Positions 1 through 64,000 of a stretch of DNA of 64,000 nt are shown piece after piece. A program made the position numbers and the translations under genes. The first letter of the stretch is position 1. The number at the start of each line of letters is the position of its first letter. Origin of the DNA: a virus; IMG/VR virus record IMGVR_UViG_3300014911_000001, positions 1 through 64,000 of that record. One strand, given 5' to 3'. The notes beneath the pieces are model-generated. The model worked only from the letters and a program-made list of their open reading frames with translations, made no database searches and was not told where the DNA came from.

Positions 1-1
1 C

Positions 2-1099
2 AGTATAAGAAATATTCCGAACGATATAGTGGATGGTGACGATTATGATACTTTGAAGGCTAATTGGAACTTTATAATAAATATTCCTTCAGGATTTGCA
101 GATGGAACAGATGATATTGGTGATGAATTAGCCGGAAAAGACACATTTGTGGCTTACTGGGACAGTATAAGACAAATGCCAAGTTGCTTTGCTGATGGAG
201 TTGATAATATAGGAGATGAGTTAGCGGGCGTTGATACAATGATAGCACAATGGGACTCTATAAGGGGAATTCCTTCTGACATAGCGAACGGCGATGATAT
301 AGATACATTTATTGCCTACTGGAACTATTTGCGAAATATACCGAGTGGGTTCGCCGATGGTGTGGATGATACAGGACATTATGAGCCGAAGGATACTTTT
401 ATTTCTTATTGGGACTCTATACGGAACATCCCCAATGATATTGCCGATGGTGACAATATAGATACAGTAAAAGCTGATTGGAATTATATAAAAAATATAC
501 CCTCTGGCTTTTCGGATGGAGTTGACGACACAGGAAAAACAATTGGCACAAAAGACACGATGATAGCTTATTGGGACTCTTTGCGCAATGTGCCGTCAAG
601 TTTAGCGGATGGGGATGATATAGACACATTCATTGCGCACTGGGACTCGATAAGGGGAAAACCGCAATTTTATTGGATAAATTTATATATTAAATTGGAT
701 GGTGACACTATAATAGATACAGTTTTTAATCAGGACACAGTAAAATCAAAAGCTTCTGACAGTTTAAATTACAAATATGTCAAAGCCAAACATTTACACG
801 GTGGTTCTAATCATTGGAGGGTAAAGGCAATATCGGCTTCGGAGCAAATTGATGATTCAACGACAGTATATTTATGCGATGCTTCGAGTGATGTAGTAAC
901 TTTAACTTTAACTACACCTTCTAATAATTCGAATAGATTGATAGTGGTAAAAAAAATAGATAATAGCTCTAATAAAGTAACTATTGATGCTGGTTCGAGC
1001 ACGATTGATGGTTCGCAGACATACGATTTGACAACACAATATCAATCTGTTATATTAATATGTGATGGGACAAAATGGTATATAATAGCGGATAGATAA
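2..1099 (+). CDS. Tail-fibre-like repeat protein, 5' end outside window
   Basis: The frame enters from the left edge without a start. The first in-frame GTG (29) sits inside a repeat unit, so this is the last ~365 residues of a longer protein. About nine degenerate copies of W-(D/N)-S-I-R-x-I-P-S-x-x-A-D-G, spaced 20-33 residues apart with acidic DDT/DEL linkers, fill the first ~215 residues. Such W-x-x-I-x-x-I-P units are familiar from phage tail fibres and adhesins. The last ~90 residues form a Ser/Thr-rich beta domain ending CDGTKWYIIADR, a cap seen on many phage fibres. Probable role: virion distal fibre or host attachment. The stop codon is 2 nt before the next gene. Confidence 0.85.
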   Translation, partial: SIRNIPNDIVDGDDYDTLKANWNFIINIPSGFADGTDDIGDELAGKDTFVAYWDSIRQMPSCFADGVDNIGDELAGVDTMIAQWDSIRGIPSDIANGDDIDTFIAYWNYLRNIPSGFADGVDDTGHYEPKDTFISYWDSIRNIPNDIADGDNIDTVKADWNYIKNIPSGFSDGVDDTGKTIGTKDTMIAYWDSLRNVPSSLADGDDIDTFIAHWDSIRGKPQFYWINLYIKLDGDTIIDTVFNQDTVKSKASDSLNYKYVKAKHLHGGSNHWRVKAISASEQIDDSTTVYLCDASSDVVTLTLTTPSNNSNRLIVVKKIDNSSNKVTIDAGSSTIDGSQTYDLTTQYQSVILICDGTKWYIIADR

Positions 1100-1101
1100 C
1101 T

Positions 1102-2520
1102 ATGAAACCAATTAACAGAACAACAACGCTAATATATAAGAAGGGGCGCAGGGTCAAGGTCGAGAAGCATGTTAAGAGGATTTATTATCCTGACCACAAC
1201 AATCCTAAAGTTCTAAAGCCCATCATAACAGAACCTAAAGACGCAAAGGTTTACTATACTGGTTACAAGCACGAAATAATCGACCACGACCTATTGATAG
1301 GGTTTTCGCCGAAATATAACGATTTGCCGTTCTTGCGCTTTACTGACCCGAAGACAGAAAATACATGGGTACTGTGGATTAAGGGGTTCGGTGACAATGT
1401 GCCAAAAACAGGCATACGACCGAAAATGATAGAACGATTAGAATACGGTATGCGATATGAAATTGACCAAAATACCGAGCTAATAATAAATGTGGCGGGA
1501 CATGCTATTAGCAAAGAAATCGTTGTTCACAAGCGCCCTGAATGGAATGAGTTGACTTTTATAATTTCACGATTCGGTGGACATTTGATAACAGGTAAAA
1601 CTTTCGGTAAAAACGAACCTTTATTAGCCTTTCGGAAAAATGATGTAAAACCGTTGTTTAAATTTTTGCGACCTGTTGTGAGGGATTCGGGTGATTATCA
1701 TAAGGACGAAATTCCGAAAGTATATAGACCTATGATAGTTTTAAGAAATATACGGGCTGGCGTGTGGGAATTAAAAATAAAAATATCTGATAAGTGGCTC
1801 GATGAAGCGAAATATCCGATTTATATAGACCCTTCACTAGAGATGCAACCTGATGAGGATGAAGGTAAAGATGCCCGTATATTATCCACGAATATTAAAG
1901 CCAATTGGGGATATTCTGTAGCACCACACGACCATCATGACCAATATCATAGTGGTGCTATCGGAACTTGGAATTCAACATATGATAAAACAAGATTTAT
2001 AATTCAATTCGATTTATCTGATATACCTTCTGGTGCGAATATTAATTCGGCAGATTTAAAATTATATCCTCTTTATATAAATAAAGCAATAACAATTGAG
2101 TGTCATAGACTAGTAACAGAATGGAATGAGGGCAATAAGCATGACGAGTATAATACAGCAGATGATGGAGAATGTTGCTGGAAATCACCAAAATATAATC
2201 AAGCAGATGACTGGGATGGCGGTGATTTTGATAGTTATCATACAGATGTGATAACTGATGATGGTATTCAGTGGTATACTTGGGATGTAACTCAACAGAT
2301 TCAGAACTCTTTATCGAACAATAAAGGATTGATATTAAAAAAAGATGATGATTCCTATTATGACTATGATGAGAATGGCTTTGTAACAAGTGGTTGCACT
2401 GATTGGACTGATAAGCGCCCTAAATTAATTATTGAATACACCGCAGATGACATATACTGGAAAATCCACAGAGTAGGTTGGGAAGGTGAGGAAAGACCAT
2501 TTGTATGGATTTTTGATTGA
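1102..2520 (+). CDS. DNRLRE-domain fibre/adhesin-like protein
   Basis: 472 residues. The C-terminal ~190 residues fit the DNRLRE (carbohydrate-binding-like beta sandwich) pattern: a strand containing TRFIIQFDLSDIPSG, then SADLKLYP, a W-N-E-G turn and a final TDKRPKLIIEYT. The N-terminal 250 residues are beta-rich, basic at the start and not recognised. There is no ribosome-binding site before the ATG, which lies 2 nt after the upstream stop, so translation is probably coupled to the fibre gene. Position next to a fibre suggests a virion appendage or receptor-binding accessory. Domain call moderately secure, role inferred. Confidence 0.75.
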   Translation: MKPINRTTTLIYKKGRRVKVEKHVKRIYYPDHNNPKVLKPIITEPKDAKVYYTGYKHEIIDHDLLIGFSPKYNDLPFLRFTDPKTENTWVLWIKGFGDNVPKTGIRPKMIERLEYGMRYEIDQNTELIINVAGHAISKEIVVHKRPEWNELTFIISRFGGHLITGKTFGKNEPLLAFRKNDVKPLFKFLRPVVRDSGDYHKDEIPKVYRPMIVLRNIRAGVWELKIKISDKWLDEAKYPIYIDPSLEMQPDEDEGKDARILSTNIKANWGYSVAPHDHHDQYHSGAIGTWNSTYDKTRFIIQFDLSDIPSGANINSADLKLYPLYINKAITIECHRLVTEWNEGNKHDEYNTADDGECCWKSPKYNQADDWDGGDFDSYHTDVITDDGIQWYTWDVTQQIQNSLSNNKGLILKKDDDSYYDYDENGFVTSGCTDWTDKRPKLIIEYTADDIYWKIHRVGWEGEERPFVWIFD

Positions 2521-2544
2521 CAGTCTATTAATTATCCATATTAA
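2517..2544 (+). promoter_or_regulatory. Sigma70-type promoter placed for a leaderless start
   Basis: TTGACA (2517-2522), 16-nt spacer, TATTAA (2539-2544). The expected start of transcription, 7-8 nt downstream, coincides with the ATG at 2553, which has no Shine-Dalgarno sequence. The -35 box overlaps the TGA stop of the previous gene. Confidence 0.5.
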
Positions 2545-2552
2545 TTATACAT

Positions 2553-3026
2553 ATGAAGTTACAAAGTCTTAGTATCATATTAGCTTTTATTGTTCTATCA
2601 TTTTTCACTAATACATCTGCAAAAACATTAGGTTATGGCTTGATCACAGGATGTGATGTTTACCATACATATGGTGGAACTATCGGGTTCTTCACATATG
2701 GAGGACTAAAGTACTGGGGTATATCACTATCTTATCATCAATCATGGGATGGCGATTACTGTGGTGCTAATATTACTGTGAATAATTCATATCGGTTCGA
2801 GTTCTCAAAACATATTGGTGTAAGCATAGGCAGTTTGACTGGTGTTGGTATTTTATTTACTGACAAGATATTGAGTGAGCATATTGAAAGTTTCGTTGGG
2901 GTATTTTATAAGTGGAAGCGGGGCTTCCTTGAACTTGCATTACATACAATGGTCGATCCTTACCATAAGAAGACGTCGTTTAATAACTGTTATACAATAC
3001 AAATAAAGTATTTTAGGATATTTTAG
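2553..3026 (+). CDS. Exported beta-rich protein (possible outer-membrane protein)
   Basis: 157 residues beginning with a clear Sec signal peptide (hydrophobic core about residues 5-20, cleavage probably after TSAKT/A). The mature part is aromatic- and Gly-rich with alternating strands (YGLITGCDVYHTYGG, GVSIGSLTGVG) and ends in F, as outer-membrane beta barrels often do. No family recognised. No ribosome-binding site precedes the ATG; see the promoter at 2517. Resembles the exported protein at 3571 in size and style, though similarity in sequence is not obvious. Confidence 0.7.
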   Translation: MKLQSLSIILAFIVLSFFTNTSAKTLGYGLITGCDVYHTYGGTIGFFTYGGLKYWGISLSYHQSWDGDYCGANITVNNSYRFEFSKHIGVSIGSLTGVGILFTDKILSEHIESFVGVFYKWKRGFLELALHTMVDPYHKKTSFNNCYTIQIKYFRIF

Positions 3027-3035
3027 GGGGTTATC

Positions 3036-3275
3036 GTGGCAAAGGATAATAAGAAGAAAGATAACGAGAAAAAACCATTTTGGAAGAGCAAAACCTATTG
3101 GGGTTTGTTTATAGCAGCCATGGGTATGGTACTAAGCAAATATGCAACATCACCATGGCTGTCAATGATTGGGCATTTCTTGGAAACATTTGGTCTTTTG
3201 CTTGCAGGTTATGGTCGTGCTAAGGCTGTAAAACAAATAATTTTTAAGAATAAAAATAATGGAGGTGAGGAATGA
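3036..3275 (+). CDS. Holin-like small membrane protein
   Basis: 79 residues, GTG start preceded by AGGGGG. A highly basic N-terminus (residues 2-17) is followed by two hydrophobic segments (about 21-36 and 45-62) and a charged tail, a topology typical of small class II/III phage holins. It lies just after the fibre genes, where lysis genes are common, but no endolysin is adjacent in the window, so the function is inferred from topology and position only. Confidence 0.65.
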   Translation: MAKDNKKKDNEKKPFWKSKTYWGLFIAAMGMVLSKYATSPWLSMIGHFLETFGLLLAGYGRAKAVKQIIFKNKNNGGEE

Positions 3276-3571
3276 ATATCATGGAGGTTTTTGGCAATAT
3301 GGACTCGCCGATATTGGGCGCGCTTCAGCTCGTACTTAGATTCCTTGCTGGTAAGTTCGTTAAACCATGGTACGACGGGCAGCATACCTATGCTAAGTAT
3401 CTTATAACAGATGAAGCGCAGGCCCTTTATGATGGTCTATTGCTTCTTAGAGAAAAAACAACTGATGAGGAGAAGAAGAAGACCATAGAGCAGATAATCG
3501 AGCTTATACGGAGTGTGTTTGAAGCCGCCGAGTTTGGTGTAAACTTCAGAGGTATTGAATTTGGTGGCTAA
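3272..3571 (+). CDS. Small alpha-helical protein, unknown
   Basis: 99 residues with GGAGGTGAGGA before the ATG; its start overlaps the previous stop by 4 nt. N-terminal half amphipathic (possible membrane-associated helix near residues 14-27), C-terminal half strongly helical and charged (DEEKKKTIEQIIELIRSVFE). Contains the first example of the dispersed GC motif (3316). Not recognised; may act with the holin-like neighbour. Confidence 0.7.
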   Translation: MNIMEVFGNMDSPILGALQLVLRFLAGKFVKPWYDGQHTYAKYLITDEAQALYDGLLLLREKTTDEEKKKTIEQIIELIRSVFEAAEFGVNFRGIEFGG

Positions 3572-4059
3572 TGAGAAAGGTTATTGTAACATTATTTGTG
3601 TTATTTAGTCTGATTGTTGCACAAGATTTTTCCTTCCATTATTCTCCATGGGAGGCCCAGCAGGCTAGAGCTGAATTGGATTACCGATTATGGAGAGGGA
3701 GCATTGTTTATGCTAAATTTGGCATGTGGAACCATTTTGGTGATGAAAAAGGCGCCGGCTTATACTTCGGTCTACCTGTGAAGGTTTCACTATATCAGGA
3801 TATCCTTAAGGCACAGGCTTCAACTAATTACGGTTTTGGATACTTATATCATGGTGATAAGCTTAACAAGTATGCAAACGGACAGGTGAATTTTGTTCTC
3901 CATATTAAGATCGGGAATACCTACTGTCTTACATGTTGCAAGGAGTATTCTAAGGATGTGTACCTTGATATCGGGATAGGTTATACGCTTTTCAGATATA
4001 AGTATGATGATTACAAAGATGTTGTTTCTATATTTTTCGGTGTATCATTTGTAAATTAA
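3571..4059 (+). CDS. Exported beta-rich protein
   Basis: 162 residues. Signal peptide (MRKVIVTLFVLFSLIVAQ) with likely cleavage after VAQ. Mature chain rich in aromatic beta strands (YRLWRGSIVYAKFGMW, AGLYFGLPVKVSL, VYLDIGIGYTLF), ending FFGVSFVN; compatible with a small outer-membrane barrel. Start codon shares TAATG with the upstream stop, so translation is coupled. One Cys-Cys pair near residue 114. No family recognised. Confidence 0.7.
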   Translation: MRKVIVTLFVLFSLIVAQDFSFHYSPWEAQQARAELDYRLWRGSIVYAKFGMWNHFGDEKGAGLYFGLPVKVSLYQDILKAQASTNYGFGYLYHGDKLNKYANGQVNFVLHIKIGNTYCLTCCKEYSKDVYLDIGIGYTLFRYKYDDYKDVVSIFFGVSFVN

Positions 4060-4074
4060 ATGAAAGGAGGTCCA

Positions 4075-4278
4075 GTGGATTTACGTATTATTATCTTGGT
4101 TATTCTGCTCCTCACCATTCTTTATGTTGCTGGTCCAAAGGGATTTAGTTCACCCTATCATGAGTGGTCATGGTGGGATGCTCAGATTGGTTTAGCTACA
4201 TGGGTGCCCCCACCTGATACCTTGCCAGAATTGGACACCCTTAATATCCGTTTTGAATTCAGGGTGGTTGAAAAATGA
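4075..4278 (+). CDS. Small membrane-anchored protein
   Basis: 67 residues. The GTG at 4075 is preferred over the in-frame ATG at 4060 because AAAGGAGGT lies between them, 4 nt before the GTG. One N-terminal membrane helix (residues 4-19, IIILVILLLTILYVA), then a soluble tail rich in Trp and Pro with a DTLPELDTL stretch. Unknown; spanin-like in general form but without a lipobox. Confidence 0.65.
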   Translation: MDLRIIILVILLLTILYVAGPKGFSSPYHEWSWWDAQIGLATWVPPPDTLPELDTLNIRFEFRVVEK

Positions 4279-4279
4279 C

Positions 4280-4307
4280 TTGACAGTTGGCGCCGGCTTC
4301 ATATTTT
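4280..4307 (+). promoter_or_regulatory. Sigma70-type promoter, spacer carries the GC motif
   Basis: TTGACA (4280-4285), 16-nt spacer, TATTTT (4302-4307). The spacer contains GGCGCCGGCTTC, a copy of the dispersed motif. Predicted transcription start about 4314, one base before the ATG of the next gene, which lacks a ribosome-binding site. Would drive the 4.3-10.6 kb operon. Confidence 0.55.
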
Positions 4308-4314
4308 TTAACAC

Positions 4315-4710
4315 ATGAGAGAAAGAAAAAGGAAAAAGGGGTACTACAAAATTTTTGCTCTCTACAACCCACAAGCAAAGAAGCTCGCCTTTTCCCTCCA
4401 CTGGAGAAAGCATTCAAATGGTACATGGTCACACATATGTGATTCAGTTTATACGGATGTTAGCAAGGCATCAAAAGCAATCCAACTGTTGACAAAATTT
4501 ATTAACAAGAATATTTACAAGAGGTATAAGGTCAAGGTTATCCTTATAAGTGGATTTCCATCATCGATTGTACCTCTTGGTGTTTTATCTGATAGGATTG
4601 TGTTCGTATCATATTATAATGAAAAGCAATATAAGAGGTTATTAAAATTATCGGAGAGTAATTTGGTGGGAAGCCGGCGCCGTAATGAGGTACGTATATT
4701 TAATAAATAA
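4315..4710 (+). CDS. Basic protein, unknown
   Basis: 131 residues, very basic at the N-terminus (MRERKRKKGYYK) and rich in Lys/Arg/Tyr throughout, suggesting nucleic-acid binding. Central mixed alpha/beta segment (KVKVILISGFPSSIVPLGV). No Shine-Dalgarno upstream; probably leaderless from the 4280 promoter. The 3' end overlaps the next gene by 26 nt. No family recognised. Confidence 0.6.
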   Translation: MRERKRKKGYYKIFALYNPQAKKLAFSLHWRKHSNGTWSHICDSVYTDVSKASKAIQLLTKFINKNIYKRYKVKVILISGFPSSIVPLGVLSDRIVFVSYYNEKQYKRLLKLSESNLVGSRRRNEVRIFNK

Positions 4711-4993
4711 GGGGAGGATGAAGCGCGCGCCTCTTGATACTACAAAGCAGAAGCGCGCCTCGAAGAAGCTTGTCGAATCATATGTCAAGCAATATGGCAG
4801 CCTGCCTAAGGCTATTGCCAAGCTCATTAAAGAAGGCTATAATGTCATACCGACAGAGATAGGCTTAGTAAAATTAATGAATGTTATGCATAATAATAAA
4901 TCTCTGTATGTCCCTGTTGTTATGTTCAATGATGTTATTATAAAGGCGGTGGCTTCCCTTCAATTCAATGTCAAAGTGAAAGGAGGATCATGA
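4685..4993 (+). CDS. Small basic protein, unknown
   Basis: 102 residues. The ATG at 4685 overlaps the previous gene; an in-frame ATG at 4718 directly abuts GGGGAGG, too close to be ideal, so the start is uncertain. Lys-rich N-terminal third (KQKRASKKLVESYVKQYG) then a compact beta-rich domain. Two dispersed GC motifs (4724, 4750) fall in the N-terminal coding part. Not recognised. Confidence 0.55.
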   Translation: MRYVYLINKGRMKRAPLDTTKQKRASKKLVESYVKQYGSLPKAIAKLIKEGYNVIPTEIGLVKLMNVMHNNKSLYVPVVMFNDVIIKAVASLQFNVKVKGGS

Positions 4994-5850
4994 GCAAAGT
5001 GTTATCATATCTTAGAAGCTGCGCGGCTTCCTACATTGAAAACGAACTTGAATATGCCTATAATGCGTGGATTTATGGTGTTAGGCCTGTGCTTTCATGG
5101 CAAGTACTTCCTCTTATTAACATATCAGATGAGGCGGCTTATGGAATCGTATCATTTGATATGGAGCATCCAACAATAACTCACGGGCTTGCCCTCTGGT
5201 CACCATTTTTATTTAACACCTATAAGAATCTGTATAAAATCATGGCTCAGGATGTCGACAGGCGCAACATTCTTTTGTATCCACACCATCTCTTCCTCAC
5301 GAATGAGAAGGATAAGAAACTCCATGATAAGTACACTAAAAAGATCTCACAGGATATGCCAATCATATGGCAGTCGTCATATGTACCGCCATTTATTTAT
5401 TCATACATAGCAGAGACACCTGTGGATCATACAGATTCCATCCCTAGTGGTTTTCTGAAAAAACCATTGGATAACAGGCTACCAATTGTAGCAACAGATT
5501 ATTTAACATCTGAATCAACAAATCCTTTTTCTGCCTATCTTACATCGATACCCACATTTGATGCCTTTTACATGGCATGGACATTCAAGTTATTTCCGGA
5601 TCTTGTTATAAAACAATGTGATTTGACTATATTGCCAGAGTTAAGAAGACAAGTTGTTGCAGTTCTATTATACACCTTATTCCCTGATAGCGAGCTTGAG
5701 CCTCTTATGGAAAAATATGATCTGAAGGAGTTTTCATCGTTTCCCGAATTTATCCGTCCATATTTGGAATTTATAAAGGCATTAAAGGCACAAGAAATAA
5801 TATATGCACAGGAGGAAGGAGGGAGTGATGAATTCATCATTTACGATTAG
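4990..5850 (+). CDS. Hypothetical phage protein, 286 residues
   Basis: AAAGGAGGATC before the ATG. Soluble, Tyr- and Pro-rich, with no signal peptide and no motif I can place. Features that stand out: LLYPHHLFLTNEKD near residue 95, a FPDLVIKQCDLTILPELRR helix near 205 and an acidic C-terminal tail (AQEEGGSDEFIIYD). It overlaps the downstream uracil-DNA glycosylase by 23 nt, so the two are likely translationally coupled. Confidence 0.7.
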   Translation: MSKVLSYLRSCAASYIENELEYAYNAWIYGVRPVLSWQVLPLINISDEAAYGIVSFDMEHPTITHGLALWSPFLFNTYKNLYKIMAQDVDRRNILLYPHHLFLTNEKDKKLHDKYTKKISQDMPIIWQSSYVPPFIYSYIAETPVDHTDSIPSGFLKKPLDNRLPIVATDYLTSESTNPFSAYLTSIPTFDAFYMAWTFKLFPDLVIKQCDLTILPELRRQVVAVLLYTLFPDSELEPLMEKYDLKEFSSFPEFIRPYLEFIKALKAQEIIYAQEEGGSDEFIIYD

Positions 5851-6532
5851 TAAACTTTACAGAGATTATGGGGTGGGCCTTTTTGCCGATGCATCACTAT
5901 TATTCAACATGAGTAATTGTCAAGCATGTCCTGTCAAGGAGGATCCAATTATCGATCTTAGGGACCCACCTGTGAGGTATTTAGTTATTGGGGATTATCC
6001 GGGTTTAGAGGAGCATCAAGGAAGGCGGCTCTTTATTGGGCCAGCAGGAAGATTCTTGAGAGAACTTTTGACCAAGGAGGGTATTGATGATGACAATGTG
6101 GCATTCCTGAATGCCTTCTTATGTTATGGTGCGCATAATCGTATTAACCATAACAACCCTGTTTACTATTGCCAACCAAGGATTTTGTATTATATTGCCT
6201 ATTATAATCCTGAGGTTATTATATGCATGGGAAGACATGCTTGTGGTGTATTGGAGATACCAAATCAGGATCTTTATGATAAGCCGACCGCTTATCGTTT
6301 GGAGACACCATGGTTTAAGGCCTATTTAGTAGCGACAATTAACCCTGCGTTGTACCTCAGGAATAAGTGGTCGGATGTTTTATATAAGAACATACTAATG
6401 GCTGTGAGATTAGCCAAGTGTCTTGGTGATTATGATTGTCCAACGATTGAGAGTGTTTCGATAGGATTTCCAGATAATGTGCAAGAAACAAGACCAAGGG
6501 GGATCACATGCAATATGAACGAGGGGTATTGA
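5828..6532 (+). CDS. Uracil-DNA glycosylase, family 4/5-type with 4Fe-4S cluster
   Basis: 234 residues from the ATG at 5828, which follows GGAGGAAGGAGGG (an upstream in-frame ATG at 5804 lies before that site). Motifs of the UDG superfamily are visible: an active-site loop GDYPGLEEHQG (about 55-65, the GEAPG-x-x-E equivalent), RRLFIGPAGRFLRELL, and TINPALYLR in place of the usual HPS/T-x(4)-R loop. Cys31-x2-Cys34 plus a later C-x15-C pair (residues ~101 and ~117) reproduce the family 4 iron-sulphur spacing. Expected to excise uracil from deaminated DNA during replication by the family B polymerase. The Asn/Pro variation in the last loop is unusual. Confidence 0.88.
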   Translation: MNSSFTISKLYRDYGVGLFADASLLFNMSNCQACPVKEDPIIDLRDPPVRYLVIGDYPGLEEHQGRRLFIGPAGRFLRELLTKEGIDDDNVAFLNAFLCYGAHNRINHNNPVYYCQPRILYYIAYYNPEVIICMGRHACGVLEIPNQDLYDKPTAYRLETPWFKAYLVATINPALYLRNKWSDVLYKNILMAVRLAKCLGDYDCPTIESVSIGFPDNVQETRPRGITCNMNEGY

Positions 6533-6909
6533 GCGATAAGTATGTTGATGTTGATTTAAAAAATCTGAAACTTATTCGTATTAATGCACTACCACAGACT
6601 ATACAGTCATTATATCGTATGACAATACAAAATCTACGTAGGGCGCCTATAGTTATTGAAGCCCCCACCTTTGAGTTATTTAATCGTATTGCAGCACAGT
6701 TTGGAGCGCAAGCTGATCGCATAAAAGAAACACGACCATTCGCAAGGTTTCTGTTTGTTGCATATGCTACATATGAAAGGGAAACGTATAAACGTGAGAC
6801 AATCGATGTACCAGTTATCATTTTTTATGATTTGGGTACTGATGTGGCAACATGGTTAGCGCCCCGGTTTTTTATCCCAAAGGTAGATCTAACAAAGGAA
6901 TTAGAATGA
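6508..6909 (+). CDS. Hypothetical protein, 133 residues
   Basis: ATG follows GGGGGATCAC and overlaps the UDG end by 25 nt. Soluble, basic in the centre, with hydrophobic strands near the C-terminus (FLFVAYATYE, VPVIIFYDLG). No motif recognised. Its stop overlaps the next start (TAGAATGATT region), continuing the coupled operon. Confidence 0.65.
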   Translation: MQYERGVLSDKYVDVDLKNLKLIRINALPQTIQSLYRMTIQNLRRAPIVIEAPTFELFNRIAAQFGAQADRIKETRPFARFLFVAYATYERETYKRETIDVPVIIFYDLGTDVATWLAPRFFIPKVDLTKELE

Positions 6910-7448
6910 TTGTTGTTAGCAAACAATGCATTGGAACTGATAGAGGTCTTATCTCGCCAAGAAAGTTGGAGCCGGGCCTCATTGTCTATTCATATGCGAA
7001 GAATGTATGGATACCAAATATTTTATTAGATATTGAGGAGGCCGGCTTCATTAACGTATTACAAATTAAAACATCCAACCCTATAATAGGGACAATCCAT
7101 GTGCCTAATATGGTAAGTGTAAGATTACATGGGCGGCTTCTCCTTTTAGACAAAGAACGTTTAAATGATCGGATGCGCATAGGGATTGTTTATGGTTTCC
7201 CTGTCCTTTTTGAAATAGCAAGGACTATAAGAAGTCGTATTGGTAGGTTATATTTGGGATTAGTGAATTTGCATAATAAAAGTATGCATCATAGATTACT
7301 ATTAGATAGAACACGTAAGTATCATAAGGTAGTGCCGAAGTTCGGTACTGTGCGCATAAAGGAATTTAAATGGTGCAAGATGTTAGCATATAATTTAATA
7401 TTGGAATATGACCTTCCTACTGTAGTTAATTTGACATTGCAATTCTGA
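6906..7448 (+). CDS. Hint/intein-fold-like protein, stand-alone
   Basis: 180 residues from the ATG at 6906 (AAAGGAATTAGA upstream; an in-frame ATG at 6852 lacks a site). The first ~95 residues resemble a Hint fold: an entry strand LISPRKLEPGLIVYSY, a strand pair IGTIHVPNMVSVRLHG where inteins have the TxxH block, and ERLNDRMRIGIV like the LKVGDRI strand. The catalytic Cys/Ser at the start and the terminal HN are not evident, so self-splicing is not expected. The C-terminal 80 residues are basic. Fold assignment by eye only. Confidence 0.5.
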   Translation: MIVVSKQCIGTDRGLISPRKLEPGLIVYSYAKNVWIPNILLDIEEAGFINVLQIKTSNPIIGTIHVPNMVSVRLHGRLLLLDKERLNDRMRIGIVYGFPVLFEIARTIRSRIGRLYLGLVNLHNKSMHHRLLLDRTRKYHKVVPKFGTVRIKEFKWCKMLAYNLILEYDLPTVVNLTLQF

Positions 7449-7459
7449 AGGAGGTTGAG

Positions 7460-9253
7460 ATGCAATTTATACCAGTAGAACAGAGATATGACATAACAGC
7501 TTTGCTTGCCACATATCTCCACAAATATGGTTCTGATTGGTTGAGAAAACTCAGAGAGGATTTGAAAACAACACCATTATCGAAACTTATGGCTAATGTT
7601 GCTACTGATATTGATATAAGCAAGATGGATGAGGAGACTGCCAGCTTATATGATTCGTTATCGAAGATAGGCGGGCGCTTCGGTATAAGGCGCTCGCTTA
7701 ATGCATTCATTACCATGGATATTGATACTTATAAAGCCAAACTAGAGGATAATAGGTATAAGCTACTACAAGAATTTAAATATGAATTCAATGATCCCAC
7801 ATTTTTATTAAATCCACCTGACGATGCTCCTGTTCCTAATGTAACAGAATTTGGTCAGTTTTTGGGTATTATTGATGCTCTTGTATCAAGAGCTATCCCT
7901 TTTGCTATCATAAAGGATGACGCGCTACATGTTACATCATTATTCATAAAAACATTTATTAACATGCGTGACCTTGGATTATTTGAGAATACAACATTTG
8001 AGAACACTCATTTTCTTATTCATAATGAACAGCCGGTTGTATGGCAATCATTTGCTGAGGTAATGCAATATAGCGGTCCTTATTTAAGCAGTTTCGATAC
8101 AGTATTTGTGATGCCTGAATTTCAGGGTTCCTATGATGAGTGGCAGATTATTCTTAGCCTTATTGAGCAAGCTGGTATCCCAATCTTATTTGTTGAAGGT
8201 CGGACGATTGAACCATTCGTAAGCTATTTAACAGGTTATCTGAAGGATCAATCCGATATTGTTATTTTAGACCCTAAGGAGACGAAGAGGCCGTGGGTTA
8301 ATTATCTTATCAATTTCAGAAACAGGGTAAGAAGCGCGCTTCATATAGGTCCAAAGTTGCAACCCACAGAGACAACAAAAGCTTATAAGTCTTATGTTCG
8401 TTCGGCGCTTCCAATTATTAAGCAGATGGAGCATGAAAACATTTCATCTTTTATAAGCAAGCGCTTCTTTGAGCAGGAGAAAATTGTTGATGATATTATT
8501 AAGTGGATTCTCTTGCACAAACATCTTGCAGTAAAGGAACCGTTGAAACGGCCCTTTAGTATGCTATTTGTTGGTACAACAGGTACGGGTAAGAGCTATC
8601 TCGCGCGGCTTCTTATTGAATACTTCGATGTTCCTTCGTATACCATACATGGTAGCCTATTTAGTGAACAACATACGATAAGGATTTTATTAGGCGCGCC
8701 GCCTAGTTATGTAGGTTTCGGTTTGGTACCTGCCTTCGAGAAGTTCTTATCACAATTGGGTGGATCAGACCAATTTCCTGCTGGTATTCTTGTTATTGAT
8801 GAAGCTGAAAAGATGTGCCTTGAGGTTGTAAATCGCATATTGGTGCCTCTTTTAGATGGTGAGGGCATACAGTTTGCTGATGATAAACATATTGTCCCGT
8901 ATAACCTTATGGTAATCGCAACAGCTAATGGTGATGCGGCAGAGCTATCTAAAAGCATAGGGTTTGAGCAACAAGTTCTTGATGATCAAAAAATGGTGAT
9001 GGAGTCCATTGAGAAGTATATGACACCAGAGGTATTGGCCCGCTTCACAGCTGGATATTTTTTCTATCCTCTTTCAGTTGAAGCCCTGTATAAAATTGCT
9101 GTTAGGGAGTTTAAGAGATATGCTAATGATTTGTTTAACGATGAAGTGGCGAAAAAATTACGATCGTTTGCAGAAAGGGCCAAGCATGCAAGAGATGTAG
9201 AGCGGCAGGCCCTCATGTATGCATTCTCATTGATGAAAGGAGGTGATTTATGA
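7460..9253 (+). CDS. AAA+ ATPase, ClpA/ClpB-type module
   Basis: 597 residues, start preceded by AAGGAGGTTGAG. The C-terminal ~250 residues are a Clp/Hsp100-class AAA+ domain: Walker A GTTGTGKS (~372-379), a pore-loop-like GAPPSYVGFG (~410), Walker B GILVIDEAEK (~440-449), sensor-1 VIATANGD, and an Arg-containing VLARFTAGYFF sensor segment. The first 350 residues have no Clp N-domain and look like an alpha/beta domain of their own (VFVMPEFQGSYDEW, IPILFVEGRT). Could remodel replication or virion assembly complexes. Not a Lon or FtsH protease, since no protease domain follows. The stop overlaps the SSB-like gene by 4 nt. Confidence 0.85.
   Translation: MQFIPVEQRYDITALLATYLHKYGSDWLRKLREDLKTTPLSKLMANVATDIDISKMDEETASLYDSLSKIGGRFGIRRSLNAFITMDIDTYKAKLEDNRYKLLQEFKYEFNDPTFLLNPPDDAPVPNVTEFGQFLGIIDALVSRAIPFAIIKDDALHVTSLFIKTFINMRDLGLFENTTFENTHFLIHNEQPVVWQSFAEVMQYSGPYLSSFDTVFVMPEFQGSYDEWQIILSLIEQAGIPILFVEGRTIEPFVSYLTGYLKDQSDIVILDPKETKRPWVNYLINFRNRVRSALHIGPKLQPTETTKAYKSYVRSALPIIKQMEHENISSFISKRFFEQEKIVDDIIKWILLHKHLAVKEPLKRPFSMLFVGTTGTGKSYLARLLIEYFDVPSYTIHGSLFSEQHTIRILLGAPPSYVGFGLVPAFEKFLSQLGGSDQFPAGILVIDEAEKMCLEVVNRILVPLLDGEGIQFADDKHIVPYNLMVIATANGDAAELSKSIGFEQQVLDDQKMVMESIEKYMTPEVLARFTAGYFFYPLSVEALYKIAVREFKRYANDLFNDEVAKKLRSFAERAKHARDVERQALMYAFSLMKGGDL
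8331..8342. repeat. GC palindrome GAAGCGCGCTTC
   Basis: Perfect 12-bp variant of the dispersed motif, inside the AAA+ gene; encodes S-A-L-H. Confidence 0.9.
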
Positions 9254-9657
9254 ATTCAATAACAATCGTTGGTACCATTGCTAGCAAGATAATGCATACA
9301 AATGGTCAATATGGTTGTTACCTGAAGGATGATGATAACCTGTTTTACATCTGGATGAGTGAGGGTATTATAAAGAGGGTGAAGGCCGGGTCTATATTGA
9401 ACAAGGGCACCGAGGTTTTTATTATAGGGCGTGTAATACATACATTTAATAAGAATGGCAAGACGATCATTGCTGTCGGCGCCTATAAGCTACAACCCCT
9501 TGCATCAGTTGCTCTTAAGAACAGCATTGTATCTCCCAGTAAACCAAAAAAGAAGAAGGAAGAGAAAAAAATTGTTGAAGATGAGGATGGAAATGATATA
9601 ATACCTGTTAATGTCAGGGATATATTAAATGGTCAATTTGAAGGAGAGGAAGCCTGA
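9250..9657 (+). CDS. OB-fold protein, SSB-like
   Basis: 135 residues with AAAGGAGGTGATTT before the ATG. Residues 1-85 show the five-strand OB pattern of single-strand-binding proteins: NSITIVGTIASK, YGCYLKDDDNLFYIWM, a GSILNKGTEVFIIGRV strand and KTIIAVGAYKLQP. A flexible Lys/Glu-rich linker (KPKKKKEEKKIVEDEDG) follows, but the tail lacks the DDDIPF tip of bacterial SSB. Likely binds ssDNA and partners with the AAA+ protein upstream. Confidence 0.7.
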   Translation: MNSITIVGTIASKIMHTNGQYGCYLKDDDNLFYIWMSEGIIKRVKAGSILNKGTEVFIIGRVIHTFNKNGKTIIAVGAYKLQPLASVALKNSIVSPSKPKKKKEEKKIVEDEDGNDIIPVNVRDILNGQFEGEEA

Positions 9658-9959
9658 TGGAAGTTGGGAAGATTTTATCTGCCTTTGTTAACAGAACAAG
9701 TGATGAGAAATACCAATTTCTGAAGAATGAGTTTGGTACATTACTAAAGTCGAATAAGGAACAAATTCCACAGGATGTATTGGATCTTTTATTCGCTGTA
9801 ACATATTATATACGTATTAACCCTACCCTTCTGCGAGGGCTTTCATATGTAGAATCATTAGTCAAGGCCGGCTTCAAGAATCCACGTCTCGATGAGCTAA
9901 AGGATTCTATTGCAGAGGCACATAAAATTGCCCGTGAGATATTCATTTCAACAGACTAA
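9657..9959 (+). CDS. Small helical protein, unknown
   Basis: 100 residues, AAGGAGAGGAAGCCTG before the ATG, start overlapping the upstream stop. All-helical, soluble, with an SLVKAGFKNPRLDELKDSI motif; the KAGF is encoded by a dispersed GC motif (9865-9876). No family recognised; operon position suggests a replication accessory. Confidence 0.65.
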   Translation: MEVGKILSAFVNRTSDEKYQFLKNEFGTLLKSNKEQIPQDVLDLLFAVTYYIRINPTLLRGLSYVESLVKAGFKNPRLDELKDSIAEAHKIAREIFISTD

Positions 9960-9972
9960 ATAAGGAGAGAAG

Positions 9973-10395
9973 ATGAGCAAAGAAAATATAAAAGCACTTA
10001 AGAAGTCATTAAGGAAGCGCATTGAATCACATGTTGATTATTTGCAGAGGACTTATGGTGATCTTTTACACACCAATGAGGTCTGCGCAATATGTGGAAT
10101 CCTGCATGATACAATGACCTTTATTGCGGATATTGCAACGGAGATTGGTAAACTTGATGCTGATGAACAGCGCGTTGTATTAGTCAATTTAATAGTGTCA
10201 TGCATAAAGCTTAAAGGCATGAAAAAGGTATTAGTTATACCAATAAAGATGGGTTTATCCTTCCTGTTTAAGACACTTCGCTTAACAGAGATCGAGATAC
10301 CTGAGAAGCAGGCGAAGATGATAATGTCCATATATGGTATGCTCTTTATGATGGTCTCAATGGTTAAGGCAAAGGTTTGTGATGGAAAACAATAA
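9973..10395 (+). CDS. Helical membrane-associated protein, unknown
   Basis: 140 residues, TAAGGAGAGAAG before ATG. Basic N-terminal helix (KALKKSLRKRIESHV), two Cys (VCAICG near residue 38), and a hydrophobic C-terminal segment (MIMSIYGMLFMMVSMV) that could span a membrane. The 3' end overlaps the next small gene by 14 nt. Not recognised. Confidence 0.65.
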   Translation: MSKENIKALKKSLRKRIESHVDYLQRTYGDLLHTNEVCAICGILHDTMTFIADIATEIGKLDADEQRVVLVNLIVSCIKLKGMKKVLVIPIKMGLSFLFKTLRLTEIEIPEKQAKMIMSIYGMLFMMVSMVKAKVCDGKQ

Positions 10396-10555
10396 GAAGA
10401 CAAAGCCAATAGCTATTGGTATTGAAGAAATGCCATTGTACAGATCCTACCTTGATCATTATTTTATGCAGTTTTACCAGTTGATGGAATCCTTCAAGAA
10501 ATGGTTTTGTAATCTATCGGAATACCTTGGGAAGGTTGATTGGTACTATCATTAA
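10382..10555 (+). CDS. Small protein, 57 residues
   Basis: ATG at 10382 follows GGCAAAGGTTTGTG and overlaps the upstream gene by 14 nt. It reads through to TAA at 10555, ending the plus-strand operon and overlapping the convergent sigma-like gene by 4 nt. Lys-rich start, then an aromatic helix (FMQFYQLMESFKKWFCNL). Supported by continuous coding and tight packing; function unknown. Confidence 0.55.
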   Translation: MENNKKTKPIAIGIEEMPLYRSYLDHYFMQFYQLMESFKKWFCNLSEYLGKVDWYYH

Positions 10556-11259
10556 GCCGCCGGCTCATCAATGATAATCGTCCCGTCAATAATCCATTCT
10601 TCAAGCTTATGAGCTTCATCAATACTCAAACCATAACCAATGCAGAACCCATGTTTACCCATTAATAGCGTTGATCTGATGAAGGCGAAAACGGTTGGAT
10701 CAAGATTCTCTTCCATTATGCTAAGAACTTTACTTCCCACATCTGGTGGAGATAATTCTCTATGCGTATCAATATCCTCATCTATTGGGATAAATCCATC
10801 CTTGGCAAGTTTGACGGCTTTACTTAGTGCTGATTCATCATCGTCGAGATCAATATTAGCCTCTGTTGTACCTGGTAATGCGATAAAGTATCCGCTTCTT
10901 GTTATAGCTCGTCTGATAGCTTTTCTGACATTGTAAAATACGACAGAGCTAAATGTACTTCCTTGTTCACACCTCCATGTTCTGATAGCATTATGTAGTC
11001 CTATGATAGCAATGTCATACATCTCTTGGCGCTCAAATGGTGCCCAGTGAAAATAGTTTGTGATGATATCAACAATCAGTTTATGTGAACGCCTTATAAG
11101 CTCTTGGAAGATGCTGTCATAAAGAGGTTGCGTATCGTCGATTTTAGTGATAAGCGCCAGCTCATCAGTTTCAAGCCAGCGGAAAGCAGTTGCATATTCT
11201 TCAAATGATGCATAATCATATGTAGTGCGGGTTGTTGTTTGGTTTTCAATCTCTATCAT
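10552..11259 (-). CDS. Sigma70-family transcription factor, region 2-like
   Basis: 235 residues. Residues ~55-125 match sigma region 2: a 2.1-like helix LIRRSHKLIVDIITNYF, then EMYDIAIIGLHNAIRTW (the DLxQEGxxGLxxAxxxF core helix), CEQGSTFSSVVFYNVRKAIRRAI (the GxxFSTYAxxxIRxAI DNA-melting and -10 recognition helix), followed by ALPGTTEAN like the start of region 3. The C-terminus is shorter and only weakly like region 4. Probably redirects host RNA polymerase to phage promoters. Last gene of the primase operon, sharing ATGA with the membrane protein before it. Confidence 0.82.
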   Translation of the reverse strand: MIEIENQTTTRTTYDYASFEEYATAFRWLETDELALITKIDDTQPLYDSIFQELIRRSHKLIVDIITNYFHWAPFERQEMYDIAIIGLHNAIRTWRCEQGSTFSSVVFYNVRKAIRRAITRSGYFIALPGTTEANIDLDDDESALSKAVKLAKDGFIPIDEDIDTHRELSPPDVGSKVLSIMEENLDPTVFAFIRSTLLMGKHGFCIGYGLSIDEAHKLEEWIIDGTIIIDEPAA

Positions 11260-11594
11260 GATATGATTTTTATTGTTGCTTCTATGTTATATTGAGTGTT
11301 TTTAAGGTCTGTATCTTTGCTGGGAAGCATATATAGGATAAGCTCGCCGTCGGGCTTATAGGTAATAGCTTTAAATGGACTGTTATCTAATAACCATGTA
11401 TTACCTGATTCATATTCATTGTGCGCCAACAGGTATGCAAGAACTAATTGTTTTTTTGTGTTATTAGGATTTGACACTATTGATTCATATAGTTGCCTAT
11501 AATACTTCATCCTCAGGTAGTAGCGCGTGCTTATAATCACCCCCGCTAATAGTATCGATAAATTCGTCAACAGTAAAATAACCCACGATATCAT
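11256..11594 (-). CDS. Single-pass membrane protein overlapping the helicase gene
   Basis: 112 residues. The ATG at 11594 has AGGAGGAAGGAC at good spacing and encodes a clear membrane anchor (WVILLLTNLSILLAGVIIS, residues 4-22). This N-terminus lies in a different frame over the last 98 nt of the helicase gene. An alternative start at 11510 (GAGG directly abutting ATG) would remove both the overlap and the anchor. The remaining cytosolic part is mixed alpha/beta. Function unknown. Confidence 0.55.
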   Translation of the reverse strand: MISWVILLLTNLSILLAGVIISTRYYLRMKYYRQLYESIVSNPNNTKKQLVLAYLLAHNEYESGNTWLLDNSPFKAITYKPDGELILYMLPSKDTDLKNTQYNIEATIKIIS

Positions 11595-13005
11595 GTCCTT
11601 CCTCCTGATATGTTTTTATTCTCTTTTTTACTAACCCTTGTAATATCCCATCCTTATCATGATCATGTAGATCGACAATCATCGGTTTACTTTTCCCTGT
11701 CGCGTGTCGGAGGATCCTACCAATAATCTGTACATGCAGTAGCTTGGATGCAAATGGTGTTGCATTGACAAGGCAATCGAGTCTTGGTAGATCAAATCCT
11801 TCCATGATTATTTCAGTGGTTGCTATTATTATCTGCCTAAGCTTAATGCTCTGTCGTTCCTTTTTCTTTCTTTGTGAGTGTATCGCTCCAATATCTTCAG
11901 GATTAACTCCTTCTTGTTTGATGATGTTATCATAGAGCTCATCAACCATTTTCCTCGTCGGTGTTGCAACGATTACATATTTACCTTGTTTATAGAGAGC
12001 CATTATAATGTTTAGAAGCATTCTGAGTCGTTCTCTATCCTTTGTGATACGTGATTTCAGGTGAGCTATTTGTTTACGTGTATCTGAAAGAAATGATGTC
12101 GATGGATATGTGCGCTCCGTATCAACGATATAAACATCAGCGCGCCACAGAGTTGGATCTGTTGCTGATATTAAATCTTTACCGAGAAGCCAATGTACAA
12201 CGGGGAAGAGGCCGTCGGTCCTATATGGTGTTGCTGTTAATCCCAAGCGATATCTTGCTGGTGATAGAAGTACTGTGCGGAAGAACATTGGTGCGGAAAC
12301 ACGATGTACCTCATCAGCTATGAGAAATGGGAAGTGTTGTAGAAGCGGCGCCTTCTTCTCCATATTTCTGAAGAACCATTGATATGTAGCTATCAGGATG
12401 TCAGCATTTTTATAGTTTTTATCCTGAGTGGTTGCTACTTTCACATTCTCAAGAAATCTATGTGCCGTATTGTACCACTGATCTTGGAGTAGTTTTGTGT
12501 GCACCAATACTACTGCACGTTTTTTACAATGTGCTATAAGATAGAGAGCAACAACTGTTTTTCCGGAGCCTGTGCGTGCTTGTATTATGCCACACTTTTT
12601 CTTTAGCCATTGTGAAGCCGCGGCTTCCTGATAATCACGTAACTCTCCATCAAAGCGCACATCCTTAATGTCTGGTGTTGTAATACGTTTATCATAATAT
12701 TTTATGTTATATGTAAGTAGAAGATCCTTCACAGGAGCATAAAGAGGTACAAGTAGATAACCATTTTTGACGGTATAGAATTTTAAGTATTCGGCTTCCC
12801 TAATTTCAGGTATTTTTGTACCCGCCTCCATAGCTGAAATGCCTGTGTAATAAGGGTTCTTAATGATGAAGCGCCGGCTTAATCTGTAATCAAAGGCTAC
12901 CTTGTCCTTGGGGATAGCAAGCAGATTGCTGATAATAATAGCATTCTTTGGCTGATTATAAAACATACTTGTATGAAGGTCTGTAATAGCAATCCATTCA
13001 TCCAT
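11497..13005 (-). CDS. SF2 DNA helicase, UvsW/XPB-like
   Basis: 502 residues. Helicase motifs in order: Q-like ELRDYQEAA (121), motif I ARTGSGKT (143-150), Ia VLVHTKLLQDQW, Ib/Ic ILIATYQW, II DEVH (231-234), III GLTATPYR, IV VIVATPTRKMV, V IIIATTEIIMEGFDLP, VI QIIGRILRHATGKSKP. The layout is that of the RecG/UvsW/XPB-type DNA translocases with an N-terminal ~110-residue accessory domain. Likely resolves recombination or stalled-fork intermediates for the phage. Cotranscribed with primase-helicase and the Cas4-like protein. Confidence 0.9.
   Translation of the reverse strand: MDEWIAITDLHTSMFYNQPKNAIIISNLLAIPKDKVAFDYRLSRRFIIKNPYYTGISAMEAGTKIPEIREAEYLKFYTVKNGYLLVPLYAPVKDLLLTYNIKYYDKRITTPDIKDVRFDGELRDYQEAAASQWLKKKCGIIQARTGSGKTVVALYLIAHCKKRAVVLVHTKLLQDQWYNTAHRFLENVKVATTQDKNYKNADILIATYQWFFRNMEKKAPLLQHFPFLIADEVHRVSAPMFFRTVLLSPARYRLGLTATPYRTDGLFPVVHWLLGKDLISATDPTLWRADVYIVDTERTYPSTSFLSDTRKQIAHLKSRITKDRERLRMLLNIIMALYKQGKYVIVATPTRKMVDELYDNIIKQEGVNPEDIGAIHSQRKKKERQSIKLRQIIIATTEIIMEGFDLPRLDCLVNATPFASKLLHVQIIGRILRHATGKSKPMIVDLHDHDKDGILQGLVKKRIKTYQEEGHDIVGYFTVDEFIDTISGGDYKHALLPEDEVL
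12614..12627. repeat. GC palindrome GAAGCCGCGGCTTC
   Basis: Perfect copy inside the SF2 helicase gene, encoding EAAAS next to the Q motif; a slot where helicases tolerate change. Confidence 0.9.
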
Positions 13006-13011
13006 TGTGCA

Positions 13012-13656
13012 TTACCTCCGGGATTTAACGCTTACCTGTGCTCCGTTATAGTAGCCGCTTCTCATCGGCAGTATAACAGAGCTATGCTTCACATGCTTAT
13101 GATATGGCTTACTTTGATGGCCTAACTTCACATGAATAATGGTTATGTTATTATTCGGTTCAATAATATAAGGCACCTTGGTTCTCATTAATAAAGCATA
13201 TAGGAGAGGGAATCTATCGTACGGTATGTCAAATTCATTGGGTAGCTGTTTTACTATTTTGCTCTGATATGTTTTCTTCGCAAATGAAATAATGTGTGGA
13301 GGAACAGGAAGACTCTCGTCATTTAAAAGATAGTCAATACATTCATCAGGAGAAACATCTACAACCTCAAAGAGATCCGTTATGTGCCTAATATGGATTG
13401 GTTCCTGATCATTTATATTGATGAGCCTAACTGGGAATGTTCCTTCCAGTCCGTTTTCAAAGTCAGGATAGATTTCATTTATTTGCTTCAAATATGCAGA
13501 CATAGGTAGTGGCAAGACAGTCTTATTAACATATACAGTATCGTATGGGATGCTATACAATTTGTGTATATAACGGCTTTTATAGAAGTCCATGAAGTAA
13601 AATGGCGGTGTTGGATCAAATTTGAATCCCTGTGGTGTTAAATACCATATTTTCAT
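13012..13656 (-). CDS. Hypothetical protein with KLGHxxKPYH motif
   Basis: 214 residues, ATAAGGAGTAACT before the ATG. Beta-rich, with an FPVRLININD strand, an ITDLFEVVDVSPDEC helix and, near residue 180, VKLGHQSKPYHKHV. A very similar KLDTGHEHKPYH string occurs in the protein at 43481-44680, suggesting a shared His-rich domain. The tail is basic (VSVKSRR). Not assigned to a family; it sits between the Hint-like protein and the helicase. Confidence 0.6.
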   Translation of the reverse strand: MKIWYLTPQGFKFDPTPPFYFMDFYKSRYIHKLYSIPYDTVYVNKTVLPLPMSAYLKQINEIYPDFENGLEGTFPVRLININDQEPIHIRHITDLFEVVDVSPDECIDYLLNDESLPVPPHIISFAKKTYQSKIVKQLPNEFDIPYDRFPLLYALLMRTKVPYIIEPNNNITIIHVKLGHQSKPYHKHVKHSSVILPMRSGYYNGAQVSVKSRR

Positions 13657-13665
13657 AGTTACTCC

Positions 13666-14337
13666 TTATAGGTGGATAAATATTCCTGGTGCTATTATAA
13701 TGGTGTCCTCATCGGTAACAAGGTCGAATACAACACCACTGTAATCTTCAAATATTCTAACCTCTTCAACAGTGCGCACCCAACCATCGAAGTTTGTTCC
13801 TCTCCATTTATGTAAAGCCGGCGGCTTCCTATTATCAGATACAATAGGCTTCAATGTTATCGCAGGTAGTCTATCGCCGCTACGCAGTTCCTTGGCATCA
13901 ACATATGTCCATCCGCCCTGCCTGATAACGCCTACTCCAACATCAGCGGCAATTATGAATGTATTAACCCTTAATGGATCCTCATCTACTGGTTGTTCCA
14001 TGCGCACAGCGACGGCGGCTCCCTTATAGTGACGTATGGTCGCGCGCTTAACATTCTTCTGACAGAGAGCAAGTTTGCGTTGGTGAAGCGCGCCGGTTCT
14101 ATCATATGTTACAACTGTTGTGGCTATATCACTATAGCGCCTTAACATCTCATTTCGCTCGAGATAATCAAGATTCGGATAAAGGACCTCCCATGCAACA
14201 AGACCCTTTGTTTGCTGTATGTAGTTCCATGCATCCCTAAGTGTGGGCGCTGACATGTATTCAGTTACATGTAGGTAACCACCCAACGAAAGGATATAGG
14301 CATCAATTATTTTAAAGGATCTGACAAACATTTTCAC
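13666..14337 (-). CDS. Hint/intein-like fold protein
   Basis: 223 residues, AAGGGAGGTGAAA before ATG. The last ~110 residues look like a Hint domain: NTFIIAADVGVGVIRQGG, the TYVDAKELRSGDRLPAI strand (LKxGDxL block), WVRTVEEVRIFEDYSGVVFDLVT (the V-x-x-V-x-x-V-Y-D-L block) and IIIAPGIFIHL, where inteins end in hN. The terminal L instead of N, and no clear N-terminal Cys, argue against splicing. First ~100 residues are helical and unrecognised. Role unknown, fold inferred. Confidence 0.55.
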   Translation of the reverse strand: MKMFVRSFKIIDAYILSLGGYLHVTEYMSAPTLRDAWNYIQQTKGLVAWEVLYPNLDYLERNEMLRRYSDIATTVVTYDRTGALHQRKLALCQKNVKRATIRHYKGAAVAVRMEQPVDEDPLRVNTFIIAADVGVGVIRQGGWTYVDAKELRSGDRLPAITLKPIVSDNRKPPALHKWRGTNFDGWVRTVEEVRIFEDYSGVVFDLVTDEDTIIIAPGIFIHL

Positions 14338-14342
14338 CTCCC

Positions 14343-14543
14343 TTATGAAATAGATTCATCTAATTCACGTATTATTATTAACATATCATCCACGAGTTCT
14401 TTCCTTTTCTTCACTAGATCTCTTAAGCGCCGCTCCAATGAGCTTGCGGACTGTATATCGAGAAGGCGCAATAGAATCCAAAATAGATTGTAAACTAGAT
14501 CGGGCCTTCTTAATTTCCTTGTCAAATTCGATATATTTATCAT
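14343..14543 (-). CDS. Possible overlapping small helical protein
   Basis: 66 residues in a frame shifted from the gene at 14386-15072. The ATG at 14543 has AGGAGGTCTTGTT at good spacing, and the frame runs through the otherwise empty gap to just before the next gene. Charged helix content (RLRDLVKKRKELVDDMLIIIRELDE) is protein-like. The site could also be a by-product of the Arg-Arg codons of the overlapping Fe-S protein, so support is modest. Confidence 0.35.
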   Translation of the reverse strand: MINISNLTRKLRRPDLVYNLFWILLRLLDIQSASSLERRLRDLVKKRKELVDDMLIIIRELDESIS

Positions 14544-15072
14544 AACAAGACCTCCTATAGCGACAGTGGTCGCAGATACCGCCAATCATCACAGCTAATC
14601 TGAACGGATATCTCAAGGATGCGTACAGGTAGTCAGTATAATCATTAAAGTTGTCAATAATATATAGATAATTATGACGTTGCACAAGTACTTTTTGTAT
14701 ATCAGCTGCCATATTGAACAGCCAGAGATAGACAGAACCGACTAAGTGAGCAAGACGGAATGATATACCGGGGTTTAATGGAACCCAGATGACATCCTTC
14801 TTTATCGTCGTATAAATAGTTCCTTTGATATTTATAATACTAATTTTATGTCCTTGATAATGTAGAGTAACTTGGTTTGGTAATGGTTTAGATTTAAGTG
14901 AGAGCAAATCATAATGAAGTTTCCGTTCGTCTACATAGCCTTTTGATACATCTTTATAAGGAGATAGGCCTGAGTATATGAAGCCGGGACAGATGAGTTT
15001 ACCAGCAATACTTAGAATCGATAATCTTCGGGGGATTTGTGATTCTACATATGTCCTTGTTGTTTGTTTCAT
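14386..15072 (-). CDS. Cas4-like Fe-S protein lacking nuclease residues
   Basis: 228 residues. Cys28 (KLICPG) plus C167-x2-C170-x5-C176 reproduces the four-cysteine layout, and the exact C-x2-C-x5-C spacing, of the intact Cas4-family nuclease encoded 2.4 kb away (17512). The middle (IKGTIYTTIKKDVIWVPL, then FRLAHLVGSVYLWLFN) aligns in shape with the Cas4 core (GxxD, ExK, QxxxY), but the Asp, Glu and Lys are missing. Probably a 4Fe-4S ssDNA-binding protein without catalysis. The start shares ATGA with the primase stop and has no ribosome-binding site. Family assignment inferred. Confidence 0.6.
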   Translation of the reverse strand: MKQTTRTYVESQIPRRLSILSIAGKLICPGFIYSGLSPYKDVSKGYVDERKLHYDLLSLKSKPLPNQVTLHYQGHKISIINIKGTIYTTIKKDVIWVPLNPGISFRLAHLVGSVYLWLFNMAADIQKVLVQRHNYLYIIDNFNDYTDYLYASLRYPFRLAVMIGGICDHCRYRRSCYDKYIEFDKEIKKARSSLQSILDSIAPSRYTVRKLIGAALKRSSEEKERTRG

Positions 15073-17414
15073 ACAACTGGTTCTGATAATTCAAACATTT
15101 CCGTTGTCGAACGGCGGAGCTTATAATGGAGAACCTCTGAGAATCCCGATATTTTATTTTTTCTAACATAGACCTCAACAATAGGATTGATTAGTAATTG
15201 TGTTCCAGATGCCAGTATAAATGGATCTCGTTCCTCCCAAGTGTATTCTTCTGGGGTTGCATCTAACTGTTTAGCAAATCTACTGTCAATGTGTAGGTTG
15301 ATATCGGGTTCGAAGCCGGCCTTCCTCGTATCAGAAAAGTCTGATAAATCCCCGTGTTTCTCCTTGCGTAGCTCCGCTGTTGCAAATACAGGTATGTTGT
15401 AAAACATACTCATTGCTTTAACGGATTTGTAAATGTTTGACATTCGTATGTATTCATTATCTCCTAATCCACCTAAATTGTTAATAGAATCTATAAAGAC
15501 GATAGGATACTGTCCTTCTGCCAATACCTGTTCTATTAATCTGGAAAGAAATTCGACCGTATTGCCGTCGCTTACATCTGTTATGATAATGCGGGATGCC
15601 ATGTTATTCTCAAAGAAGGCGAGGGCTTCCTCGATTCTTTCAACAGCTTCAAGGGCAAAAGCTGATCGTTTTCGCCTGAGTTTGGCATAGTGTCTGATGT
15701 GGTAAATAGGCACAGACGAAAGAATACCAAGTAGGTTCAGGTATACTCGTTTCCGCGAGTCATCAGTTGTATGATAGATTACTGTCGCATCAGGATTGTT
15801 TTTGAGTAACTGAATCATAAGATTCCTGATTAATGAACTTTTCCCTACATGAGGATCACCACCTATAACTGTAAATGATTGTTCCTTACCGATACCATCG
15901 AATTGTAATTTAGCAAATTTCTGCCAGTCAATTTTAAAGTATTCAACTTTTTTAGGGTTTAGGAGGGTTGACTTAAAATCATCGAAGTCTTTAAGTACTG
16001 ATTGTACAAGCGATTTTAATTCGGCATGGTATGACTTTTCTATTTCCTCAATTTGTTGAGCAGCATCCTTAAGCGCGGCTACACGCACTTTATTACTATC
16101 CCCATACTTTATTACATTAGCTAAATTGAATAATAAGCGTTCGACTCGTTTATCACGTTCAACCAGTGCTTGAAGCCGCCGCTTCTTTATCTCCTCCTGT
16201 AACTCCTCAATTGATATATCAACCTTTTCTGAAAGAAACTTTATCCACTTAATCCGTTCAGAGGCTTGTTCTATGGTTGCAATGAAATCTAATATGTCAT
16301 CAAGCTTACCTTTATACTGATCAAATAGATAGCGATAAACAGGGATATTTACCGATGCTTCCTTTATTTCGCGCTTCCATCCTCTCTTGCCTGCAATATT
16401 GAAAAGATACTCATCGGGATCCTTATAATCCTTTGCATGTCCATATGACCAGTCAAATATGTAAAGTGTGCCATAGAGAGGGTAGATGCGATGAACAATG
16501 CTTGGTGTTGCTTTCCTGCCTGCATCATCATTATCAAGCATTAATACGACGCGCTCAAAATCTAACTGTTTAAGAAGACTAACTCGAGTATCGTTTAAAT
16601 GTAGCCCCATCAATGCAACAGCTGGTAATCCGGCATATTCGAGTGTAATCACATCAGCTGGCCCTTCAACAATATAGAGGACGGGCTTTGTCTCACGATT
16701 TACAACATTATGAATATTAAAAAGCGTGCTTGATGGATTGAAGTGCTTACCTTTAGAGGTTAATAAATACTTAGGAGTTTCACCATCCGGTTGCCGTACA
16801 GCAAATCCAACAATATGGGATTTTATGTCCCGTAAAACAAATAATATATTCCCGCGCTTGAAAAACTTATTATACTGTGTATCAAATATATCCTGTATGG
16901 TCTTTAGTTCTTTATCGGTGAATGTTTTTTGGATGTATGACATAAATATATTTTTATCAGGAATAGCATATACATCAAGATCTGTCAGATATTTGAGCTC
17001 ACACCATTTTCTACGAGATAGGATGGCGCGGGCTTCCTCTGTGAATCTTAAGTCACGTAGAACCGAGACAAGCTTATCAAGCAAATAATCTACCGTATTT
17101 TCCTTGCGCTTGTATGTGGATATGTCAATTCCTAGGAACCGTTTTGCAAGTTCCTTTACAGTAGTTGTAATGAACTCAGGTCCGCTTATTGGCATGCCTT
17201 CTATAATATGTGCCAACTTAAATATGTCAAAGTATTCACCACAACGGAAGCAGTAACCTCCTGTATGATCAGCATTCATGTACCCCGATAGATCACGATC
17301 ATTATGAGCATGTTCTTTGTATCTTGGGCATTGGAAGGCACGCCCCTTAACGGTTAACCCAAGAGAGCGAAGGTATTCAGGAAAGAATTGCTTAAGCTTT
17401 TCCTTTAGATCCAT
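15069..17414 (-). CDS. Primase-helicase (DnaG-type primase fused to DnaB-type helicase)
   Basis: 781 residues. A CHC2 zinc finger at the N-terminus (C29, H35, C55-x2-C58) precedes an RNA-polymerase/TOPRIM core: YIVEGPADVITLEYAG (E250) and VVLMLDNDDAGRKA (D294, D296). A linker helical region follows. The C-terminal ~280 residues are a RecA/DnaB-type helicase: Walker A GGDPHVGKSS (~512), IIITDVSDG, Walker B YPIVFIDSINNLGG and FATAELRKEKHG. Same architecture as T7 gp4-like enzymes. Unwinds and primes the phage fork for polymerase B. First gene of the minus operon, with its own promoter at 17464-17491. Confidence 0.93.
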   Translation of the reverse strand: MDLKEKLKQFFPEYLRSLGLTVKGRAFQCPRYKEHAHNDRDLSGYMNADHTGGYCFRCGEYFDIFKLAHIIEGMPISGPEFITTTVKELAKRFLGIDISTYKRKENTVDYLLDKLVSVLRDLRFTEEARAILSRRKWCELKYLTDLDVYAIPDKNIFMSYIQKTFTDKELKTIQDIFDTQYNKFFKRGNILFVLRDIKSHIVGFAVRQPDGETPKYLLTSKGKHFNPSSTLFNIHNVVNRETKPVLYIVEGPADVITLEYAGLPAVALMGLHLNDTRVSLLKQLDFERVVLMLDNDDAGRKATPSIVHRIYPLYGTLYIFDWSYGHAKDYKDPDEYLFNIAGKRGWKREIKEASVNIPVYRYLFDQYKGKLDDILDFIATIEQASERIKWIKFLSEKVDISIEELQEEIKKRRLQALVERDKRVERLLFNLANVIKYGDSNKVRVAALKDAAQQIEEIEKSYHAELKSLVQSVLKDFDDFKSTLLNPKKVEYFKIDWQKFAKLQFDGIGKEQSFTVIGGDPHVGKSSLIRNLMIQLLKNNPDATVIYHTTDDSRKRVYLNLLGILSSVPIYHIRHYAKLRRKRSAFALEAVERIEEALAFFENNMASRIIITDVSDGNTVEFLSRLIEQVLAEGQYPIVFIDSINNLGGLGDNEYIRMSNIYKSVKAMSMFYNIPVFATAELRKEKHGDLSDFSDTRKAGFEPDINLHIDSRFAKQLDATPEEYTWEERDPFILASGTQLLINPIVEVYVRKNKISGFSEVLHYKLRRSTTEMFELSEPVV

Positions 17415-17427
17415 ACCTCTTTTCTCC

Positions 17428-17455
17428 TTGACAAAGGACTAATACCCAATATATT
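17428..17455 (+). promoter_or_regulatory. Promoter for the Cas4/exported-protein operon
   Basis: TTGACA (17428-17433), 16-nt spacer, TATATT (17450-17455), expected start near 17462. Interlocked with the opposing promoter so that its transcript crosses the other's -35 box. Confidence 0.65.
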
Positions 17456-17463
17456 CTATCAAT

Positions 17464-17491
17464 AATATAGGTTAAGAAGGCTTTTTGTCAA
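17464..17491 (-). promoter_or_regulatory. Promoter for the primase-helicase operon
   Basis: Read on the minus strand: TTGACA (17491-17486), 16-nt spacer, TATATT (17469-17464), expected start near 17457. Same spacing and same -10 hexamer as the plus-strand promoter 8 bp away. Confidence 0.65.
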
Positions 17492-17511
17492 GTGAAAAGA
17501 GAGGAGAGCAC

Positions 17512-18441
17512 ATGTTAATGGAATTAATCGATCGCTTTTTAGTTGAAGAGGCTATTAAAGATGTTTATAAGCGTGATCCCAATCGTGTGCGTCCTACCGA
17601 AGCATCAGTAAAGATTGATGGTATCGTGTATGGCTCATGTTTAAGATCCGCATGGTATTCATTGAAGCATTTTAAGCCGCGCCCCCCTGATGCACGCGCC
17701 CTTCGTGTGATGGAGGTTGGTAAAGCTCTAGAACAATTAGAAGCGGAACGGTGTCGACGGATGGGCATTCTGGTTGAGAAACCGTTAGATTTTAAGGTAC
17801 CGAACCCACTGGAACCAAATCAAATTATAAGTGGCCGTAAGGATTTTTATGTGCATGTTAACGGTCATGATTATGTAGTAGAATATAAAACTGGCTCTGG
17901 GTATCCCTTTGAGAAGAACGTCATTAAGGGCGGTAAGTCAACAATCGATCATGTATTACAAATAGCGCTATACCTTCATTTTGGAGACATAAAGCGCGGG
18001 CTTCTCGTATACCTTGATAGAGGATATTCGCACTATAAGGAATTTCTTATCTATGTTGATAATGATGGTCACATATATCAAAACAACAAGGGTATTGGTA
18101 TCAAGGTCGATGATATTTTAATGCGTTATAAAGAGCTTTATCAATATGTTACTAAAGGTATATTACCACCGAGGGATTATATTCCCTTCTATACTTATGA
18201 TATGGCAACCGCTGTTAAAGAAGGACTTCAACATGGACGGATCTCGAAATCAATGGTTACTAAGTGGGAGAAGGGGAAGGCGCCGCTTATGGATTGGCAC
18301 TGTCGTTATTGCCCGTTCATTCAGTATTGTATCTTCGATGTAAAGAATCAGGAGGAAGCGGATGAGAAAATTACTGGTTATAATATCGATAATTTTATTT
18401 TTGAATATTATCGCTCCTTCCTTAGCCAGTGCAAGCGTTAG
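17512..18441 (+). CDS. Cas4-family PD-(D/E)XK nuclease with Fe-S cluster
   Basis: 309 residues from the ATG at 17512 (AGAGGAGAGCAC upstream). All Cas4/AddB-type marks are present: Cys43 (GSCLRSAWY), Asp111 in SGRKDFYV, the E124-Y-K126 pair, Q150-x3-Y154 and the cluster C264-x2-C267-x5-C273. Predicted 5'-to-3' ssDNA exonuclease or end-processing enzyme of the kind many phages encode; there are no cas genes or CRISPR arrays in the window, so a replication/recombination role is more likely. The 3' end overlaps the next gene by 80 nt. Confidence 0.88.
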   Translation: MLMELIDRFLVEEAIKDVYKRDPNRVRPTEASVKIDGIVYGSCLRSAWYSLKHFKPRPPDARALRVMEVGKALEQLEAERCRRMGILVEKPLDFKVPNPLEPNQIISGRKDFYVHVNGHDYVVEYKTGSGYPFEKNVIKGGKSTIDHVLQIALYLHFGDIKRGLLVYLDRGYSHYKEFLIYVDNDGHIYQNNKGIGIKVDDILMRYKELYQYVTKGILPPRDYIPFYTYDMATAVKEGLQHGRISKSMVTKWEKGKAPLMDWHCRYCPFIQYCIFDVKNQEEADEKITGYNIDNFIFEYYRSFLSQCKR

Positions 18442-19738
18442 CTGTAACCTTAATAGAATCTGGTACAATGCTGCTGATGGCCACCATTATATGGAACTCT
18501 TCATTGTCACATTTGATGACACACCTTTTTGTATTTATGATACATTACGTAACCTTTATTATGATCCTATAAATTTTAAATGGCAGTCGGATCGATATGA
18601 TTGTCGTTTTACGGCAGCATTGTACGAAATAAAGATGGTTCCAGGAACCCGGTATACGATTGCAATTGTTGATACAGATTCATTACATACAATATTAAGT
18701 GATTGCATTTTTGATACCTTTGGTGGTGTTTTGGATACATCACCTGTTTACCATGTTGCTGATTCACATTTAGTTAGATATTCCTTAAAGGTGGGGCGTT
18801 CGATATTTGTGTATGATTCAGCGCAGGTTAATAACATTGGAACATGCCCTGTACCTTTCGATACTGTTTTTGCCAAAGCATTTATGATTAAGAACGCGGA
18901 TGGTACATGTACAATGCTTAGACCAAGTAGGAGCAGCAGATTTAGTGCTGTCTTTGCGGGCTTATATTATGACGGGTGGATATGTGGCCGCTGCTATAAA
19001 TTCATTGTACCTTATGATAGTGTTGAATTCCTTGGTGTTGGATTCTCCGCAAGAACGCGTACAGATCCACCGCCTGATGCTATTGAGGCTGAGCAGATGA
19101 AAATTGTAATAAATAATACTGATACAATTTATATTTCCATACCGGGTCCTGCCTTCATGCATAATTTCTTTGATTCGACAATTATGTTACATGAGGATGA
19201 TACAATTGAGATATGCTTTTGCACACCACCGAATAGTAATGCTGATTGCCATTATCGGGATGCACAGGTACTATTATTTGGTAACATTTATGGTTATGCA
19301 TCAGTCATAAGAACAGAGATGTTTTTCATTGCATCGGGGATACCAGATCTAGAATTTAATCCTATGATGTTTGTTACAGATCCAATGGGCGCGGGGCCTC
19401 TTGTGATAACAATGCGCTGGATTAAATCATATTATGATGAAATGGGAGATTATCCAACTTATAATAGCTTATACAACATCATAAGTTTTTTGTATAGATT
19501 AACACCAGATGAATTCGATTTGAAAATAATGTCCTCGAGGCATTTGCTTACCAATAATACGAAACAGCTCCATACATATGGGATGATTCCATCAACAGTG
19601 ATTTATGGTTCAATTGATGGTGATTATGACCTCTATGTGTCTGGTGATGAATACATAAGACCATATGCCCCTGTTATCATAGCACCAAAGGTTAATACTA
19701 CTAGGCCGCCGATGGCAGCACTATTTATGGGATACTGA
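18362..19738 (+). CDS. Exported Cys-rich beta protein
   Basis: 458 residues, AGGAGGAAGCGG before ATG. A Sec signal peptide (LLVIISIILFLNIIAPSLASA) is encoded in another frame over the last 80 nt of the nuclease gene. The mature protein has ~14 Cys, many DT/DS pairs and alternating strands, as in extracellular beta-sandwich repeats. Around residues 157-220 it shares a domain with the proteins at 20079 and 21423 (IGxC-x-x-PFDxVFAxAFM, then DGxC). Unknown role; possibly cell-surface or released. Confidence 0.75.
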   Translation: MRKLLVIISIILFLNIIAPSLASASVSCNLNRIWYNAADGHHYMELFIVTFDDTPFCIYDTLRNLYYDPINFKWQSDRYDCRFTAALYEIKMVPGTRYTIAIVDTDSLHTILSDCIFDTFGGVLDTSPVYHVADSHLVRYSLKVGRSIFVYDSAQVNNIGTCPVPFDTVFAKAFMIKNADGTCTMLRPSRSSRFSAVFAGLYYDGWICGRCYKFIVPYDSVEFLGVGFSARTRTDPPPDAIEAEQMKIVINNTDTIYISIPGPAFMHNFFDSTIMLHEDDTIEICFCTPPNSNADCHYRDAQVLLFGNIYGYASVIRTEMFFIASGIPDLEFNPMMFVTDPMGAGPLVITMRWIKSYYDEMGDYPTYNSLYNIISFLYRLTPDEFDLKIMSSRHLLTNNTKQLHTYGMIPSTVIYGSIDGDYDLYVSGDEYIRPYAPVIIAPKVNTTRPPMAALFMGY

Positions 19739-20145
19739 TGAAAAAGGTTATTTTTATAATATTGTTAATATATATAATAGCTTTACCTGCCGATATCAAG
19801 GTTTTTATTGATGCTGCTGTCGATACCACATATGGTGTTAATGGTTATAAATGGTGGGTTTTTTATAAATTTGGTGATAGCACATATTTCGTAACAGACT
19901 GGGCACAGCCTATAAAACAATCAAAGATAAGCAATGATACCCTTATTATATTCATTCCATTCTATGTATTCTTTGAAAGTGATAGTTGCATAAGGCAGGT
20001 TGCTCTCTATCCAGTCCCCGGTACTGGTATGAGCTTGCATGTGAGGATAAGAGAGAAGACAGGGGTCGTAAAGAATTCATGTCTAAATATAGACTTTACA
20101 TATTCGTCCTACTTGCGTGGGGGTGTTTGGTATCTCAAGCCATAG
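19738..20145 (+). CDS. Small exported protein
   Basis: 135 residues; start overlaps the previous stop as TGATG. Signal peptide (KKVIFIILLIYIIALPADI), then a beta-rich chain with aromatic strands (YKWWVFYKFGDSTYFV). Only two Cys. No recognised domain. Its last 67 nt also encode the signal peptide of the next gene. Confidence 0.65.
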   Translation: MKKVIFIILLIYIIALPADIKVFIDAAVDTTYGVNGYKWWVFYKFGDSTYFVTDWAQPIKQSKISNDTLIIFIPFYVFFESDSCIRQVALYPVPGTGMSLHVRIREKTGVVKNSCLNIDFTYSSYLRGGVWYLKP

Positions 20146-21074
20146 GTCAGACGGTTATATCAGATAGTGCAGAGAATTGGTATAAATATCGTGTTTCTAG
20201 CATTTACTGTTATGAAGGCTGGGAGCCGCCGGCTTCTGTTATAAACTACATTGGTCTGTGCAGCATACCTTTTGATTCGGTCTTTGCTCATGTATATATG
20301 GTATCAACAGATTCAGGCTGTTTTCCTATATTAATATTAAAGAGGCAGCGCGTATGGTCGGGGTTTCGCTACATAGATGGCAAAGAGAACTGTAATTATA
20401 ATCTCTGTGTGAAGGGGGAGGATAGCTTATTAATTGAAGTTATCTCAAGGGTTAGTGATACTGTGTGCCTTAATGATACCTGCATGGTAACACCATTTGT
20501 ATATCATTATATTAGAACAGACACAACAGAGACGCTTATTAATATTTGTACTAATGGTTCTAATGATGTGATTATCAATGTTTATGGAGACGCTGTTTAT
20601 TATGAAGCCCGCGCCTATCCATTTTTTAATGTCTTAAGAGACCATGCTCTCTTTCCCATAACATCATCATGGATTGAGTGGGTTAGTAGGAAGTTGATGC
20701 ATAAGGATTCAATAAATATTAGTGATTTTTTAGAGATTTATTTTACATCAGAAGCTATGGGGCGTCCTGTTTTGCCAGAAGAATATAAGTATGCGTTAAT
20801 TTATACTGATAGCATAAATTATGGTTATGGGTCACCACGCTGTCCTGTCGTAGATGAATGTTATATTGACTATGGTTACCTATTTAGGTGGGGTGCAAAC
20901 AGTTATTTAAGTGGTTGGCTTACATATTTTAACCCTTATGAAACATCTGGCATAAGGGATACCACAATTAAGGAAGGAGTATATTGGTTTACCACAAGGA
21001 GAAAAACAGATGGCACAAACTCATTCCATAAGGGTTATATTCATCCTACTATTCCTTGGTCTTTCTATCATTAA
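20079..21074 (+). CDS. Exported Cys-rich beta protein
   Basis: 331 residues from the ATG at 20079 (chosen because it begins a signal peptide, LYIFVLLAWGCLVSQAIGQ; the in-frame ATG at 19986 gives no such start). LAWGC resembles a lipobox, so it might be a lipoprotein. Residues ~55-120 contain IGLCSIPFDSVFAHVYM and a later GCFP, matching the domain in the 18362 and 21423 proteins. The weak ribosome-binding site suggests coupling to the overlapping upstream gene. Confidence 0.65.
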   Translation: MSKYRLYIFVLLAWGCLVSQAIGQTVISDSAENWYKYRVSSIYCYEGWEPPASVINYIGLCSIPFDSVFAHVYMVSTDSGCFPILILKRQRVWSGFRYIDGKENCNYNLCVKGEDSLLIEVISRVSDTVCLNDTCMVTPFVYHYIRTDTTETLINICTNGSNDVIINVYGDAVYYEARAYPFFNVLRDHALFPITSSWIEWVSRKLMHKDSINISDFLEIYFTSEAMGRPVLPEEYKYALIYTDSINYGYGSPRCPVVDECYIDYGYLFRWGANSYLSGWLTYFNPYETSGIRDTTIKEGVYWFTTRRKTDGTNSFHKGYIHPTIPWSFYH

Positions 21075-21498
21075 TGCGCAGTGTGTTCAGCAGGTTAATG
21101 CTGTTTCCAGAAGCGACGGCTTCCCTGATATATTACTGTATATCAATGGTCTTTATGACCGCTCATATGCAATAAAGGTCGAATATGTCATGTGTGATTC
21201 TATTGATACCCTCGTCTATCGTGGTAATGGATCTTGTTTATTAATTGGTAGTGAGCACATACTTGTTTTTAACGATATTAACATCGCACATATAAGAGTC
21301 CCTGTTTTGCCCGGGCATGACTATGATCTATACATATCTGCATTAGGTATAACAACATCGGGAAGTGATACGACAATAAGATATCATTTTTATTATAAGA
21401 TAGAAAATGTGGAGGAATGGATATGCAAAGAATTATTAATAGATACAGTGGTTGTCGATACATTAGATACATTGCCATCCTTTTCATCATCGCATTGA
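21010..21498 (+). CDS. Small exported protein
   Basis: 162 residues, AAGGAGAAAAACAG before ATG; overlaps the previous gene by 65 nt. Signal peptide (VIFILLFLGLSIINAQ). A single fibronectin-like beta sandwich appears likely (YAIKVEYVMCDSIDTLVYRG, AHIRVPVLPGHDYDLYISAL), with a Thr/Asp-rich tail (DTVVVDTLDTLPSFSS). Not assigned further. Confidence 0.65.
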   Translation: MAQTHSIRVIFILLFLGLSIINAQCVQQVNAVSRSDGFPDILLYINGLYDRSYAIKVEYVMCDSIDTLVYRGNGSCLLIGSEHILVFNDINIAHIRVPVLPGHDYDLYISALGITTSGSDTTIRYHFYYKIENVEEWICKELLIDTVVVDTLDTLPSFSSSH

Positions 21499-23948
21499 TC
21501 AGTACTTCATTAGCTGATCCCATTGTATGTGGAACTGAGTCCAATAGTAAATATGAAGATGTTGATAGCATGGATTTGATTTACATTATTAAGGGGGATA
21601 CGAATCATGCACAGATAGGGCGATGTGAGGATTCATATTTTAAGGCTATTTATTCGAAGGCTTTTTATCTAGTGACTGATACAGGTTGTGTCCCCGTTCA
21701 GGGTGCTGGAGGCTCGCCTCTTGAGTGCGATAGTTGTAAATTTTTCTCTACATTCTGGAATATGTTCATCCATACCAATGGTGAGACATTGTATGCGGAG
21801 CAACCGCATTTCAGGGAAAGCGATGATGGAGACACATTTATCTTTTATGATGCCTATTCTCCATTATCGCCGGGGAATAGAATGCTATGGATAAATGTTG
21901 AAGACATCTCACCTGATACGATAAGGATTAGTACTGACCAGAATAATAAAATTCTTAGCATTGGTAAGTTTAAAGAATTGTTATTGTGTGATCCATTTCT
22001 TGGAGCAACTAATTTAAGAGTTGATACGATTTTGTCATGTAATGATAATCTGGTAATAAGCCCGCCGGTTCTTTTTATGGATTCTACAACACTTATAAAT
22101 GGCGATATACATTGGAACGAATTGGATTCTATCGTTCAGTATCGTATTGATGAACCTCTTGATAGCATCGGCATCAGATACTTATGGATGTCTGGTGGTG
22201 AGCAATGCACACTTGATCTGATGATCAAGAACACCCCTATATTGTTCCAGTTCCTAAACAGTTACATCAATGTTGTTGTAGGTGATAGCGAGATGACCCC
22301 TAAAGATTTTGCCGAAGATTTTTGTCCTATCGAATGTACCAGTGCTCATCATTATAATGCTTGCCTTGCAGATACCGATACATTGATAATCTTTAGAATT
22401 GACCCGGGGGCTGCTGGCACAACAGCTGTCGATCAGATTATTGTGCACTATGAAGCTGACACCCTCTTCTCGCATGATACAACCGATGATACATTAATCC
22501 TTAATGATGGTACAACGGAACATATTTATGTACCTGTACCAACAGCAGGTAATGTTGGTTATGATTTGGTTATTGGCGACACATGTGACTGGGGTAACCC
22601 TATAGGATTGCATTCAGGTGGTGGCAGCACAGATACATTGATATTTAGAGTAGGGCGCGGGCTTCGTGTCTATAACGATAGGTTAGAATTATATTTGGAT
22701 ATAGAGAACCCCGGCTTAGAATTTAATGCTACTGAGGATGAATGCACTCTCTATACATTAAGGGTAGCCAATATTGACTCAACACACATAGCAGATAGTT
22801 CCATATCATGGGTTGATCTCAGCATCGCTGTAATGGAGAGCATAAGGGCAGGTAGATTGCGTGTATTGTGGGACCCAACCAATCAGGCGTCCAGTTGTAC
22901 TGACAATTTGACTGATACGGTCTCTCATGTAAGGACAGTAAGATTAATACCTCCTATACAGGCTCAATCAATAGGCGATACAGGGATATGTATCTATTTG
23001 GATTCAGTTGCTATAGGTCAGGCATGTGGATGTAATGCTATGGAACCTCTCTATAAGGAAGGAAGAGCTATAGGATTACATGCAGATGCATCACTCTTCA
23101 CTGTTAGTGGCGGTTATCTAACATTGAAACACCCTTTCATCTCTAAGGTGTTTTTCAATTATAAATCAACATCGTGTGTTGATACAGGTGATAGTAGTCC
23201 TAAAGGGTCTAAAATGTATGATTATTTGGTTATTAATGCTAACGAACCATTAGTTGCAACTGGTATTACAGCTGATGAAACTACGAAGGTAGAATTTTCA
23301 TTAGCATACGATGAGGATCTATTCACCATTGACACAACGGCACCTGATACATGCCAGCTTACTATAAGGGATAGGAGCATAACATGGAGATATATTGATA
23401 CAAGTGTTGCTGATACCATATGTAATCGTTGTGGAGGCGGCGCTTCACTCTCTGGATGGGATACAATACAGATGTTTCCTCAGTATAGCAATTGTATTGT
23501 TCTTAACAGTACATCGTCTGATGGTGTGTTAGATGTAATGATTGATCCTGATAACGACATGAATATGCCTGTTTATAGGTGGCGATCTAACTATAATAGC
23601 TCCTTCCAGACGATTATTTTACATGTAGTACAACCATTGATTGCAACAGACTCAACATTGGATACGATTAAGATATTGTTCAGGTATAGGAGGCCGAGCG
23701 CTCATGCAGATATAAAACTTGACTATAGGCTATTGGATAGTACACGCAGTACAATAGCTAGTGGTTCTAATATTACAATTGTAGGATCTCCATCCCCTAC
23801 AGGACCACCGGTAACATATACATACAAAATAACATGTGATGATATAAACATAACAAGATACATCCAACTTGACATAAAGATGAGGAGCAAATATGGTGCG
23901 CCGATTTATCTGGGTGACATTAGTATTATTTATAAGCGCCGCTATTAA
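21423..23948 (+). CDS. Large exported Cys-rich protein
   Basis: 841 residues. The ATG at 21423 is preferred to 21417, as it leaves 7 nt after GGAGG. Signal peptide (YIAILFIIALISTSLAD). The N-terminal region has IGRCEDSYFKAIYSKAFYLVTDTGC, the domain shared with 18362 and 20079. The rest is a series of beta domains rich in DT/DS and paired Cys, with repeated SIGD/IGDT turns. No enzymatic motif seen. Likely extracellular or surface-attached. Overlaps its upstream neighbour by 76 nt and its downstream one by 56 nt. Confidence 0.72.
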   Translation: MQRIINRYSGCRYIRYIAILFIIALISTSLADPIVCGTESNSKYEDVDSMDLIYIIKGDTNHAQIGRCEDSYFKAIYSKAFYLVTDTGCVPVQGAGGSPLECDSCKFFSTFWNMFIHTNGETLYAEQPHFRESDDGDTFIFYDAYSPLSPGNRMLWINVEDISPDTIRISTDQNNKILSIGKFKELLLCDPFLGATNLRVDTILSCNDNLVISPPVLFMDSTTLINGDIHWNELDSIVQYRIDEPLDSIGIRYLWMSGGEQCTLDLMIKNTPILFQFLNSYINVVVGDSEMTPKDFAEDFCPIECTSAHHYNACLADTDTLIIFRIDPGAAGTTAVDQIIVHYEADTLFSHDTTDDTLILNDGTTEHIYVPVPTAGNVGYDLVIGDTCDWGNPIGLHSGGGSTDTLIFRVGRGLRVYNDRLELYLDIENPGLEFNATEDECTLYTLRVANIDSTHIADSSISWVDLSIAVMESIRAGRLRVLWDPTNQASSCTDNLTDTVSHVRTVRLIPPIQAQSIGDTGICIYLDSVAIGQACGCNAMEPLYKEGRAIGLHADASLFTVSGGYLTLKHPFISKVFFNYKSTSCVDTGDSSPKGSKMYDYLVINANEPLVATGITADETTKVEFSLAYDEDLFTIDTTAPDTCQLTIRDRSITWRYIDTSVADTICNRCGGGASLSGWDTIQMFPQYSNCIVLNSTSSDGVLDVMIDPDNDMNMPVYRWRSNYNSSFQTIILHVVQPLIATDSTLDTIKILFRYRRPSAHADIKLDYRLLDSTRSTIASGSNITIVGSPSPTGPPVTYTYKITCDDINITRYIQLDIKMRSKYGAPIYLGDISIIYKRRY

Positions 23949-26900
23949 TGCTTATCCTGTTACAGCAGTTAATAGTCTTCCTGATAGCTTTACTACATCT
24001 TTAAGGATTATTGATATCGAAGGCCGGCCTATTAAGGTTTCCTCTGTTGATACGATTGTTATTGAGACATTTTATGATACTATTAACACGCATGACACAA
24101 TTTTATTTCTTACATCATATACGAGCATTTTCCAGTTTGTTGAGTGGATCAAATATTATAGTGGAAATTATTATGTGAGGTTGAAGCCCGGCTTCGGTAG
24201 TAAAGGGACAAGTACTGATTCAATAAGAGGGCCGTGGCCTCCAGTTATGCATGAGATTTATCAGGGGGATACATTATACTTGTATACCCGTATTTACTTA
24301 CATATAAGGTGGGCACCATTTGAACATGCGTGGAATGATCAATTAAGTTACATACGACTATTATACATATGGAATTCAACAGCAAGCAAGTATGTCCTCC
24401 ACAAGATATCTACAGTGCAATTTGATCCAATTACTATTGGAAGGACAAATAGACATGAACTTTATAAAGAGGGATTGTTTTGGGGGCTTAACCTACGCAA
24501 GATTTACTTTCATTGTGATACATCAATGACTGATACAATATGCTACTTGCATTACCCCATTGATCTAGAACTTATCCATAAGCGATTACCAACATATGAT
24601 CGTTATTTCATCTTAAATAGTCTTAATATGTGTCGCTTTGTTGCTGATAGTGATAGCTCAGCATCAAAAGCATCTCCCATAAAACACATAATAAACGCGG
24701 GCTTCATTGACGACATAGCATCAATTATCTCGCCAGATACATCATTAGATGGTATAGGTTATATTAGTGATATTAGTACGCATCAAGATACATATGTAAT
24801 TGTTATAAATGGTATAACAAAGAGGAAATATCGTTTCTCTGGTATAACAGAGAGTGATTCACTTAATCCTGTTGATTCTGTTGTTGTTTGCAAAGGTTAT
24901 GGTGTTTCTGATAGTGTATTATATTTCCGTGCTCATAATGATACGGCTGTCATTGTTCTCAAGGCGCTGGCTTCCGACTCCTTTTACATCGCACTTTGTG
25001 CCATTGTCAAGGTTGACACAACCATTGATAGCTCAAGACATTTAACTTATATTGATTACTTACCAGTCGGGATCTTTAAGATTCCGCGTCGAACAAGTGG
25101 CGGCGGCTTAATAACAAGATTCATATCATGTGATCACTCGGACTTTCATATCGTGCAGCCCGGATTAATGCCGATTGCTTATGATACTCTATCAGAAATG
25201 CCCGATACAATAGGCGCGCCTCTCTTCAGATGGGTTGCTCTTACAAAAGGGATTATAACACATAATGATTCAACTAAGCTAGTAGCCGTTGCCATAATTA
25301 AGGACACAGTGCTTGTGTGGGATGTAACGAATGATACGACCATTATGTTTGGTTTACCTATCAGTATGGATACGACATACTATTATACTGAAATAGCATC
25401 CCAACCATATGATACATCCCTAATCGTATTCCTCCTTGATAATGATGATGAATTATTGTATATCCTTACCATCGACTATGATCTTTCATGGGATACTACA
25501 AGTATTCATTTACCATACTTAGGTCAAAGGAAATTTGTTTTTGCAACAACCTGTATTGATACAGGACCTTATTATGAGTATCCTATAGGGTGTAACTGTG
25601 ATACATCTGATACAGTATGCGATTCACTAAAATGGGATTACGAACTTATAGAACCTATAACAAAATATTCCTATCATACCGTTTACCCGCTCGTATATGA
25701 TAAAAAAGGCAAGTATTATATATTACTTAACTTAAATGATTCAATCGATGTCAGATCTGATTCTGTGATATATTTCTGGTCCATGACAATAAGGGATCTC
25801 ATAGAAGATGCCTTTGATAGCCTTCAATGGATCGATGTTAAACCAACATTAGCCGGTAGATCTAATTTGCTCCATCAGCCTTTCATTTATTACAAACTTC
25901 CTGGTTCATGGCATTGGGATATAAGAGGTGGCACATATGGACCTGCCGTCGGTTGGAATAATAGTTCTGTTTATCATGAATTAAACTGTCGCTATGCGTA
26001 CCTCTTATCACCGATACGTAACAACTTATCAGATGGGCGGCTTCGATATTGTTTGAAGGCATACCGTAATTATCCTTTGCGTTTGGGATTTGTTTATATA
26101 GATCCCAGTGGTATTTCAAATCCATCAGGAGTATATCCATGTGTTTATAGGATAAGTTTAAAGGGGAAATATTTTTCTAGCACTCGTATGTCAAGTTCAT
26201 GGTATTGGGCACACAGGGTTTATCCACGTTATTCATATGACTTCCAGATAGAGGTAGATCCCGGTACAGTGCCTGAAATGATTATAGGTACATGGACATA
26301 TACATTTACAGAAAATACTACATATGTTGAGACATATACTGACACGATTTTTGTACGAAATCAGATTAACCATACAGGTACTAGATATTACATAGAAGGA
26401 TTTGATTTTGCTAATATTGATAGTCTATTTCTTGTTAATTGGTGGGAGCATGGCTATCCATGGTATTCAACACTCCAATTTGACTTTTATTTTATTGATT
26501 ATACACCGCCGCGAAGTGGTGCTAGCATTACTGTTCTTGGGTATCTTGATAAACACCAAGCCGACACATTATTTAAAAATGATAGCATCTGTGGTAGATG
26601 CATCGATACACTAAATCCTTACTATATCAATGTAGTGCATAGAACAGCTAGTGGATTAATATCATTGACTAACGGGTTTATAGGCTTGATTATGGACAGA
26701 GAATTTGATTTCCGCAATGATGGATGGTTACAGGGGATACCTACATATTATTGGGATAAAAATGCTGAAACATGGCATCCAACTGGCGTTGATAGCCATA
26801 TTATTGATCTTCACATTTATTATGGAAGGCCGGGCTTCATCGATGCAACACCTAACTGTGTAGTTACCTACAATGGTTATCGATACCGCTCTCGCCATAT

Positions 26901-26976
26901 TATTAATCCTAATGAATATGGGACGTGGGGGTTAAGAAGGCGGCGCTTCTGGAATGGTATTAAGCTCCCGCCGTGA
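23893..26976 (+). CDS. Large exported Tyr/Asp-rich protein
   Basis: 1027 residues, GAGGAGCAAAT before ATG. Signal peptide (FIWVTLVLFISAAINA) encoded over the end of the preceding gene. A chain of beta domains with very frequent DT, DS and aromatic residues (SIRGPWPPVMHEIYQGDTLYLYT style) but few Cys pairs. No catalytic motif recognised. The ending RRRRFWNGIKLPP overlaps the convergent RecA-like gene by 17 nt. Probably the distal component of the exported cassette; whether virion or host-surface is unknown. Confidence 0.72.
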   Translation: MVRRFIWVTLVLFISAAINAYPVTAVNSLPDSFTTSLRIIDIEGRPIKVSSVDTIVIETFYDTINTHDTILFLTSYTSIFQFVEWIKYYSGNYYVRLKPGFGSKGTSTDSIRGPWPPVMHEIYQGDTLYLYTRIYLHIRWAPFEHAWNDQLSYIRLLYIWNSTASKYVLHKISTVQFDPITIGRTNRHELYKEGLFWGLNLRKIYFHCDTSMTDTICYLHYPIDLELIHKRLPTYDRYFILNSLNMCRFVADSDSSASKASPIKHIINAGFIDDIASIISPDTSLDGIGYISDISTHQDTYVIVINGITKRKYRFSGITESDSLNPVDSVVVCKGYGVSDSVLYFRAHNDTAVIVLKALASDSFYIALCAIVKVDTTIDSSRHLTYIDYLPVGIFKIPRRTSGGGLITRFISCDHSDFHIVQPGLMPIAYDTLSEMPDTIGAPLFRWVALTKGIITHNDSTKLVAVAIIKDTVLVWDVTNDTTIMFGLPISMDTTYYYTEIASQPYDTSLIVFLLDNDDELLYILTIDYDLSWDTTSIHLPYLGQRKFVFATTCIDTGPYYEYPIGCNCDTSDTVCDSLKWDYELIEPITKYSYHTVYPLVYDKKGKYYILLNLNDSIDVRSDSVIYFWSMTIRDLIEDAFDSLQWIDVKPTLAGRSNLLHQPFIYYKLPGSWHWDIRGGTYGPAVGWNNSSVYHELNCRYAYLLSPIRNNLSDGRLRYCLKAYRNYPLRLGFVYIDPSGISNPSGVYPCVYRISLKGKYFSSTRMSSSWYWAHRVYPRYSYDFQIEVDPGTVPEMIIGTWTYTFTENTTYVETYTDTIFVRNQINHTGTRYYIEGFDFANIDSLFLVNWWEHGYPWYSTLQFDFYFIDYTPPRSGASITVLGYLDKHQADTLFKNDSICGRCIDTLNPYYINVVHRTASGLISLTNGFIGLIMDREFDFRNDGWLQGIPTYYWDKNAETWHPTGVDSHIIDLHIYYGRPGFIDATPNCVVTYNGYRYRSRHIINPNEYGTWGLRRRRFWNGIKLPP

Positions 26977-27838
26977 TGAACTTGGCAAGCGATTTATTAT
27001 TAACGATGCTATCGAATGTAGCCTCGCCAGCAATGCGTCTTAATAAAGCATTTATCTTTACTAACATCTTACGAGGGGTTTTATCGTAGCCAAGAAGCCG
27101 CGCGGCTTCCATGCTTACAAACATATTATCCACCAAATCATAAGCAATCTTTATCCCTTCTGTAGGTCGATCCTGTGTGTAAACATTGATAATATCAATA
27201 TGTAATGAAGCCACGCTCGAAACCTTTTCAACTTTATATAGTGACTTAATCATTGTCTTTCTAAAATCCCCTCCGGGGCTGTCCTTCTTAACCTTTTTCG
27301 CCAGTTTCCTGCTCCAAGCGATATTAGAAACAAAGACAAATGGCACGCGGCTGCTCAACCATCTATAAATACCCATCATGAACCTAGAGAAGCCTGCTCT
27401 ATCAAATGCCTGTGGCGGCATATTAAACTCATTTTCTGATATCATAGCCGCTGCATTCAGAATAAAAACACCAACAAGTGCATCATAACTTGCAACAGCA
27501 TCATAGATTTCCTTTTCAATGCTTTGTTTAAATGAATTCTGAAGAATTGTTATATTCCTCTTAATCCTATCAGGTAAGGATTGTAATAACTTACTGTCAG
27601 ACGTATGTCTTATAGGATCGATTATTAAAACAGGGAAGGATGATGCCAATGTTGTTGCATAATGGAGAATAAGATCTTCACAATGTGAGTTAGGATACAT
27701 TAGAAATTCATGGATACCTATGGAAGGAAGGAAAATTTGATCAAGCTCTATTATGCCTGATGCAACGAAAGGATTGTCATTATTATATATCCCTTCCTCT
27801 TCTATGAGCTTTCTCACATCAAAATAATCAAGCTTCAT
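26960..27838 (-). CDS. RecA-fold protein without Walker A/B residues
   Basis: 292 residues. Order and spacing follow RecA/RadA: SGIIELDQIF (STGSxxLDxxL), IHEFLMYPNSHCEDLILHYA at the Walker A site, LIIDPIRH, VGVFILNAAAM at Walker B, FSRFMMGIYRWL, PFVFVSNIAWS (the FINQ strand), SPGGDFRKTMIKSLYKV and LVDNMFVSMEAARLLGY. The GK(T/S) of Walker A and the Asp of Walker B are replaced, so ATP hydrolysis is doubtful. Perhaps a recombination mediator or structural partner of polymerase B, whose gene it overlaps by 4 nt (ATGA). Confidence 0.65.
   Translation of the reverse strand: MKLDYFDVRKLIEEEGIYNNDNPFVASGIIELDQIFLPSIGIHEFLMYPNSHCEDLILHYATTLASSFPVLIIDPIRHTSDSKLLQSLPDRIKRNITILQNSFKQSIEKEIYDAVASYDALVGVFILNAAAMISENEFNMPPQAFDRAGFSRFMMGIYRWLSSRVPFVFVSNIAWSRKLAKKVKKDSPGGDFRKTMIKSLYKVEKVSSVASLHIDIINVYTQDRPTEGIKIAYDLVDNMFVSMEAARLLGYDKTPRKMLVKINALLRRIAGEATFDSIVNNKSLAKFITAGA
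27094..27109. repeat. GC palindrome GAAGCCGCGCGGCTTC
   Basis: Perfect 16-bp copy inside the RecA-like gene, encoding MEAARLLG. Confidence 0.9.
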
Positions 27839-30099
27839 ACTAATGCTCCCTCCTTTATATTGAATCCAAACTTCTCCAGTAATTTAGATAATTTATCGGA
27901 ATAATACTCATATGCAAGATCAATTTTATCCTTCCAATTCGGATCGTACTCTCTATCGACAAGATGGTAATGTCTGTTTTTGTTTACGACATATTCAACT
28001 TTTGTGCCGTGTGTTATTTCATTTATCCCATGTCGTTCCATAAGCTGGCGGGCGAGGCGGGCTTCAACACTATTTTTATTCTTGTATTCATCAGGATGGC
28101 TTTTTGATATCGATGTAGACATAATAAATTTTTCCACAGGAAACTTTGTAAGATCAAGATACTTATGTAATAATGATTGGTCCTCACCATAGAATATGAC
28201 GCGAACAATATCCCATAAACATTCCTTATAAATAGGCGGCTGCTTCGGTGATGCTAAAGCCGATCCCTTAAAGATAATAGTATCGCCATCCTTTAGTACA
28301 TAACTCTTCATAGCTATTGAATACATGGCATCATATTCTTCCTGCTCCATGAATGTTGTGATGTTCTCTTTATCAATGCCGTACTTTTTATGTATATAAG
28401 CCGCGACGGCTTCATTTATCTCATTTACATCAACGTAATCCGATATATAAACACCATCAGTATCATATTCTATAACACTGTCTCCAAGCTTATTAATAAC
28501 GAAACTTATAACATCACGGCAGAAGCCAACCACTACGATGGCAATGGAAAGATCACCTACCTTGGAATTTTTGTTTCCATGTATCCCATAGATTGAGTTC
28601 ATAACAACCTTACGTGCAACCTGCGCTGCTTGTGTCGCTTTATACTCAGGACTATCCTTTTTTAACTTTGATAACTTTTTCTTAAGCATTTTCCTATCGT
28701 TATACATCTCCTTAAGGACAAGACGGTAAATGCTATCAGATGATTGATCTATCTCAACAACAATCGTTTTATCAAGATTATCGTCAGGTACCTCTATGAT
28801 TAAGGATGTATCCTTCCAGTACGCATTAATATTATCTTGGTAATCCTTAACCTCAATAATCTTTGTTGTATCGGGACCAGCATTTAGTGTTATGAGTGAG
28901 TTAGGATAGAAGGAGCTGAAATCGATTTTATACACAGGTTTGAAGTAACCTTTCTTCTTGACACCGATAAGCGCGCCTTGATATTTATTCCATATCTTCT
29001 TTGTATTAAATGATGCTATGCGTCCATCCAATCCATATTTCTGTGCATTGGAGAGAAGCCCGATGACCTTTTTCTTAAATAAGCCGCGCAGCGTTACGAT
29101 ACGTGGTATAAAAGCAGGATATGAATTCATAATAGCATCAAGAGGTACCTGCATGTATTCAGCTAGTGCAATAATGTTATCAATGTAACGCATAGCAAGT
29201 TGATATGTTAAAATAATGTCATTTTGATGGTATCTTTCTAATTCCTTCGTGCCTACCCATTCACTCATGTTCATATGTGGAAGGCGGACGGCTTCATATC
29301 CAAAATATTCACCTACCGTCTCCAGCTTTTTATTCTGTAATTTTCCCAGTAGTGATTGATCTTTGTCAACTGATTCCCATATGTCATAATGGAGGAAGCC
29401 GCGCGGCTTAATCTCTATTGACGACCCCTCCTGTGTTGCAAGGAATAGACGCTCGAATTCATCTATAAGGTCCAATCTTACACATCTTTCATAAATGTAA
29501 CGCAGATCGAAGTGCTTGGAATAATAACCTGCTAAAACAGTAGGTTTCACCTCTGCAATAGTCCTAAGAAACCACAGTAATAGTTCCCTTTCCTCCTGTT
29601 CTGTGCCTGATGTATATCTTGCTAATAGCCGTTCTCCATCATAGATACCCAATGCAATAATAGGGTCTGTATCGTAATTGGCAAATTCGCCTGCATGGCT
29701 AAGAACCTCGATATCGAATGATGCTACCCGTACGGTTGATTTACAGTTGAAAAGATGTGGTGCAAACACATAGAGTGCTTCGTTTGCAGCGAGGTGGAAG
29801 TATGGAAGCCGCCCGTTTTTTAAGCGATGCACCTTGCGTCGGAGGTAATTGCGGTCAATTTTGTTAATGGGAAAACCACATACATCTTCATCAACTCTTC
29901 TCGATGCAAAGACACAAATTGAAGCCGGCTCCAGTGTTCCAATAACTCTGAAGCGAGTGAGTTCATAATGCTGCGAAAATGATGGAACAAAAAGCAGCTC
30001 CCCTACCGGTAGTTTAATGTACTTACCATCCTTATAATCTGTGAGAAGGAAGCCTCGCCCTTTTGCGAAGTATAGCTTAAGTGGTACCGCTATTTGCAT
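27835..30099 (-). CDS. Family B DNA polymerase with 3'-5' exonuclease
   Basis: 754 residues, AAAAGGAGGCGTTGAT before ATG. Exonuclease motifs: ExoI SFDIEVLS (D129, E131), ExoII AGYYSKHFDLRYI (D198), ExoIII YHQNDIILTY (Y290, D294). Polymerase motifs: A KIDFSSFYPN (D393), B KVVMNSIYGIHG (K497, Y504), C EYDTDGVYI (D546, D548), then a KGSALA thumb strand. Compact, without insertions or intein, and no protein-priming TPR insertions are obvious. Replicative polymerase of the element, working with the primase-helicase at 15069. Confidence 0.95.
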   Translation of the reverse strand: MQIAVPLKLYFAKGRGFLLTDYKDGKYIKLPVGELLFVPSFSQHYELTRFRVIGTLEPASICVFASRRVDEDVCGFPINKIDRNYLRRKVHRLKNGRLPYFHLAANEALYVFAPHLFNCKSTVRVASFDIEVLSHAGEFANYDTDPIIALGIYDGERLLARYTSGTEQEERELLLWFLRTIAEVKPTVLAGYYSKHFDLRYIYERCVRLDLIDEFERLFLATQEGSSIEIKPRGFLHYDIWESVDKDQSLLGKLQNKKLETVGEYFGYEAVRLPHMNMSEWVGTKELERYHQNDIILTYQLAMRYIDNIIALAEYMQVPLDAIMNSYPAFIPRIVTLRGLFKKKVIGLLSNAQKYGLDGRIASFNTKKIWNKYQGALIGVKKKGYFKPVYKIDFSSFYPNSLITLNAGPDTTKIIEVKDYQDNINAYWKDTSLIIEVPDDNLDKTIVVEIDQSSDSIYRLVLKEMYNDRKMLKKKLSKLKKDSPEYKATQAAQVARKVVMNSIYGIHGNKNSKVGDLSIAIVVVGFCRDVISFVINKLGDSVIEYDTDGVYISDYVDVNEINEAVAAYIHKKYGIDKENITTFMEQEEYDAMYSIAMKSYVLKDGDTIIFKGSALASPKQPPIYKECLWDIVRVIFYGEDQSLLHKYLDLTKFPVEKFIMSTSISKSHPDEYKNKNSVEARLARQLMERHGINEITHGTKVEYVVNKNRHYHLVDREYDPNWKDKIDLAYEYYSDKLSKLLEKFGFNIKEGALV
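29396..29409. repeat. GC palindrome AAGCCGCGCGGCTT
   Basis: Perfect 14-bp copy inside the polymerase exonuclease domain, encoding KPRGF. Confidence 0.9.
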
Positions 30100-30173
30100 A
30101 TCAACGCCTCCTTTTCAACTCCTTTACCACAGCGGGCAGAGGGGCACCTGTGCGGTGCAAAGAGGATTACTCA
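30100..30173 (-). other. Leader of the polymerase gene with small hairpin
   Basis: 74 nt between the deoxyribosyltransferase-like stop and the polymerase start, much richer in G/C than its surroundings. On the minus strand GCACC-GCACA-GGTGC can form a 5-bp hairpin, followed by C-rich sequence and two purine-rich sites (AAAGGAG, AAAAGGAGG). May modulate polymerase translation; no promoter or terminator seen. Confidence 0.35.
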
Positions 30174-30824
30174 TTACATAATACCAAATGATAGTTCTCT
30201 TAAATACTCAATCCCCGTTGCTAGATTATCAAATCTTACATCAATCATTTCATCGATGAATGGATGCATATGCTTGTCATCGGTTATAACGGCCACTATA
30301 TGCTTTCGTTGATTGTATGCCCATGCAAGCTCACATATGCATCCTATTGATATATCACTCGTGAAACCATCTTCGATGATAGCGAATAATATATCCGATT
30401 GTGAGAGCATCCAGAAGTCGCGCCTCATATGATACTTCATTGAAAGAGCTATCTTGTCAGATCTTAATCTGATATAAGTATGATTATCTTTACCAACGGG
30501 TTGACCCGGAATAGCTGCCTCCTTTAACAGAATAGGTAGGAAAACTTTTAAGCCCGCCGACCTTAGTTCGTCAGCTATTGAGGATAACCTGTGTTTCACT
30601 ACATCCCAAGGAAGCCCTGTTATTGGATGCGAAACATAAACAGATAGCTGATCGGATGCAAATATTGGTTTCGTATTAATGGTTGCAGAAAATGATTCAT
30701 TAGTATCTTTGGTGCTTGTATCGCCTACACAAGGGTTTCTCCAATACTCCTCTTTATATGGCATATCATAAGGATAGTTGGGCGGTATTTGGGGCCACCC
30801 GCCTTCTTTAAATTTTTTGCACAT
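30174..30824 (-). CDS. Nucleoside 2-deoxyribosyltransferase-like protein
   Basis: 216 residues from the ATG at 30824 (AGGAGGTGAGA upstream). The C-terminal ~150 residues fit the family: VYVSHPITGLPWD (entry strand and loop), an ADELRSAGLKVFLP strand-helix, SMKYHMRRDFWMLSQSDILFAIIEDG and SIGCICELAWAY, which holds the expected catalytic Glu. The first 60 residues are a Pro-rich, probably disordered extension. Enzymes of this fold cleave or exchange bases on deoxynucleosides; here it may tune the nucleotide pool or make a modified base. A promoter lies just upstream. Confidence 0.75.
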   Translation of the reverse strand: MCKKFKEGGWPQIPPNYPYDMPYKEEYWRNPCVGDTSTKDTNESFSATINTKPIFASDQLSVYVSHPITGLPWDVVKHRLSSIADELRSAGLKVFLPILLKEAAIPGQPVGKDNHTYIRLRSDKIALSMKYHMRRDFWMLSQSDILFAIIEDGFTSDISIGCICELAWAYNQRKHIVAVITDDKHMHPFIDEMIDVRFDNLATGIEYLRELSFGIM

Positions 30825-31197
30825 TCTCACCTCCTTTTGGTATCTCCAATCTCTCTAATATATAATGATGCACATAATACTTGTCAAGGATATTTTTTAT
30901 ATTTATAGATACAGAATTTTTGTTAGATTTATTAAGCGCCCGCTTCAATATAAAAATATACATGTCCTCGTTAAAAAATATAATCAACAATGGAGTTAAG
31001 CCCCGCACGACGGCATTATTCCATAGTTTGTCAAGGAGAGACTTCGTTACCCGAAAGCGCGGCTTCCCTGTACTCTTAACCTCGATAGCATACTCATCAC
31101 TAATAACATCCACATCACCATGCGTAGAACCACTAGCTTTTGTAAACTTTCCCTTACATAAGGACCTGACTATTTCCTCAGCTTTTTTCCAGTTCAT
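30808..31197 (-). CDS. PD-(D/E)XK nuclease, Holliday-junction-resolvase-like
   Basis: 129 residues. An N-terminal helix with Glu (EEIVRSLCKGKF), GSTHGDVDVI with the metal-binding Asp, and YAIEVKSTG giving the E-x-K pair, all in the compact spacing of archaeal Hjc-like or VRR-type nucleases. Likely resolves branched recombination or replication intermediates. No good ribosome-binding site; the ATG follows TATAATC directly, so the true start is uncertain. The 3' end overlaps the next gene and contains its promoter. Confidence 0.75.
   Translation of the reverse strand: MNWKKAEEIVRSLCKGKFTKASGSTHGDVDVISDEYAIEVKSTGKPRFRVTKSLLDKLWNNAVVRGLTPLLIIFFNEDMYIFILKRALNKSNKNSVSINIKNILDKYYVHHYILERLEIPKGGENVQKI
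30859..30887 (-). promoter_or_regulatory. Sigma70-type promoter inside the nuclease gene
   Basis: On the minus strand TTGACA (30887-30882), 17-nt spacer, TATATA (30864-30859). Expected start near 30852, about 30 nt before the ATG at 30824. Confidence 0.5.
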
Positions 31198-31251
31198 GAT
31201 TATACGATTATGATATACTCACCCCTAATATTATTAAAAAATAAATTTAAC

Positions 31252-31758
31252 TTAACAACACAAAGAGTTTATATATCTGAATTCCTTTGCATAAATGTAT
31301 ATTAAGGCTCCATCTCTCAGAGCATTTTTCAAATCAATGAAGCACCACTGCTTATCACCTACATTAATAAACCCATCGCCGCATATAAAATTACCACATC
31401 TAGGACATTTATTTACCGAGCATTGCACCTCCAATATCTCTTCTGGTGTTGCAGAATACTTTTGGTATATAGGAATATAACAAGGCTCTATTTTATAAAA
31501 AACAAATGGTGATGCGATAAGATGTGGTGGTATAAAGTCAATATCTTCAATTGAGGCCGGCGCTTCAGAACCATCAAACGCATTAGTAGTTAATAAATAA
31601 ATATTAACTCCACCCGTATTAAGAAGGGTGATCATATTATCAAAGAATTTGTCGTAATCAAAAGAAACAGATTTTACCACTCTATCAATATTGGATGATA
31701 TTGGCCTCAGTACTAACCTTTTCATATTTGATTTCTTTGACAAAATAATATAATACAT
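31252..31758 (-). CDS. Zinc-knuckle protein, accessory family A
   Basis: 168 residues. Member of a four-gene family (33846, 57633, 58610) sharing an (A/S)-F-P/V-F-x-F-Y-K-I strand, a CxxC knuckle (here CSVNKCPRCGNFICG) and an ending G-x-x-x-WCFIDLKNALRDGALIYIY. Zinc binding is expected; function unknown. The start shares TAATATG with the upstream stop; an in-frame ATG at 31725 is an alternative. A Cys-Cys pair closes the protein. Confidence 0.65.
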   Translation of the reverse strand: MYYIILSKKSNMKRLVLRPISSNIDRVVKSVSFDYDKFFDNMITLLNTGGVNIYLLTTNAFDGSEAPASIEDIDFIPPHLIASPFVFYKIEPCYIPIYQKYSATPEEILEVQCSVNKCPRCGNFICGDGFINVGDKQWCFIDLKNALRDGALIYIYAKEFRYINSLCC

Positions 31759-31759
31759 A

Positions 31760-32254
31760 TTACATGTTTTCTTTCCATTTTAATTGTACCCACTCACATT
31801 TTCCTTCATCGAAGTATTTCTTATACTTTAATAGCATGATAACCGCCAATAACAATTGTTCATGTGTTTTAAACTGCTTCCAGTATGATGGAGATATAGC
31901 TGGATCATAGTTCATGTATTCGACAGCGCTACTTTTGATAACATCATAAATAAGGTATAGCTCATCAACAGGCGCGGCTTCATTATAAGGATAAATACCC
32001 CTGAACATTTCCATAAGTTGCGCCCATGTAGGCAACCAAACAGGATGACGCGATGACCATGAGTGCCCATTTATCGGGGAGATACCAACATAAGCCTCGC
32101 CCTCATTACCATCGGGGTAGGTAATATGTTGTGGTTTATCGCTAGTAAGGATCCCATAATAACCCTGTGAACACACAACATGATCACCGATGCGCGGCTT
32201 CCATCTGTTCTGTATTTCCTTCACATTGCACATCTTATAATACTTGTCATTCAC
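31760..32254 (-). CDS. Conserved phage-type hypothetical, WLPxxxQLxEM family
   Basis: 164 residues. Same family as 55814-56248: MC-x-x-x-x-x-x-x-x-W-x-P-R-x-GD near the N-terminus, a central VWLPTWAQLMEMF and a C-terminal THEQLLLAVIMLLKYKKYFD. This layout recurs in phage genomes as an unassigned family; I know no function. Start overlaps the previous stop (TGAATG); the AGGAGG lies rather far upstream. Confidence 0.65.
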   Translation of the reverse strand: MNDKYYKMCNVKEIQNRWKPRIGDHVVCSQGYYGILTSDKPQHITYPDGNEGEAYVGISPINGHSWSSRHPVWLPTWAQLMEMFRGIYPYNEAAPVDELYLIYDVIKSSAVEYMNYDPAISPSYWKQFKTHEQLLLAVIMLLKYKKYFDEGKCEWVQLKWKENM

Positions 32255-32438
32255 TCTCTATCTCCTCCTTCTCTTTTATAATAAAGCCAATATTATTACC
32301 GCTGACAACTAAACCAACAATTTCCTTGGTTTCTTCAACCTTCTTTATGAACTCCTCAATACCATGACATCTATAATATGCAACAGCATCATATGCTTCA
32401 CCTTCTTTTGAATTAATAAACCAGTAAACCTTTTCCAT
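32247..32438 (-). CDS. Small hypothetical protein
   Basis: 63 residues from the ATG at 32438, chosen for GAAAGGAGATAACA upstream. Acidic, alpha/beta, with a KVEETKEIVGLVVSGNNIGF stretch. No motif recognised. Confidence 0.6.
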   Translation of the reverse strand: MEKVYWFINSKEGEAYDAVAYYRCHGIEEFIKKVEETKEIVGLVVSGNNIGFIIKEKEEIESE

Positions 32439-32482
32439 TGTTATCTCCTTTCCGTCCATGACTGGGCATAAGCCCATTTCCT

Positions 32483-32887
32483 TTACCTTGTTACTTCCTT
32501 TCCACAGAACCTACATCTATACACATATACCTCCTGTTCATCCCAACCGCCTAATGTGAGAACCTTTTTATAGCGACCAGTGGATTCTTTCCTTTCCCAA
32601 AAGTGTATACACCCATCAATAGAGTCCTCATCTATTATACGGACCGTACCATCATTTAGCATCGCTTTAGTAATAAACCAAGGGCGGCCCAATTCATAGC
32701 CATCGATTTCATCACTATAAATGACGCGCGCTTTCACCTCATCCGTGTCTTCATCAACCTTAAAATATTCGATCCTACCTTTCAATACTTCATCCTTATG
32801 CTTAACTTCTACAGGTGTAAATTTATCAAGACCTGTCTCCTTTTTAAATTTTTCTATCATCTTCTGTTTAAGCTCTGCTAATGTCAT
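32483..32887 (-). CDS. Small zinc-ribbon protein
   Basis: 134 residues, AAAAGGAGGTGTAGT before ATG. Basic helix at the start (LAELKQKMIEKFKKETG), beta strands in the middle, and a C-terminal C-x-H plus YRCRFCGKEVTR that together can bind one zinc (C-x-H/C-x2-C). Function unknown. Confidence 0.65.
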   Translation of the reverse strand: MTLAELKQKMIEKFKKETGLDKFTPVEVKHKDEVLKGRIEYFKVDEDTDEVKARVIYSDEIDGYELGRPWFITKAMLNDGTVRIIDEDSIDGCIHFWERKESTGRYKKVLTLGGWDEQEVYVYRCRFCGKEVTR

Positions 32888-32888
32888 A

Positions 32889-33074
32889 CTACACCTCCTT
32901 TTCTTCTTTGTTGATATTAAACAATTCCTCCAATGAACATTTTCTCAAGATATTATTCGCTATTTCCAAAAATCCAATGGTCAATCCTATCATTCCACTA
33001 ATAGCTCTTGCTATGAACCAACAAGCTAATCCCAAGCCTGATAGTAATAAGATTCCTATCGCAAAATCCATCAT
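32889..33074 (-). CDS. Small double-membrane-span protein
   Basis: 61 residues (or 60 from the second ATG, better spaced from AAGGAG). Two hydrophobic helices, about residues 3-23 and 25-40, then a Glu-rich tail (EELFNINKEEKEV). Unknown; could act on the host envelope. Confidence 0.6.
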   Translation of the reverse strand: MMDFAIGILLLSGLGLACWFIARAISGMIGLTIGFLEIANNILRKCSLEELFNINKEEKEV

Positions 33075-33364
33075 TTCTCCTTATCGGAAAATGCATGATT
33101 TACATCCTCAACCCACGCATGAATAGCTTCCAATGCTTCCTTATATTCCTCATCAGGGATTTCTATATTATAACCCAAGCACTCTTTCAGATCATTGATG
33201 GTCTTAATATTACACAAAGTATCATAAGTATATAGAACCTGTTGGTCCCTATCATGAACCTTTTTGTGCAATATAAATAATAATTGATCATCCTTAGGCA
33301 AGCCATCATTCATGCCGTCCCAATAAATGTACCAGTTCGAATAACTCCACCTAAGATATGCCAT
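33071..33364 (-). CDS. Small Trp/Asp-rich protein, unknown
   Basis: 97 residues, AAAGGAGT before ATG. N-terminal aromatic cluster (YLRWSYSNWYIYWDGMNDG), then charged helices ending DVNHAFSDKEK. Stop overlaps the next start by 4 nt. No family recognised. Confidence 0.6.
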   Translation of the reverse strand: MAYLRWSYSNWYIYWDGMNDGLPKDDQLLFILHKKVHDRDQQVLYTYDTLCNIKTINDLKECLGYNIEIPDEEYKEALEAIHAWVEDVNHAFSDKEK

Positions 33365-33378
33365 ACTCCTTTCTCCCT

Positions 33379-33708
33379 TTAATCTGTATATGGTTCAACA
33401 ATCTTCACATACCAATGAGAGCACTTGCCGGGCTTCCACTTAGGATGTGCTTGTTTTATCATTTCAGTCGTTGGTCCTACTGGTTCGCATACCTCCAATC
33501 TAGTCTCCCACCAACCTTCAAGTGATTCATTAAAATCCTCTACAAATAACTTAGCTAAAGACTTCACCTCTTCCTCCGTTAGATCAGGATAGAAAATGGC
33601 TCCATCAGTTAACATTCCTTCTGTCCTGCATGTTATATAGGCTTCATAAATCGTATCAGCATAACGCTTATTGCTAGTATGAATATCAATTTCTATGATC
33701 CTTTTCAT
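33379..33708 (-). CDS. Hypothetical protein
   Basis: 109 residues from the ATG at 33708, with only a weak GAAAAGAAG upstream and a 23-nt overlap with the preceding gene. Contains PDLTEEEVKSLAKLFVEDFNE helix and a C-terminal CSHWYVKIVEP strand. No recognised domain. Confidence 0.55.
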   Translation of the reverse strand: MKRIIEIDIHTSNKRYADTIYEAYITCRTEGMLTDGAIFYPDLTEEEVKSLAKLFVEDFNESLEGWWETRLEVCEPVGPTTEMIKQAHPKWKPGKCSHWYVKIVEPYTD

Positions 33709-33892
33709 TCTTCTTTTCGTCAATGTTCAACAACTTTCTTAATTCCTCTATGGCCTCTTCTGCAAGTCTCTTCCCAAATAATTCAGGATCCTCTTCGATC
33801 TCCAATTCCTCCTCGTCATCAGGAAGGTATTCATTTTTAAACTCTTCAATAGACTTGAATACCTTCTCCTTTTTCTTTCTTCTTTTCGACAT
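33686..33892 (-). CDS. Small charged protein, unknown
   Basis: 68 residues from the ATG at 33892 (AAGGAGGTGAGG). Starts with SKRRKKKEK, then an acidic run (PDDEEELEIEEDPE) and a charged helix: a bipolar composition typical of phage host-interaction peptides. The 5' end overlaps the preceding gene by 47 nt in another frame. Confidence 0.6.
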   Translation of the reverse strand: MSKRRKKKEKVFKSIEEFKNEYLPDDEEELEIEEDPELFGKRLAEEAIEELRKLLNIDEKKNEKDHRN

Positions 33893-34547
33893 CCTCACCT
33901 CCTTGTCCAAGGACTGTTGACTCTAAACAAGATGGGCGTTCCGAAATTAAGAAAATGAAGTCGCCATGTTCTATGGCATCTTGAAGGTCATAAATGCACC
34001 AAACCTCTTTACCAATTTTAAAGAGTCCTCTTTCCATGGGTACCAATATATGACATTTTGGACACTCTATAACACTCGGCATACCCGGTACATATATAAT
34101 AAGATCATCTGAGGAATCAAAATCAATGGTCTGTGTGTCAGTTGAATCAGATGTGTATGTACCTGTGTCATACCAAACATGGTAGTTAGTACCATCATCA
34201 TTATAACTATTAAAGGGCACATAATCATCAAAAGGTACAAATGGCACAATAGGATATGCTCTTAGTGGAAAAGCTAGCATATGAGAGGGTAATTTAATAT
34301 CTACCTCACCCTCAAAAACATCCCTTGTAAGTAAATATGCAGCAAATCCATTTTTATACCTATCAAGCGCATTCCGTAGTGAATGCACAAATACAGACAC
34401 ATGCTCTCTGAAGCGGCATGTGAATTCTCGCATTAAGCCGCGCAGTTCAGGAACATTAGTATCAATAATTGCTATATGCTCTCTGGAAGGCGAGTCTTTA
34501 TTATAACCAATTATCACATAAGGCATAAGCGCGTCATCACTTTGCAT
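33846..34547 (-). CDS. Zinc-knuckle protein, accessory family A
   Basis: 233 residues, AAGGGAGGTAAAC before ATG. Carries the family hallmarks LAFPLRAYPIVPF, ECPKCHILVP and KIGKEVWCIYDLQDAIEHGDFIFLI, matching 31252-31758 closely in order. Distinctive is a Tyr/Asp/Thr-rich insert (TYTSDSTDTQTIDFDSSDD). The C-terminal tail is a Lys/Glu run read over the next gene. Function unknown. Confidence 0.65.
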   Translation of the reverse strand: MQSDDALMPYVIIGYNKDSPSREHIAIIDTNVPELRGLMREFTCRFREHVSVFVHSLRNALDRYKNGFAAYLLTRDVFEGEVDIKLPSHMLAFPLRAYPIVPFVPFDDYVPFNSYNDDGTNYHVWYDTGTYTSDSTDTQTIDFDSSDDLIIYVPGMPSVIECPKCHILVPMERGLFKIGKEVWCIYDLQDAIEHGDFIFLISERPSCLESTVLGQGGEDVEKKKEKGEGIQVY

Positions 34548-34562
34548 GTTTACCTCCCTTTG

Positions 34563-35276
34563 TTAGTAATCTCCTATTTCAAGGTAATATGTTTGCCAGT
34601 GGTAATTAATGGTGTCATTATAATCATTAATGAATTTTTTAATGGTGATATTAAGCCCGCCGGCTTCACTTTTCTTAACATCTGATACAAATATATACGG
34701 CGGGTATATAATATTATCCGGTATCGAATGCTGATTTGAGAAAGCACTAAGCGCGTGCTTAAAATAATTTCTTGCTACATTCGGCGTGACAATACCACCA
34801 GCATCTTTATAAGATGTAGGATGAGCATAATTTACATAGTCATATCCAAAATACATCATCTCTGATTCTATCTGTACTCTATAAGCGAGATCTAATAGAA
34901 CCATGTTTTCATAAAAGATGCTCATAAGATAGATGACATCATTCACAAAATTCCCCTTATGATATGTTTCTATATGATGATCATGTATATCTGGTGGTAA
35001 TTCCAGTTCATACCGCCAGCCCATAACACCACCAGCTATGATCCTTAACGACGGTAATACAGATTCATCAATTAGGTATTCAATTACCTCCTTACCAAAG
35101 TTAACATCCTCTATTTCAGGTGGGTAGAAGACAATACATTCCGAGTAGGAAGAAAAAGGACTTTCCTTCATTTCCACATCTATAGAATGGGGTCGGATTT
35201 CCTCTCCCTTGGATGTAGTAACTGATTCTATAATGAAGCACCTCTTTTCTTTATTTATAGGAATCATAATATTCAT
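34563..35276 (-). CDS. Hypothetical protein, 237 residues
   Basis: AAGGAGGGTGA before ATG. Soluble, with ECIVFYPPEIEDVNFGKEV and ELPPDIHDHHIETYHKG stretches; the His-rich turn (HDHH-x-x-x-x-H) could bind a metal. The remainder is helical with a Tyr-rich C-terminus (WQTYYLEIGDY). No family recognised. Confidence 0.6.
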   Translation of the reverse strand: MNIMIPINKEKRCFIIESVTTSKGEEIRPHSIDVEMKESPFSSYSECIVFYPPEIEDVNFGKEVIEYLIDESVLPSLRIIAGGVMGWRYELELPPDIHDHHIETYHKGNFVNDVIYLMSIFYENMVLLDLAYRVQIESEMMYFGYDYVNYAHPTSYKDAGGIVTPNVARNYFKHALSAFSNQHSIPDNIIYPPYIFVSDVKKSEAGGLNITIKKFINDYNDTINYHWQTYYLEIGDY

Positions 35277-35464
35277 TCACCCTCCTTTGTATTTTGTTGA
35301 AGCATTCTCTTTACATCGCCCAGTGTCAAGTTTTCAGAGATCCAGCGCACCCTCTTTCCTTTATTTATTAAATGAATCATTTCGGTTTTGTCAAGTAGAA
35401 GAAGCCGCGGCTTCTTCCCCTTCTCATACAAAATAGCCCAGCGCATGCCTTTGCGAAAAAACAT
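35273..35464 (-). CDS. Small basic protein
   Basis: 63 residues, AGGAGGTAGAGACGCTA before ATG. Basic beta-rich N-terminus (RKGMRWAILYEKGKKPRLLLLD; the PRLLL is encoded by a perfect GC palindrome at 35401), then a helix NLTLGDVKRMLQQ. Possibly nucleic-acid binding; unassigned. Confidence 0.6.
   Translation of the reverse strand: MFFRKGMRWAILYEKGKKPRLLLLDKTEMIHLINKGKRVRWISENLTLGDVKRMLQQNTKEGE
35367..35394 (-). promoter_or_regulatory. Possible promoter
   Basis: On the minus strand TTGACA (35394-35389), 16-nt spacer, TTTAAT (35372-35367), inside the 35273-35464 gene. The -10 box has two mismatches; it would feed the gene at 34563. Confidence 0.3.
35401..35414. repeat. GC palindrome GAAGCCGCGGCTTC
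   Basis: Perfect 14-bp copy of the dispersed motif, inside a coding region. Confidence 0.9.
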
Positions 35465-35472
35465 TAGCGTCT

Positions 35473-35685
35473 CTACCTCCTAAATAGTCTTGCTATTGAT
35501 AAAGCACGACTAACCTTTCTTACTGTACTTGGCATATAGTTATAGCGTCCGATATTCGTCAAACCTATGTTAATAAGCACCGCACCGAAAAATATCAATA
35601 AGTAATCGAGAGGTTTTATTTTCATCGAATTATTACTACTTTGCCTGACTTTATAATAAGGCTTATACCTTCTTAATTCTCCCAT
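35473..35685 (-). CDS. Small membrane protein
   Basis: 70 residues, AAGGAGGAGAA before ATG. Basic N-terminus, one membrane helix (LDYLLIFFGAVLINIGL, residues 26-42), basic C-terminus (RKVSRALSIARLFRR). Topology suggests an inner-membrane peptide; function unknown. Confidence 0.6.
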   Translation of the reverse strand: MGELRRYKPYYKVRQSSNNSMKIKPLDYLLIFFGAVLINIGLTNIGRYNYMPSTVRKVSRALSIARLFRR

Positions 35686-35736
35686 TTCTCCTCCTTTTTT
35701 TATAGTTGTATCAAGAGTATTAATAAGCCACTCCCT

Positions 35737-36009
35737 TCAAACTGACATATAACTTCCTATAAATAATTGTATATCATCAGGTAAATTTTCGATCGCATTC
35801 CACCGTATATCGGCCGCGCTACCACTTTCAGGCACATAAACAATGTAGTTGTTATCAACCCATATTTCTGGCAAGATTTCCTTACCATATGTGAAGTCGG
35901 TTGCAAGTCGTTCAACGGCTTCAGGGATTTCACCATCATCGAGATCCTTTGTTAGCTGAGTCTTAACTTCATACATCACAAGGGCAATAAGATCTGAAAA
36001 ATCGTTCAT
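35737..36009 (-). CDS. Small acidic protein
   Basis: 90 residues, GGAGGTGCACA before ATG. Helical N-terminal half (DLIALVMYEVKTQLTKDLDDG), beta strands IWVDNNYIVYVPESG, acidic overall. Possibly a host-enzyme inhibitor by composition, but nothing identifies it. Confidence 0.6.
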   Translation of the reverse strand: MNDFSDLIALVMYEVKTQLTKDLDDGEIPEAVERLATDFTYGKEILPEIWVDNNYIVYVPESGSAADIRWNAIENLPDDIQLFIGSYMSV

Positions 36010-36350
36010 TGTGCACCTCCTATGATATCAATCTCTTTGATCATATCCTTTTTAATTCTCATATAACCTCTTGTTGGTTCTCCATTAATACGACCATTTT
36101 CAACAATTGCATATGTCAATTTTCGTTCCGGATGTGAATCATATGGCTCAATAACATAATCTTCAAACTCGCAACATGCATTTTCCTCAATGGTCTGGAT
36201 GAGATCATTTGCATCTACTTCACATTCCTTAGTATAATATTCAATGTCTTCATCATCGGTTTCCATTATGGCATATCTAGCTTCCTCTATTACCCATTCA
36301 ATCTTATCTGTCTCGATTATTGCACCATTATTTAACATGATTCTAATCAT
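36006..36350 (-). CDS. Small acidic protein, unknown
   Basis: 114 residues, AAGGAGGTAATT before ATG. Very acidic in the middle (METDDEDIEYYTKECEVDAND) with two Cys, then a basic beta tail. Start and stop overlap neighbours by 4 nt. Unrecognised. Confidence 0.6.
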   Translation of the reverse strand: MIRIMLNNGAIIETDKIEWVIEEARYAIMETDDEDIEYYTKECEVDANDLIQTIEENACCEFEDYVIEPYDSHPERKLTYAIVENGRINGEPTRGYMRIKKDMIKEIDIIGGAQ

Positions 36351-36361
36351 AATTACCTCCT

Positions 36362-36706
36362 TTACCTTTTTAATGATTTAAATTCATTAGGATCTGGCTT
36401 CTCAAATGTTATCGTCCATCCTTTTCGTGGTTTAATATTAGGCCAGCGCTTCCTATCAAGAACATGGATCCTCTTATGCACGAAATCAATAAATGCTATC
36501 CAGTTTCTCCTGTAACCAAGATCTTCAAACAACCATACGATATCCTTCGACTGAACTACACCAGCCCGCACAAGTGAAGCCCATATTGATCTTGTAAAAG
36601 GATTCTGCCGCGCAACAATCATTCTGCCATTCCTGACGGAGAGCTTCTTTGTATCGGTCCTAACCTCCTTTATGGCCTTTCTTATCCACTCCGTTAATGA
36701 TAACAT
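36362..36706 (-). CDS. Small basic protein, unknown
   Basis: 114 residues, AAAGGAGGTTTAAG before ATG. Helix-rich with many Arg/Lys (EWIRKAIKEVRTDTKKLS, HVLDRKRWPNIKPRKGW). DNA or RNA binding plausible. No family. Confidence 0.6.
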   Translation of the reverse strand: MLSLTEWIRKAIKEVRTDTKKLSVRNGRMIVARQNPFTRSIWASLVRAGVVQSKDIVWLFEDLGYRRNWIAFIDFVHKRIHVLDRKRWPNIKPRKGWTITFEKPDPNEFKSLKR

Positions 36707-36707
36707 C

Positions 36708-36905
36708 TTAAACCTCCTTTAGATTAAGCTCTCCCTCTGATTTAACTATGATTATATGATCAGGAGGGTCCAGCCTCTTTAATTGCTTTTTACTCTTTCT
36801 ATAAACAGACAGAGCCTTTGCCTTGGCTTCATTCCCATCCTTTGCTTCTACAGGAATCTCATAAGCATTCCTTACCTCAATTACATACACTATATGCTTT
36901 GACAT
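36708..36905 (-). CDS. Small protein, unknown
   Basis: 65 residues, GTGAGGTTAACAA before ATG. Single beta-alpha-beta unit (IVYVIEVRNAYEIPVEAKDG, EAKAKALSVYRKS), which resembles small phage proteins handling host factors. No assignment. Confidence 0.6.
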   Translation of the reverse strand: MSKHIVYVIEVRNAYEIPVEAKDGNEAKAKALSVYRKSKKQLKRLDPPDHIIIVKSEGELNLKEV

Positions 36906-36914
36906 TTGTTAACC

Positions 36915-37190
36915 TCACATGTTCCGTAGTGCTCTACAAACAGATATAACAATACCTCTTTCCACATCAACCTTATCAATAGGATTGCGTTTTGCTACTC
37001 CTATAGCCGATGCATTTCGACCTCGCCTCTTAAGCCGCGCCACAGTAAAGTTACCTTGAATGTTGATCTCGCAGCTGCTATAATTACTTAGTTTCTTAAG
37101 CAGGCGGCTCCTCTTATGCTGTTTTCTTACCCTCTCTTGGATAAGTCTCTTGACATCATCGACTGAAAGGATTACTCTTGTTACCTTCAT
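36915..37190 (-). CDS. Small very basic protein
   Basis: 91 residues, AAAGGAGGGATT before ATG. Arg/Lys-rich (LIQERVRKQHKRSRLLKKL, RLKRRGRNASAIGVAKR); likely binds nucleic acid. A copy of the AGTCAATTT element sits in its leader. Confidence 0.6.
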   Translation of the reverse strand: MKVTRVILSVDDVKRLIQERVRKQHKRSRLLKKLSNYSSCEINIQGNFTVARLKRRGRNASAIGVAKRNPIDKVDVERGIVISVCRALRNM

Positions 37191-37210
37191 AATCCCTCCT
37201 TTCTCTTTTG

Positions 37211-37233
37211 TTTTTTGTTCATTAAATTGACTA
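37211..37233 (-). repeat. AGTCAATTT upstream element, copy 1
   Basis: Minus strand reads TAGTCAATTTAATGAACA then AAAAA. It lies 21-43 nt before the ATG at 37190 and ends just before the ribosome-binding site. Consensus over the ten copies: AGTCAATTTANTGG(C/T)A-N2-TAAAAC. Candidate phage-specific promoter or regulator site. Confidence 0.55.
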
Positions 37234-37331
37234 TTTATACCTATTTATCCTCTCTTACCATCTTTCATCACAATATGACAACCTTTTGCTAACTTCATCA
37301 AAGAAAGTAAAGCATCCATTAAATTCTATTT

Positions 37332-37646
37332 TCATGTCATTGTAACAAGTGTGTATTTAGCTTCATAGGGACAAAGAAATGTACTTGGAAGTGGAATGAG
37401 AATTCGCTTGATATCTATCACTTTGGTATCATTCCAACCCTGCATATCACCCCATTTCTCTGTACTACTGTCCTCAATAATTCTGATTTTGGTTTTCTCA
37501 CTGTGAAGCAATTCCATCAATTTATTCCAACATGGAGCGCGCAATTCCGGATACTTGAATCCCATTATTAACTCATGCAGGCTAAAAGCAATAAATTCAT
37601 TATCAACATTAATAAAGAATTTCAATTCATATGGATTAATGTACAT
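37332..37646 (-). CDS. Small protein, tandem paralogue pair (long member)
   Basis: 104 residues, GGAGGTATAACA before ATG. The first 60 residues match the next gene upstream (37688): MYI-(N/K)-P, an F-I/L-V strand, F-I-A/G-F-S-L/F-x-E-L-I-x-G-x-x-x-P-E, W-N-x-L-x-E-L-L-H. The C-terminal 40 residues are unique. Function unknown. Confidence 0.65.
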   Translation of the reverse strand: MYINPYELKFFINVDNEFIAFSLHELIMGFKYPELRAPCWNKLMELLHSEKTKIRIIEDSSTEKWGDMQGWNDTKVIDIKRILIPLPSTFLCPYEAKYTLVTMT

Positions 37647-37687
37647 TGTTATACCTCCGTTTCAGATTTCCATAACTATTATACCCA

Positions 37688-37870
37688 TCAACAAGAATAA
37701 ATCAACTTAATTTCTGTGTTATCATTATGCAATAATTCTATTAATTCATTCCAATAATCTGGACGTGATTCTGGGTCTTCATATCCTTGTATTAATTCTT
37801 TAAAGCTAAAACCGATAAAACCTGTATTAGTAGCAACAAGAAACACCATGTCATCAGGTTTGATATACAT
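37688..37870 (-). CDS. Small protein, tandem paralogue pair (short member)
   Basis: 60 residues, GGAGGTAGTA before ATG. Duplicate of the N-terminal part of the 37332 protein (GFIGFSFKELIQGYEDPE, YWNELIELLHND), ending in SC. A recent tandem duplication with loss or gain of the C-terminal extension. Confidence 0.65.
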   Translation of the reverse strand: MYIKPDDMVFLVATNTGFIGFSFKELIQGYEDPESRPDYWNELIELLHNDNTEIKLIYSC

Positions 37871-37884
37871 TACTACCTCCCGTA

Positions 37885-38214
37885 TTATTGTTTAACGCTC
37901 ACTAATTTCTTACAATCTTTTGGTAGCATTATGATTAGGGGATATTTGAAGCCCGCGCCTCTTACTGTACCCCTCAACACTTTGCATTCATATGAATTAT
38001 CAGACATGATTATGGAACACACCATGAGCTCGGTACCCTTTTTCAGCTCTATGAATCCTGAAGCGGAACCACCAATATCAAATTTTAATTTATCTTTTAA
38101 CACAAGATGGGTACCTATATCGATAGGCGCCGGCTTCTTCCTACTAGCCTTCTTTACTGTTTCTACTATATAAGTTGTTCTTTTCTTTGCTTTTGCCTTC
38201 TTTGGACGCCTCAT
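37885..38214 (-). CDS. Basic beta-rich protein
   Basis: 109 residues, GAGGAGGTTAA before ATG. A Lys/Arg/Ala-rich N-terminal tail (RRPKKAKAKKRTTYI) precedes a small beta barrel-like region (LKFDIGGSASGFIELKKGTELMVCSII). The tail looks like a nucleic-acid-binding extension. Unrecognised. Confidence 0.6.
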   Translation of the reverse strand: MRRPKKAKAKKRTTYIVETVKKASRKKPAPIDIGTHLVLKDKLKFDIGGSASGFIELKKGTELMVCSIIMSDNSYECKVLRGTVRGAGFKYPLIIMLPKDCKKLVSVKQ

Positions 38215-38224
38215 TTAACCTCCT

Positions 38225-38563
38225 CTATTGTCTATGTTTATTATCTTCTGCCCGTTCGTCTTTCTTGGCCTCCTCACATGCAATATGGTATGTATAACTC
38301 ACCATGTGCTCCCACAAGTCGTGCCACATATCACTAAGAAGCCGCGCTGCTATATGCCTAAGGAACATATCTGTTTCCTTATCTGTTAGCTCTCTATCAA
38401 GAAGACTATTGCTATTTAATTCATCCTTACCGATGGCAAGAAGATTAACAACATGACCGCCGCGCTTCAATATAGCACATTCATACTTATTACCATTAAC
38501 ATCTTCAAGTTCAAATTTCGTACCACTCCTCCATTTTATTTTGACAACATTCCATCCATTCAT
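38225..38563 (-). CDS. Hypothetical, tandem paralogue of next gene
   Basis: 112 residues, GAGGTAACCAAA before ATG. Shares with 38569-38886 an N-terminal M-x-x-W-x-x-VKIK-x-x-S-x-T-x-F-x-x-E, then C-x-I-(L/I)-KR-x-G and a helical C-terminus. The C-terminal part has two His and Cys (YTYHIACEE). Function unknown. Confidence 0.62.
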   Translation of the reverse strand: MNGWNVVKIKWRSGTKFELEDVNGNKYECAILKRGGHVVNLLAIGKDELNSNSLLDRELTDKETDMFLRHIAARLLSDMWHDLWEHMVSYTYHIACEEAKKDERAEDNKHRQ

Positions 38564-38568
38564 TTTGG

Positions 38569-38886
38569 TTACCTCGGTAGTTCAATATTATATTTTTCTG
38601 CAGCATCTTCAATGCCTGCCCATAACATTTCCTCTAAATTTCTATATATTGGATTTAATATGTCATCCAATATATCACCAACATATTCCAATACATAATC
38701 AGTAAAATCATCACTAATATCCATCCCTACTGTCTCTCTTACATACTCCTTATTAACAAGTGTTAAACCTATAGTCCTGCCATTACGTTTGATTATTTGA
38801 CACAGACACTCCTCACCATCGATGAATTCTATCCTGAATACCGTATCAGAAACTTTTTTTATTTTTACTATCTTCCACTCATCCAT
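38569..38886 (-). CDS. Hypothetical, tandem paralogue
   Basis: 105 residues from the ATG at 38886 (GGTGGAGGATTAAA). EWKIVKIKKVSDTVFRIEF aligns with the downstream gene; the C-terminal half is acidic and helical (FTDYVLEYVGDILDDIL). Start lies just after the stop of 38888-39055. Confidence 0.62.
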   Translation of the reverse strand: MDEWKIVKIKKVSDTVFRIEFIDGEECLCQIIKRNGRTIGLTLVNKEYVRETVGMDISDDFTDYVLEYVGDILDDILNPIYRNLEEMLWAGIEDAAEKYNIELPR

Positions 38887-38887
38887 T

Positions 38888-39055
38888 TTAATCCTCCACC
38901 TTCTCAGGTTCACCTATGGCAATATGAGCGAAGAGCCAATCAGTTGCCTGCTCTATGGCTAACATTTCGTCGGCGGCTTCAACCTCTAAATATCCCTTTA
39001 TTTCAATATCATCTATTGCATTTGTAGCTATACCCCAAGGAATCTTAAACTTCAT
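38888..39055 (-). CDS. Small acidic protein, 55 residues
   Basis: ATG at 39055 preceded by AAGGAGGTGAGTC; reads 55 residues to TAA directly before the next gene. Contains ATNAIDDIEIKGYLEVEAADEM, where the EAADE is encoded by a GC motif, and a short helix. The MKxxIPW...A-D-E-M-L-A...W layout resembles small phage proteins of one beta-alpha-beta unit. Confidence 0.6.
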   Translation of the reverse strand: MKFKIPWGIATNAIDDIEIKGYLEVEAADEMLAIEQATDWLFAHIAIGEPEKVED

Positions 39056-39323
39056 GACTCACCTCCTTAAATTTTGATTCAAGCCATTTGAGACATTTCT
39101 GAGAATGAAAATAATCCCATACATAATTAGGAATTCTATCAAATTGAGTTGTTGGTTCTAAACTTATAATCTTATGCTCTGGGTTGTACCATATAAGAAA
39201 GATTTCACGATTAAGAAGTTTCCATATGCGTTTATCAATTTTTCTATTGCTGCTTTCTAACTTATCATAAAACAATCCATTAACAAGGTAATAGTAATCA
39301 TTCCCATCTTTTACCTTCATCAT
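39045..39323 (-). CDS. Small protein, unknown
   Basis: 92 residues from the ATG at 39323 (GGAGGAGAAGTATA; the adjacent ATG at 39320 is equally possible). Basic, aromatic (NDYYYLVNGLFYDKL, WKLLNREIFLIWYN). Overlaps its neighbour by 26 nt. Unassigned. Confidence 0.55.
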   Translation of the reverse strand: MMKVKDGNDYYYLVNGLFYDKLESSNRKIDKRIWKLLNREIFLIWYNPEHKIISLEPTTQFDRIPNYVWDYFHSQKCLKWLESKFKEVSHEV

Positions 39324-39570
39324 TATACTTCTCCTCCTTTTTATCCAGCTCTTCAATACAAAAAACTGCCGCCGAACCAAGTACGAAAATAAGCGTTGCT
39401 ATATTGTGAAGCTTCTGCATGTCAACTTTATTTTTATCTTTTTTATCACGAATATAATTATCCAAGGCAACAAATAGTGCTTCCATCGGTTCAACATTAT
39501 TGCGGCAGGCTTCCTTAAATAGATCAACAGAAGGATTATCTAAATAACGCTCCCAATCTCTCCATGACAT
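39298..39570 (-). CDS. Small protein with one hydrophobic helix
   Basis: 90 residues, AGGAGGATATT before ATG. Helical; residues ~57-73 (IATLIFVLGSAAVFCIE) could be a membrane span, followed by a Lys/Glu tail. Function unknown. Confidence 0.6.
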   Translation of the reverse strand: MSWRDWERYLDNPSVDLFKEACRNNVEPMEALFVALDNYIRDKKDKNKVDMQKLHNIATLIFVLGSAAVFCIEELDKKEEKYNDEGKRWE

Positions 39571-39582
39571 AATATCCTCCTT

Positions 39583-40071
39583 TTAAACAGTTACGAATTG
39601 TGAAACCAACTCTTTTAATGATCCCTCTTCTATTATATATCCATTATAATTAGCAACTATGACATACCAATTCATAGGATCATTCTGATCATGTGATCGA
39701 TATACGAAATATAAATACTCTACATCCCCATGTAAATACGGTTCCAACTTCTCAAGTGGTATATACTTTGAACCATCACCATCAGAAATCGGTGAATCAA
39801 TATCGAAATCAAAAACAACACCCGAGAATCCATATCCTAATGTTAATCCCGATCCTTTTTCCTTCTGTCTTTTGCACCAGTAAACCCAATTTGCTGACAT
39901 GTACTCAGCATCAAATCGCATACCCCAATATTTATCCTCTCTTAGCCATTTATTGAATCGAACAAGCCGCGCCAGTATACCAGCATCTGTATCAGGATAT
40001 CCATCTGAATGCACATATGTTATATAGGCACCATAATCATCAACAAAGATCACATGACATCTCGTGGACAT
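39583..40071 (-). CDS. Conserved phage-type protein (MSTRC...HSDGYP)
   Basis: 162 residues from the ATG at 40071, 5 nt after AGGAGG. Reading upstream from there enters structured leader RNA. Begins MSTRCHVIFVDDYGAYITYVHSDGYP, a signature I associate with an unassigned phage family; residues 45-160 are alpha/beta with FDFDIDSP and DVEYLYFVYRSHD. Function unknown. Confidence 0.7.
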   Translation of the reverse strand: MSTRCHVIFVDDYGAYITYVHSDGYPDTDAGILARLVRFNKWLREDKYWGMRFDAEYMSANWVYWCKRQKEKGSGLTLGYGFSGVVFDFDIDSPISDGDGSKYIPLEKLEPYLHGDVEYLYFVYRSHDQNDPMNWYVIVANYNGYIIEEGSLKELVSQFVTV

Positions 40072-40091
40072 CATTACCTCCTTTTTCTGAT

Positions 40092-40138
40092 GGGGCAGCC
40101 CCGAAGGACTGCCCCGTTGAAAGGAGCCATCATGAGGA
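40092..40138 (-). ncRNA. Leader element copy 2: anti-SD segment plus UUCG hairpin
   Basis: On the minus strand CTCATGATGGCTCCTTTC is followed by GGGGCAGTCC-TTCG-GGGCTGCCCC, a 10-bp hairpin closed by the very stable C(UUCG)G loop. One pair is U.G in minus RNA but C.A on the plus strand, so the minus RNA is the functional one. The CUCCUUU segment can pair with the AAAGGAG of the next gene. Confidence 0.6.
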
Positions 40139-40165
40139 CGGACACTTTCACCTCCTTCGAAGCCT

Positions 40166-40220
40166 GCTGAGGTGACCCACGAAGGGCCACCCCAGCACGA
40201 GAAAGGAGCTGCCATGAGGA
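40166..40220 (-). ncRNA. Leader element copy 1: anti-SD segment plus UUCG hairpin
   Basis: CTCATGGCAGCTCCTTTC, then a 13-bp hairpin (arms GCTGGGGTGGCCC and GGGTCACCTCAGC, loop TTCGT) with two G.U pairs seen only in the minus RNA. A diverged duplicate of copy 2, sharing the 5' box and the UUCG loop but with different stem sequence. Confidence 0.6.
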
Positions 40221-40224
40221 GTGC

Positions 40225-40770
40225 TTAGAAGCCTACATCATCATCCATATCCTTCGGGAAGGGAGGCTCTTCATCAAATTCCTCTTCGTCCTCCTCACCT
40301 ACAGGAAGCTCATCCTCCTCTTCATCCTCGATATCCTCATCTGCACTCGCGCTTGTACGCCCATCATACGGTCTCTCACGGATAAGATCCCTTATCGTCT
40401 CATCGAGATACAAATAGAGTAGATAGAGTTCGTGTGAATCAAGAGGGAAGGCCAGCTTCCTTGCTTTCTTCTTCCCTGTTTTCTTGCTAATCGTCAGGAA
40501 GAAGGTATCCTTATAGAGACCGAAGGATAGTACGCTACTTCCCTTACCGCCAGCAAGAGATGCATCGTGTATGAAGCGGACCTTCTTACCTTTTCGGACG
40601 CCAAGAGCCAGCTGGGCGGCTTCCGTTAACCCAAGCTTCATCGTTAATCCGTCATCCATGTTGAAGCCGTCGCCCTCCTCATCAGCAGGATACAGAGAGA
40701 GGTAAATACTGCGGTCCTCCACTCTAGCATTGGCTCTGAGATACACAGACTTTTTGAAAAGACTCAACAT
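40225..40770 (-). CDS. Probable single-strand DNA-binding protein with acidic tail
   Basis: 181 residues, AAGGAGGTGTTATT before ATG. Residues 1-130 form a compact beta-rich domain (SIYLSLYPADEEGDGFNMDDG, VLSFGLYKDTFFLTISKK) with a helix DSHELYLLYLYLDETIRDL, reminiscent of PC4/whirly-like ssDNA binders. A ~40-residue Asp/Glu tail ends MDDDVGF, close to the DDDIPF protein-docking tip of bacterial SSB. Good candidate for the main phage SSB. Two structured leader hairpins separate it from the next gene. Confidence 0.6.
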   Translation of the reverse strand: MLSLFKKSVYLRANARVEDRSIYLSLYPADEEGDGFNMDDGLTMKLGLTEAAQLALGVRKGKKVRFIHDASLAGGKGSSVLSFGLYKDTFFLTISKKTGKKKARKLAFPLDSHELYLLYLYLDETIRDLIRERPYDGRTSASADEDIEDEEEDELPVGEEDEEEFDEEPPFPKDMDDDVGF

Positions 40771-40788
40771 AATAACACCTCCTTTAGG

Positions 40789-41199
40789 TTAATTATTATT
40801 CTTTTGATTCAAAAATGCAAGTGCTTTTTCCTCTGTTTCTGCTATTGTTCTTCCACAATATGGACATACCCATTTATTCAATCCGCCTGTGGAAGTGATA
40901 TCATATGGCCAATCATCATATGTTCCATCTGGATTAAGTTTCCAGCTTACAAAACACTTTTGGACATTCTCTAAATATCTTATTTCCTTATTGCAATGTG
41001 GGCATATTGGATAATTCTCCTCTTTGTAAGCGCGAAGTTCAATACGGCAATTGTATCCTTGCCTTTTCAATTCTGCTATGATATCTTCATATTCCCTTAG
41101 CCTTTCTATTACTTCATCTTTATCAACCTCATGAATGTTTGCCAACAATCGATTAACCATATTCATCAACTTGGTATCTGACATATCCTTAAGATTCAT
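40789..41199 (-). CDS. Zinc-ribbon protein
   Basis: 136 residues, AAGGAGGTCAAAC before ATG. N-terminal helical region, then ICPHCNKEI and WVCPYCGRTI about 45 residues apart: a C-x2-C/C-x2-C zinc ribbon. Tail LAFLNQKNNN. Possibly nucleic-acid or RNA-polymerase binding; unassigned. Confidence 0.65.
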   Translation of the reverse strand: MNLKDMSDTKLMNMVNRLLANIHEVDKDEVIERLREYEDIIAELKRQGYNCRIELRAYKEENYPICPHCNKEIRYLENVQKCFVSWKLNPDGTYDDWPYDITSTGGLNKWVCPYCGRTIAETEEKALAFLNQKNNN

Positions 41200-41211
41200 G
41201 TTTGACCTCCT

Positions 41212-41796
41212 TTATTCAATATAAATTGTAACACGAGGCCGCGGCCTCATTATCTTCTCTATAACCTTCTTCGTAAGTTCTTTACCAACAACATATTCAA
41301 AATATTTACGATCGCTAAACAGTTTACTTTCCGGTGGAATGGTACCATCAGTAAGAGCTTGATATGCATCAAGTTTAGGACTAAGATCCATACCACAACC
41401 ACCTAGTGCAAGGAAAAACCGACTGTTATACTCAAACGGTATGAGATCGCATTCTATAGCCGCATTTACATCCTCTCTATGTGGTTCATAATATACTATC
41501 CAATATGAAAGATCCTCTTTTAATTGCTCAATTGCCTGCCATTTCCTTTCATCCTCATCCTCATACTCATACTTTTCCTTATACAATTCTATAATTTCAT
41601 CAGGAAATTCCACTTTCATTATATAATCATCATCATAATCGCTTAATCGAACTTCGTCATAAAAGGACTCAAACGGCCGCGTGCGCACTCTTTCGATCAC
41701 AGCCCTTATATGTGTATTATCATTAGCCACAAGTCTATTAAACATATATGTTATAGCATCATCATGTTCGATTGTTTCTATTAGTTTCTCATTCAT
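41212..41796 (-). CDS. Hypothetical protein, 194 residues
   Basis: GGAGGTAACTA before ATG. Acidic N-terminal half (DDDYIMKVEFPDEI, EKYEYEDEDERK), C-terminal basic end RPRPRVTIYIE. Predicted alpha/beta, soluble. Stop/start overlap with the zinc protein upstream. No recognisable motif. Confidence 0.6.
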   Translation of the reverse strand: MNEKLIETIEHDDAITYMFNRLVANDNTHIRAVIERVRTRPFESFYDEVRLSDYDDDYIMKVEFPDEIIELYKEKYEYEDEDERKWQAIEQLKEDLSYWIVYYEPHREDVNAAIECDLIPFEYNSRFFLALGGCGMDLSPKLDAYQALTDGTIPPESKLFSDRKYFEYVVGKELTKKVIEKIMRPRPRVTIYIE

Positions 41797-42074
41797 TAGT
41801 TACCTCCTGTAGTTACCTCCTGTGAGCTGACTTTTATAAGAAGCCCGCCGTTCTCCTGCAACTCCTCTGGATCGAATTCTTCAACCTCCATGGTATGACC
41901 GCAAGCAAATGTTATCTTCCTCACATTCTTAACATAGTCGTCGGGATCCGTCATATAGAGAAAAACAGCACCGTCTTCAATAAGCGCATGCACAATGACC
42001 TGATTCTTATCATTGTAACACTTTATTTCATTACTTATTTCTCCGCATTCTGGACAGAGCCATCCCTTGTACAT
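41796..42074 (-). CDS. Small zinc-binding protein
   Basis: 92 residues, AGGAGGTTACTCC before ATG. WLCPECGEI at residues 5-13 and FACGHTMEVEEFD at ~55 give a C-x2-C plus C-x-H zinc site. Beta-rich between. Function unknown; overlaps the next zinc protein by 40 nt in a different frame. Confidence 0.62.
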   Translation of the reverse strand: MYKGWLCPECGEISNEIKCYNDKNQVIVHALIEDGAVFLYMTDPDDYVKNVRKITFACGHTMEVEEFDPEELQENGGLLIKVSSQEVTTGGN

Positions 42075-42241
42075 GGAGTAACCTCCTTTCTCGTAAATGG
42101 GTTTATGAACCTCTCAAACTTCTCTCTTATAAGAAGCTCGGCGCATCTTTTACATAAAGGGTAATTTGCTTTGAGGATTTCCATGAGGGCATATGAAGGC
42201 GAGGCTTCCTTTATCTCCTTTCCGCATATCACACAACGCAT
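42035..42241 (-). CDS. Small treble-clef-like zinc protein
   Basis: 68 residues, AAGGAGGTTATT before ATG. MRCVICGKEI and YPLCKRCAELLIREKF form two CxxC knuckles about 26 residues apart, like small treble-clef fingers. C-terminal end overlaps the next gene. Unknown partner. Confidence 0.62.
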   Translation of the reverse strand: MRCVICGKEIKEASPSYALMEILKANYPLCKRCAELLIREKFERFINPFTRKEVTPCTRDGSVQNAEK

Positions 42242-42254
42242 AATAACCTCCTTT

Positions 42255-42434
42255 TTACCGTATTATTATTTCACCAGAATCAATCGCGGATAATGTCTCC
42301 TCCATTTCATAAAGCTTTGTTTCTAAGAACTTTCTGCTCTCTTCACTTAGTTTATCACCATACTCCTCAAGGATCCTACTCAACATTCTCCTCCATTCCT
42401 TTAAATCCTCATAGTCACTTCTATGTATTACCAT
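42255..42434 (-). CDS. Small charged helical protein, 59 residues
   Basis: ATG at 42434 has AAAAGGAGGAAATAA upstream and the frame is open to TAA at 42255. DYEDLKEWRRMLSRILEEYG, then SEESRKFLETKLYEMEETL: probably a helical hairpin. Overlaps the upstream gene by 14 nt. Confidence 0.6.
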   Translation of the reverse strand: MVIHRSDYEDLKEWRRMLSRILEEYGDKLSEESRKFLETKLYEMEETLSAIDSGEIIIR

Positions 42435-42630
42435 TTATTTCCTCCTTTTCAAAACACAACTCAAGATGTGACCTATAACCTCTACTCTCCAGTTCATCCA
42501 TTATAAGTGAGAATTCATCCCACTCATCATCAGAGATATTGGCATCACGAACCATAATAGCATAATGCAATTCCTTCGCCCTCTTTATGAGATCCTCATC
42601 TGTTGCTCTTATGATACTTGCAATCTTCAT
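42421..42630 (-). CDS. Small helical protein
   Basis: 69 residues, AGGAGGTAAGAAGA before ATG. DEDLIKRAKELHYAIMV and DEWDEFSLIMDELESRG helices; resembles its neighbour 42255 in style and might be a diverged duplicate. Function unknown. Confidence 0.6.
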   Translation of the reverse strand: MKIASIIRATDEDLIKRAKELHYAIMVRDANISDDEWDEFSLIMDELESRGYRSHLELCFEKEEINGNT

Positions 42631-42673
42631 TCTTCTTACCTCCTTTACCTTTAATAATATTTCTTATTTTTGA

Positions 42674-42907
42674 TTAATCAATAATTTTTTGTCCATTAAA
42701 TTGACTTTTGTAGTTGTCGTCATCTGACACAGCTAATGGTAAAACGCTTATGTGGCCTTTGTTAGCCTCCTTACATTTATCTAGGAATGAGAGAAATGAA
42801 TATTCATCCATTATGAGGTGGAAGCCGGCGGCCTCATCACTTGCTCGTACTGTTCTGAAAAAGACAAATAACTCACCATTATCAACACTAAAGTTAATTC
42901 CTATCAT
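42674..42907 (-). CDS. Small protein, unknown
   Basis: 77 residues from the ATG at 42907 (AAAGGAGAGCAACA). Mixed alpha/beta with GELFVFFRTVRASDEAAGF; the last residues are read through a copy of the AGTCAATTT element, so the true C-terminus may have been added by that element. Confidence 0.55.
   Translation of the reverse strand: MIGINFSVDNGELFVFFRTVRASDEAAGFHLIMDEYSFLSFLDKCKEANKGHISVLPLAVSDDDNYKSQFNGQKIID
42685..42706 (-). repeat. AGTCAATTT element, copy 2
   Basis: Minus strand AGTCAATTTAATGGACAAAA. It spans the 3' end of the 42674 gene, 55-76 nt before the ATG at 42630. Confidence 0.5.
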
Positions 42908-43031
42908 TGTTGCTCTCCTTTTCAAGTAACTTAGCAATCAATCTCTTTATATTCTCTATTTCTCTTTGCAGATCATATACCTGCTTCGTTACTATGCTGA
43001 GGCATATTTCTAGATCTTTCAGTCTGCTCAT
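42894..43031 (-). CDS. Small coiled-coil protein
   Basis: 45 residues from the ATG at 43031 (AGGAAACGAT). Heptad-like Leu/Ile spacing in LKDLEICLSIVTKQVYDLQREIENIKRL broken only by one Cys. An earlier ATG at 43097 lacks a ribosome-binding site. Overlaps the upstream gene in another frame. Confidence 0.45.
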   Translation of the reverse strand: MSRLKDLEICLSIVTKQVYDLQREIENIKRLIAKLLEKESNNDRN

Positions 43032-43167
43032 ATCGTTTCCTAGTTTTGATTTTATAGACCATACCAAACTTGTAATTCTCTGGATCGATCCATCCATGAA
43101 AGTGTTTTGGTAGAACTCTACGACCCTTGCGTTTGTAGAATGCTACCTTCTTTCTCTGCTCCTTCAT
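42973..43167 (-). CDS. Small basic protein
   Basis: 64 residues from the ATG at 43167 (AAGGAGGTTTGGTG). Strongly basic (KEQRKKVAFYKRKGRRVLPKH), with a WIDPENYKFG turn. Directly follows the structured RNA at 43194-43280, which may control its translation. Confidence 0.5.
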   Translation of the reverse strand: MKEQRKKVAFYKRKGRRVLPKHFHGWIDPENYKFGMVYKIKTRKRYEQTERSRNMPQHSNEAGI

Positions 43168-43193
43168 CACCAAACCTCCTTCACAGGGAAAGA

Positions 43194-43280
43194 GGTGAGA
43201 CCCGGTTACTTGAAAGGGGGTTGTTTTATGGATTATGGACCGCGCTAGGTATGCTACGCGGAGGAAGGCCGGGCCTCACC
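43194..43280 (-). ncRNA. Structured RNA or leader with 12-bp closing stem
   Basis: On the minus strand GGTGAGGCCCGG pairs with CCGGGTCTCACC: 12 bp including one G.U that would be A.C on the other strand. Inside, CCGCG-TAG-CATAC-CTA-G-CGCGG forms a second hairpin, and a C-run and A-rich loop remain. It fills the gap between genes 43288 and 43167, about 27 nt before the latter's start, so it may be a cis-regulator or a processed small RNA. Confidence 0.55.
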
Positions 43281-43287
43281 ATACCTC

Positions 43288-43524
43288 TTATGTCTCCCTC
43301 AATAATCTTTCCTTTACATAGACCTCGAGAAGCGATCTGAATACCTTACTACTACAGAAATGCTTATCCATTACAAACACATGATCTCCTTCGGTCCTTA
43401 CTCGCTTGTCCCATGTGTGGCCGGCTTCAAGAATACTAAACACATCATCATCAGAGAGGCGGACCTCACTACCATTATCATCAGTCCTCAAAACAAACGC
43501 ATCGGGTGTGATTCTTATTAACAT
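43288..43524 (-). CDS. Small acidic protein
   Basis: 78 residues from the ATG at 43524 (AAAGGAGGTGATT). Beta-rich N-terminus (IRITPDAFVLRTDDNGSEVRL), then DDDVFSILEAGHTWDKRV, where EAGH is encoded by a GC motif. Function unknown. 44-nt overlap with the preceding gene. Confidence 0.58.
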   Translation of the reverse strand: MLIRITPDAFVLRTDDNGSEVRLSDDDVFSILEAGHTWDKRVRTEGDHVFVMDKHFCSSKVFRSLLEVYVKERLLRET

Positions 43525-44680
43525 AATCACCTCCTTTTAGGTTTATATCTACTAATAAACGATTTGTCTCCTCAAATTTCTCTCCATATTCTATTCCCAT
43601 AATATCTGCATATTCCTGTATCAGTATTGGTGCAAAGAAATAAAGACGCTTATAATGTCTATCATTTTTCCTATATCTATGTTTGACAGACAGGTATAAA
43701 GAAGTAAGTAATTTCGCATGACCTCTTGTTATCAGCAAGTCATATAAGTTGTCATTTATAACAAGATAAGTTTCATCAGAGGAAAACAATTTTGGGAAAA
43801 TTTCGGATTCAGAATGATATACTGATGCATAACGGTAATAATATTTATCACTCATGACGATCCATGGCATATCAACTGGCATCTTCACAAGACTAACATT
43901 ATGATATGGCTTATGCTCGTGACCTGTATCCAACTTCACTTCTACACTACTGTTAAACAGCGACTTCATTGTTTGGATAAGGAATAATCCACCTATGTCT
44001 ATCACATTCACTCCATCAGATGGCAAAGATTTCTTAATAGTATCAGCATCCTTATAGACTGTAGTTAATAATCCATCCGGCACTCTGATCATATAGTTGA
44101 TTGATTCACCTTGGATAACCAGCTCATTATCTGCATCTGCAAATCCTTCCGCGTCGTTTGAACTAATATACTTTTTCCATCTACCAATATAATTTCCATA
44201 AAAACCATATGGTTTATTCCGATCAGCTGACCACTTACCATACAACATTATATTGCCTAGTGATATAGGATCATTAACATCAAAGTGCAATAAAAGAATG
44301 GGCATGTCGTATTTAGCTGAAGCTGTATAAATATGCCCTATATGCGCCGTTGTAGTTGTACTATAGTGGAGATAGTATGACCTTATGAAGCACACGGACC
44401 TCTGGTAATCAGATTTACCGCTACGGCGATCATACTTGTATTCATGGAAAACATATCCAATACCAGAACTATAGGAACAGATTCTCAGTCCAACAACTCT
44501 TTTGCAAGAGTTATAATTCCTACAAAATATCCTATCATAATATTGATGAAACCAGAAAGATCCTTTGTGATTACTACACCCATCATAACGCGAGAGGTCA
44601 AAATGGGGGTTAAGCGCGGCTTCCGCTACATCATGATTCTTCATACGCTTCAGACGGATGTTTCTTACTGAAGAAGACAT
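43481..44680 (-). CDS. Large hypothetical protein with GHEHKPYH motif
   Basis: 399 residues, AAAGGAGGTTTCTG before ATG. N-terminal ~100 residues are Cys/His/Tyr-rich (CSNHKGSFWFHQYYDRIFC). Near residue 250 it has SSVEVKLDTGHEHKPYHNVSLVKMP, parallel to the 13012-13656 protein. The rest is alpha/beta with many Tyr. No known family; the shared His motif suggests metal binding or catalysis. Confidence 0.62.
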   Translation of the reverse strand: MSSSVRNIRLKRMKNHDVAEAALNPHFDLSRYDGCSNHKGSFWFHQYYDRIFCRNYNSCKRVVGLRICSYSSGIGYVFHEYKYDRRSGKSDYQRSVCFIRSYYLHYSTTTTAHIGHIYTASAKYDMPILLLHFDVNDPISLGNIMLYGKWSADRNKPYGFYGNYIGRWKKYISSNDAEGFADADNELVIQGESINYMIRVPDGLLTTVYKDADTIKKSLPSDGVNVIDIGGLFLIQTMKSLFNSSVEVKLDTGHEHKPYHNVSLVKMPVDMPWIVMSDKYYYRYASVYHSESEIFPKLFSSDETYLVINDNLYDLLITRGHAKLLTSLYLSVKHRYRKNDRHYKRLYFFAPILIQEYADIMGIEYGEKFEETNRLLVDINLKGGDYVNKNHTRCVCFED

Positions 44681-44698
44681 CAGAAACCTCCTTTCTCC

Positions 44699-45445
44699 CT
44701 ATATATCCTTTTGCTCCCAAGATCTCCTTATGTCAATACAATTATTAATAAAATATTCCTCAAACTCATCTTTTGTTTCATCAACGAGCGTAAACATGTC
44801 ATTAATATCCTTTGCTTTCAGCGTATCCATAAGAATTTTATACCGGTGCCGCGCCTTCTTCTCATCACCCTGCTTAATAAGGTTTATAACAAACTTCTTT
44901 ACCTCCTCTACTAGCTCCTTATTCCTTTTCACGGCCTCATATAAATCCTTAACCTTTATCGTAAACTCAGTATCATTGTCATCTATCTGTACTACATCAT
45001 TAAGCTCACCTTTATACAGAAGCTCCATAAATACTATTTCGGCAACCATTTCCTTATATGCATTATCAATAATCATCTGCCTCTTTTTCCTGCACAACAC
45101 ATCACCATAGAATCTACCTATATCGCGAGCCGGCATGTAAATGATCTTATTTGATACAAGAAATGGTGCTATCGCCAATGCATTGAACTGATGGAGATTC
45201 ATCACCTCAACAGCTACGAATGGTTCATTGCTGAACAAACCACGGCAGTAGCCATTCCAATGCAACCTGATGAACTTATAATAGGTTATCTTTGCGTCTC
45301 TATTTTCCTCTATATCTCTATCGATATCGATGTCATCCTCCAGCAGGTATTCGTCATTATGGATTATAAGAATATACTTTGTCACATCCTTATCTGTCAT
45401 GCTTTCAACACCTTTTATGAGCTTCTCCTTATCAAATGTAAACAT
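44699..45445 (-). CDS. Hypothetical protein, 248 residues
   Basis: GAGGTGCATA before ATG. Acidic, helical C-terminal half (KDLYEAVKRNKELVEEVKKFV, YKILMDTLKAKDINDMFTLV), N-terminal half alpha/beta. No motif recognised. Start touches the stop of the upstream small protein. Confidence 0.6.
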   Translation of the reverse strand: MFTFDKEKLIKGVESMTDKDVTKYILIIHNDEYLLEDDIDIDRDIEENRDAKITYYKFIRLHWNGYCRGLFSNEPFVAVEVMNLHQFNALAIAPFLVSNKIIYMPARDIGRFYGDVLCRKKRQMIIDNAYKEMVAEIVFMELLYKGELNDVVQIDDNDTEFTIKVKDLYEAVKRNKELVEEVKKFVINLIKQGDEKKARHRYKILMDTLKAKDINDMFTLVDETKDEFEEYFINNCIDIRRSWEQKDI

Positions 45446-45666
45446 TATGCACCTCCCTCCTCCAACATTTCCTCTATTGCATCTAAATCATTGTCCCATA
45501 ATTCGATTGCTTCCTTGTATATGTCCCCAACCTCTTTAATTACTTCATACTCAAAGTATTCACCTAATATCTTAGCAACCTTTCCTTTACCATACTTTTT
45601 AATCAATTCTTCTAATCTTTTATCAACTATCACCCTTGACGGAATTTTGATTTTTAGTGTTTCCAC
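45445..45666 (-). CDS. Small helical protein, possible DNA-binding
   Basis: 73 residues, GTG start with AAAAGGAGGTATCAA. A beta strand TLKIKIPSRVIVDKRL followed by two helices resembles ribbon-helix-helix antitoxin/repressor proteins, with an acidic tail (IEEMLEEGGA). Assignment tentative. Confidence 0.55.
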   Translation of the reverse strand: METLKIKIPSRVIVDKRLEELIKKYGKGKVAKILGEYFEYEVIKEVGDIYKEAIELWDNDLDAIEEMLEEGGA

Positions 45667-45684
45667 TTGATACCTCCTTTTTTC

Positions 45685-46209
45685 TTAGTTACTTCTTAAG
45701 TCAAGCAATAATGTAGTTATGTAGTATTTTCCGATATCATTATTATGCAATCTACTATTCACATTATTGACCTTCAGATAGACACATGGATAATTACGCG
45801 TATAAAAATATGTAGATCTGATATTTGATATGTGAAAACCTTTCAATCTATAGCACATCTTTGGTGTTAATATAAGCGTTCGCATTTTCTCATTTATAAT
45901 ATATTTAAATATCTCCTTTCTTATTCTGTTCATGAAGTCGCAACGGAAAAGAACTGGTACATAATCACTCATATACACATAGACAATTTTCTCTATGTCA
46001 CTCATATTACACTCATAACTTTCACATAGGAAATTATACAACTCTGTTCCATATGCAGTTATATTGAAATTATTAAACCTCTTCTTTGTACCTGAGATTG
46101 TTATGAAGCCCGCCTTTATTTTCTTTGTTATAGTTGAGATAGCATAAGTTGGCGTCTCCTCAATCCTCACCTCCTTCTTAGGAACTAGTGCATAAACAAT
46201 TAGTTTCAT
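45685..46209 (-). CDS. Accessory family B protein (YALVPK type)
   Basis: 174 residues from the ATG at 46209 (AAGGAGGAGTC). Shares with 46235-46753 the start (L/I)-V-Y-ALVPK, a middle KxKAGFIT, and the end CVYLKVNNVNSRLHNNDIGKYYIT. A third, more distant member is 49141-49713. Function unknown. Confidence 0.65.
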   Translation of the reverse strand: MKLIVYALVPKKEVRIEETPTYAISTITKKIKAGFITISGTKKRFNNFNITAYGTELYNFLCESYECNMSDIEKIVYVYMSDYVPVLFRCDFMNRIRKEIFKYIINEKMRTLILTPKMCYRLKGFHISNIRSTYFYTRNYPCVYLKVNNVNSRLHNNDIGKYYITTLLLDLRSN

Positions 46210-46234
46210 GACTCCTCCTTGATTAGGTCTCAAG

Positions 46235-46753
46235 CTATGTTACCAATAATACTGTTATCCAATACTTGCCGATATCACTTTCATGAAGTAATTCATTAAC
46301 ATTGTTAACCTTAACATATACACAATTATAAACAACATCATCCCAATAGAGAGTAACATTATAATTATGAGAAATATGAGGATGATACCTTACATACCAA
46401 TATGACCTCCTTGTTAATGGAAGCGAAATGCACCTTCCAATAAGCCATTCGTATATTTCCATCTTTACCCTGCGACAATAGGATACTTCTGATGCACCAT
46501 ACATCACACTTATAAGATTTCTAATGTCTTCACAGACATTAGGCATCACACCCTCATAAAATATCGTAAACATCCTGCAAAGCTCATTCTTATCTATTTT
46601 TATATTGATCTGCTTGTACTTGCGTTTTACTCTGTGGACAGTTATGAAGCCCGCCTTCAACTTCTTCTCCAATATTTCCTTAACATACGCATGTACTTCA
46701 CCGAATTCTACTCTCCCTTTTGGGACAAGTGCATACACCAGAATACCATCCAT
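46235..46753 (-). CDS. Accessory family B protein (YALVPK type)
   Basis: 172 residues, AAGGTGGTTTAAC before ATG. ILVYALVPKGRVEFGE, LKAGFITVHRVKRKYKQ and CVYVKVNNVNELLHESDIGKYWIT align with its neighbour at 45685. Tandem duplication, both encoding the KAGF with a GC motif. Confidence 0.65.
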   Translation of the reverse strand: MDGILVYALVPKGRVEFGEVHAYVKEILEKKLKAGFITVHRVKRKYKQINIKIDKNELCRMFTIFYEGVMPNVCEDIRNLISVMYGASEVSYCRRVKMEIYEWLIGRCISLPLTRRSYWYVRYHPHISHNYNVTLYWDDVVYNCVYVKVNNVNELLHESDIGKYWITVLLVT

Positions 46754-46771
46754 GTTAAACCACCTTTATAC

Positions 46772-48064
46772 CTAATCAATCAATCCCTTTATCTTGTATA
46801 CTTTGAATCCATCGAATAATCTTATATTCTTTTCATCCGATAGAGCAAACACCCATGTTCTATCTCCTTTTATCATCTCCAAGCTATCCTGATCACATGG
46901 ATATCCATCAGTAGCCATGATTTTAACGTCATACTGCTTCCTAGCCGCCTCCTTAAATACCGGACGATAGAGAGTACCTCCCGACTTTATATCCATCACC
47001 TCAGGTACTTTCTCATTACCACTTATCCGCAACCATATGTCATCAGAGAAGAATACGATATCCAAGTTGCATCTGTTCTTTAGCGGCTTTAGCATGCTGA
47101 TGAAATACCTAACTTCCTCGTCCGTTATAGATAGAGATGTATCTACAGCAATGAATACAGATAGGATGAGCTTCTTGCTTTTCTTTATGAAGCCACGCCT
47201 ATCCTCTCTATTTAGCCGTATTTTCCTTGTGAACTTCAAGCTATTCATGCCGATAAGATATTTTATCAAGTGAACCAGATCCCATTTTTCATCAAGATCA
47301 AATGCACCTCTGTTCAATAGATTTCCCACTAAGCCGGCGCCTCTTGACGCCTGGCTCTTAATAATCTCTCTATCAGATTTACCTATGCCCGCTTTAGGAC
47401 AGGATCTGTAGGTATAAGGATAGAGCACAACCGCAGCCGGCCACTCAAAGACGATGTATCTATCAGACACAACAGCTATTTTATCTTCTATCACATCTAT
47501 ACCAACACTAAATAACCGCTTACCCGATGAAAGAAGATCTTTAAACTTCTTCTGATCGCTATCCTTGTTCAGATCAAGCACATAACGATCCTTTAGACTG
47601 TCAATTAATTCCTTTGCAACAGTCTTATATTCAATATTATAATCAGGTATCCCGAATGAATCAGCATTCACCCCTATCTGCTTATAGTATAATCCGACAT
47701 AGTAATTAACAACCACATCGAAGACGATATTCCTGAATGCTTGAGCCTCCACTTTATCCTTCAATCCTGATATCTCATCAACCTTTGCCGCTATCATTGA
47801 ATCGAAATGTCCCAGCAAGATGTGCAGTAATTCGTGCACTAATATTGATGCAATATAATCAGGATCCTTCGACTCTACCGTAACAGGATTCAATACGATT
47901 TTCATCTCATCGGTAGCAAACCCTTCGTACCCTATAATGAGATCTCCTTTTTCGCGACTGCTTGATACCACAATAGGATACTTAGCAAGAAGCATAAGGA
48001 GCGCGGGATCCCGGCTCCCTATGCTCATACGCGCATAAGTTAATTTTTTATTTTTATCTATCAT
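46772..48064 (-). CDS. Metallopeptidase/VWA-like protein (DUF2201 type)
   Basis: 430 residues. A zinc-protease-like site SILVHELLHILLGH (H77, E78, H81, H86) lies in the N-terminal half. The C-terminal half looks like a von Willebrand A domain: VFIAVDTSLSITDEE (MIDAS-like DxSxS), VFFSDDIW, IMATDGYP. Such proteins occur next to MoxR ATPases, as here (4-nt overlap with 48064-49119). A chaperone/maturation or membrane-stress system is inferred; why a phage carries it is unclear. Confidence 0.82.
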   Translation of the reverse strand: MIDKNKKLTYARMSIGSRDPALLMLLAKYPIVVSSSREKGDLIIGYEGFATDEMKIVLNPVTVESKDPDYIASILVHELLHILLGHFDSMIAAKVDEISGLKDKVEAQAFRNIVFDVVVNYYVGLYYKQIGVNADSFGIPDYNIEYKTVAKELIDSLKDRYVLDLNKDSDQKKFKDLLSSGKRLFSVGIDVIEDKIAVVSDRYIVFEWPAAVVLYPYTYRSCPKAGIGKSDREIIKSQASRGAGLVGNLLNRGAFDLDEKWDLVHLIKYLIGMNSLKFTRKIRLNREDRRGFIKKSKKLILSVFIAVDTSLSITDEEVRYFISMLKPLKNRCNLDIVFFSDDIWLRISGNEKVPEVMDIKSGGTLYRPVFKEAARKQYDVKIMATDGYPCDQDSLEMIKGDRTWVFALSDEKNIRLFDGFKVYKIKGLID

Positions 48065-49119
48065 TATGACCTCTTTTGTTTACGAGATGACTTTCTATAC
48101 TCCTCGACGACCTCTTTTATTACCTCAAAGTTATCCGGATCCTCCTTCTTAAACCGTGAGAGGAAGTTATGTATATCAACATTATCGTGCATTGCTAGAG
48201 TTCCCGTGAAAATATCCGGGAACTTATCAGCAAGAAATGCTGCCATGTGCCCAGCGAGAGGGTGATATGTCTGCTTATCCATGCATTCACTTATGATTCT
48301 TGATGTATAGAAGTATAGGAGACCATACTGATCCTTGGGCAACTGTTTCACAAGCGTCGGATTCTTCTTCAGCTCATCATACTTCGGGATTTTCTTGTAA
48401 TCCGACTCGACGAAGCCCTTGATGGCCGCCGCTACCTCAGCACCTACATAGACATCTATGTGGTCGATAGGAAGCCCCGCCTTCATCATCTCGGAGCAAT
48501 CCTCTATAGCTCTTGGAGGCACACCCATCGTATCCGCATCAAGTTTCATGTGCTGGTTATAGATCGAGAAGAACATAAGGAGCCTTTCATCCCAGCCTTG
48601 TTTAACTCCATATTCAAGGACCTCTTCTACTTTCGGTACCAGCTTTACCTTCGCGCTCCTCTCTATGAATGCGTCATCCATCTCTATAACGATATAATTA
48701 TCTTTGCCCTCCTGGATATTAGCCGTCATAACGATAAACGTGCCTTTAGGAAGCGGGCGTCCATTGAATGTCTTATACTGTATAACTTCAAATAATGCCT
48801 GCTGTATGAACGGATTACACCTATTTACCTCGTCAATAAGAAACACTGTATTTTCTTTCTCAGGAAACCAATCAGTATATGTGAATTGAGATTTACCATC
48901 TTTCACAATGATTTTTCCGAGCAGATCACCAACATCCTCCATATCGCCGGGCTTAAACTTCTTAAATGGCAGGCCGTGCTCATCAGCAAATTCTTTAACT
49001 ATGGCAGTCTTGCCGACTCCTGTTGCGCCGACAATAAGCACCGGCTTCCCTGCCTTTCTCGCAGCAGGTAGAATCGTATCTTTTACTTCCTTTATGTTCT
49101 TTACTGCATATTCTACCAT
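48064..49119 (-). CDS. MoxR-family AAA+ ATPase
   Basis: 351 residues, AAAGGAGGTCAAG before ATG. Walker A VGATGVGKT (30-38), GDMEDVGDLLGK, Walker B VFLIDEVNR (92-100), sensor-1 VMTANIQEG and an Arg-containing DDAFIERSAKVKL, the standard MoxR/RavA layout with extension. Forms hexamers with VWA/metallopeptidase partners such as the adjacent gene. Predicted to remodel a protein complex, perhaps in virion maturation. Confidence 0.88.
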   Translation of the reverse strand: MVEYAVKNIKEVKDTILPAARKAGKPVLIVGATGVGKTAIVKEFADEHGLPFKKFKPGDMEDVGDLLGKIIVKDGKSQFTYTDWFPEKENTVFLIDEVNRCNPFIQQALFEVIQYKTFNGRPLPKGTFIVMTANIQEGKDNYIVIEMDDAFIERSAKVKLVPKVEEVLEYGVKQGWDERLLMFFSIYNQHMKLDADTMGVPPRAIEDCSEMMKAGLPIDHIDVYVGAEVAAAIKGFVESDYKKIPKYDELKKNPTLVKQLPKDQYGLLYFYTSRIISECMDKQTYHPLAGHMAAFLADKFPDIFTGTLAMHDNVDIHNFLSRFKKEDPDNFEVIKEVVEEYRKSSRKQKRS

Positions 49120-49140
49120 CTTGACCTCCTTTTTGTTTAA

Positions 49141-49713
49141 TTAATAATGACAATCAAAATAGACAACCCAATAATTATTGATGTCCCTTTCACTTAATGG
49201 TTTGTCATCGTACTTGATATATTCACCTCCCTCAGGCATGCGCTTATGATATATGCAACCTGCACTCATTAAGTCTTCATATAAACTTTTACTCAGATTA
49301 TGGACAACAATGTGATTATATACATTTTGCCATTCACCATAATTATTTGTGTGGGGATAAAACTGTTCATTTTCATACATCAACATAAATTTGATGAACT
49401 TTTTTATATTCTTATTAAATGCAAGTATAAGCGCTTCGTACCATATCCTCATTGAGTACACATATTCATTGATAGCATCAGATAGCTTTAATATCGTTCT
49501 GCTAACATGGAGCATCTGATAAGGATAATGTGGGGAATCATAGATGAGGTCATTGAATGCCATGTCGATGAATCGGCCGCACGGTAAGCAATAGTCAAAT
49601 CCTAATTCCTCAATATCAACATCATTATACATGAAATCATCAGCTTTATGCAGCGCTTCTGCCCTTGTCTTTGCTACCTCTTTTGGTACAAGAACATGTA
49701 ACAGCGTGTGCAT
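49141..49713 (-). CDS. Accessory family B-like protein
   Basis: 190 residues from the ATG at 49713 (AAAGGAGGTGATACC). Begins MHTLLHVLVPKEVAKTRAEA and ends ERDINNYWVVYFD, echoing ALVPK...DIGKYWIT of 45685 and 46235, but the middle is diverged. Function unknown. Confidence 0.6.
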   Translation of the reverse strand: MHTLLHVLVPKEVAKTRAEALHKADDFMYNDVDIEELGFDYCLPCGRFIDMAFNDLIYDSPHYPYQMLHVSRTILKLSDAINEYVYSMRIWYEALILAFNKNIKKFIKFMLMYENEQFYPHTNNYGEWQNVYNHIVVHNLSKSLYEDLMSAGCIYHKRMPEGGEYIKYDDKPLSERDINNYWVVYFDCHY

Positions 49714-49726
49714 GGTATCACCTCCT

Positions 49727-49981
49727 TTACATGTCATCCTCCTTTTCCATATTTATTATAGCTTGTTCAACAAAAATCGCAATAATATCCTCCGGAAAGT
49801 AGTCATATGGAATTGACTCATCGTATTCTTTAGTAAGCGCGCCGCCCAATGTCAGAGCCTCCACAGTAACGCTATCAGTATTGCCATAAGGATCCTTTAC
49901 CACTAATGGAACATCGAGATAGACTTCGCCAAATTTGCACTGTCCCAAAACTGCCAACAACTGCAACCTTTGCATTGTCAT
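49727..49981 (-). CDS. Small acidic protein
   Basis: 84 residues, ATAAGGAGTTAAAA before ATG. Beta-rich (EVYLDVPLVVKDPYGN), acidic C-terminus. Copy 3 of the AGTCAATTT element lies 50-80 nt upstream. Unknown. Confidence 0.58.
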   Translation of the reverse strand: MTMQRLQLLAVLGQCKFGEVYLDVPLVVKDPYGNTDSVTVEALTLGGALTKEYDESIPYDYFPEDIIAIFVEQAIINMEKEDDM

Positions 49982-50020
49982 TTTTAACTCCTTATGATTG
50001 TTCTACTATTAATTGTAATT

Positions 50021-50215
50021 CTAATTATCATAAGTTTTTATGTGCCAATAAATTGACTTTATCATAAGGAAAGGTAAACAGTTACAAGAATAGGCAGAAA
50101 TAGGGCAAAGCCCGCCGGCCTCTCCATTCCCAAAAAGTGTTGCTAACTCATTGATTTTCAAAGAGCTAATGAGGCCTGCCGCGGGCTTCCCCATCAACCC
50201 TAATAATAGTCCCAT
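50021..50215 (-). CDS. Possible small hydrophobic protein
   Basis: 64 residues from the ATG at 50215, which overlaps the TGA of the micropeptide gene before it (TGATG). N-terminal hydrophobic segment (MGLLLGLMGKPAAGLISSL) and several Cys. The coding part includes two GC motifs and an AGTCAATTT element, so it may be partly fortuitous. Confidence 0.35.
   Translation of the reverse strand: MGLLLGLMGKPAAGLISSLKINELATLFGNGEAGGLCPISAYSCNCLPFLMIKSIYWHIKTYDN
50034..50058 (-). repeat. AGTCAATTT element, copy 3
   Basis: Minus strand AGTCAATTTATTGGCACATA then AAAAC, 50-80 nt before the 49981 start. Confidence 0.55.
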
Positions 50216-50307
50216 CACCACTTGCCCTTTCTCATCATATGAAATGTTACACCAACCATTATAATATATAATATTGCGATTACAAAAGCACCTGGGTCTG
50301 TATTCAT
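50215..50307 (-). CDS. 30-residue membrane micropeptide
   Basis: ATG at 50307 preceded by GGGGGAGTAGAGAA. One membrane helix (FVIAILYIIMVGVTFHMM) with a basic end RKGKW. Short, but with a ribosome-binding site and coupling to the next frame. Confidence 0.45.
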   Translation of the reverse strand: MNTDPGAFVIAILYIIMVGVTFHMMRKGKW

Positions 50308-50338
50308 TTCTCTACTCCCCCCCCCACATTAGTACTTA

Positions 50339-50518
50339 TTAACAATCATTATATACTGTTATTGTATTGCCAGTAATTTCGTTCTCTATGACAACACGAC
50401 ATGGTAAAAGAAGACGATATTTTCGTAGCAATTCTGCCAACTCATCTTCCAGTATTTCAGCCCATTCCTTATTTCTGGCATCAACAAATAACGATTTGAT
50501 GGTAAAAACCGTCCTCAT
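50339..50518 (-). CDS. Small protein, 59 residues
   Basis: ATG at 50518 has AAAGGAGGATATT upstream. Alpha/beta: RTVFTIKSLFVDARN, a helix EWAEILEDELAELLRKY, and strands RVVIENEITGNTITVYN. Complete and well packed; function unknown. Confidence 0.6.
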   Translation of the reverse strand: MRTVFTIKSLFVDARNKEWAEILEDELAELLRKYRLLLPCRVVIENEITGNTITVYNDC

Positions 50519-50529
50519 AATATCCTCCT

Positions 50530-50838
50530 TTATTCATTCTTTCCCAACCCACTTTCTTCCGTCTGTTTTATTTTACATTTGATGCTGAGATACTTTTCAA
50601 CATTCCTATACAATATATTATAAAACTCCACATGCAAGTCATAATTAACTAGGTTAGATATACGCTTAAGTTCTCTTTTATCCAGATTCTTAATCATGCG
50701 ATACAATTCTTTATCTACATTATGGCCCGAGATTTTCTTATACCAGAAAGCAACTGCTATAAGTTCATGTGTCAATTTAAATTTAAATTTGGGGGGCTTA
50801 GCTTTTGCTCTACTAGAATCAACTAATATTAATTTCAT
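50530..50838 (-). CDS. Small basic protein
   Basis: 102 residues from the ATG at 50838 (ACGGAGGATATT). Basic helices (KYLSIKCKIKQTEESG at the end), VAFWYKKISGHNVDKELYRMI in the middle. Start overlaps the previous stop. Unassigned. Confidence 0.58.
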   Translation of the reverse strand: MKLILVDSSRAKAKPPKFKFKLTHELIAVAFWYKKISGHNVDKELYRMIKNLDKRELKRISNLVNYDLHVEFYNILYRNVEKYLSIKCKIKQTEESGLGKNE

Positions 50839-51137
50839 AATATCCTCCGTTGTGCCTTCTTTAATTTTTTGATAATCCATTTCTTCAAACTATCTGGCAC
50901 CTCTTCCCATGTAACTCGCCGCCCTAATGACGACATATGAATATCAGATTTCTCACCGATATAATATAGAACACCAAGAGGATGCTCTGGATCTTTCGAA
51001 GCACCATATACATCCCTATTGTTTATTACCACTGTGTAACAATCTATAACGCCGGGATTATAATAGATTTTCACCTCAGATGGCTTTGGCCATGTTTTAC
51101 ACATCAATAAGTTGACTTTCTTACCCATTATCTTCAT
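50835..51137 (-). CDS. Hypothetical protein, start uncertain
   Basis: About 100 residues. Possible starts are GTG 51161, ATG 51137 and ATG 51128, none with a good ribosome-binding site; overlap with the zinc-ribbon gene upstream suggests coupling. VIDCYTVVINNRDVYG and WEEVPDSLKKWIIKKLKKAQ recognisable as beta and helix only. An AGTCAAC element overlaps its 5' end. Confidence 0.5.
   Translation of the reverse strand: MKIMGKKVNLLMCKTWPKPSEVKIYYNPGVIDCYTVVINNRDVYGASKDPEHPLGVLYYIGEKSDIHMSSLGRRVTWEEVPDSLKKWIIKKLKKAQRRIL
51094..51117 (-). repeat. AGTCAATTT-like element, copy 10
   Basis: Minus strand AGTCAACTTATTGATGTGTA then AAAC, a weaker match, inside the start region of the 50835 gene. Confidence 0.35.
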
Positions 51138-51291
51138 AAAATGTTGCAGAGATGAACTCACTTCCTACTATTTTACCACAGAACTCACACTCCACATCAA
51201 ATGGTGGTAAACCGACAACATTAATATCAACCTCGAATATCGTTCCGCAATATGGGCATTTTAATTCATAACCAGTGATTTTTTCATTCAT
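51121..51291 (-). CDS. Zinc-ribbon protein, 56 residues
   Basis: ATG at 51291 with AAAAGGAGGGATAAT upstream; stop TAA at 51121. LKCPYCGTIFEV and VECEFCGKIVG are two CxxC knuckles 22 residues apart: a classic small zinc ribbon. Function unknown. Confidence 0.65.
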   Translation of the reverse strand: MNEKITGYELKCPYCGTIFEVDINVVGLPPFDVECEFCGKIVGSEFISATFYEDNG

Positions 51292-51292
51292 A

Positions 51293-51790
51293 TTATCCCT
51301 CCTTTTCCTTACTTAATGCTTTCATATATAGATATGAAAGCCGATCCATATTAAGCTTTGCGCAATGCTCACATACTGGAATGGGATTACAAAGATATCT
51401 TGATTCGCTATGTATTACTAGCTTCTCATCGTAATATGAGGTGCCTATGTACATGTTTCTGGTAAGGATCCTACCACAAATACCACACCTTTTTTGCTCC
51501 TCAGGCGGTTTTCTCAAAGTATCGATCACATCAGCTAATTCACAGAGGCGGGCTTCAATTGCTTTGATACTTTTCTCAAGTTCTTTCTGCATTTTATTAT
51601 GATATTCATTGTGGTCAATTTTGTATTCCCTCATATTGCCAAATAATACGTCAATTCTCATTTCAACATTTTCCCGCATGTTGTTAAGATCCTCTTTTAG
51701 CTTTCCAAGGTCTAATTCTAATGTACGGATCCAATTATCTATCATTGAAATACGACTTTCCATTTCCTTCTTTTTCTTTCTACTGAACAT
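51293..51790 (-). CDS. Coiled-coil zinc protein
   Basis: 165 residues from the ATG at 51790 (AAAGGAGGTATAAA; an earlier ATG at 51820 lies inside an AGTCAATTT element). Residues ~12-95 are coiled coil (LELDLGKLKEDLNNM, MQKELEKSIKAIEARL). A C-terminal zinc finger has KRCGICGRIL and PVCEHCAKL. Possibly an RNA or host-protein binder. Confidence 0.65.
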   Translation of the reverse strand: MFSRKKKKEMESRISMIDNWIRTLELDLGKLKEDLNNMRENVEMRIDVLFGNMREYKIDHNEYHNKMQKELEKSIKAIEARLCELADVIDTLRKPPEEQKRCGICGRILTRNMYIGTSYYDEKLVIHSESRYLCNPIPVCEHCAKLNMDRLSYLYMKALSKEKEG

Positions 51791-51804
51791 TTTATACCTC
51801 CTTT

Positions 51805-51828
51805 GTTTTTTGTTCATCAAATTGACTA
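51805..51828 (-). repeat. AGTCAATTT element, copy 4
   Basis: Minus strand TAGTCAATTTGATGAACA then AAAAAAC, beginning at the TAG stop of 51826-52272 and ending at the ribosome-binding site of 51790. Confidence 0.58.
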
Positions 51829-52272
51829 CAAATCATTGGATTCAAGAAACTGGCGGACCTCTTCCACTATCCGCTTTATTATATCGTACCTCCTTATCGA
51901 ATTTAACGATATTACTTCATCACGGGTTAAATATTGTCCATATAATTTCTCTACATGTCCATTTTCAAACCTATAACCATACATTGATCCGTCCTCAGCA
52001 ATGAATTCAACCTGTGCTTTCTCAAGGTAAGGCGAGAGGGCTTCAAGCAGAACATCAAAATCATCCCACCTATCAAAATAATCGCAATCCTCGATCATCA
52101 GGAAATTATGGCCAGTAGACTCATTACGGATAACAGATACACTACAACCTTGCAAAATCCGTGCGGATCCGGATATAGACGCAGCCTTCTTTATAGCCTC
52201 CTTTATATCGTGGGTTGTAACACCATCCTTCACAGCAATAATATAGAAGCTGAGTGTGCTATACTGGGACAT
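51826..52272 (-). CDS. Accessory family C protein
   Basis: 148 residues, GGAGGGATAGGG before ATG. Third, most diverged member of a tandem family with 52259 and 52785: a beta-alpha opening (LSFYIIAVKDG), a central D-x-DVLLEALSPYLEKAQVEFIAEDGSMYGYRFENGHVEKLYG, and a helical end. Function unknown. Confidence 0.62.
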   Translation of the reverse strand: MSQYSTLSFYIIAVKDGVTTHDIKEAIKKAASISGSARILQGCSVSVIRNESTGHNFLMIEDCDYFDRWDDFDVLLEALSPYLEKAQVEFIAEDGSMYGYRFENGHVEKLYGQYLTRDEVISLNSIRRYDIIKRIVEEVRQFLESNDL

Positions 52273-52744
52273 CCCTATCCTCCCTGTTTATTATTATGCT
52301 CATCATTTCTTTTATCAACCGTTTTGATAATTCATCGAAGAACCCTCCAAACACAGCAACCAGCATATCCGCGTCTTCTAATGGCACAAATATTCCCTTT
52401 GTTTCAATAAGCCGGCCGTTTTCCACACGGTACCCATGTAGTGTAGCATCATCCTCAAACAATTCTATCTCAGCAAAATCAACAATATCCTTTATAGCAT
52501 TCATTATTCTTTCTACATCCTTGACAGGTACTAATGCATCCATACTAAACCTTGAAAGCCACATACGCGGGCGGTCAAGTGTGAGTCTCGTAAATCCTGT
52601 TTTGAGCATATAGCGAGCAGCTTCATTATCAATCTTTTTTATTACTCTAAGGATGTTGTCAAATTTTTTCTCATCAGCGTATATGTCAAAACTAATTATT
52701 ATAGCTCTTCTTTCAGTCCTGAGTTCTTTACATATGTTATCCAT
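52259..52744 (-). CDS. Accessory family C protein
   Basis: 161 residues from the ATG at 52744 (5 nt after GGGAGG; 52747 possible). Aligns with 52785-53216: IDNEAARYM, ALVPVKDVERIMNAIKD, GYRVENGRLIETKGIFVP, RLIKE. Unknown role. Confidence 0.65.
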   Translation of the reverse strand: MDNICKELRTERRAIIISFDIYADEKKFDNILRVIKKIDNEAARYMLKTGFTRLTLDRPRMWLSRFSMDALVPVKDVERIMNAIKDIVDFAEIELFEDDATLHGYRVENGRLIETKGIFVPLEDADMLVAVFGGFFDELSKRLIKEMMSIIINREDRDVPV

Positions 52745-52784
52745 CATATCCTCCCTATTGAAAAATATCACTTGTGTTCTATTC

Positions 52785-53216
52785 CTAATCCTTCATCATG
52801 GAAGCCACTTCCTTTATTAACCTCCTTGCTATCTTTCCAGACTTGTTTCCAAATAGTGCACTTATTAGTTGCGCGTCGTCTACTGGTACAAATATGCCTC
52901 TTGTCTCTATAATCTGCCCATCCTCTACCCAATACCCTACGAGGTTATCATCATCACGAAGCATTTCAATACTTGCAAGATCAACCTTATCCTTGATAGT
53001 ATCTAGTATCTCCTTTACATCTTCTATAGGAAGCCACATATCAGGATCAAATCTTGCAAGGTGTGCGTAATCATCATCTCTACTAGTTATAAAGCACGCA
53101 TAAATCATGTAGCGGGCGGCCTCATTATCAATTCCCTTTATAACATCAATAATCTCACCAACTTTCCCTTTATCTACAGAGAATTCGAAATTTAGTAGTA
53201 TAGCTTTATCACCCAT
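52785..53216 (-). CDS. Accessory family C protein
   Basis: 143 residues, AAAGGAGAGTAATAAAG before ATG. IDNEAARYMIYA (encoded by a GC motif), WLPIEDVKEILDTIKDKVD, GYWVEDGQIIETRGIFVPVDD and ARRLIKEVASMM match the 52259 protein. Tandem duplication. Confidence 0.65.
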   Translation of the reverse strand: MGDKAILLNFEFSVDKGKVGEIIDVIKGIDNEAARYMIYACFITSRDDDYAHLARFDPDMWLPIEDVKEILDTIKDKVDLASIEMLRDDDNLVGYWVEDGQIIETRGIFVPVDDAQLISALFGNKSGKIARRLIKEVASMMKD

Positions 53217-53490
53217 CTTTATTACTCTCCTTTCTTGGAGGCGGCGGCTTCACCCCTGCATGCAATGCTAGAATGAACCATCGTCTCCTAGCTTCTTCTA
53301 AGCCGGCCAGCGCGGCCTCTCTTGTCTCTCCCATACTCATGCATCCGGGCAGATCCTCTATCTCTGCAACCCATTCATCATTCCACTTCCATACCTTAAT
53401 CGCATAGCTGCGCTTCATATACTTTTCTATTTCATCCTTATATTTCCTTTCTACCTCTGCAAGTTCATCGTTACTTATGAACCTTCCCAT
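53209..53490 (-). CDS. HicB-like protein
   Basis: 93 residues from the ATG at 53490 (AAGGAGGATAATGGC). Residues ~30-80 match the HicB antitoxin fold: YAIKVWKWNDEWVAEIEDLPGCMSMGETREAALAGLEEA, then a Pro-rich end (GVKPPPPRK). No HicA-type toxin or HicB DNA-binding tail is adjacent, so it may be an orphan antitoxin or neutraliser. Confidence 0.7.
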   Translation of the reverse strand: MGRFISNDELAEVERKYKDEIEKYMKRSYAIKVWKWNDEWVAEIEDLPGCMSMGETREAALAGLEEARRRWFILALHAGVKPPPPRKESNKDG

Positions 53491-53504
53491 GCCATTATCC
53501 TCCT

Positions 53505-53822
53505 TTAACATTTACCGCCTCCATATAACTCTTTCAAATCCTTTTCCATTTCCTCAAGGCATTTTTCACATCTATCACATCTTTGTGGGAACCATCTTTT
53601 GTGTTTCTTACACCATTCGAGACCCGGTTCCCACAAGGGGCATTGGTGGTCTTCATCTGTTCCTACCTCTCCATTGATACCGAGTCTTTCAAGCTCTTCC
53701 TCTTTCATACAACCAGCATCTAACATACTGCCACCGGATAATGCTACACCCGACGGGGACGGATCGAACCATTCTTCATAATAATGCTTACATGTTTTAC
53801 ATATACCTACCTCTATATTCAT
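53505..53822 (-). CDS. Cys-rich zinc-binding protein
   Basis: 105 residues from the ATG at 53822 (AAGGAGGTCCTAC). CKTCKHYYEEW near the start, then DAGCMKEEELERLG, a HQCPLW, and WCKKHKRWFPQRCDRCEKCLEE: at least two metal sites. Phages carry similar short Cys-rich proteins. Function unknown. Confidence 0.65.
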   Translation of the reverse strand: MNIEVGICKTCKHYYEEWFDPSPSGVALSGGSMLDAGCMKEEELERLGINGEVGTDEDHQCPLWEPGLEWCKKHKRWFPQRCDRCEKCLEEMEKDLKELYGGGKC

Positions 53823-53845
53823 GTAGGACCTCCTTATCATTAATA

Positions 53846-53881
53846 AATGACAACCATAATGACAATAAAAATGACAATGAA
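53846..53881. repeat. Three tandem 12-bp repeats
   Basis: AATGACAACCAT, AATGACAATAAA, AATGACAATGAA in a row, ending at the palindrome that precedes the candidate RNA. Confidence 0.6.
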
Positions 53882-53893
53882 GCCGCGGCTTCA
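53878..53893. repeat. GC palindrome TGAAGCCGCGGCTTCA
   Basis: Perfect 16-bp copy of the dispersed motif in an intergenic position. Confidence 0.9.
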
Positions 53894-53910
53894 CCCATAA
53901 CCCTTTTATA

Positions 53911-54017
53911 GGCGGCGGTTTTTACGGGTCTGCACCTCGACCCTATTAAACTACCGACCTGACAGCCCGGTGCGAGGCCTTCAACGGTCGGGTGGGATTG
54001 ATACCCACATCGCCGCC
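53911..54017 (+). ncRNA. Candidate structured RNA, multi-stem
   Basis: 107 nt, G/C-rich island in AT-rich DNA. GGCGGCGGT (start) can pair with ATCGCCGCC (end), 9 bp with a G.U that favours the plus strand. Inside are three arms: GGGTC/GACCC, CCGACC/GGTCGG (itself holding GCC/GGC) and GTGGG-ATTGATA-CCCAC. The cloverleaf-like plan resembles a tRNA, but arm order, loop sizes and T-loop sequence do not fit. The strand is opposite to neighbouring genes and therefore uncertain. No protein is credible over it. Confidence 0.5.
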
Positions 54018-54042
54018 TGCTTATAATATCACTCATCCTTTT

Positions 54043-54066
54043 GTTTTGTTGCCTTATAATTGACAA
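54043..54066 (-). repeat. AGTCAATTT-like element, copy 9
   Basis: Minus strand TTGTCAATTATAAGGCAACA then AAAC, just upstream (minus sense) of the candidate RNA region. Confidence 0.45.
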
Positions 54067-54070
54067 TAAC

Positions 54071-54325
54071 TTATTCGTCAATCAAGGAAGCGCGTCTTCC
54101 TTCTTCAAGAAAGCGCGGCTCCTTTCCTAAAAACACTACCCTTACAAGATCCATAAATGCATCTACATAGATTCTACCTCTTACCTTCCATGGTAGTGAG
54201 CTCCACCTCTCATCATATTCTAACCTGCCTATCAATGACATTGCACAACATGAGAATATAATCCTGTACAAAAGACCATCAATAAAATTATTAAACCTCT
54301 GCTCCATTCTTCGCATTAATCTCAT
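54071..54325 (-). CDS. Small Arg-rich protein
   Basis: 84 residues; ATG immediately follows the upstream TAA (TAAATG), with no ribosome-binding site, so probably translationally coupled. One possible amphipathic segment (LLYRIIFSCCAMSLIG). C-terminal end RRASLIDE partly from a GC motif. Unknown. Confidence 0.5.
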   Translation of the reverse strand: MRLMRRMEQRFNNFIDGLLYRIIFSCCAMSLIGRLEYDERWSSLPWKVRGRIYVDAFMDLVRVVFLGKEPRFLEEGRRASLIDE

Positions 54326-55177
54326 TTATGTAATATGTTTTTGTATTCCATCTACCCACACCTCTAACCCATTTTGGTAGACAGTGTGGGTAGAACCATC
54401 ATTTAACGTGACACAAGCATATATAGTATTATATTCATCTTTACAGATTCTAATAGATTTTATCCCATAGGATTTAAATTCCTCATATCCTCGGAGACAT
54501 AGCCATGGGTAATAATAACATCTATCTTCTATTTCAACCCCTTCGGCTTCACTTATTTCTCTTATTCTCTGCCGAAGGGGTTCAAGTGATTCTTCGACCA
54601 GCTCCTCCAGCCTTCGTCGGAGCCGGTCGCAATAAATATCTCCCCTCTCGTCTCTCCCACTTTCACATTGCCCATTATAAAAATATGGGCAATCTTCGCA
54701 ATTCTGAACCCTCATCAACTCTTCCTCTATAGAAGAGTATTCATCTGTTTTCACTAACATGCCTTTCCTCACCCATATATAAATCTTCGCCAATAACTCA
54801 GCGAGGCTGCCGGCTTCATACATCACCACATAACTAATGCTGTCCCATCCATGGTCGATATAACCACCACATAACTTACTACCATCTAATCCTTCTATAC
54901 CAAGACATACTCTTATCTTACCACCTACTTCTATTTCATCATCTACCATAACACAATGAGGACACTCAGAGATTATTTCATCAGCAACAGGTGCCTTAAT
55001 AGCCACACCTTGCATAATAAGCCGCCGTAGTTCTGCATTATTAAAGTGGTACTCGAGCTCCCATTTATCGCCCTTATGTTTCCGCCAGTAGAAGCCGCCG
55101 CCTCCCTGAGGGAAGCCGGCTTCCTTCAACTTCCTACATAACTCCAAACTAGGAACAAGCTTTCTTATGTTACACAT
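54326..55177 (-). CDS. Conserved phage-type hypothetical (LVPSLELCxKLKEAGF)
   Basis: 283 residues from the ATG at 55177 (AAAAGGAGGCGGATG; 55180 also possible). Starts with RKLVPSLELCRKLKEAGFPQGGGGFYW, a motif seen at the start of unassigned phage proteins, including its neighbour 55170-55553. Cys clusters SECPHCVMV and NCEDCPYFYNGQCESG suggest zinc or iron-sulphur binding. Function unknown. Confidence 0.68.
   Translation of the reverse strand: MCNIRKLVPSLELCRKLKEAGFPQGGGGFYWRKHKGDKWELEYHFNNAELRRLIMQGVAIKAPVADEIISECPHCVMVDDEIEVGGKIRVCLGIEGLDGSKLCGGYIDHGWDSISYVVMYEAGSLAELLAKIYIWVRKGMLVKTDEYSSIEEELMRVQNCEDCPYFYNGQCESGRDERGDIYCDRLRRRLEELVEESLEPLRQRIREISEAEGVEIEDRCYYYPWLCLRGYEEFKSYGIKSIRICKDEYNTIYACVTLNDGSTHTVYQNGLEVWVDGIQKHIT
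55112..55123. repeat. GC palindrome GAAGCCGGCTTC
   Basis: Perfect 12-bp copy; 20 bp away is a half-copy GAAGCCGCCGCCTCC, giving KEAGFPQGGGGF in the encoded protein. Confidence 0.9.
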
Positions 55178-55553
55178 CATCCGCCTCCTTTTTCTTTATT
55201 TCTATTAACTGCTCCGCCACCTTATTTGTAAGCAACCCTATTACCTCTCTTACAAAATCACTCCTCTCCATTAGTACATACAACAGGCGACATATGAGCA
55301 CATCAAGGGTCGGGGCTTCATACATACACACAACCCTATCATGTTCAATAAAATTCCTATGAATCAGATGAAATGCATCTCTTATATCTGCTGTATAATC
55401 AGGACAAATGCTATGGTCCTTACTACTATCATCCTCATATAGCACCCAATAATATTCAGTATCCCTATGATGAATTCCCAGCTTCTCAAGTTGCATACAT
55501 AGGTCAACACTTGGTACAAGACACTCAAATTTTGGTGATAAACCTTCGAACAT
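55170..55553 (-). CDS. Conserved phage-type hypothetical (LVPSVDLCMQLEKLG)
   Basis: 127 residues, AAGGAGGTAAATA before ATG. N-terminus LVPSVDLCMQLEKLGIHHRDTEYYW parallels 54326, followed by an APTLDVLICRLLYVL helix, the usual companion segment in this family. Lacks the Cys-rich C-terminal half of its neighbour. Confidence 0.66.
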   Translation of the reverse strand: MFEGLSPKFECLVPSVDLCMQLEKLGIHHRDTEYYWVLYEDDSSKDHSICPDYTADIRDAFHLIHRNFIEHDRVVCMYEAPTLDVLICRLLYVLMERSDFVREVIGLLTNKVAEQLIEIKKKEADDV

Positions 55554-55564
55554 TATTTACCTCC

Positions 55565-55813
55565 TTAATTTAAAGAATATGCTACCTTCTTGCAAGAACC
55601 GCCCTTATACATTATACAAGGCTTAGATTTCCCATATTCATCAGTCCTCCATACAACAACATACATATCCGGCGCCGCCTTCCTACAAATTTTGCGGGCT
55701 TCTCTCCTCGCCCGCTTAAACTTCCTGTACTCACCTACTATCGTAATCCCGCCGGCTTCACATAAAATAACAGTATATCTGTCCACACGAAATTCTTCAT
55801 TCCCTGTCCGCAT
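55565..55813 (-). CDS. Small basic protein
   Basis: 82 residues, AAGGAGGAATAA before ATG. One beta-alpha-beta unit (YTVILCEAGGITIVGEYRKFKRARREARKICRKAAPDMYVVVW) with very basic helix; two segments are encoded by GC motifs. Possibly nucleic-acid binding. Confidence 0.6.
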   Translation of the reverse strand: MRTGNEEFRVDRYTVILCEAGGITIVGEYRKFKRARREARKICRKAAPDMYVVVWRTDEYGKSKPCIMYKGGSCKKVAYSLN

Positions 55814-56248
55814 TTATTCCTCCTTAACATCGGATTTAACCATTCTATAATCCTCAAAAACCTTCCATTCTTTTCGCTCATCATCCCATACCTTCCTATA
55901 TTTCATCCACATTACGAACGCAAGCCAAAGTTGCTCAAAGGACTCAAATCCCTTCACATCACCAGTAAGCCAGTTGCCCTTCTGCTCGCGTATCCACTCG
56001 TCAAACAACACATGCTTCCACGCCAATCCATCAGGGATCATCTCCTGCAATTGATCCTGTCGAGGAAGCCAAATTTGTAAATAGGAAGGATCCAACCCCT
56101 TGGACTTATGAAAGACCGCTATACCCACGAGAATATCTTTTTTCATTCCTGCAAATTCTGCATAAAAATCTCCCTCGCGGGGCTCCCATTCACTCCGTAA
56201 TTCCTCCGCCTTAACACACATCTCAATATATTTAGATGACAAATCCAT
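55814..56248 (-). CDS. Conserved phage-type hypothetical, WLPRQDQLQEM family
   Basis: 144 residues, AAGGAGGTATCCTGA before ATG. IEMCVKAEELRSEWEPREGD, WLPRQDQLQEMIPDG, then FESFEQLWLAFVMWMKYRKVWD: the same plan as 31760-32254, here closer to the form I recall from other phages. Function unknown. Confidence 0.7.
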   Translation of the reverse strand: MDLSSKYIEMCVKAEELRSEWEPREGDFYAEFAGMKKDILVGIAVFHKSKGLDPSYLQIWLPRQDQLQEMIPDGLAWKHVLFDEWIREQKGNWLTGDVKGFESFEQLWLAFVMWMKYRKVWDDERKEWKVFEDYRMVKSDVKEE

Positions 56249-56297
56249 TCAGGATACCTCCTTATCCACATCAAACAAATCCTAAAGGGCGCGGGCT

Positions 56298-56795
56298 TCA
56301 CAACAAATACTCCCGCTTAATCCTCCCTATCTCTGCATTAATCTCTTCTATCCGCCGCCTCACTCTCCTTAACCTATCCCAGTCCTCACCCGATACCAAA
56401 AAATCATCCAAAACAACCGCCTCACTCCAAGGAGTAGACGAAGCCTCACGCGGTAACGCACGAACCTCCACAGGCTCATTAGATAAACGCCACCTCTCCT
56501 CAGCTAACCTCCTCACCTTCTCCCTCATCTGCTCCCTCACATATAAAAACCCCTTTGCAATGTTTATAATATGCCTCAATCTGAATAAATCAACCTCACT
56601 CCGCACCTCCAACGGTATCTCCTCAACAAGAGACCCAGCTACCTTCCCGCCATGTTCACGACGCACCCTATCCACCAAACTCATTATAACATCCGACGTC
56701 ACATTAGCAAACGATAACGACTCAAATTCCTTCTCCACATCACGCGATATCGAAGCTATACGCCTCGCATTGATCAACGACTTAAATAATGCCAT
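56298..56795 (-). CDS. Helical protein, unknown
   Basis: 165 residues, AAGGAGGTGTAAGT before ATG. Nearly all helical and Arg/Glu-rich (VRREHGGKVAGSLVEEIPLEVRSEV, RRVRRRIEEINAEIGRIKREYLL). Possibly a scaffold-like or coiled-coil host-interaction protein. Codon use is more C-rich on the plus strand than its neighbours. Confidence 0.6.
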   Translation of the reverse strand: MALFKSLINARRIASISRDVEKEFESLSFANVTSDVIMSLVDRVRREHGGKVAGSLVEEIPLEVRSEVDLFRLRHIINIAKGFLYVREQMREKVRRLAEERWRLSNEPVEVRALPREASSTPWSEAVVLDDFLVSGEDWDRLRRVRRRIEEINAEIGRIKREYLL

Positions 56796-56822
56796 ACTTA
56801 CACCTCCTTGTATGTTTTCCTC

Positions 56823-57206
56823 TCACATAACATCTTCCCTATCAATAACATCTAAGGCATACCGCGCGGCTTCCTCTATATCACCAAACTCCTTATACCT
56901 AACATTCCACTTCGACGGCTTCCTCCCATATCCACCAACCTCTCTCCCCGTCCCCGCATCTACCACAATAATCTCACCAGGAATAAAAACATCCCTCATA
57001 ATACGATGAATATGCCACCTCCTTCCCTCATGCTCAATATCAAACTCATGAAGCTGCGAAAACAACACCTTCTCACCAGCACAAGAATCAACAAACATAT
57101 ACCCATCATCCGTCAACGATATACACGTATCCGCACAACAACGCTCACCATGCTCAGATGTAGGATCCGAAATTACACCCTCAATAACAATAAACTTCAA
57201 ATCCAT
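56823..57206 (-). CDS. Hypothetical protein
   Basis: 127 residues from the ATG at 57206 (ACAGGAGGTAATAAC). Cys pair HGERCCADTC, then a beta-rich stretch (GEIIVVDAGTGREVGGYGRKPSKW). No family. It is the last gene before the repeat-bearing gap. Confidence 0.6.
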   Translation of the reverse strand: MDLKFIVIEGVISDPTSEHGERCCADTCISLTDDGYMFVDSCAGEKVLFSQLHEFDIEHEGRRWHIHRIMRDVFIPGEIIVVDAGTGREVGGYGRKPSKWNVRYKEFGDIEEAARYALDVIDREDVM

Positions 57207-57447
57207 GTTATTACCTCCTGTTAATGTTGTTAATACCCCCGTTACATCCAATGCATAACCTCTATGTCAATCCATTACCCAACCATAACCAAGCCAAACC
57301 ATGCAGGCCAGCACTGAGTCTACGAAGTCCACCAAGGTCCACCAACCCTCCACAAACCCTCTACAAACTACTCTACTTCTACAAATGGTTCTACAAAGTC
57401 TACAAGCGGTCCTACAAACGGTCCTATACATGGCCCTACACATGGTC
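57207..57447. other. Non-coding gap with period-12 repeats
   Basis: 241 nt without a supported gene on either strand. Base composition is shifted (C/A-rich on the plus strand, T/G on the minus). The left part contains degenerate AAGGTCCACCAAC units; the right part holds the clear 12-bp repeats described separately. Confidence 0.5.
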
Positions 57448-57469
57448 CTACAACGGTCCTACAAACTGA
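57378..57469. repeat. Tandem 12-bp repeats (iteron-like)
   Basis: About eight units close to (C/T)CTACAAACGGT in a row: TCTACAAATGGT, TCTACAAAG (short), TCTACAAGCGGT, CCTACAAACGGT, CCTATACATGGC, CCTACACATGGT, CCTACAACGGT, CCTACAAACTGA. Regular helical-repeat spacing in a gap suggests protein-binding iterons, perhaps an origin or a partition/control site. Confidence 0.65.
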
Positions 57470-57585
57470 AGAGGCCTATGGCGCCTGCTGGCTTCGTCGG
57501 GCCTCGCTCGACCTCTGATGGGTTTCGTTGGGTGTCCTGACCTCGCTGGCTGGTTTTCGGCGGAAATTTGGCGTTGTTTGGGCAT
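57448..57585 (-). CDS. Possible 45-residue Arg/Pro-rich peptide
   Basis: ATG at 57585 with an excellent AAAGGAGGTCAAA site and copy 5 of the AGTCAATTT element upstream. The product (MPKQRQISAENQPARSGH...) is Arg/Pro-rich and ends within the tandem repeats, which is unlike the other genes. May be a leader peptide. Confidence 0.35.
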   Translation of the reverse strand: MPKQRQISAENQPARSGHPTKPIRGRARPDEASRRHRPLQFVGPL

Positions 57586-57609
57586 TTTGACCTCCTTTGT
57601 TTGATATTT

Positions 57610-57632
57610 GTTTTTATGCCAGTAGATTGACT
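57610..57632 (-). repeat. AGTCAATTT element, copy 5
   Basis: Minus strand AGTCAATCTACTGGCATAAA then AAC, directly after the stop of 57633 and before the 57585 start. Confidence 0.58.
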
Positions 57633-58619
57633 TTATTTTAGTATGCGCTCTATGGCTCTTCTGAAGTTTTTTAGTGTTTGTTCTTTTGAGTGTTTGATTA
57701 TTTTTTTGGCTTCGTTCATGGTTATAGGGCGGGCTTCGATATTATTGTTTACGGCGTAGTGGTATGGTACGAACAGGGTTTTATTGGTTTTTATTATTTT
57801 GAGGTATAAACCGCGGCATCCTATGTCGAAGTCCTTTTTCATATCCCTATCTACGATCATAGCCTCGCTGAGGTAGGTATCTGGTATTGTTTCGAGGGTT
57901 AGTGGGTTGGTGAAGCCGCGGCTCCTCCTTACGAAGTAGTACTTGCAGTGGATGCAGTGAAGCCCGCACTTTTTTACTTTAGTGTTAAGTTCCATGTCAT
58001 CTGAGATCCACCTACCCTTCTCCTCGAATGTATCATATTTATAGCAATATACGGTGTTTGTTCCTATATCATATATGGTTTGTATATGATTATCTTCGGG
58101 CAGTAAGATGCACATCGCGACCTCGCGTTGGTGGTGTATTTTTATATCCTTATTACCGAGCAACAATCTTGTAATCTTGTTTTCATATTGTTCATATATT
58201 TTATCTATATCAGCGCAGATATATATTTCATCGCCTTTTGATAGGAGCTTTTTTATTGCTTCGGTGCAGAGTGTTATTGAGTTGCCTATCTTGATGGCTT
58301 TTAGTGGTATTTCGAGGTGTTTGCAGATGCTACATGTAGGCATGCTGGAGTGTTCACTTGGTTCTGCGTATGATATTTTATAGAAGAGGAATGGGAATGC
58401 TTGGAGTGAAGCCGGCGCCCATGGTGGGGAAGAAGCCGCGGCCTCCTTATGTTCTCTTGATACTATATAGGCTGAAGCCGCGCCGCCTAATGTATCAACG
58501 ATAAAATTAAGATGAAACACCATCTGCTCCACAGAATATTCTCCTTTGACATCAGGATCCGATTCCACTACATAAACCTTACCATCCTTCATTCCATAGA
58601 TAGCATATATCATCCCCAT
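57633..58619 (-). CDS. Zinc-knuckle protein, accessory family A (long member)
   Basis: 328 residues, GGGAGGAGTAG before ATG. Family marks: LQAFPFLFYKISY, MPTCSICKHLEIPL, KIGNSITLCTEAIKKLLSKGDEIYICAD. A unique C-terminal half adds a second Cys cluster (KKCGLHCIHCKYYFVRRS) and ends in a basic helix. Several Ala-rich stretches are translated GC motifs. Function unknown. Confidence 0.66.
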   Translation of the reverse strand: MGMIYAIYGMKDGKVYVVESDPDVKGEYSVEQMVFHLNFIVDTLGGAASAYIVSREHKEAAASSPPWAPASLQAFPFLFYKISYAEPSEHSSMPTCSICKHLEIPLKAIKIGNSITLCTEAIKKLLSKGDEIYICADIDKIYEQYENKITRLLLGNKDIKIHHQREVAMCILLPEDNHIQTIYDIGTNTVYCYKYDTFEEKGRWISDDMELNTKVKKCGLHCIHCKYYFVRRSRGFTNPLTLETIPDTYLSEAMIVDRDMKKDFDIGCRGLYLKIIKTNKTLFVPYHYAVNNNIEARPITMNEAKKIIKHSKEQTLKNFRRAIERILK

Positions 58620-59152
58620 CTACTCCTCCCTTCTCGTATAAACTCCCTCAGTCTTATGGGTTTATCATGTAGTATAAGAACGCTCGCGTTGTTGCGTGCT
58701 ATGATATCGACCCAGAACTCATCTGGTGTGACATATGTATTGCTTATTACGATGATGCCTTTGATTTGAGCTACCTTCATCCATAGAGGAATATGTTGCT
58801 GGACATACAGACATGGTACATCCTGTGGTGCTATTATGCTACAAATACGGTAGAAGGAGAAGGGGAAGCCGGCGACCTCTGCTGGTAGCCATGGTGGTTC
58901 ATCAGGTTCGTTGTTGGTTGGAGGTGGTTGGTCCATGTGTGATGGTAGAGGTATTTCATTGCGAGAGAAGATGTATGAAGCCCCGCCCTCTTTATATATA
59001 TCATATAAATTACTAATAACATCACTTTTATTAAATATATAATTCCACACGAGCAGATTATCTTGGTTCGTGAATGTTGGTTCTAAATACAACTTAGGAG
59101 GGATACCTATTTTGATTGGACTGAGTATGACATAGTAGTAATCGTCTGTCAT
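58610..59152 (-). CDS. Accessory family A protein
   Basis: 180 residues from the ATG at 59152, 10 nt after AAAAGGAGG; the GC motif CGCGGGCTTC fills the space between site and start. An in-frame ATG at 59260 lies just after the -10 box and upstream of the expected transcription start, so it is excluded. VAGFPFSFYRICSII matches the family strand; the CxxC knuckle is replaced by CLYVQQH. Function unknown. Confidence 0.62.
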   Translation of the reverse strand: MTDDYYYVILSPIKIGIPPKLYLEPTFTNQDNLLVWNYIFNKSDVISNLYDIYKEGGASYIFSRNEIPLPSHMDQPPPTNNEPDEPPWLPAEVAGFPFSFYRICSIIAPQDVPCLYVQQHIPLWMKVAQIKGIIVISNTYVTPDEFWVDIIARNNASVLILHDKPIRLREFIREGRSRWG

Positions 59153-59197
59153 GAAGCCCGCGCCTCCTTTTTTTATCACCTCTCTTTTTCTTCGCCG

Positions 59198-59220
59198 CCC
59201 CTCCCTTGCCCCACCGCCCC
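59198..59220 (-). promoter_or_regulatory. G-quadruplex-capable leader
   Basis: On the minus strand GGGG-CGGT-GGGG-CAA-GGG-A-GGGG: four G-runs in 23 nt, in the leader between the 59261 promoter and the 59152 start. Confidence 0.45.
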
Positions 59221-59221
59221 G

Positions 59222-59333
59222 CCTCATTGCCCTGCCTACGGTTATGACATATTTTACCATATTATAATGAAAATTTTATTATTTTCAAGATCTTTCCCTT
59301 CCTTTTTTCCTCATTGCGATGCCGACAGTTATG
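59222..59333. repeat. Imperfect 25-bp direct repeat pair
   Basis: CCTCATTGC-x2-TGCC-x-AC-x-GTTATG occurs at 59222-59246 and 59309-59333, 21 of 25 bases identical, flanking the promoter at 59261. Confidence 0.5.
59261..59288 (-). promoter_or_regulatory. Sigma70-type promoter
   Basis: On the minus strand TTGAAA (59288-59283), 16-nt spacer, TATAAT (59266-59261). Expected start near 59254 with a ~100-nt leader to the ATG at 59152. Best -10 match in the window. Confidence 0.6.
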
Positions 59334-59356
59334 GTTTAGTTACCGCAAAATTGACC
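59333..59356 (-). repeat. AGTCAATTT-like element, copy 6
   Basis: Minus strand GGTCAATTTTGCGGTAACTA then AACC, between the ligase stop and the promoter of the next gene; nearly identical at its 3' part to copy 7. Confidence 0.5.
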
Positions 59357-59371
59357 AAAAAAATTTACGGT

Positions 59372-61348
59372 CTACTTATTAGGCCGCCAGCCTGACGCTG
59401 TCTTGAATGCGTAGAACAAGCTCTTCGCCTCCTCTTTACTTATACCGTTCTTTATCGCGATCTGCTCGATGACCAGATCCTCATTAGCAGGAAGAGGAAC
59501 GATATCAATCTCGGATGGATCCTTATCGTCTCTGAATCTGATGAAGCGCGGCGCCCTGAGAGCTTCTTTTCCTAGATCCATCGCGCGGACTTCGATGACT
59601 CTTCCTTTATATTTCTCAGGATGGAGCCACATGTCATCTCTTATTTCGTCTGTGAAGCCGGAACCGACCATCGCGACTACTTTACCCGTAGCATCAGCTG
59701 CTGCTACCTTCCCTGCGGAGTTGGATAACCTTCCTGTACCGGGCAGAATATCAACGATCTTCAAATCATAGGTATCAAATCTTTTTACCTTATACCACTT
59801 ATCCTCTCTTGGCAATCCGTTGGGATCCTTTATAATGATACCTTCGCCCAGTGGCAGATCGTCATCGATCATGTCGCGGAAGAAGTCGGCGGCCTTATCA
59901 GGATCACTGGACTTGAAGTGTATCATCTTTGGCACCGTGAACATCCTCTTGGTCGCGGCTTCAGGTATTTGGTATTTACCATAATAACTCTCATTAAGAA
60001 GCCCGACGATATCCTCGTATATGGTTCTTCTTTCCATGTATGAAGCCGGCGCTGGTATCAGTACTCCGTCCTCTGTGGCCCATCCGATCCAGTCGAATAC
60101 CATTAGTCGGATTAAGCCGCGCTCCTTCTGTGCAAGGACGGCATTCTCGGGACTCGCGTTGAGCATCCCGCTGAGGACATTAGCTCCATCAGGATGCCAC
60201 AGCTCGCCCCGCAGGACCATCCCCACCGCCCGCTCCGGTAGCCATAAGCCCGCGCTCATATGAGGAACATTACCCTCTCTGTGGATCGGATATCCCTCAA
60301 CGGAATACCTTCTACTTACTACAGTAAGAGTAACAGGCACTCCATCAGGCAGATAACCCTCATATTTGAGGAAGGCGCGCTTCAGTGCGTTAATCGCGGC
60401 TCTATCTAAGACTGGTTTGACTATAGCTGGCTGACTCACCTTGAACGACGGACCGGGGTCCTGGCTTTTCTTGGCAGCGGTGAAGACCTTGAGGACCCCA
60501 CCGATGGTCCCCACCGCCCGCCCCGCTTCTTCCCGCGGGCTTACTATGATTTGATCCTCTGTCTTAAGAATCTCATATTCTCCTGTCTCGAAGAACGGTG
60601 CGTTTATTCTTATTATGAAGTTGGCACCATCGACCTTCCGCTCTGCGATAAGCTCCTTACCTTCCTCGACTCTCTTGGTGACATCCTCCGCTGTTTCGAG
60701 GGCTTCATACACTCGCCTCGGGAACCATAATTCCGTAAATCCAGAATGACGGATCGCGATATAATTTTTATCTGTCACCTTAATGAACTCCCACCATCCG
60801 GACCACGGCTCATCTATTTTATACGGTGTGAATACCTCAACAGATTTCAGGTTGGATCTTACTACGCCCGGACTTTGGTATTCGATGGTCATTAAGCCGG
60901 CGCCGTATTGCCCTTCGGGGATTTCACCTTCGAAGTCCTCTGCTAGGATTTTATGATCCTGGGATCTTATCACATTTGTTTTCCATCCGCTTGGTTTCTT
61001 AGGATTATCGTCAGCATGAAGCGGCGGCTTCTTCTTGAACACGAACGATATCAGTCTTTCGCTAGCACTTTTGAGGAGGCGCTGGCTCCGTGTCACAGGA
61101 TATCTGAACCGGAAGTCCCAGTGAAGCCCCGCCGCCCGCGCCTCATGCCTATGCACCGTCACCCTAGTAGGATATGGTTTCAGAGGTCTTAGCTCCATGT
61201 TCTTCTTATAGAGCGCCCGCTTCGTGGATCCCTTAATAACACGCTTTGCGGCTATCTGTGTATACGCTTTAATGAGACCGTTAGTAACAGCCTTATGCAG
61301 GAGAGCACCGGTTATCTTCGTACCAAGGGTTGCTGCTATGTGCCACAT
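59372..61348 (-). CDS. LigD-like: phosphoesterase domain fused to ATP-dependent DNA ligase
   Basis: 658 residues from the ATG at 61348 (AAGGAGGTGCAA). Residues ~60-215: LigD 3'-phosphoesterase domain (TVHRHEARAAGLHWDFRF, EDFEGEIPEGQYGAGL). Residues ~225-560: ligase core with the adenylation motif AERKVDGANF (Lys ~238), GELWHPDG, EGIIIKDP and KWYKVKR. Then an OB-like end (VVAMVGSGFTDEI). There is no primase-polymerase domain, and no Ku gene is in the window. An N-terminal ~55 residues is extra. Seals DNA ends, with 3'-end trimming. Two copies of the G-rich 16-mer lie within the gene, both encoding RAVG. Confidence 0.92.
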   Translation of the reverse strand: MWHIAATLGTKITGALLHKAVTNGLIKAYTQIAAKRVIKGSTKRALYKKNMELRPLKPYPTRVTVHRHEARAAGLHWDFRFRYPVTRSQRLLKSASERLISFVFKKKPPLHADDNPKKPSGWKTNVIRSQDHKILAEDFEGEIPEGQYGAGLMTIEYQSPGVVRSNLKSVEVFTPYKIDEPWSGWWEFIKVTDKNYIAIRHSGFTELWFPRRVYEALETAEDVTKRVEEGKELIAERKVDGANFIIRINAPFFETGEYEILKTEDQIIVSPREEAGRAVGTIGGVLKVFTAAKKSQDPGPSFKVSQPAIVKPVLDRAAINALKRAFLKYEGYLPDGVPVTLTVVSRRYSVEGYPIHREGNVPHMSAGLWLPERAVGMVLRGELWHPDGANVLSGMLNASPENAVLAQKERGLIRLMVFDWIGWATEDGVLIPAPASYMERRTIYEDIVGLLNESYYGKYQIPEAATKRMFTVPKMIHFKSSDPDKAADFFRDMIDDDLPLGEGIIIKDPNGLPREDKWYKVKRFDTYDLKIVDILPGTGRLSNSAGKVAAADATGKVVAMVGSGFTDEIRDDMWLHPEKYKGRVIEVRAMDLGKEALRAPRFIRFRDDKDPSEIDIVPLPANEDLVIEQIAIKNGISKEEAKSLFYAFKTASGWRPNK

Positions 61349-61358
61349 TTGCACCTCC

Positions 61359-61589
61359 TTATATAACCTTTTTCACATTGAATTTTTCTACGAGGGCATC
61401 AGCCATCTTCGCAGCACATTTTATACAGTATGGCCCGAAGGTTTTCTCCTTCTGGAACGCTCGGTAATCATCCTCATTATTACTGGTTTTTCTTATATTA
61501 CCAGCAATGATGAGGAATGCGAGGTCCTTCGGACCATAATTTTTACCACATATTTTACATGTCCACTTTTTACTTTTTCTGAATAGCAT
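61359..61589 (-). CDS. Zinc-finger protein
   Basis: 76 residues from the ATG at 61589 (AGGAGTAGAGAT). WTCKICGKNYGPKD and YCIKCAAKMADALV give a C-x2-C/C-x2-C ribbon ~35 residues apart. Basic throughout. Lies just downstream in the ligase region; unknown. Confidence 0.62.
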   Translation of the reverse strand: MLFRKSKKWTCKICGKNYGPKDLAFLIIAGNIRKTSNNEDDYRAFQKEKTFGPYCIKCAAKMADALVEKFNVKKVI

Positions 61590-61593
61590 ATCT

Positions 61594-61803
61594 CTACTCC
61601 TTTTGATGTTGTTTACTCTTGAGTTCTTCGTGAAATTCAGCAACAGCTTCTTCTACCTTAGTGGAAGGCGTGATAAACAGAGTAATACCATTGAACTCTA
61701 GATCGATATACACACCAAGCCGCTTTGAGGTTTCAATAGCCTCTTCAACGGCATTCACTATGTGTGTACCGGGTAATGGTTTCATGGTGACTACCAATTT
61801 CAT
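61594..61803 (-). CDS. Small alpha/beta protein
   Basis: 69 residues, AAGGAGGACAGG before ATG. Beta-alpha-beta with KLVVTMKPLPGTHIVNAVEEAIETSKRLGVYIDLEFNG; compact. A G-quadruplex-capable segment lies ~25-53 nt upstream. Unassigned. Confidence 0.6.
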   Translation of the reverse strand: MKLVVTMKPLPGTHIVNAVEEAIETSKRLGVYIDLEFNGITLFITPSTKVEEAVAEFHEELKSKQHQKE

Positions 61804-61827
61804 CCTGTCCTCCTTGTTGATGTGAGG

Positions 61828-61856
61828 CCCCGCTCCTGCCCCACCCCGCCGCCCCC
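61828..61856 (-). promoter_or_regulatory. G-quadruplex-capable intergenic segment
   Basis: Minus strand holds runs GGGGG, GGGG, GGGG and GGGG within 29 nt, between the stop of 61866 and the ribosome-binding site of 61803. TTGATG/CATCAA sequences flank it. Confidence 0.45.
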
Positions 61857-61865
61857 ATCAACTTA

Positions 61866-62303
61866 TTAAGCTTCTTGGGCGGCCTTCTTCATCGCATAAA
61901 ATTCCTTGAGCTCTTTTGCGCTCAAGCCCAGCTTGACAGCACCAGTCATAATAACAGGCACCGATACCACAGGTGGCGCCATCGTTGCGATGATAGCACC
62001 AGTTATAGCTCTTCCTACATTCAGCATGGATTTCAGCGTGTAATGTTTTATGTCTTTACACTCCTCAGGTCTTATATCCTTGGTTAACGCCGTACTTCCG
62101 AGGACGACCTTGGCAACGGGCCCAACGATCGGCAGCAATGTCAGGCCAGCGCCAATAGCCATGGTTGGCTTATCGGCCTCTATGATCGCGTTTCTTGCCG
62201 TTTGATACTTCTCTCTTATGAAGCCGCGGCTTCTTTCTGCTATATCCTTTATCTTTTCGCGCGGCTTCACCTTCTTTACTTTCATAGCGAGTTTCTTTAC
62301 CAC
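61866..62303 (-). CDS. Small membrane protein with basic N-terminus
   Basis: 145 residues, GTG start with AAGGAGGTGTAAT. N-terminal 45 residues very basic (KKVKKVKPREKIKDIAERSRGF). Two or three hydrophobic segments follow (MAIGAGLTLLPIVGPVAKVVLG, AITGAIIATMAPPVVSVPVIMTGAV). Perhaps a membrane anchor for replication; not recognised. Confidence 0.6.
   Translation of the reverse strand: MVKKLAMKVKKVKPREKIKDIAERSRGFIREKYQTARNAIIEADKPTMAIGAGLTLLPIVGPVAKVVLGSTALTKDIRPEECKDIKHYTLKSMLNVGRAITGAIIATMAPPVVSVPVIMTGAVKLGLSAKELKEFYAMKKAAQEA
62220..62233. repeat. GC palindrome GAAGCCGCGGCTTC
   Basis: Perfect copy in the 61866 gene; a second imperfect motif (CGCGCGGCTTC) follows 30 bp later. Confidence 0.9.
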
Positions 62304-62304
62304 A

Positions 62305-62649
62305 TTACACCTCCTTGCTTCTGATTTTTATTAGCTCCTCCTCTATTTTTATATCAGGATCCATCACAAAGAAGATGAGGCGCGCATACCTGTTAACAGG
62401 ATAATCAGGATAACCACCGATTGTTTCCCATGTGTGCAGACATATTATATATGTATCGCTTTTATACACGACCTCAAGCTCATCATATGTGCAACAGTCT
62501 CTTAGCATGTTACCAGAATTAGCTATCCATCTCTGTCCTACTTCTGCTTTTTCTAGGTCACTCCATGTAATCGTGATCTCGTCGCCCTCTCCATTATAGT
62601 CGAGGGCCGCGAGTCTGAATGCAATGTTCTGCTGCACTGTTTCTACCAT
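62305..62649 (-). CDS. Hypothetical protein
   Basis: 114 residues, AAGGAGGTATTAGG before ATG. Beta-rich with a Trp/Asp core (ITITWSDLEKAEVGQRW) and Cys pair DCCTYDELE. No family. Copy 7 of the AGTCAATTT element is in its leader. Confidence 0.6.
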   Translation of the reverse strand: MVETVQQNIAFRLAALDYNGEGDEITITWSDLEKAEVGQRWIANSGNMLRDCCTYDELEVVYKSDTYIICLHTWETIGGYPDYPVNRYARLIFFVMDPDIKIEEELIKIRSKEV

Positions 62650-62668
62650 CCTAATACCTCCTTGTTTG

Positions 62669-62693
62669 TTTTAGTTACCACTAAATTGACACC
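62669..62693 (-). repeat. AGTCAATTT element, copy 7
   Basis: Minus strand GTGTCAATTTAGTGGTAACT then AAAAC, ending 20 nt before the ATG at 62649. Confidence 0.58.
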
Positions 62694-62702
62694 CGCCGGG
62701 CT

Positions 62703-62894
62703 TCACTCCTCCTCATATTCCTCCTTGTAATATTTTTCCTGATGCGGTAATAACTCCACTAGTGTCCCGCAGTATACGCATTCATATGGAGGATTGTCAA
62801 CCCTGGCGTTCTTTCCTGTCCACATTCCACACACAGGACATATCACATTGCCTGTAACGCTTACATCACCAATAACGGTGACTTTTTCACACAT
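62703..62894 (-). CDS. Zinc-ribbon protein
   Basis: 63 residues, AAGGAGGTAAAC before ATG. ICPVCGMWTG and YECVYCGTLVE, 21 residues apart, form a zinc ribbon; acidic tail YYKEEYEEE. Unknown partner. Confidence 0.65.
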   Translation of the reverse strand: MCEKVTVIGDVSVTGNVICPVCGMWTGKNARVDNPPYECVYCGTLVELLPHQEKYYKEEYEEE

Positions 62895-62952
62895 GTTTAC
62901 CTCCTTCCTGCTTTTTTTCCTTACTATTAAACATTATCCTGCGGGCTTCCGC

Positions 62953-62968
62953 CCCCACCGCCCGCCCC
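62953..62968 (-). repeat. G-rich 16-mer (also at 60509)
   Basis: Plus strand CCCCACCGCCCGCCCC, identical to 60509-60524 and near-identical to 60221-60236 and 59209-59223. Confidence 0.6.
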
Positions 62969-63052
62969 TCAAAGGCGGCGGCTTCTTATATCCTCCGCCG
63001 ATATGATACACAATATAAACGAGGCTAATAGTGGTAACACAGCTAGTAGCAT
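62969..63052 (-). CDS. 27-residue membrane micropeptide
   Basis: ATG at 63052 with AAAGGAGGATAATTAAG upstream. One membrane helix (LLAVLPLLASFILCIIS) and a basic tail RSRRL; the tail codons are a GC motif. Confidence 0.45.
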   Translation of the reverse strand: MLLAVLPLLASFILCIISAEDIRSRRL

Positions 63053-63108
63053 CTTAATTATCCTCCTTTGTGTAAGATTTGCGTCAGATGTGTCAGATTT
63101 GCGTCAGA

Positions 63109-63375
63109 TTAGCTCTTCTTCTTACTGAGTAATGCGCTCATTTGGATGTATACACTTATAAGAACACTTGCCAGCAATCCTACTATCATGCCGGTTACCC
63201 CGACGAACAGGGTAACCCCAACAGCCACCAGAATGCAGCTGATCGCAAAATCGCGCAGGTAGTGATTGCCTCGCAATCCTCTGATCAGCCCTTTCTCCTT
63301 TATTCTCTTCATGCCACGGGTCAGACTTATATACATCCATACTAAGCCCGCGGCCGCCACTAGGTATAGCAACAT
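63109..63375 (-). CDS. Small multi-span membrane protein
   Basis: 88 residues, AAGGAGGTGTATT before ATG. Hydrophobic segments at ~2-18, ~44-62 and ~62-80 separated by a basic loop (RGMKRIKEKGLIRGLRG), Lys tail. Holin-like or envelope-modifying in form; unassigned. Confidence 0.6.
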   Translation of the reverse strand: MLLYLVAAAGLVWMYISLTRGMKRIKEKGLIRGLRGNHYLRDFAISCILVAVGVTLFVGVTGMIVGLLASVLISVYIQMSALLSKKKS

Positions 63376-63388
63376 AATACACCTCCTT

Positions 63389-63412
63389 GTTTATTCGCCA
63401 TTTGATTGACTA
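63389..63412 (-). repeat. AGTCAATTT element, copy 8
   Basis: Minus strand TAGTCAATCAAATGGCGAATA then AAC, running into the AAGGAGG of 63375. Confidence 0.55.
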
Positions 63413-63425
63413 GGCGGTTATGACA

Positions 63426-63596
63426 TCATGGCCGCCAATGCTTCGGTGGCTTCCGGCGGCCCTTCTTCTTCCTCTTTTTGTTTTCAAACGCCTGTCCCGG
63501 CTTGATTGGTCCTATCACTTCTCTTGATAGGTATTTGATCACCTTTGATATTTCGCTGCCGGGCTTCTTCTTCCTTTTGCGGCGCTTCTTGCCCAC
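63426..63596 (-). CDS. Small very basic protein
   Basis: 56 residues from the GTG at 63596 (AAGGAGGAGTAGGA). Lys/Arg clusters at both ends (GKKRRKRKKKPGSE, KKRKKKGRRKPPKH) around a short helix. Probably DNA or RNA binding. An upstream ATG (63626) is inside the micropeptide region. Confidence 0.55.
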   Translation of the reverse strand: MGKKRRKRKKKPGSEISKVIKYLSREVIGPIKPGQAFENKKRKKKGRRKPPKHWRP

Positions 63597-63598
63597 TC

Positions 63599-63664
63599 CT
63601 ACTCCTCCTTGGATATGTTTATGCATAATATAGCTATCAATGCGAAGAAGGCTGTATACAACAT
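63599..63664 (-). CDS. Possible 21-residue membrane micropeptide
   Basis: ATG at 63664 after AAAGGTGGTTAGT; reads MLYTAFFALIAILCINISKEE and stops in the ribosome-binding site of the next gene, so it might couple its translation. Very short, weakly supported. Confidence 0.3.
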   Translation of the reverse strand: MLYTAFFALIAILCINISKEE

Positions 63665-63680
63665 ACTAACCACCTTTGCG

Positions 63681-63719
63681 AAAAGGGGGAGGAGGCCCCA
63701 AACATCAGGACCTCCTCCC
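63681..63719 (-). terminator. Rho-independent terminator
   Basis: Minus strand: 12-bp stem GGGAGGAGGTCC / GGGCCTCCTCCC with a 9-nt loop, then CCTTTT. It ends the transcript of the gene at 63744. The only clear terminator in the window. Confidence 0.7.
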
Positions 63720-63743
63720 TGCTCTGGCTACCCTCAGCTATTC

Positions 63744-64000
63744 TTAAAATGGTGCTTCGTTGTCGTCCTCCTCCTCAACTGGTGTGGATGCAGGCCTGCT
63801 CCGACGCCAGCTTGGACGCATAAACTCACCGATCGCTATTTTACATAGCATTTGGAATGTCGGAAGACTGCAGATCTTGGTCTTGCCGAGCCTTACAACC
63901 TTACCGTCGGATATGAGAGTCTTCGTAGTGCCATCATTTCTCTCGTGCGTAATTTTCCACTCAGGTTTCGCTGCGCACATGGCAACCTCGGTGCCATTCA
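63744..64000 (-). CDS. Possible SSB-like protein, 5' end beyond window
   Basis: The frame is open to the right edge (upstream codons read NGTEVA). An in-frame ATG at 63980 has only CCGAGGTTGCC, weaker than the site used by most genes here, so a longer protein is more likely. Beta-rich (EWKITHERNDGTTKTLISDG), basic link, and a tail EEEDDNEAPF resembling the acidic, Phe-ended docking tip of SSB proteins. Followed by a terminator. Confidence 0.5.
   Translation of the reverse strand, partial: NGTEVAMCAAKPEWKITHERNDGTTKTLISDGKVVRLGKTKICSLPTFQMLCKIAIGEFMRPSWRRSRPASTPVEEEDDNEAPF

Follow-up and report, generated by a model that had tools for sequence, protein, structure and literature searches.

Two hairpins behind an SSB-like phage gene as candidate intercistronic mRNA-boundary elements rather than an SSB sensor

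What is the role of two similar structured units that lie on the minus strand of a large phage, flanked by the stop codon of an SSB-like gene and the start of the following gene, geneY? The window, the 64,000-nucleotide stretch that we analysed, comprises positions 1–64,000 of its own record (G000; 175,796 bases, 175.8 kb). Each unit, U1 or U2, consists of a box, CTCATG-N3-GCTCCTTTC, followed by a GC-rich hairpin and then a Shine-Dalgarno (SD) sequence; only one relative found covers this locus (G001, IMGVR_UViG_3300005098_000017, locus L003). The original prediction had described two units of box plus strong hairpin, and this description holds: both boxes are present exactly on the minus strand and both hairpins are confirmed. 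In order of transcription sense, the features are:

40225–40770, minus strand: SSB-like gene (upstream), an ORF of 181 aa with an acidic C-terminal tail, DDDVGF; the G001 homologue is 98% identical
40201–40218, minus strand: U1 box, CTCATGGCAGCTCCTTTC, exact; its AUG lies 9 nt past the SSB stop codon
40165–40197, minus strand: U1 hairpin, 14 bp with two G-U pairs and a UUCGU loop
40150–40157, minus strand: orphan Shine-Dalgarno, AAGGAGGT, a probable remnant of a lost gene, geneX; the same SD precedes the geneX ATG in G001 (L003:3626)
40147–40148, no strand: indel junction between GGAGGTGA and AAGTGTCC (gene sense); 312 nt of G001, including geneX, are missing here
40119–40136, minus strand: U2 box, CTCATGATGGCTCCTTTC, exact; the G001 copy is identical
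40092–40115, minus strand: U2 hairpin, 10 bp with a C(UUCG)G tetraloop and one G-U pair
40077–40084, minus strand: geneY Shine-Dalgarno, AAAGGAGG, complementary to CTCCTTT of the U2 box
39583–40074, minus strand: geneY (downstream), with its ATG at 40074 or 40071; 73% identical in G001

No further exact copies of the box occur in the window or the remainder of the 175,796-base record, and G001 likewise holds just two. In the window the U1 and U2 boxes match at 16 of 19 positions, a similarity that none of 400 shuffles equalled; in G001 it is marginal, at 14 of 19, with 18 of 400 shuffles reaching it. GeneY could be assigned to no known family. We rejected two coding interpretations of the spacer: read on the opposite strand, with GAAAGGAG-N6-ATGAGG as SD and start, it gives unconserved ORFs of 4–12 codons, while a 210-aa ORF running from the U1 AUG into geneY exists in the window only, its frame being broken in G001.

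The pair had been taken for a tandemly duplicated leader, and the gene order in G001, SSB–U1–geneX–U2–geneY, contradicts this. There, each unit heads a gene of its own, and a 312-nt stretch containing geneX (103 aa, L003:3626–3937) parts U1 from U2; the BLAST blocks break accordingly, with window 38260–40147 corresponding to G001 19836–21746 and window 40148–41213 to G001 22059–23124. Because the window keeps the SD of U1 with no gene behind it, the orphan SD points to a deletion in the window's phage, and U1 and U2 would adjoin there because the small intervening gene was deleted; geneX has no other copy anywhere in G000. Judged by these two gene orders, U1 and U2 are each the leader of one gene: as each stands on its own before a gene in G001, the unit goes with a gene border and is not part of a tandem array. 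The lesson of this locus is that an apparent duplication can arise by loss of an intervening gene.

The blocks shared by the window and G001 show that small genes have often been gained or lost in this operon. Between 36–57 kb of the window and 17–40 kb of G001 there are many gene-sized insertions and deletions, and the sequences are otherwise about 84–97% identical along this stretch. Searches for additional relatives with the SSB, geneY, DNA polymerase, primase and tail-sheath proteins brought up one more close relative, a 55.6-kb contig without the SSB gene.

Both hairpins are among the strongest perfect hairpins in the record. Folded in gene sense they have z-scores of −4.7 (U1) and −3.2 (U2) in the window and −3.4 (U1) and −4.4 (U2) in G001; the antisense scores are −1.7 for U1, a weaker fold, and −3.6 for U2, which is no weaker. 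As had been proposed, the wobble pairs (two in U1, one in U2) are possible solely in one RNA: they are G-U in the gene-sense RNA and become A·C in the other strand, and the RNA is therefore most likely gene-sense. A UUCG loop had been expected in both units; it is a true C(UUCG)G tetraloop in U2 alone, U1 folding with a UUCGU loop closed by C-G. Neither window stem is followed by a U-tract, the sequences immediately after them being GGCTTCG and ATCAGAAAAA in gene sense, so they are not intrinsic terminators.

G001 shows no change in the inner 31 nt of the U1 hairpin or in any of the 24 nt of the U2 hairpin, against 95.0% and 88.6% identity (5% and 11% differing) in the flanking blocks; in this comparison of two closely related genomes, the chance of seeing no change in the 31 + 24 hairpin nucleotides at the flanking rates is about 0.01. 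TCCTCATG-N3-GCTCC is also unchanged between the genomes in both units; beyond it, the U1 box is the same in G001 for its first 14 nt, after which GTAC replaces TTTC, and U2 retains TTTC. The stems of U1 and U2 differ with pairing kept, as had been noted, but because no compensatory change separates the two genomes this observation is a comparison between paralogous units. The check that had been put forward, a search for copies and covariation in relatives, has a mixed outcome: copies occur in one relative, whereas covariation is not visible because the hairpins are identical in both genomes.

Our leading, if tentative, explanation is that U1 and U2 are intercistronic mRNA-boundary hairpins of a polycistronic phage mRNA, and not an SSB sensor. 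We infer that transcription runs through the site; each hairpin, sited after one gene's stop codon and before the next gene's SD, would then form a cistron boundary at which the GC-rich stem would shield the 3′ end of the upstream message, above all that of the SSB-like gene, from 3′–5′ decay after cleavage, while structure beside the SD might slightly lower initiation of the next gene. Consistent with this, strong hairpins sit between the stop codon and the SD of co-directional genes, their gene-sense z-scores range from −3.2 to −4.7 across both genomes, and many other structured RNAs are likewise found just before SDs in the minus-strand operons of both phages. The closest known mechanism is that of the cip-cel operon of Clostridium cellulolyticum, in which selective processing and stabilisation at intercistronic stem-loops determine the ratios of the transcripts (PMC4423207). 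Like the SRPS stem-loops of that operon, which lie right behind stop codons in a polycistronic message (PMC4423207), U1 and U2 are stable stem-loops between a stop codon and the next ribosome-binding site; they differ in being from a phage, in being known from sequence alone and in having a sequence box upstream that is common to both units. Against boundary hairpins, the codon usage of the SSB gene is unlike that of late structural genes (rank 151/173) and so does not indicate high expression, and a pure decay barrier gives no reason for the shared box upstream of each hairpin.

The box is accounted for better, but with weaker support, by a translational switch combining SD sequestration and reinitiation, which we consider rather unlikely. 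A ribosome ending at the upstream stop would restart at the box AUG, 9–12 nt downstream and lacking an SD, and by covering AUG-N3-GCUCCUUUC (15 nt) would free the downstream SD; otherwise an outer stem, CUCC:GGAG, would shut over the hairpin. For all four units of the window and G001, RNAfold does predict an outer stem of CUCC(UUU) with (AAA)GGAG that encloses the hairpin, as the proposed pairing of CUCCUUU with AAAGGAG requires; U1 and U2 share the AUG and its spacing to GCTCC, and the encoded peptide begins M-x-A-P-F/Y in four of four. With a ribosome modelled on the AUG, SD opening in G001 U2 costs 2.7 instead of 5.8 kcal/mol, but the effect is weak in G001 U1 (5.2 to 3.5) and absent in G000 U2 (4.0 to 4.2), and the reading frame past the fifth codon differs between the genomes.

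The complementarity itself is at chance level across all leaders: those complementary to their own SD at p<0.05 number 8/140 and 7/138 in the two phages, which is the chance rate, and here the values are p=0.02 and 0.07 for geneY and p=0.50 for geneX. Nor is the anti-SD of U1 fully retained in the relative, where it reads CTCCGTAC and only CTCC (4 bp) is left; U2 keeps CTCCTTTC. An SD-sequestering switch or RNA thermometer calls for an SD far more paired than in ordinary leaders, and the accessibility of these SDs is average to low-normal (ranks 44/161, 17/161 and 73/161; unpaired probability of the geneY SD 0.38 in G000 and 0.29 in G001). SD sequestration may occur, yet it does not distinguish these leaders, given chance-level complementarity, ordinary SD accessibility and an easing by the modelled ribosome that is clear in one of three cases.

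It is unlikely that the hairpins are a relic of composition with little function, brought in when a GC-rich spacer arrived together with the GC-rich SSB gene. The GC3 of that gene is 0.52, among the highest, the spacer has 59% GC, and both the frequent turnover of small genes in the operon and the marginal similarity of U1 and U2 in G001 would fit such an origin; against it, the fold energies beat dinucleotide shuffles and both hairpins are identical in the two genomes.

The position of the units directly behind the SSB-like gene had suggested that they respond to its product. This product is plausibly an SSB, in line with the original prediction: it has no Pfam or PHROG match, and a low-confidence predicted fold (pLDDT 63) finds Whirly ssDNA-binding proteins as its best PDB matches (E 1.8e-5). 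An acidic tail ending in F, as in DDDVGF, is typical of SSBs. Adjacency is what speaks for repression of geneY, or of the SSB message itself, by an SSB-like protein bound to the leader in the manner of T4 gp32, and we regard this as very improbable. U1 and U2 are on the 3′ side of the SSB gene, and no structured operator was found 5′ of the SSB start, which sits just 18 nt after its upstream neighbour gene and has an open SD (accessibility 0.63, rank 105/161). Stable GC hairpins are, moreover, poor SSB targets. The target of T4 gp32 lies ahead of the start codon of gene 32 itself and combines a pseudoknot with UUAAA repeats (PMC535899; PMC3014915). This operator resembles the present locus in being a structured RNA near the SSB gene of a large phage, but its pseudoknot precedes the SSB start by about 67 nt and comes with UUAAA repeats, in contrast to the simple hairpins downstream of the gene here (PMC535899; PMC3014915). 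The spacer contains none of the UUAAA/UAAA repeats that follow the pseudoknot over the ribosome-binding site in T4 (PMC535899); the predicted folds are nested hairpins, from a program that cannot show pseudoknots, and no pseudoknot was seen by eye. The original prediction is thus supported as regards a structured gene-sense RNA that forms part of the geneY leader and directly follows a plausible SSB gene; as regards the duplication, a conserved anti-SD and gp32-type control it is not supported.

An antitermination signal like the lambda nut site is the most improbable reading, since, although the box precedes the hairpin and GCUCCUUUC is presumably a partial match to boxA, this boxA-like sequence is not retained in U1 of G001 (GCUCCGUAC), and the signal occurs twice, within the operon and not at its start.

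Searches of the whole window and record against Rfam gave nothing at gathering scores. We rejected the gyrA RNA (RF01740), which has a similar succession of two GC hairpins and an A-rich SD: it scores 27.8 bits where the gathering score is 45, and its match covers both units, which are separate in G001. Among viral contigs, the matches listed for the box pattern were many, as chance predicts when a pattern is this short; the box combined with UUCG gave the complete architecture only in G001, and box plus SD only G001, two other matches folding differently. One contig, L095, carries a box and a UUCG hairpin but no SD, and was set aside since, taken on the opposite strand, it is a hairpin with a gene start. 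Intergenic regions of T4 carry stable CUUCGG hairpins, which likewise combine a GC stem with a UUCG loop between phage genes; here the canonical loop is found in U2 only, and the resemblance is a likeness without demonstrated homology.

The two hairpins at this locus have company, as the minus-strand operons of both phages contain many GC-rich structured spacers. At 30100–30173 of the window (minus strand), a 74-nt GC-rich structured spacer lies ahead of the family-B DNA polymerase gene; its length, G+C and fold energy are the same in G001, and it is a possible polymerase leader. Three more spacers between cistrons, also GC-rich and structured, lie at 43174–43287, 62895–63108 and 63597–63743, all on the minus strand. 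Separately, palindromic GC-rich words such as GAAGCCGCGGCTTC and ATGAAGCCCGC are dispersed in this 40% G+C genome (for example at window 8284, 16169, 35398, 53876, 58429 and 62217), and L128:16351–18894 (plus strand) encodes a terminase-like protein in which a weak match to a Hint domain may mark an intein.

Two further families of structured RNA, to neither of which U1 and U2 belong, occur between or ahead of genes; in G000 they lie past the window, in the same early operon as U1 and U2, most of which is outside the window.

G000 68353, 71121, 72396 and 72907 (L127:4353, 7121, 8396 and 8907), minus strand: HDV-like RNAs, between genes
G001 50479, 53699, 55310, 55734 and 56154, minus strand: HDV-like RNAs at five places, between genes
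L180 7577, plus strand: HDV-like RNA, an independent copy between genes
G000 66069, 67693 and 68163 (L127:2069, 3693 and 4163), minus strand: H-type pseudoknots, a short way before SDs
G001 48189 and 49389, and by eye 49753–49855 and 50222–50327, minus strand: H-type pseudoknots, a short way before SDs

Members of the HDV-like family run in the order P1 (7 bp), P2, P3 with CRCCUUGNCGUGGY, P1′, P4, CUAAGA and P2′, which is the nested double pseudoknot P1-P2-P3-P1′-P4-J4/2-P2′ of the HDV ribozyme. Across eight distinct sequences, P1 and P2 keep 104 of 104 standard pairs, and at 10 of 13 positions both sides have changed. The copy in L180, an unrelated GC-rich phage contig without a match to the SSB-like protein, is among the eight. 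The family has no Rfam match; a descriptor without fixed loop sequence found it alone in 1.9 Mb, and the same pattern gave chance matches only in 13 cellular contigs. Theta ribozymes and known HDV-like ribozymes have G as the first base of P1, and C is expected as the first base of J4/2 (PMC10879173). Here the first P1 position, at the cleavage site, is C in all eight sequences and is always paired with G; CUAAGA is present in all, usually with one U (or C) between it and P4, whose end is approximate. We therefore describe these as RNAs with a predicted HDV-ribozyme fold, which may or may not self-cleave. The pseudoknot family has the form stem-UAA-GCCYGCC-stem-GGCRGGC (loop UAAGCCYGCC), with stems that differ between members. 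In the same early operon, L127:9610–9672 (minus strand) gives a sub-threshold Rfam match to RAGATH-18 RNA (29.3 bits, E 0.035).

Taken alone, the U1/U2 locus is of moderate interest, its two intercistronic hairpins being elements of an ordinary type. Its greater value is as a way into covarying gene-border RNA families without an Rfam match, and the HDV-like and pseudoknot families are more interesting than U1 and U2 and deserve a study of their own. It is possible, if doubtful, that U1 and U2 represent the simplest form within a phage-wide system, comprising UUCG hairpins, H-type pseudoknots and HDV-ribozyme-like double pseudoknots, in which many early genes carry their own structured RNAs immediately ahead of the SD; these would process and insulate the cistrons of long early messages and so permit modular gene gain and loss. 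The HDV-like and pseudoknot RNAs may serve to cut phage messages into single-gene units.
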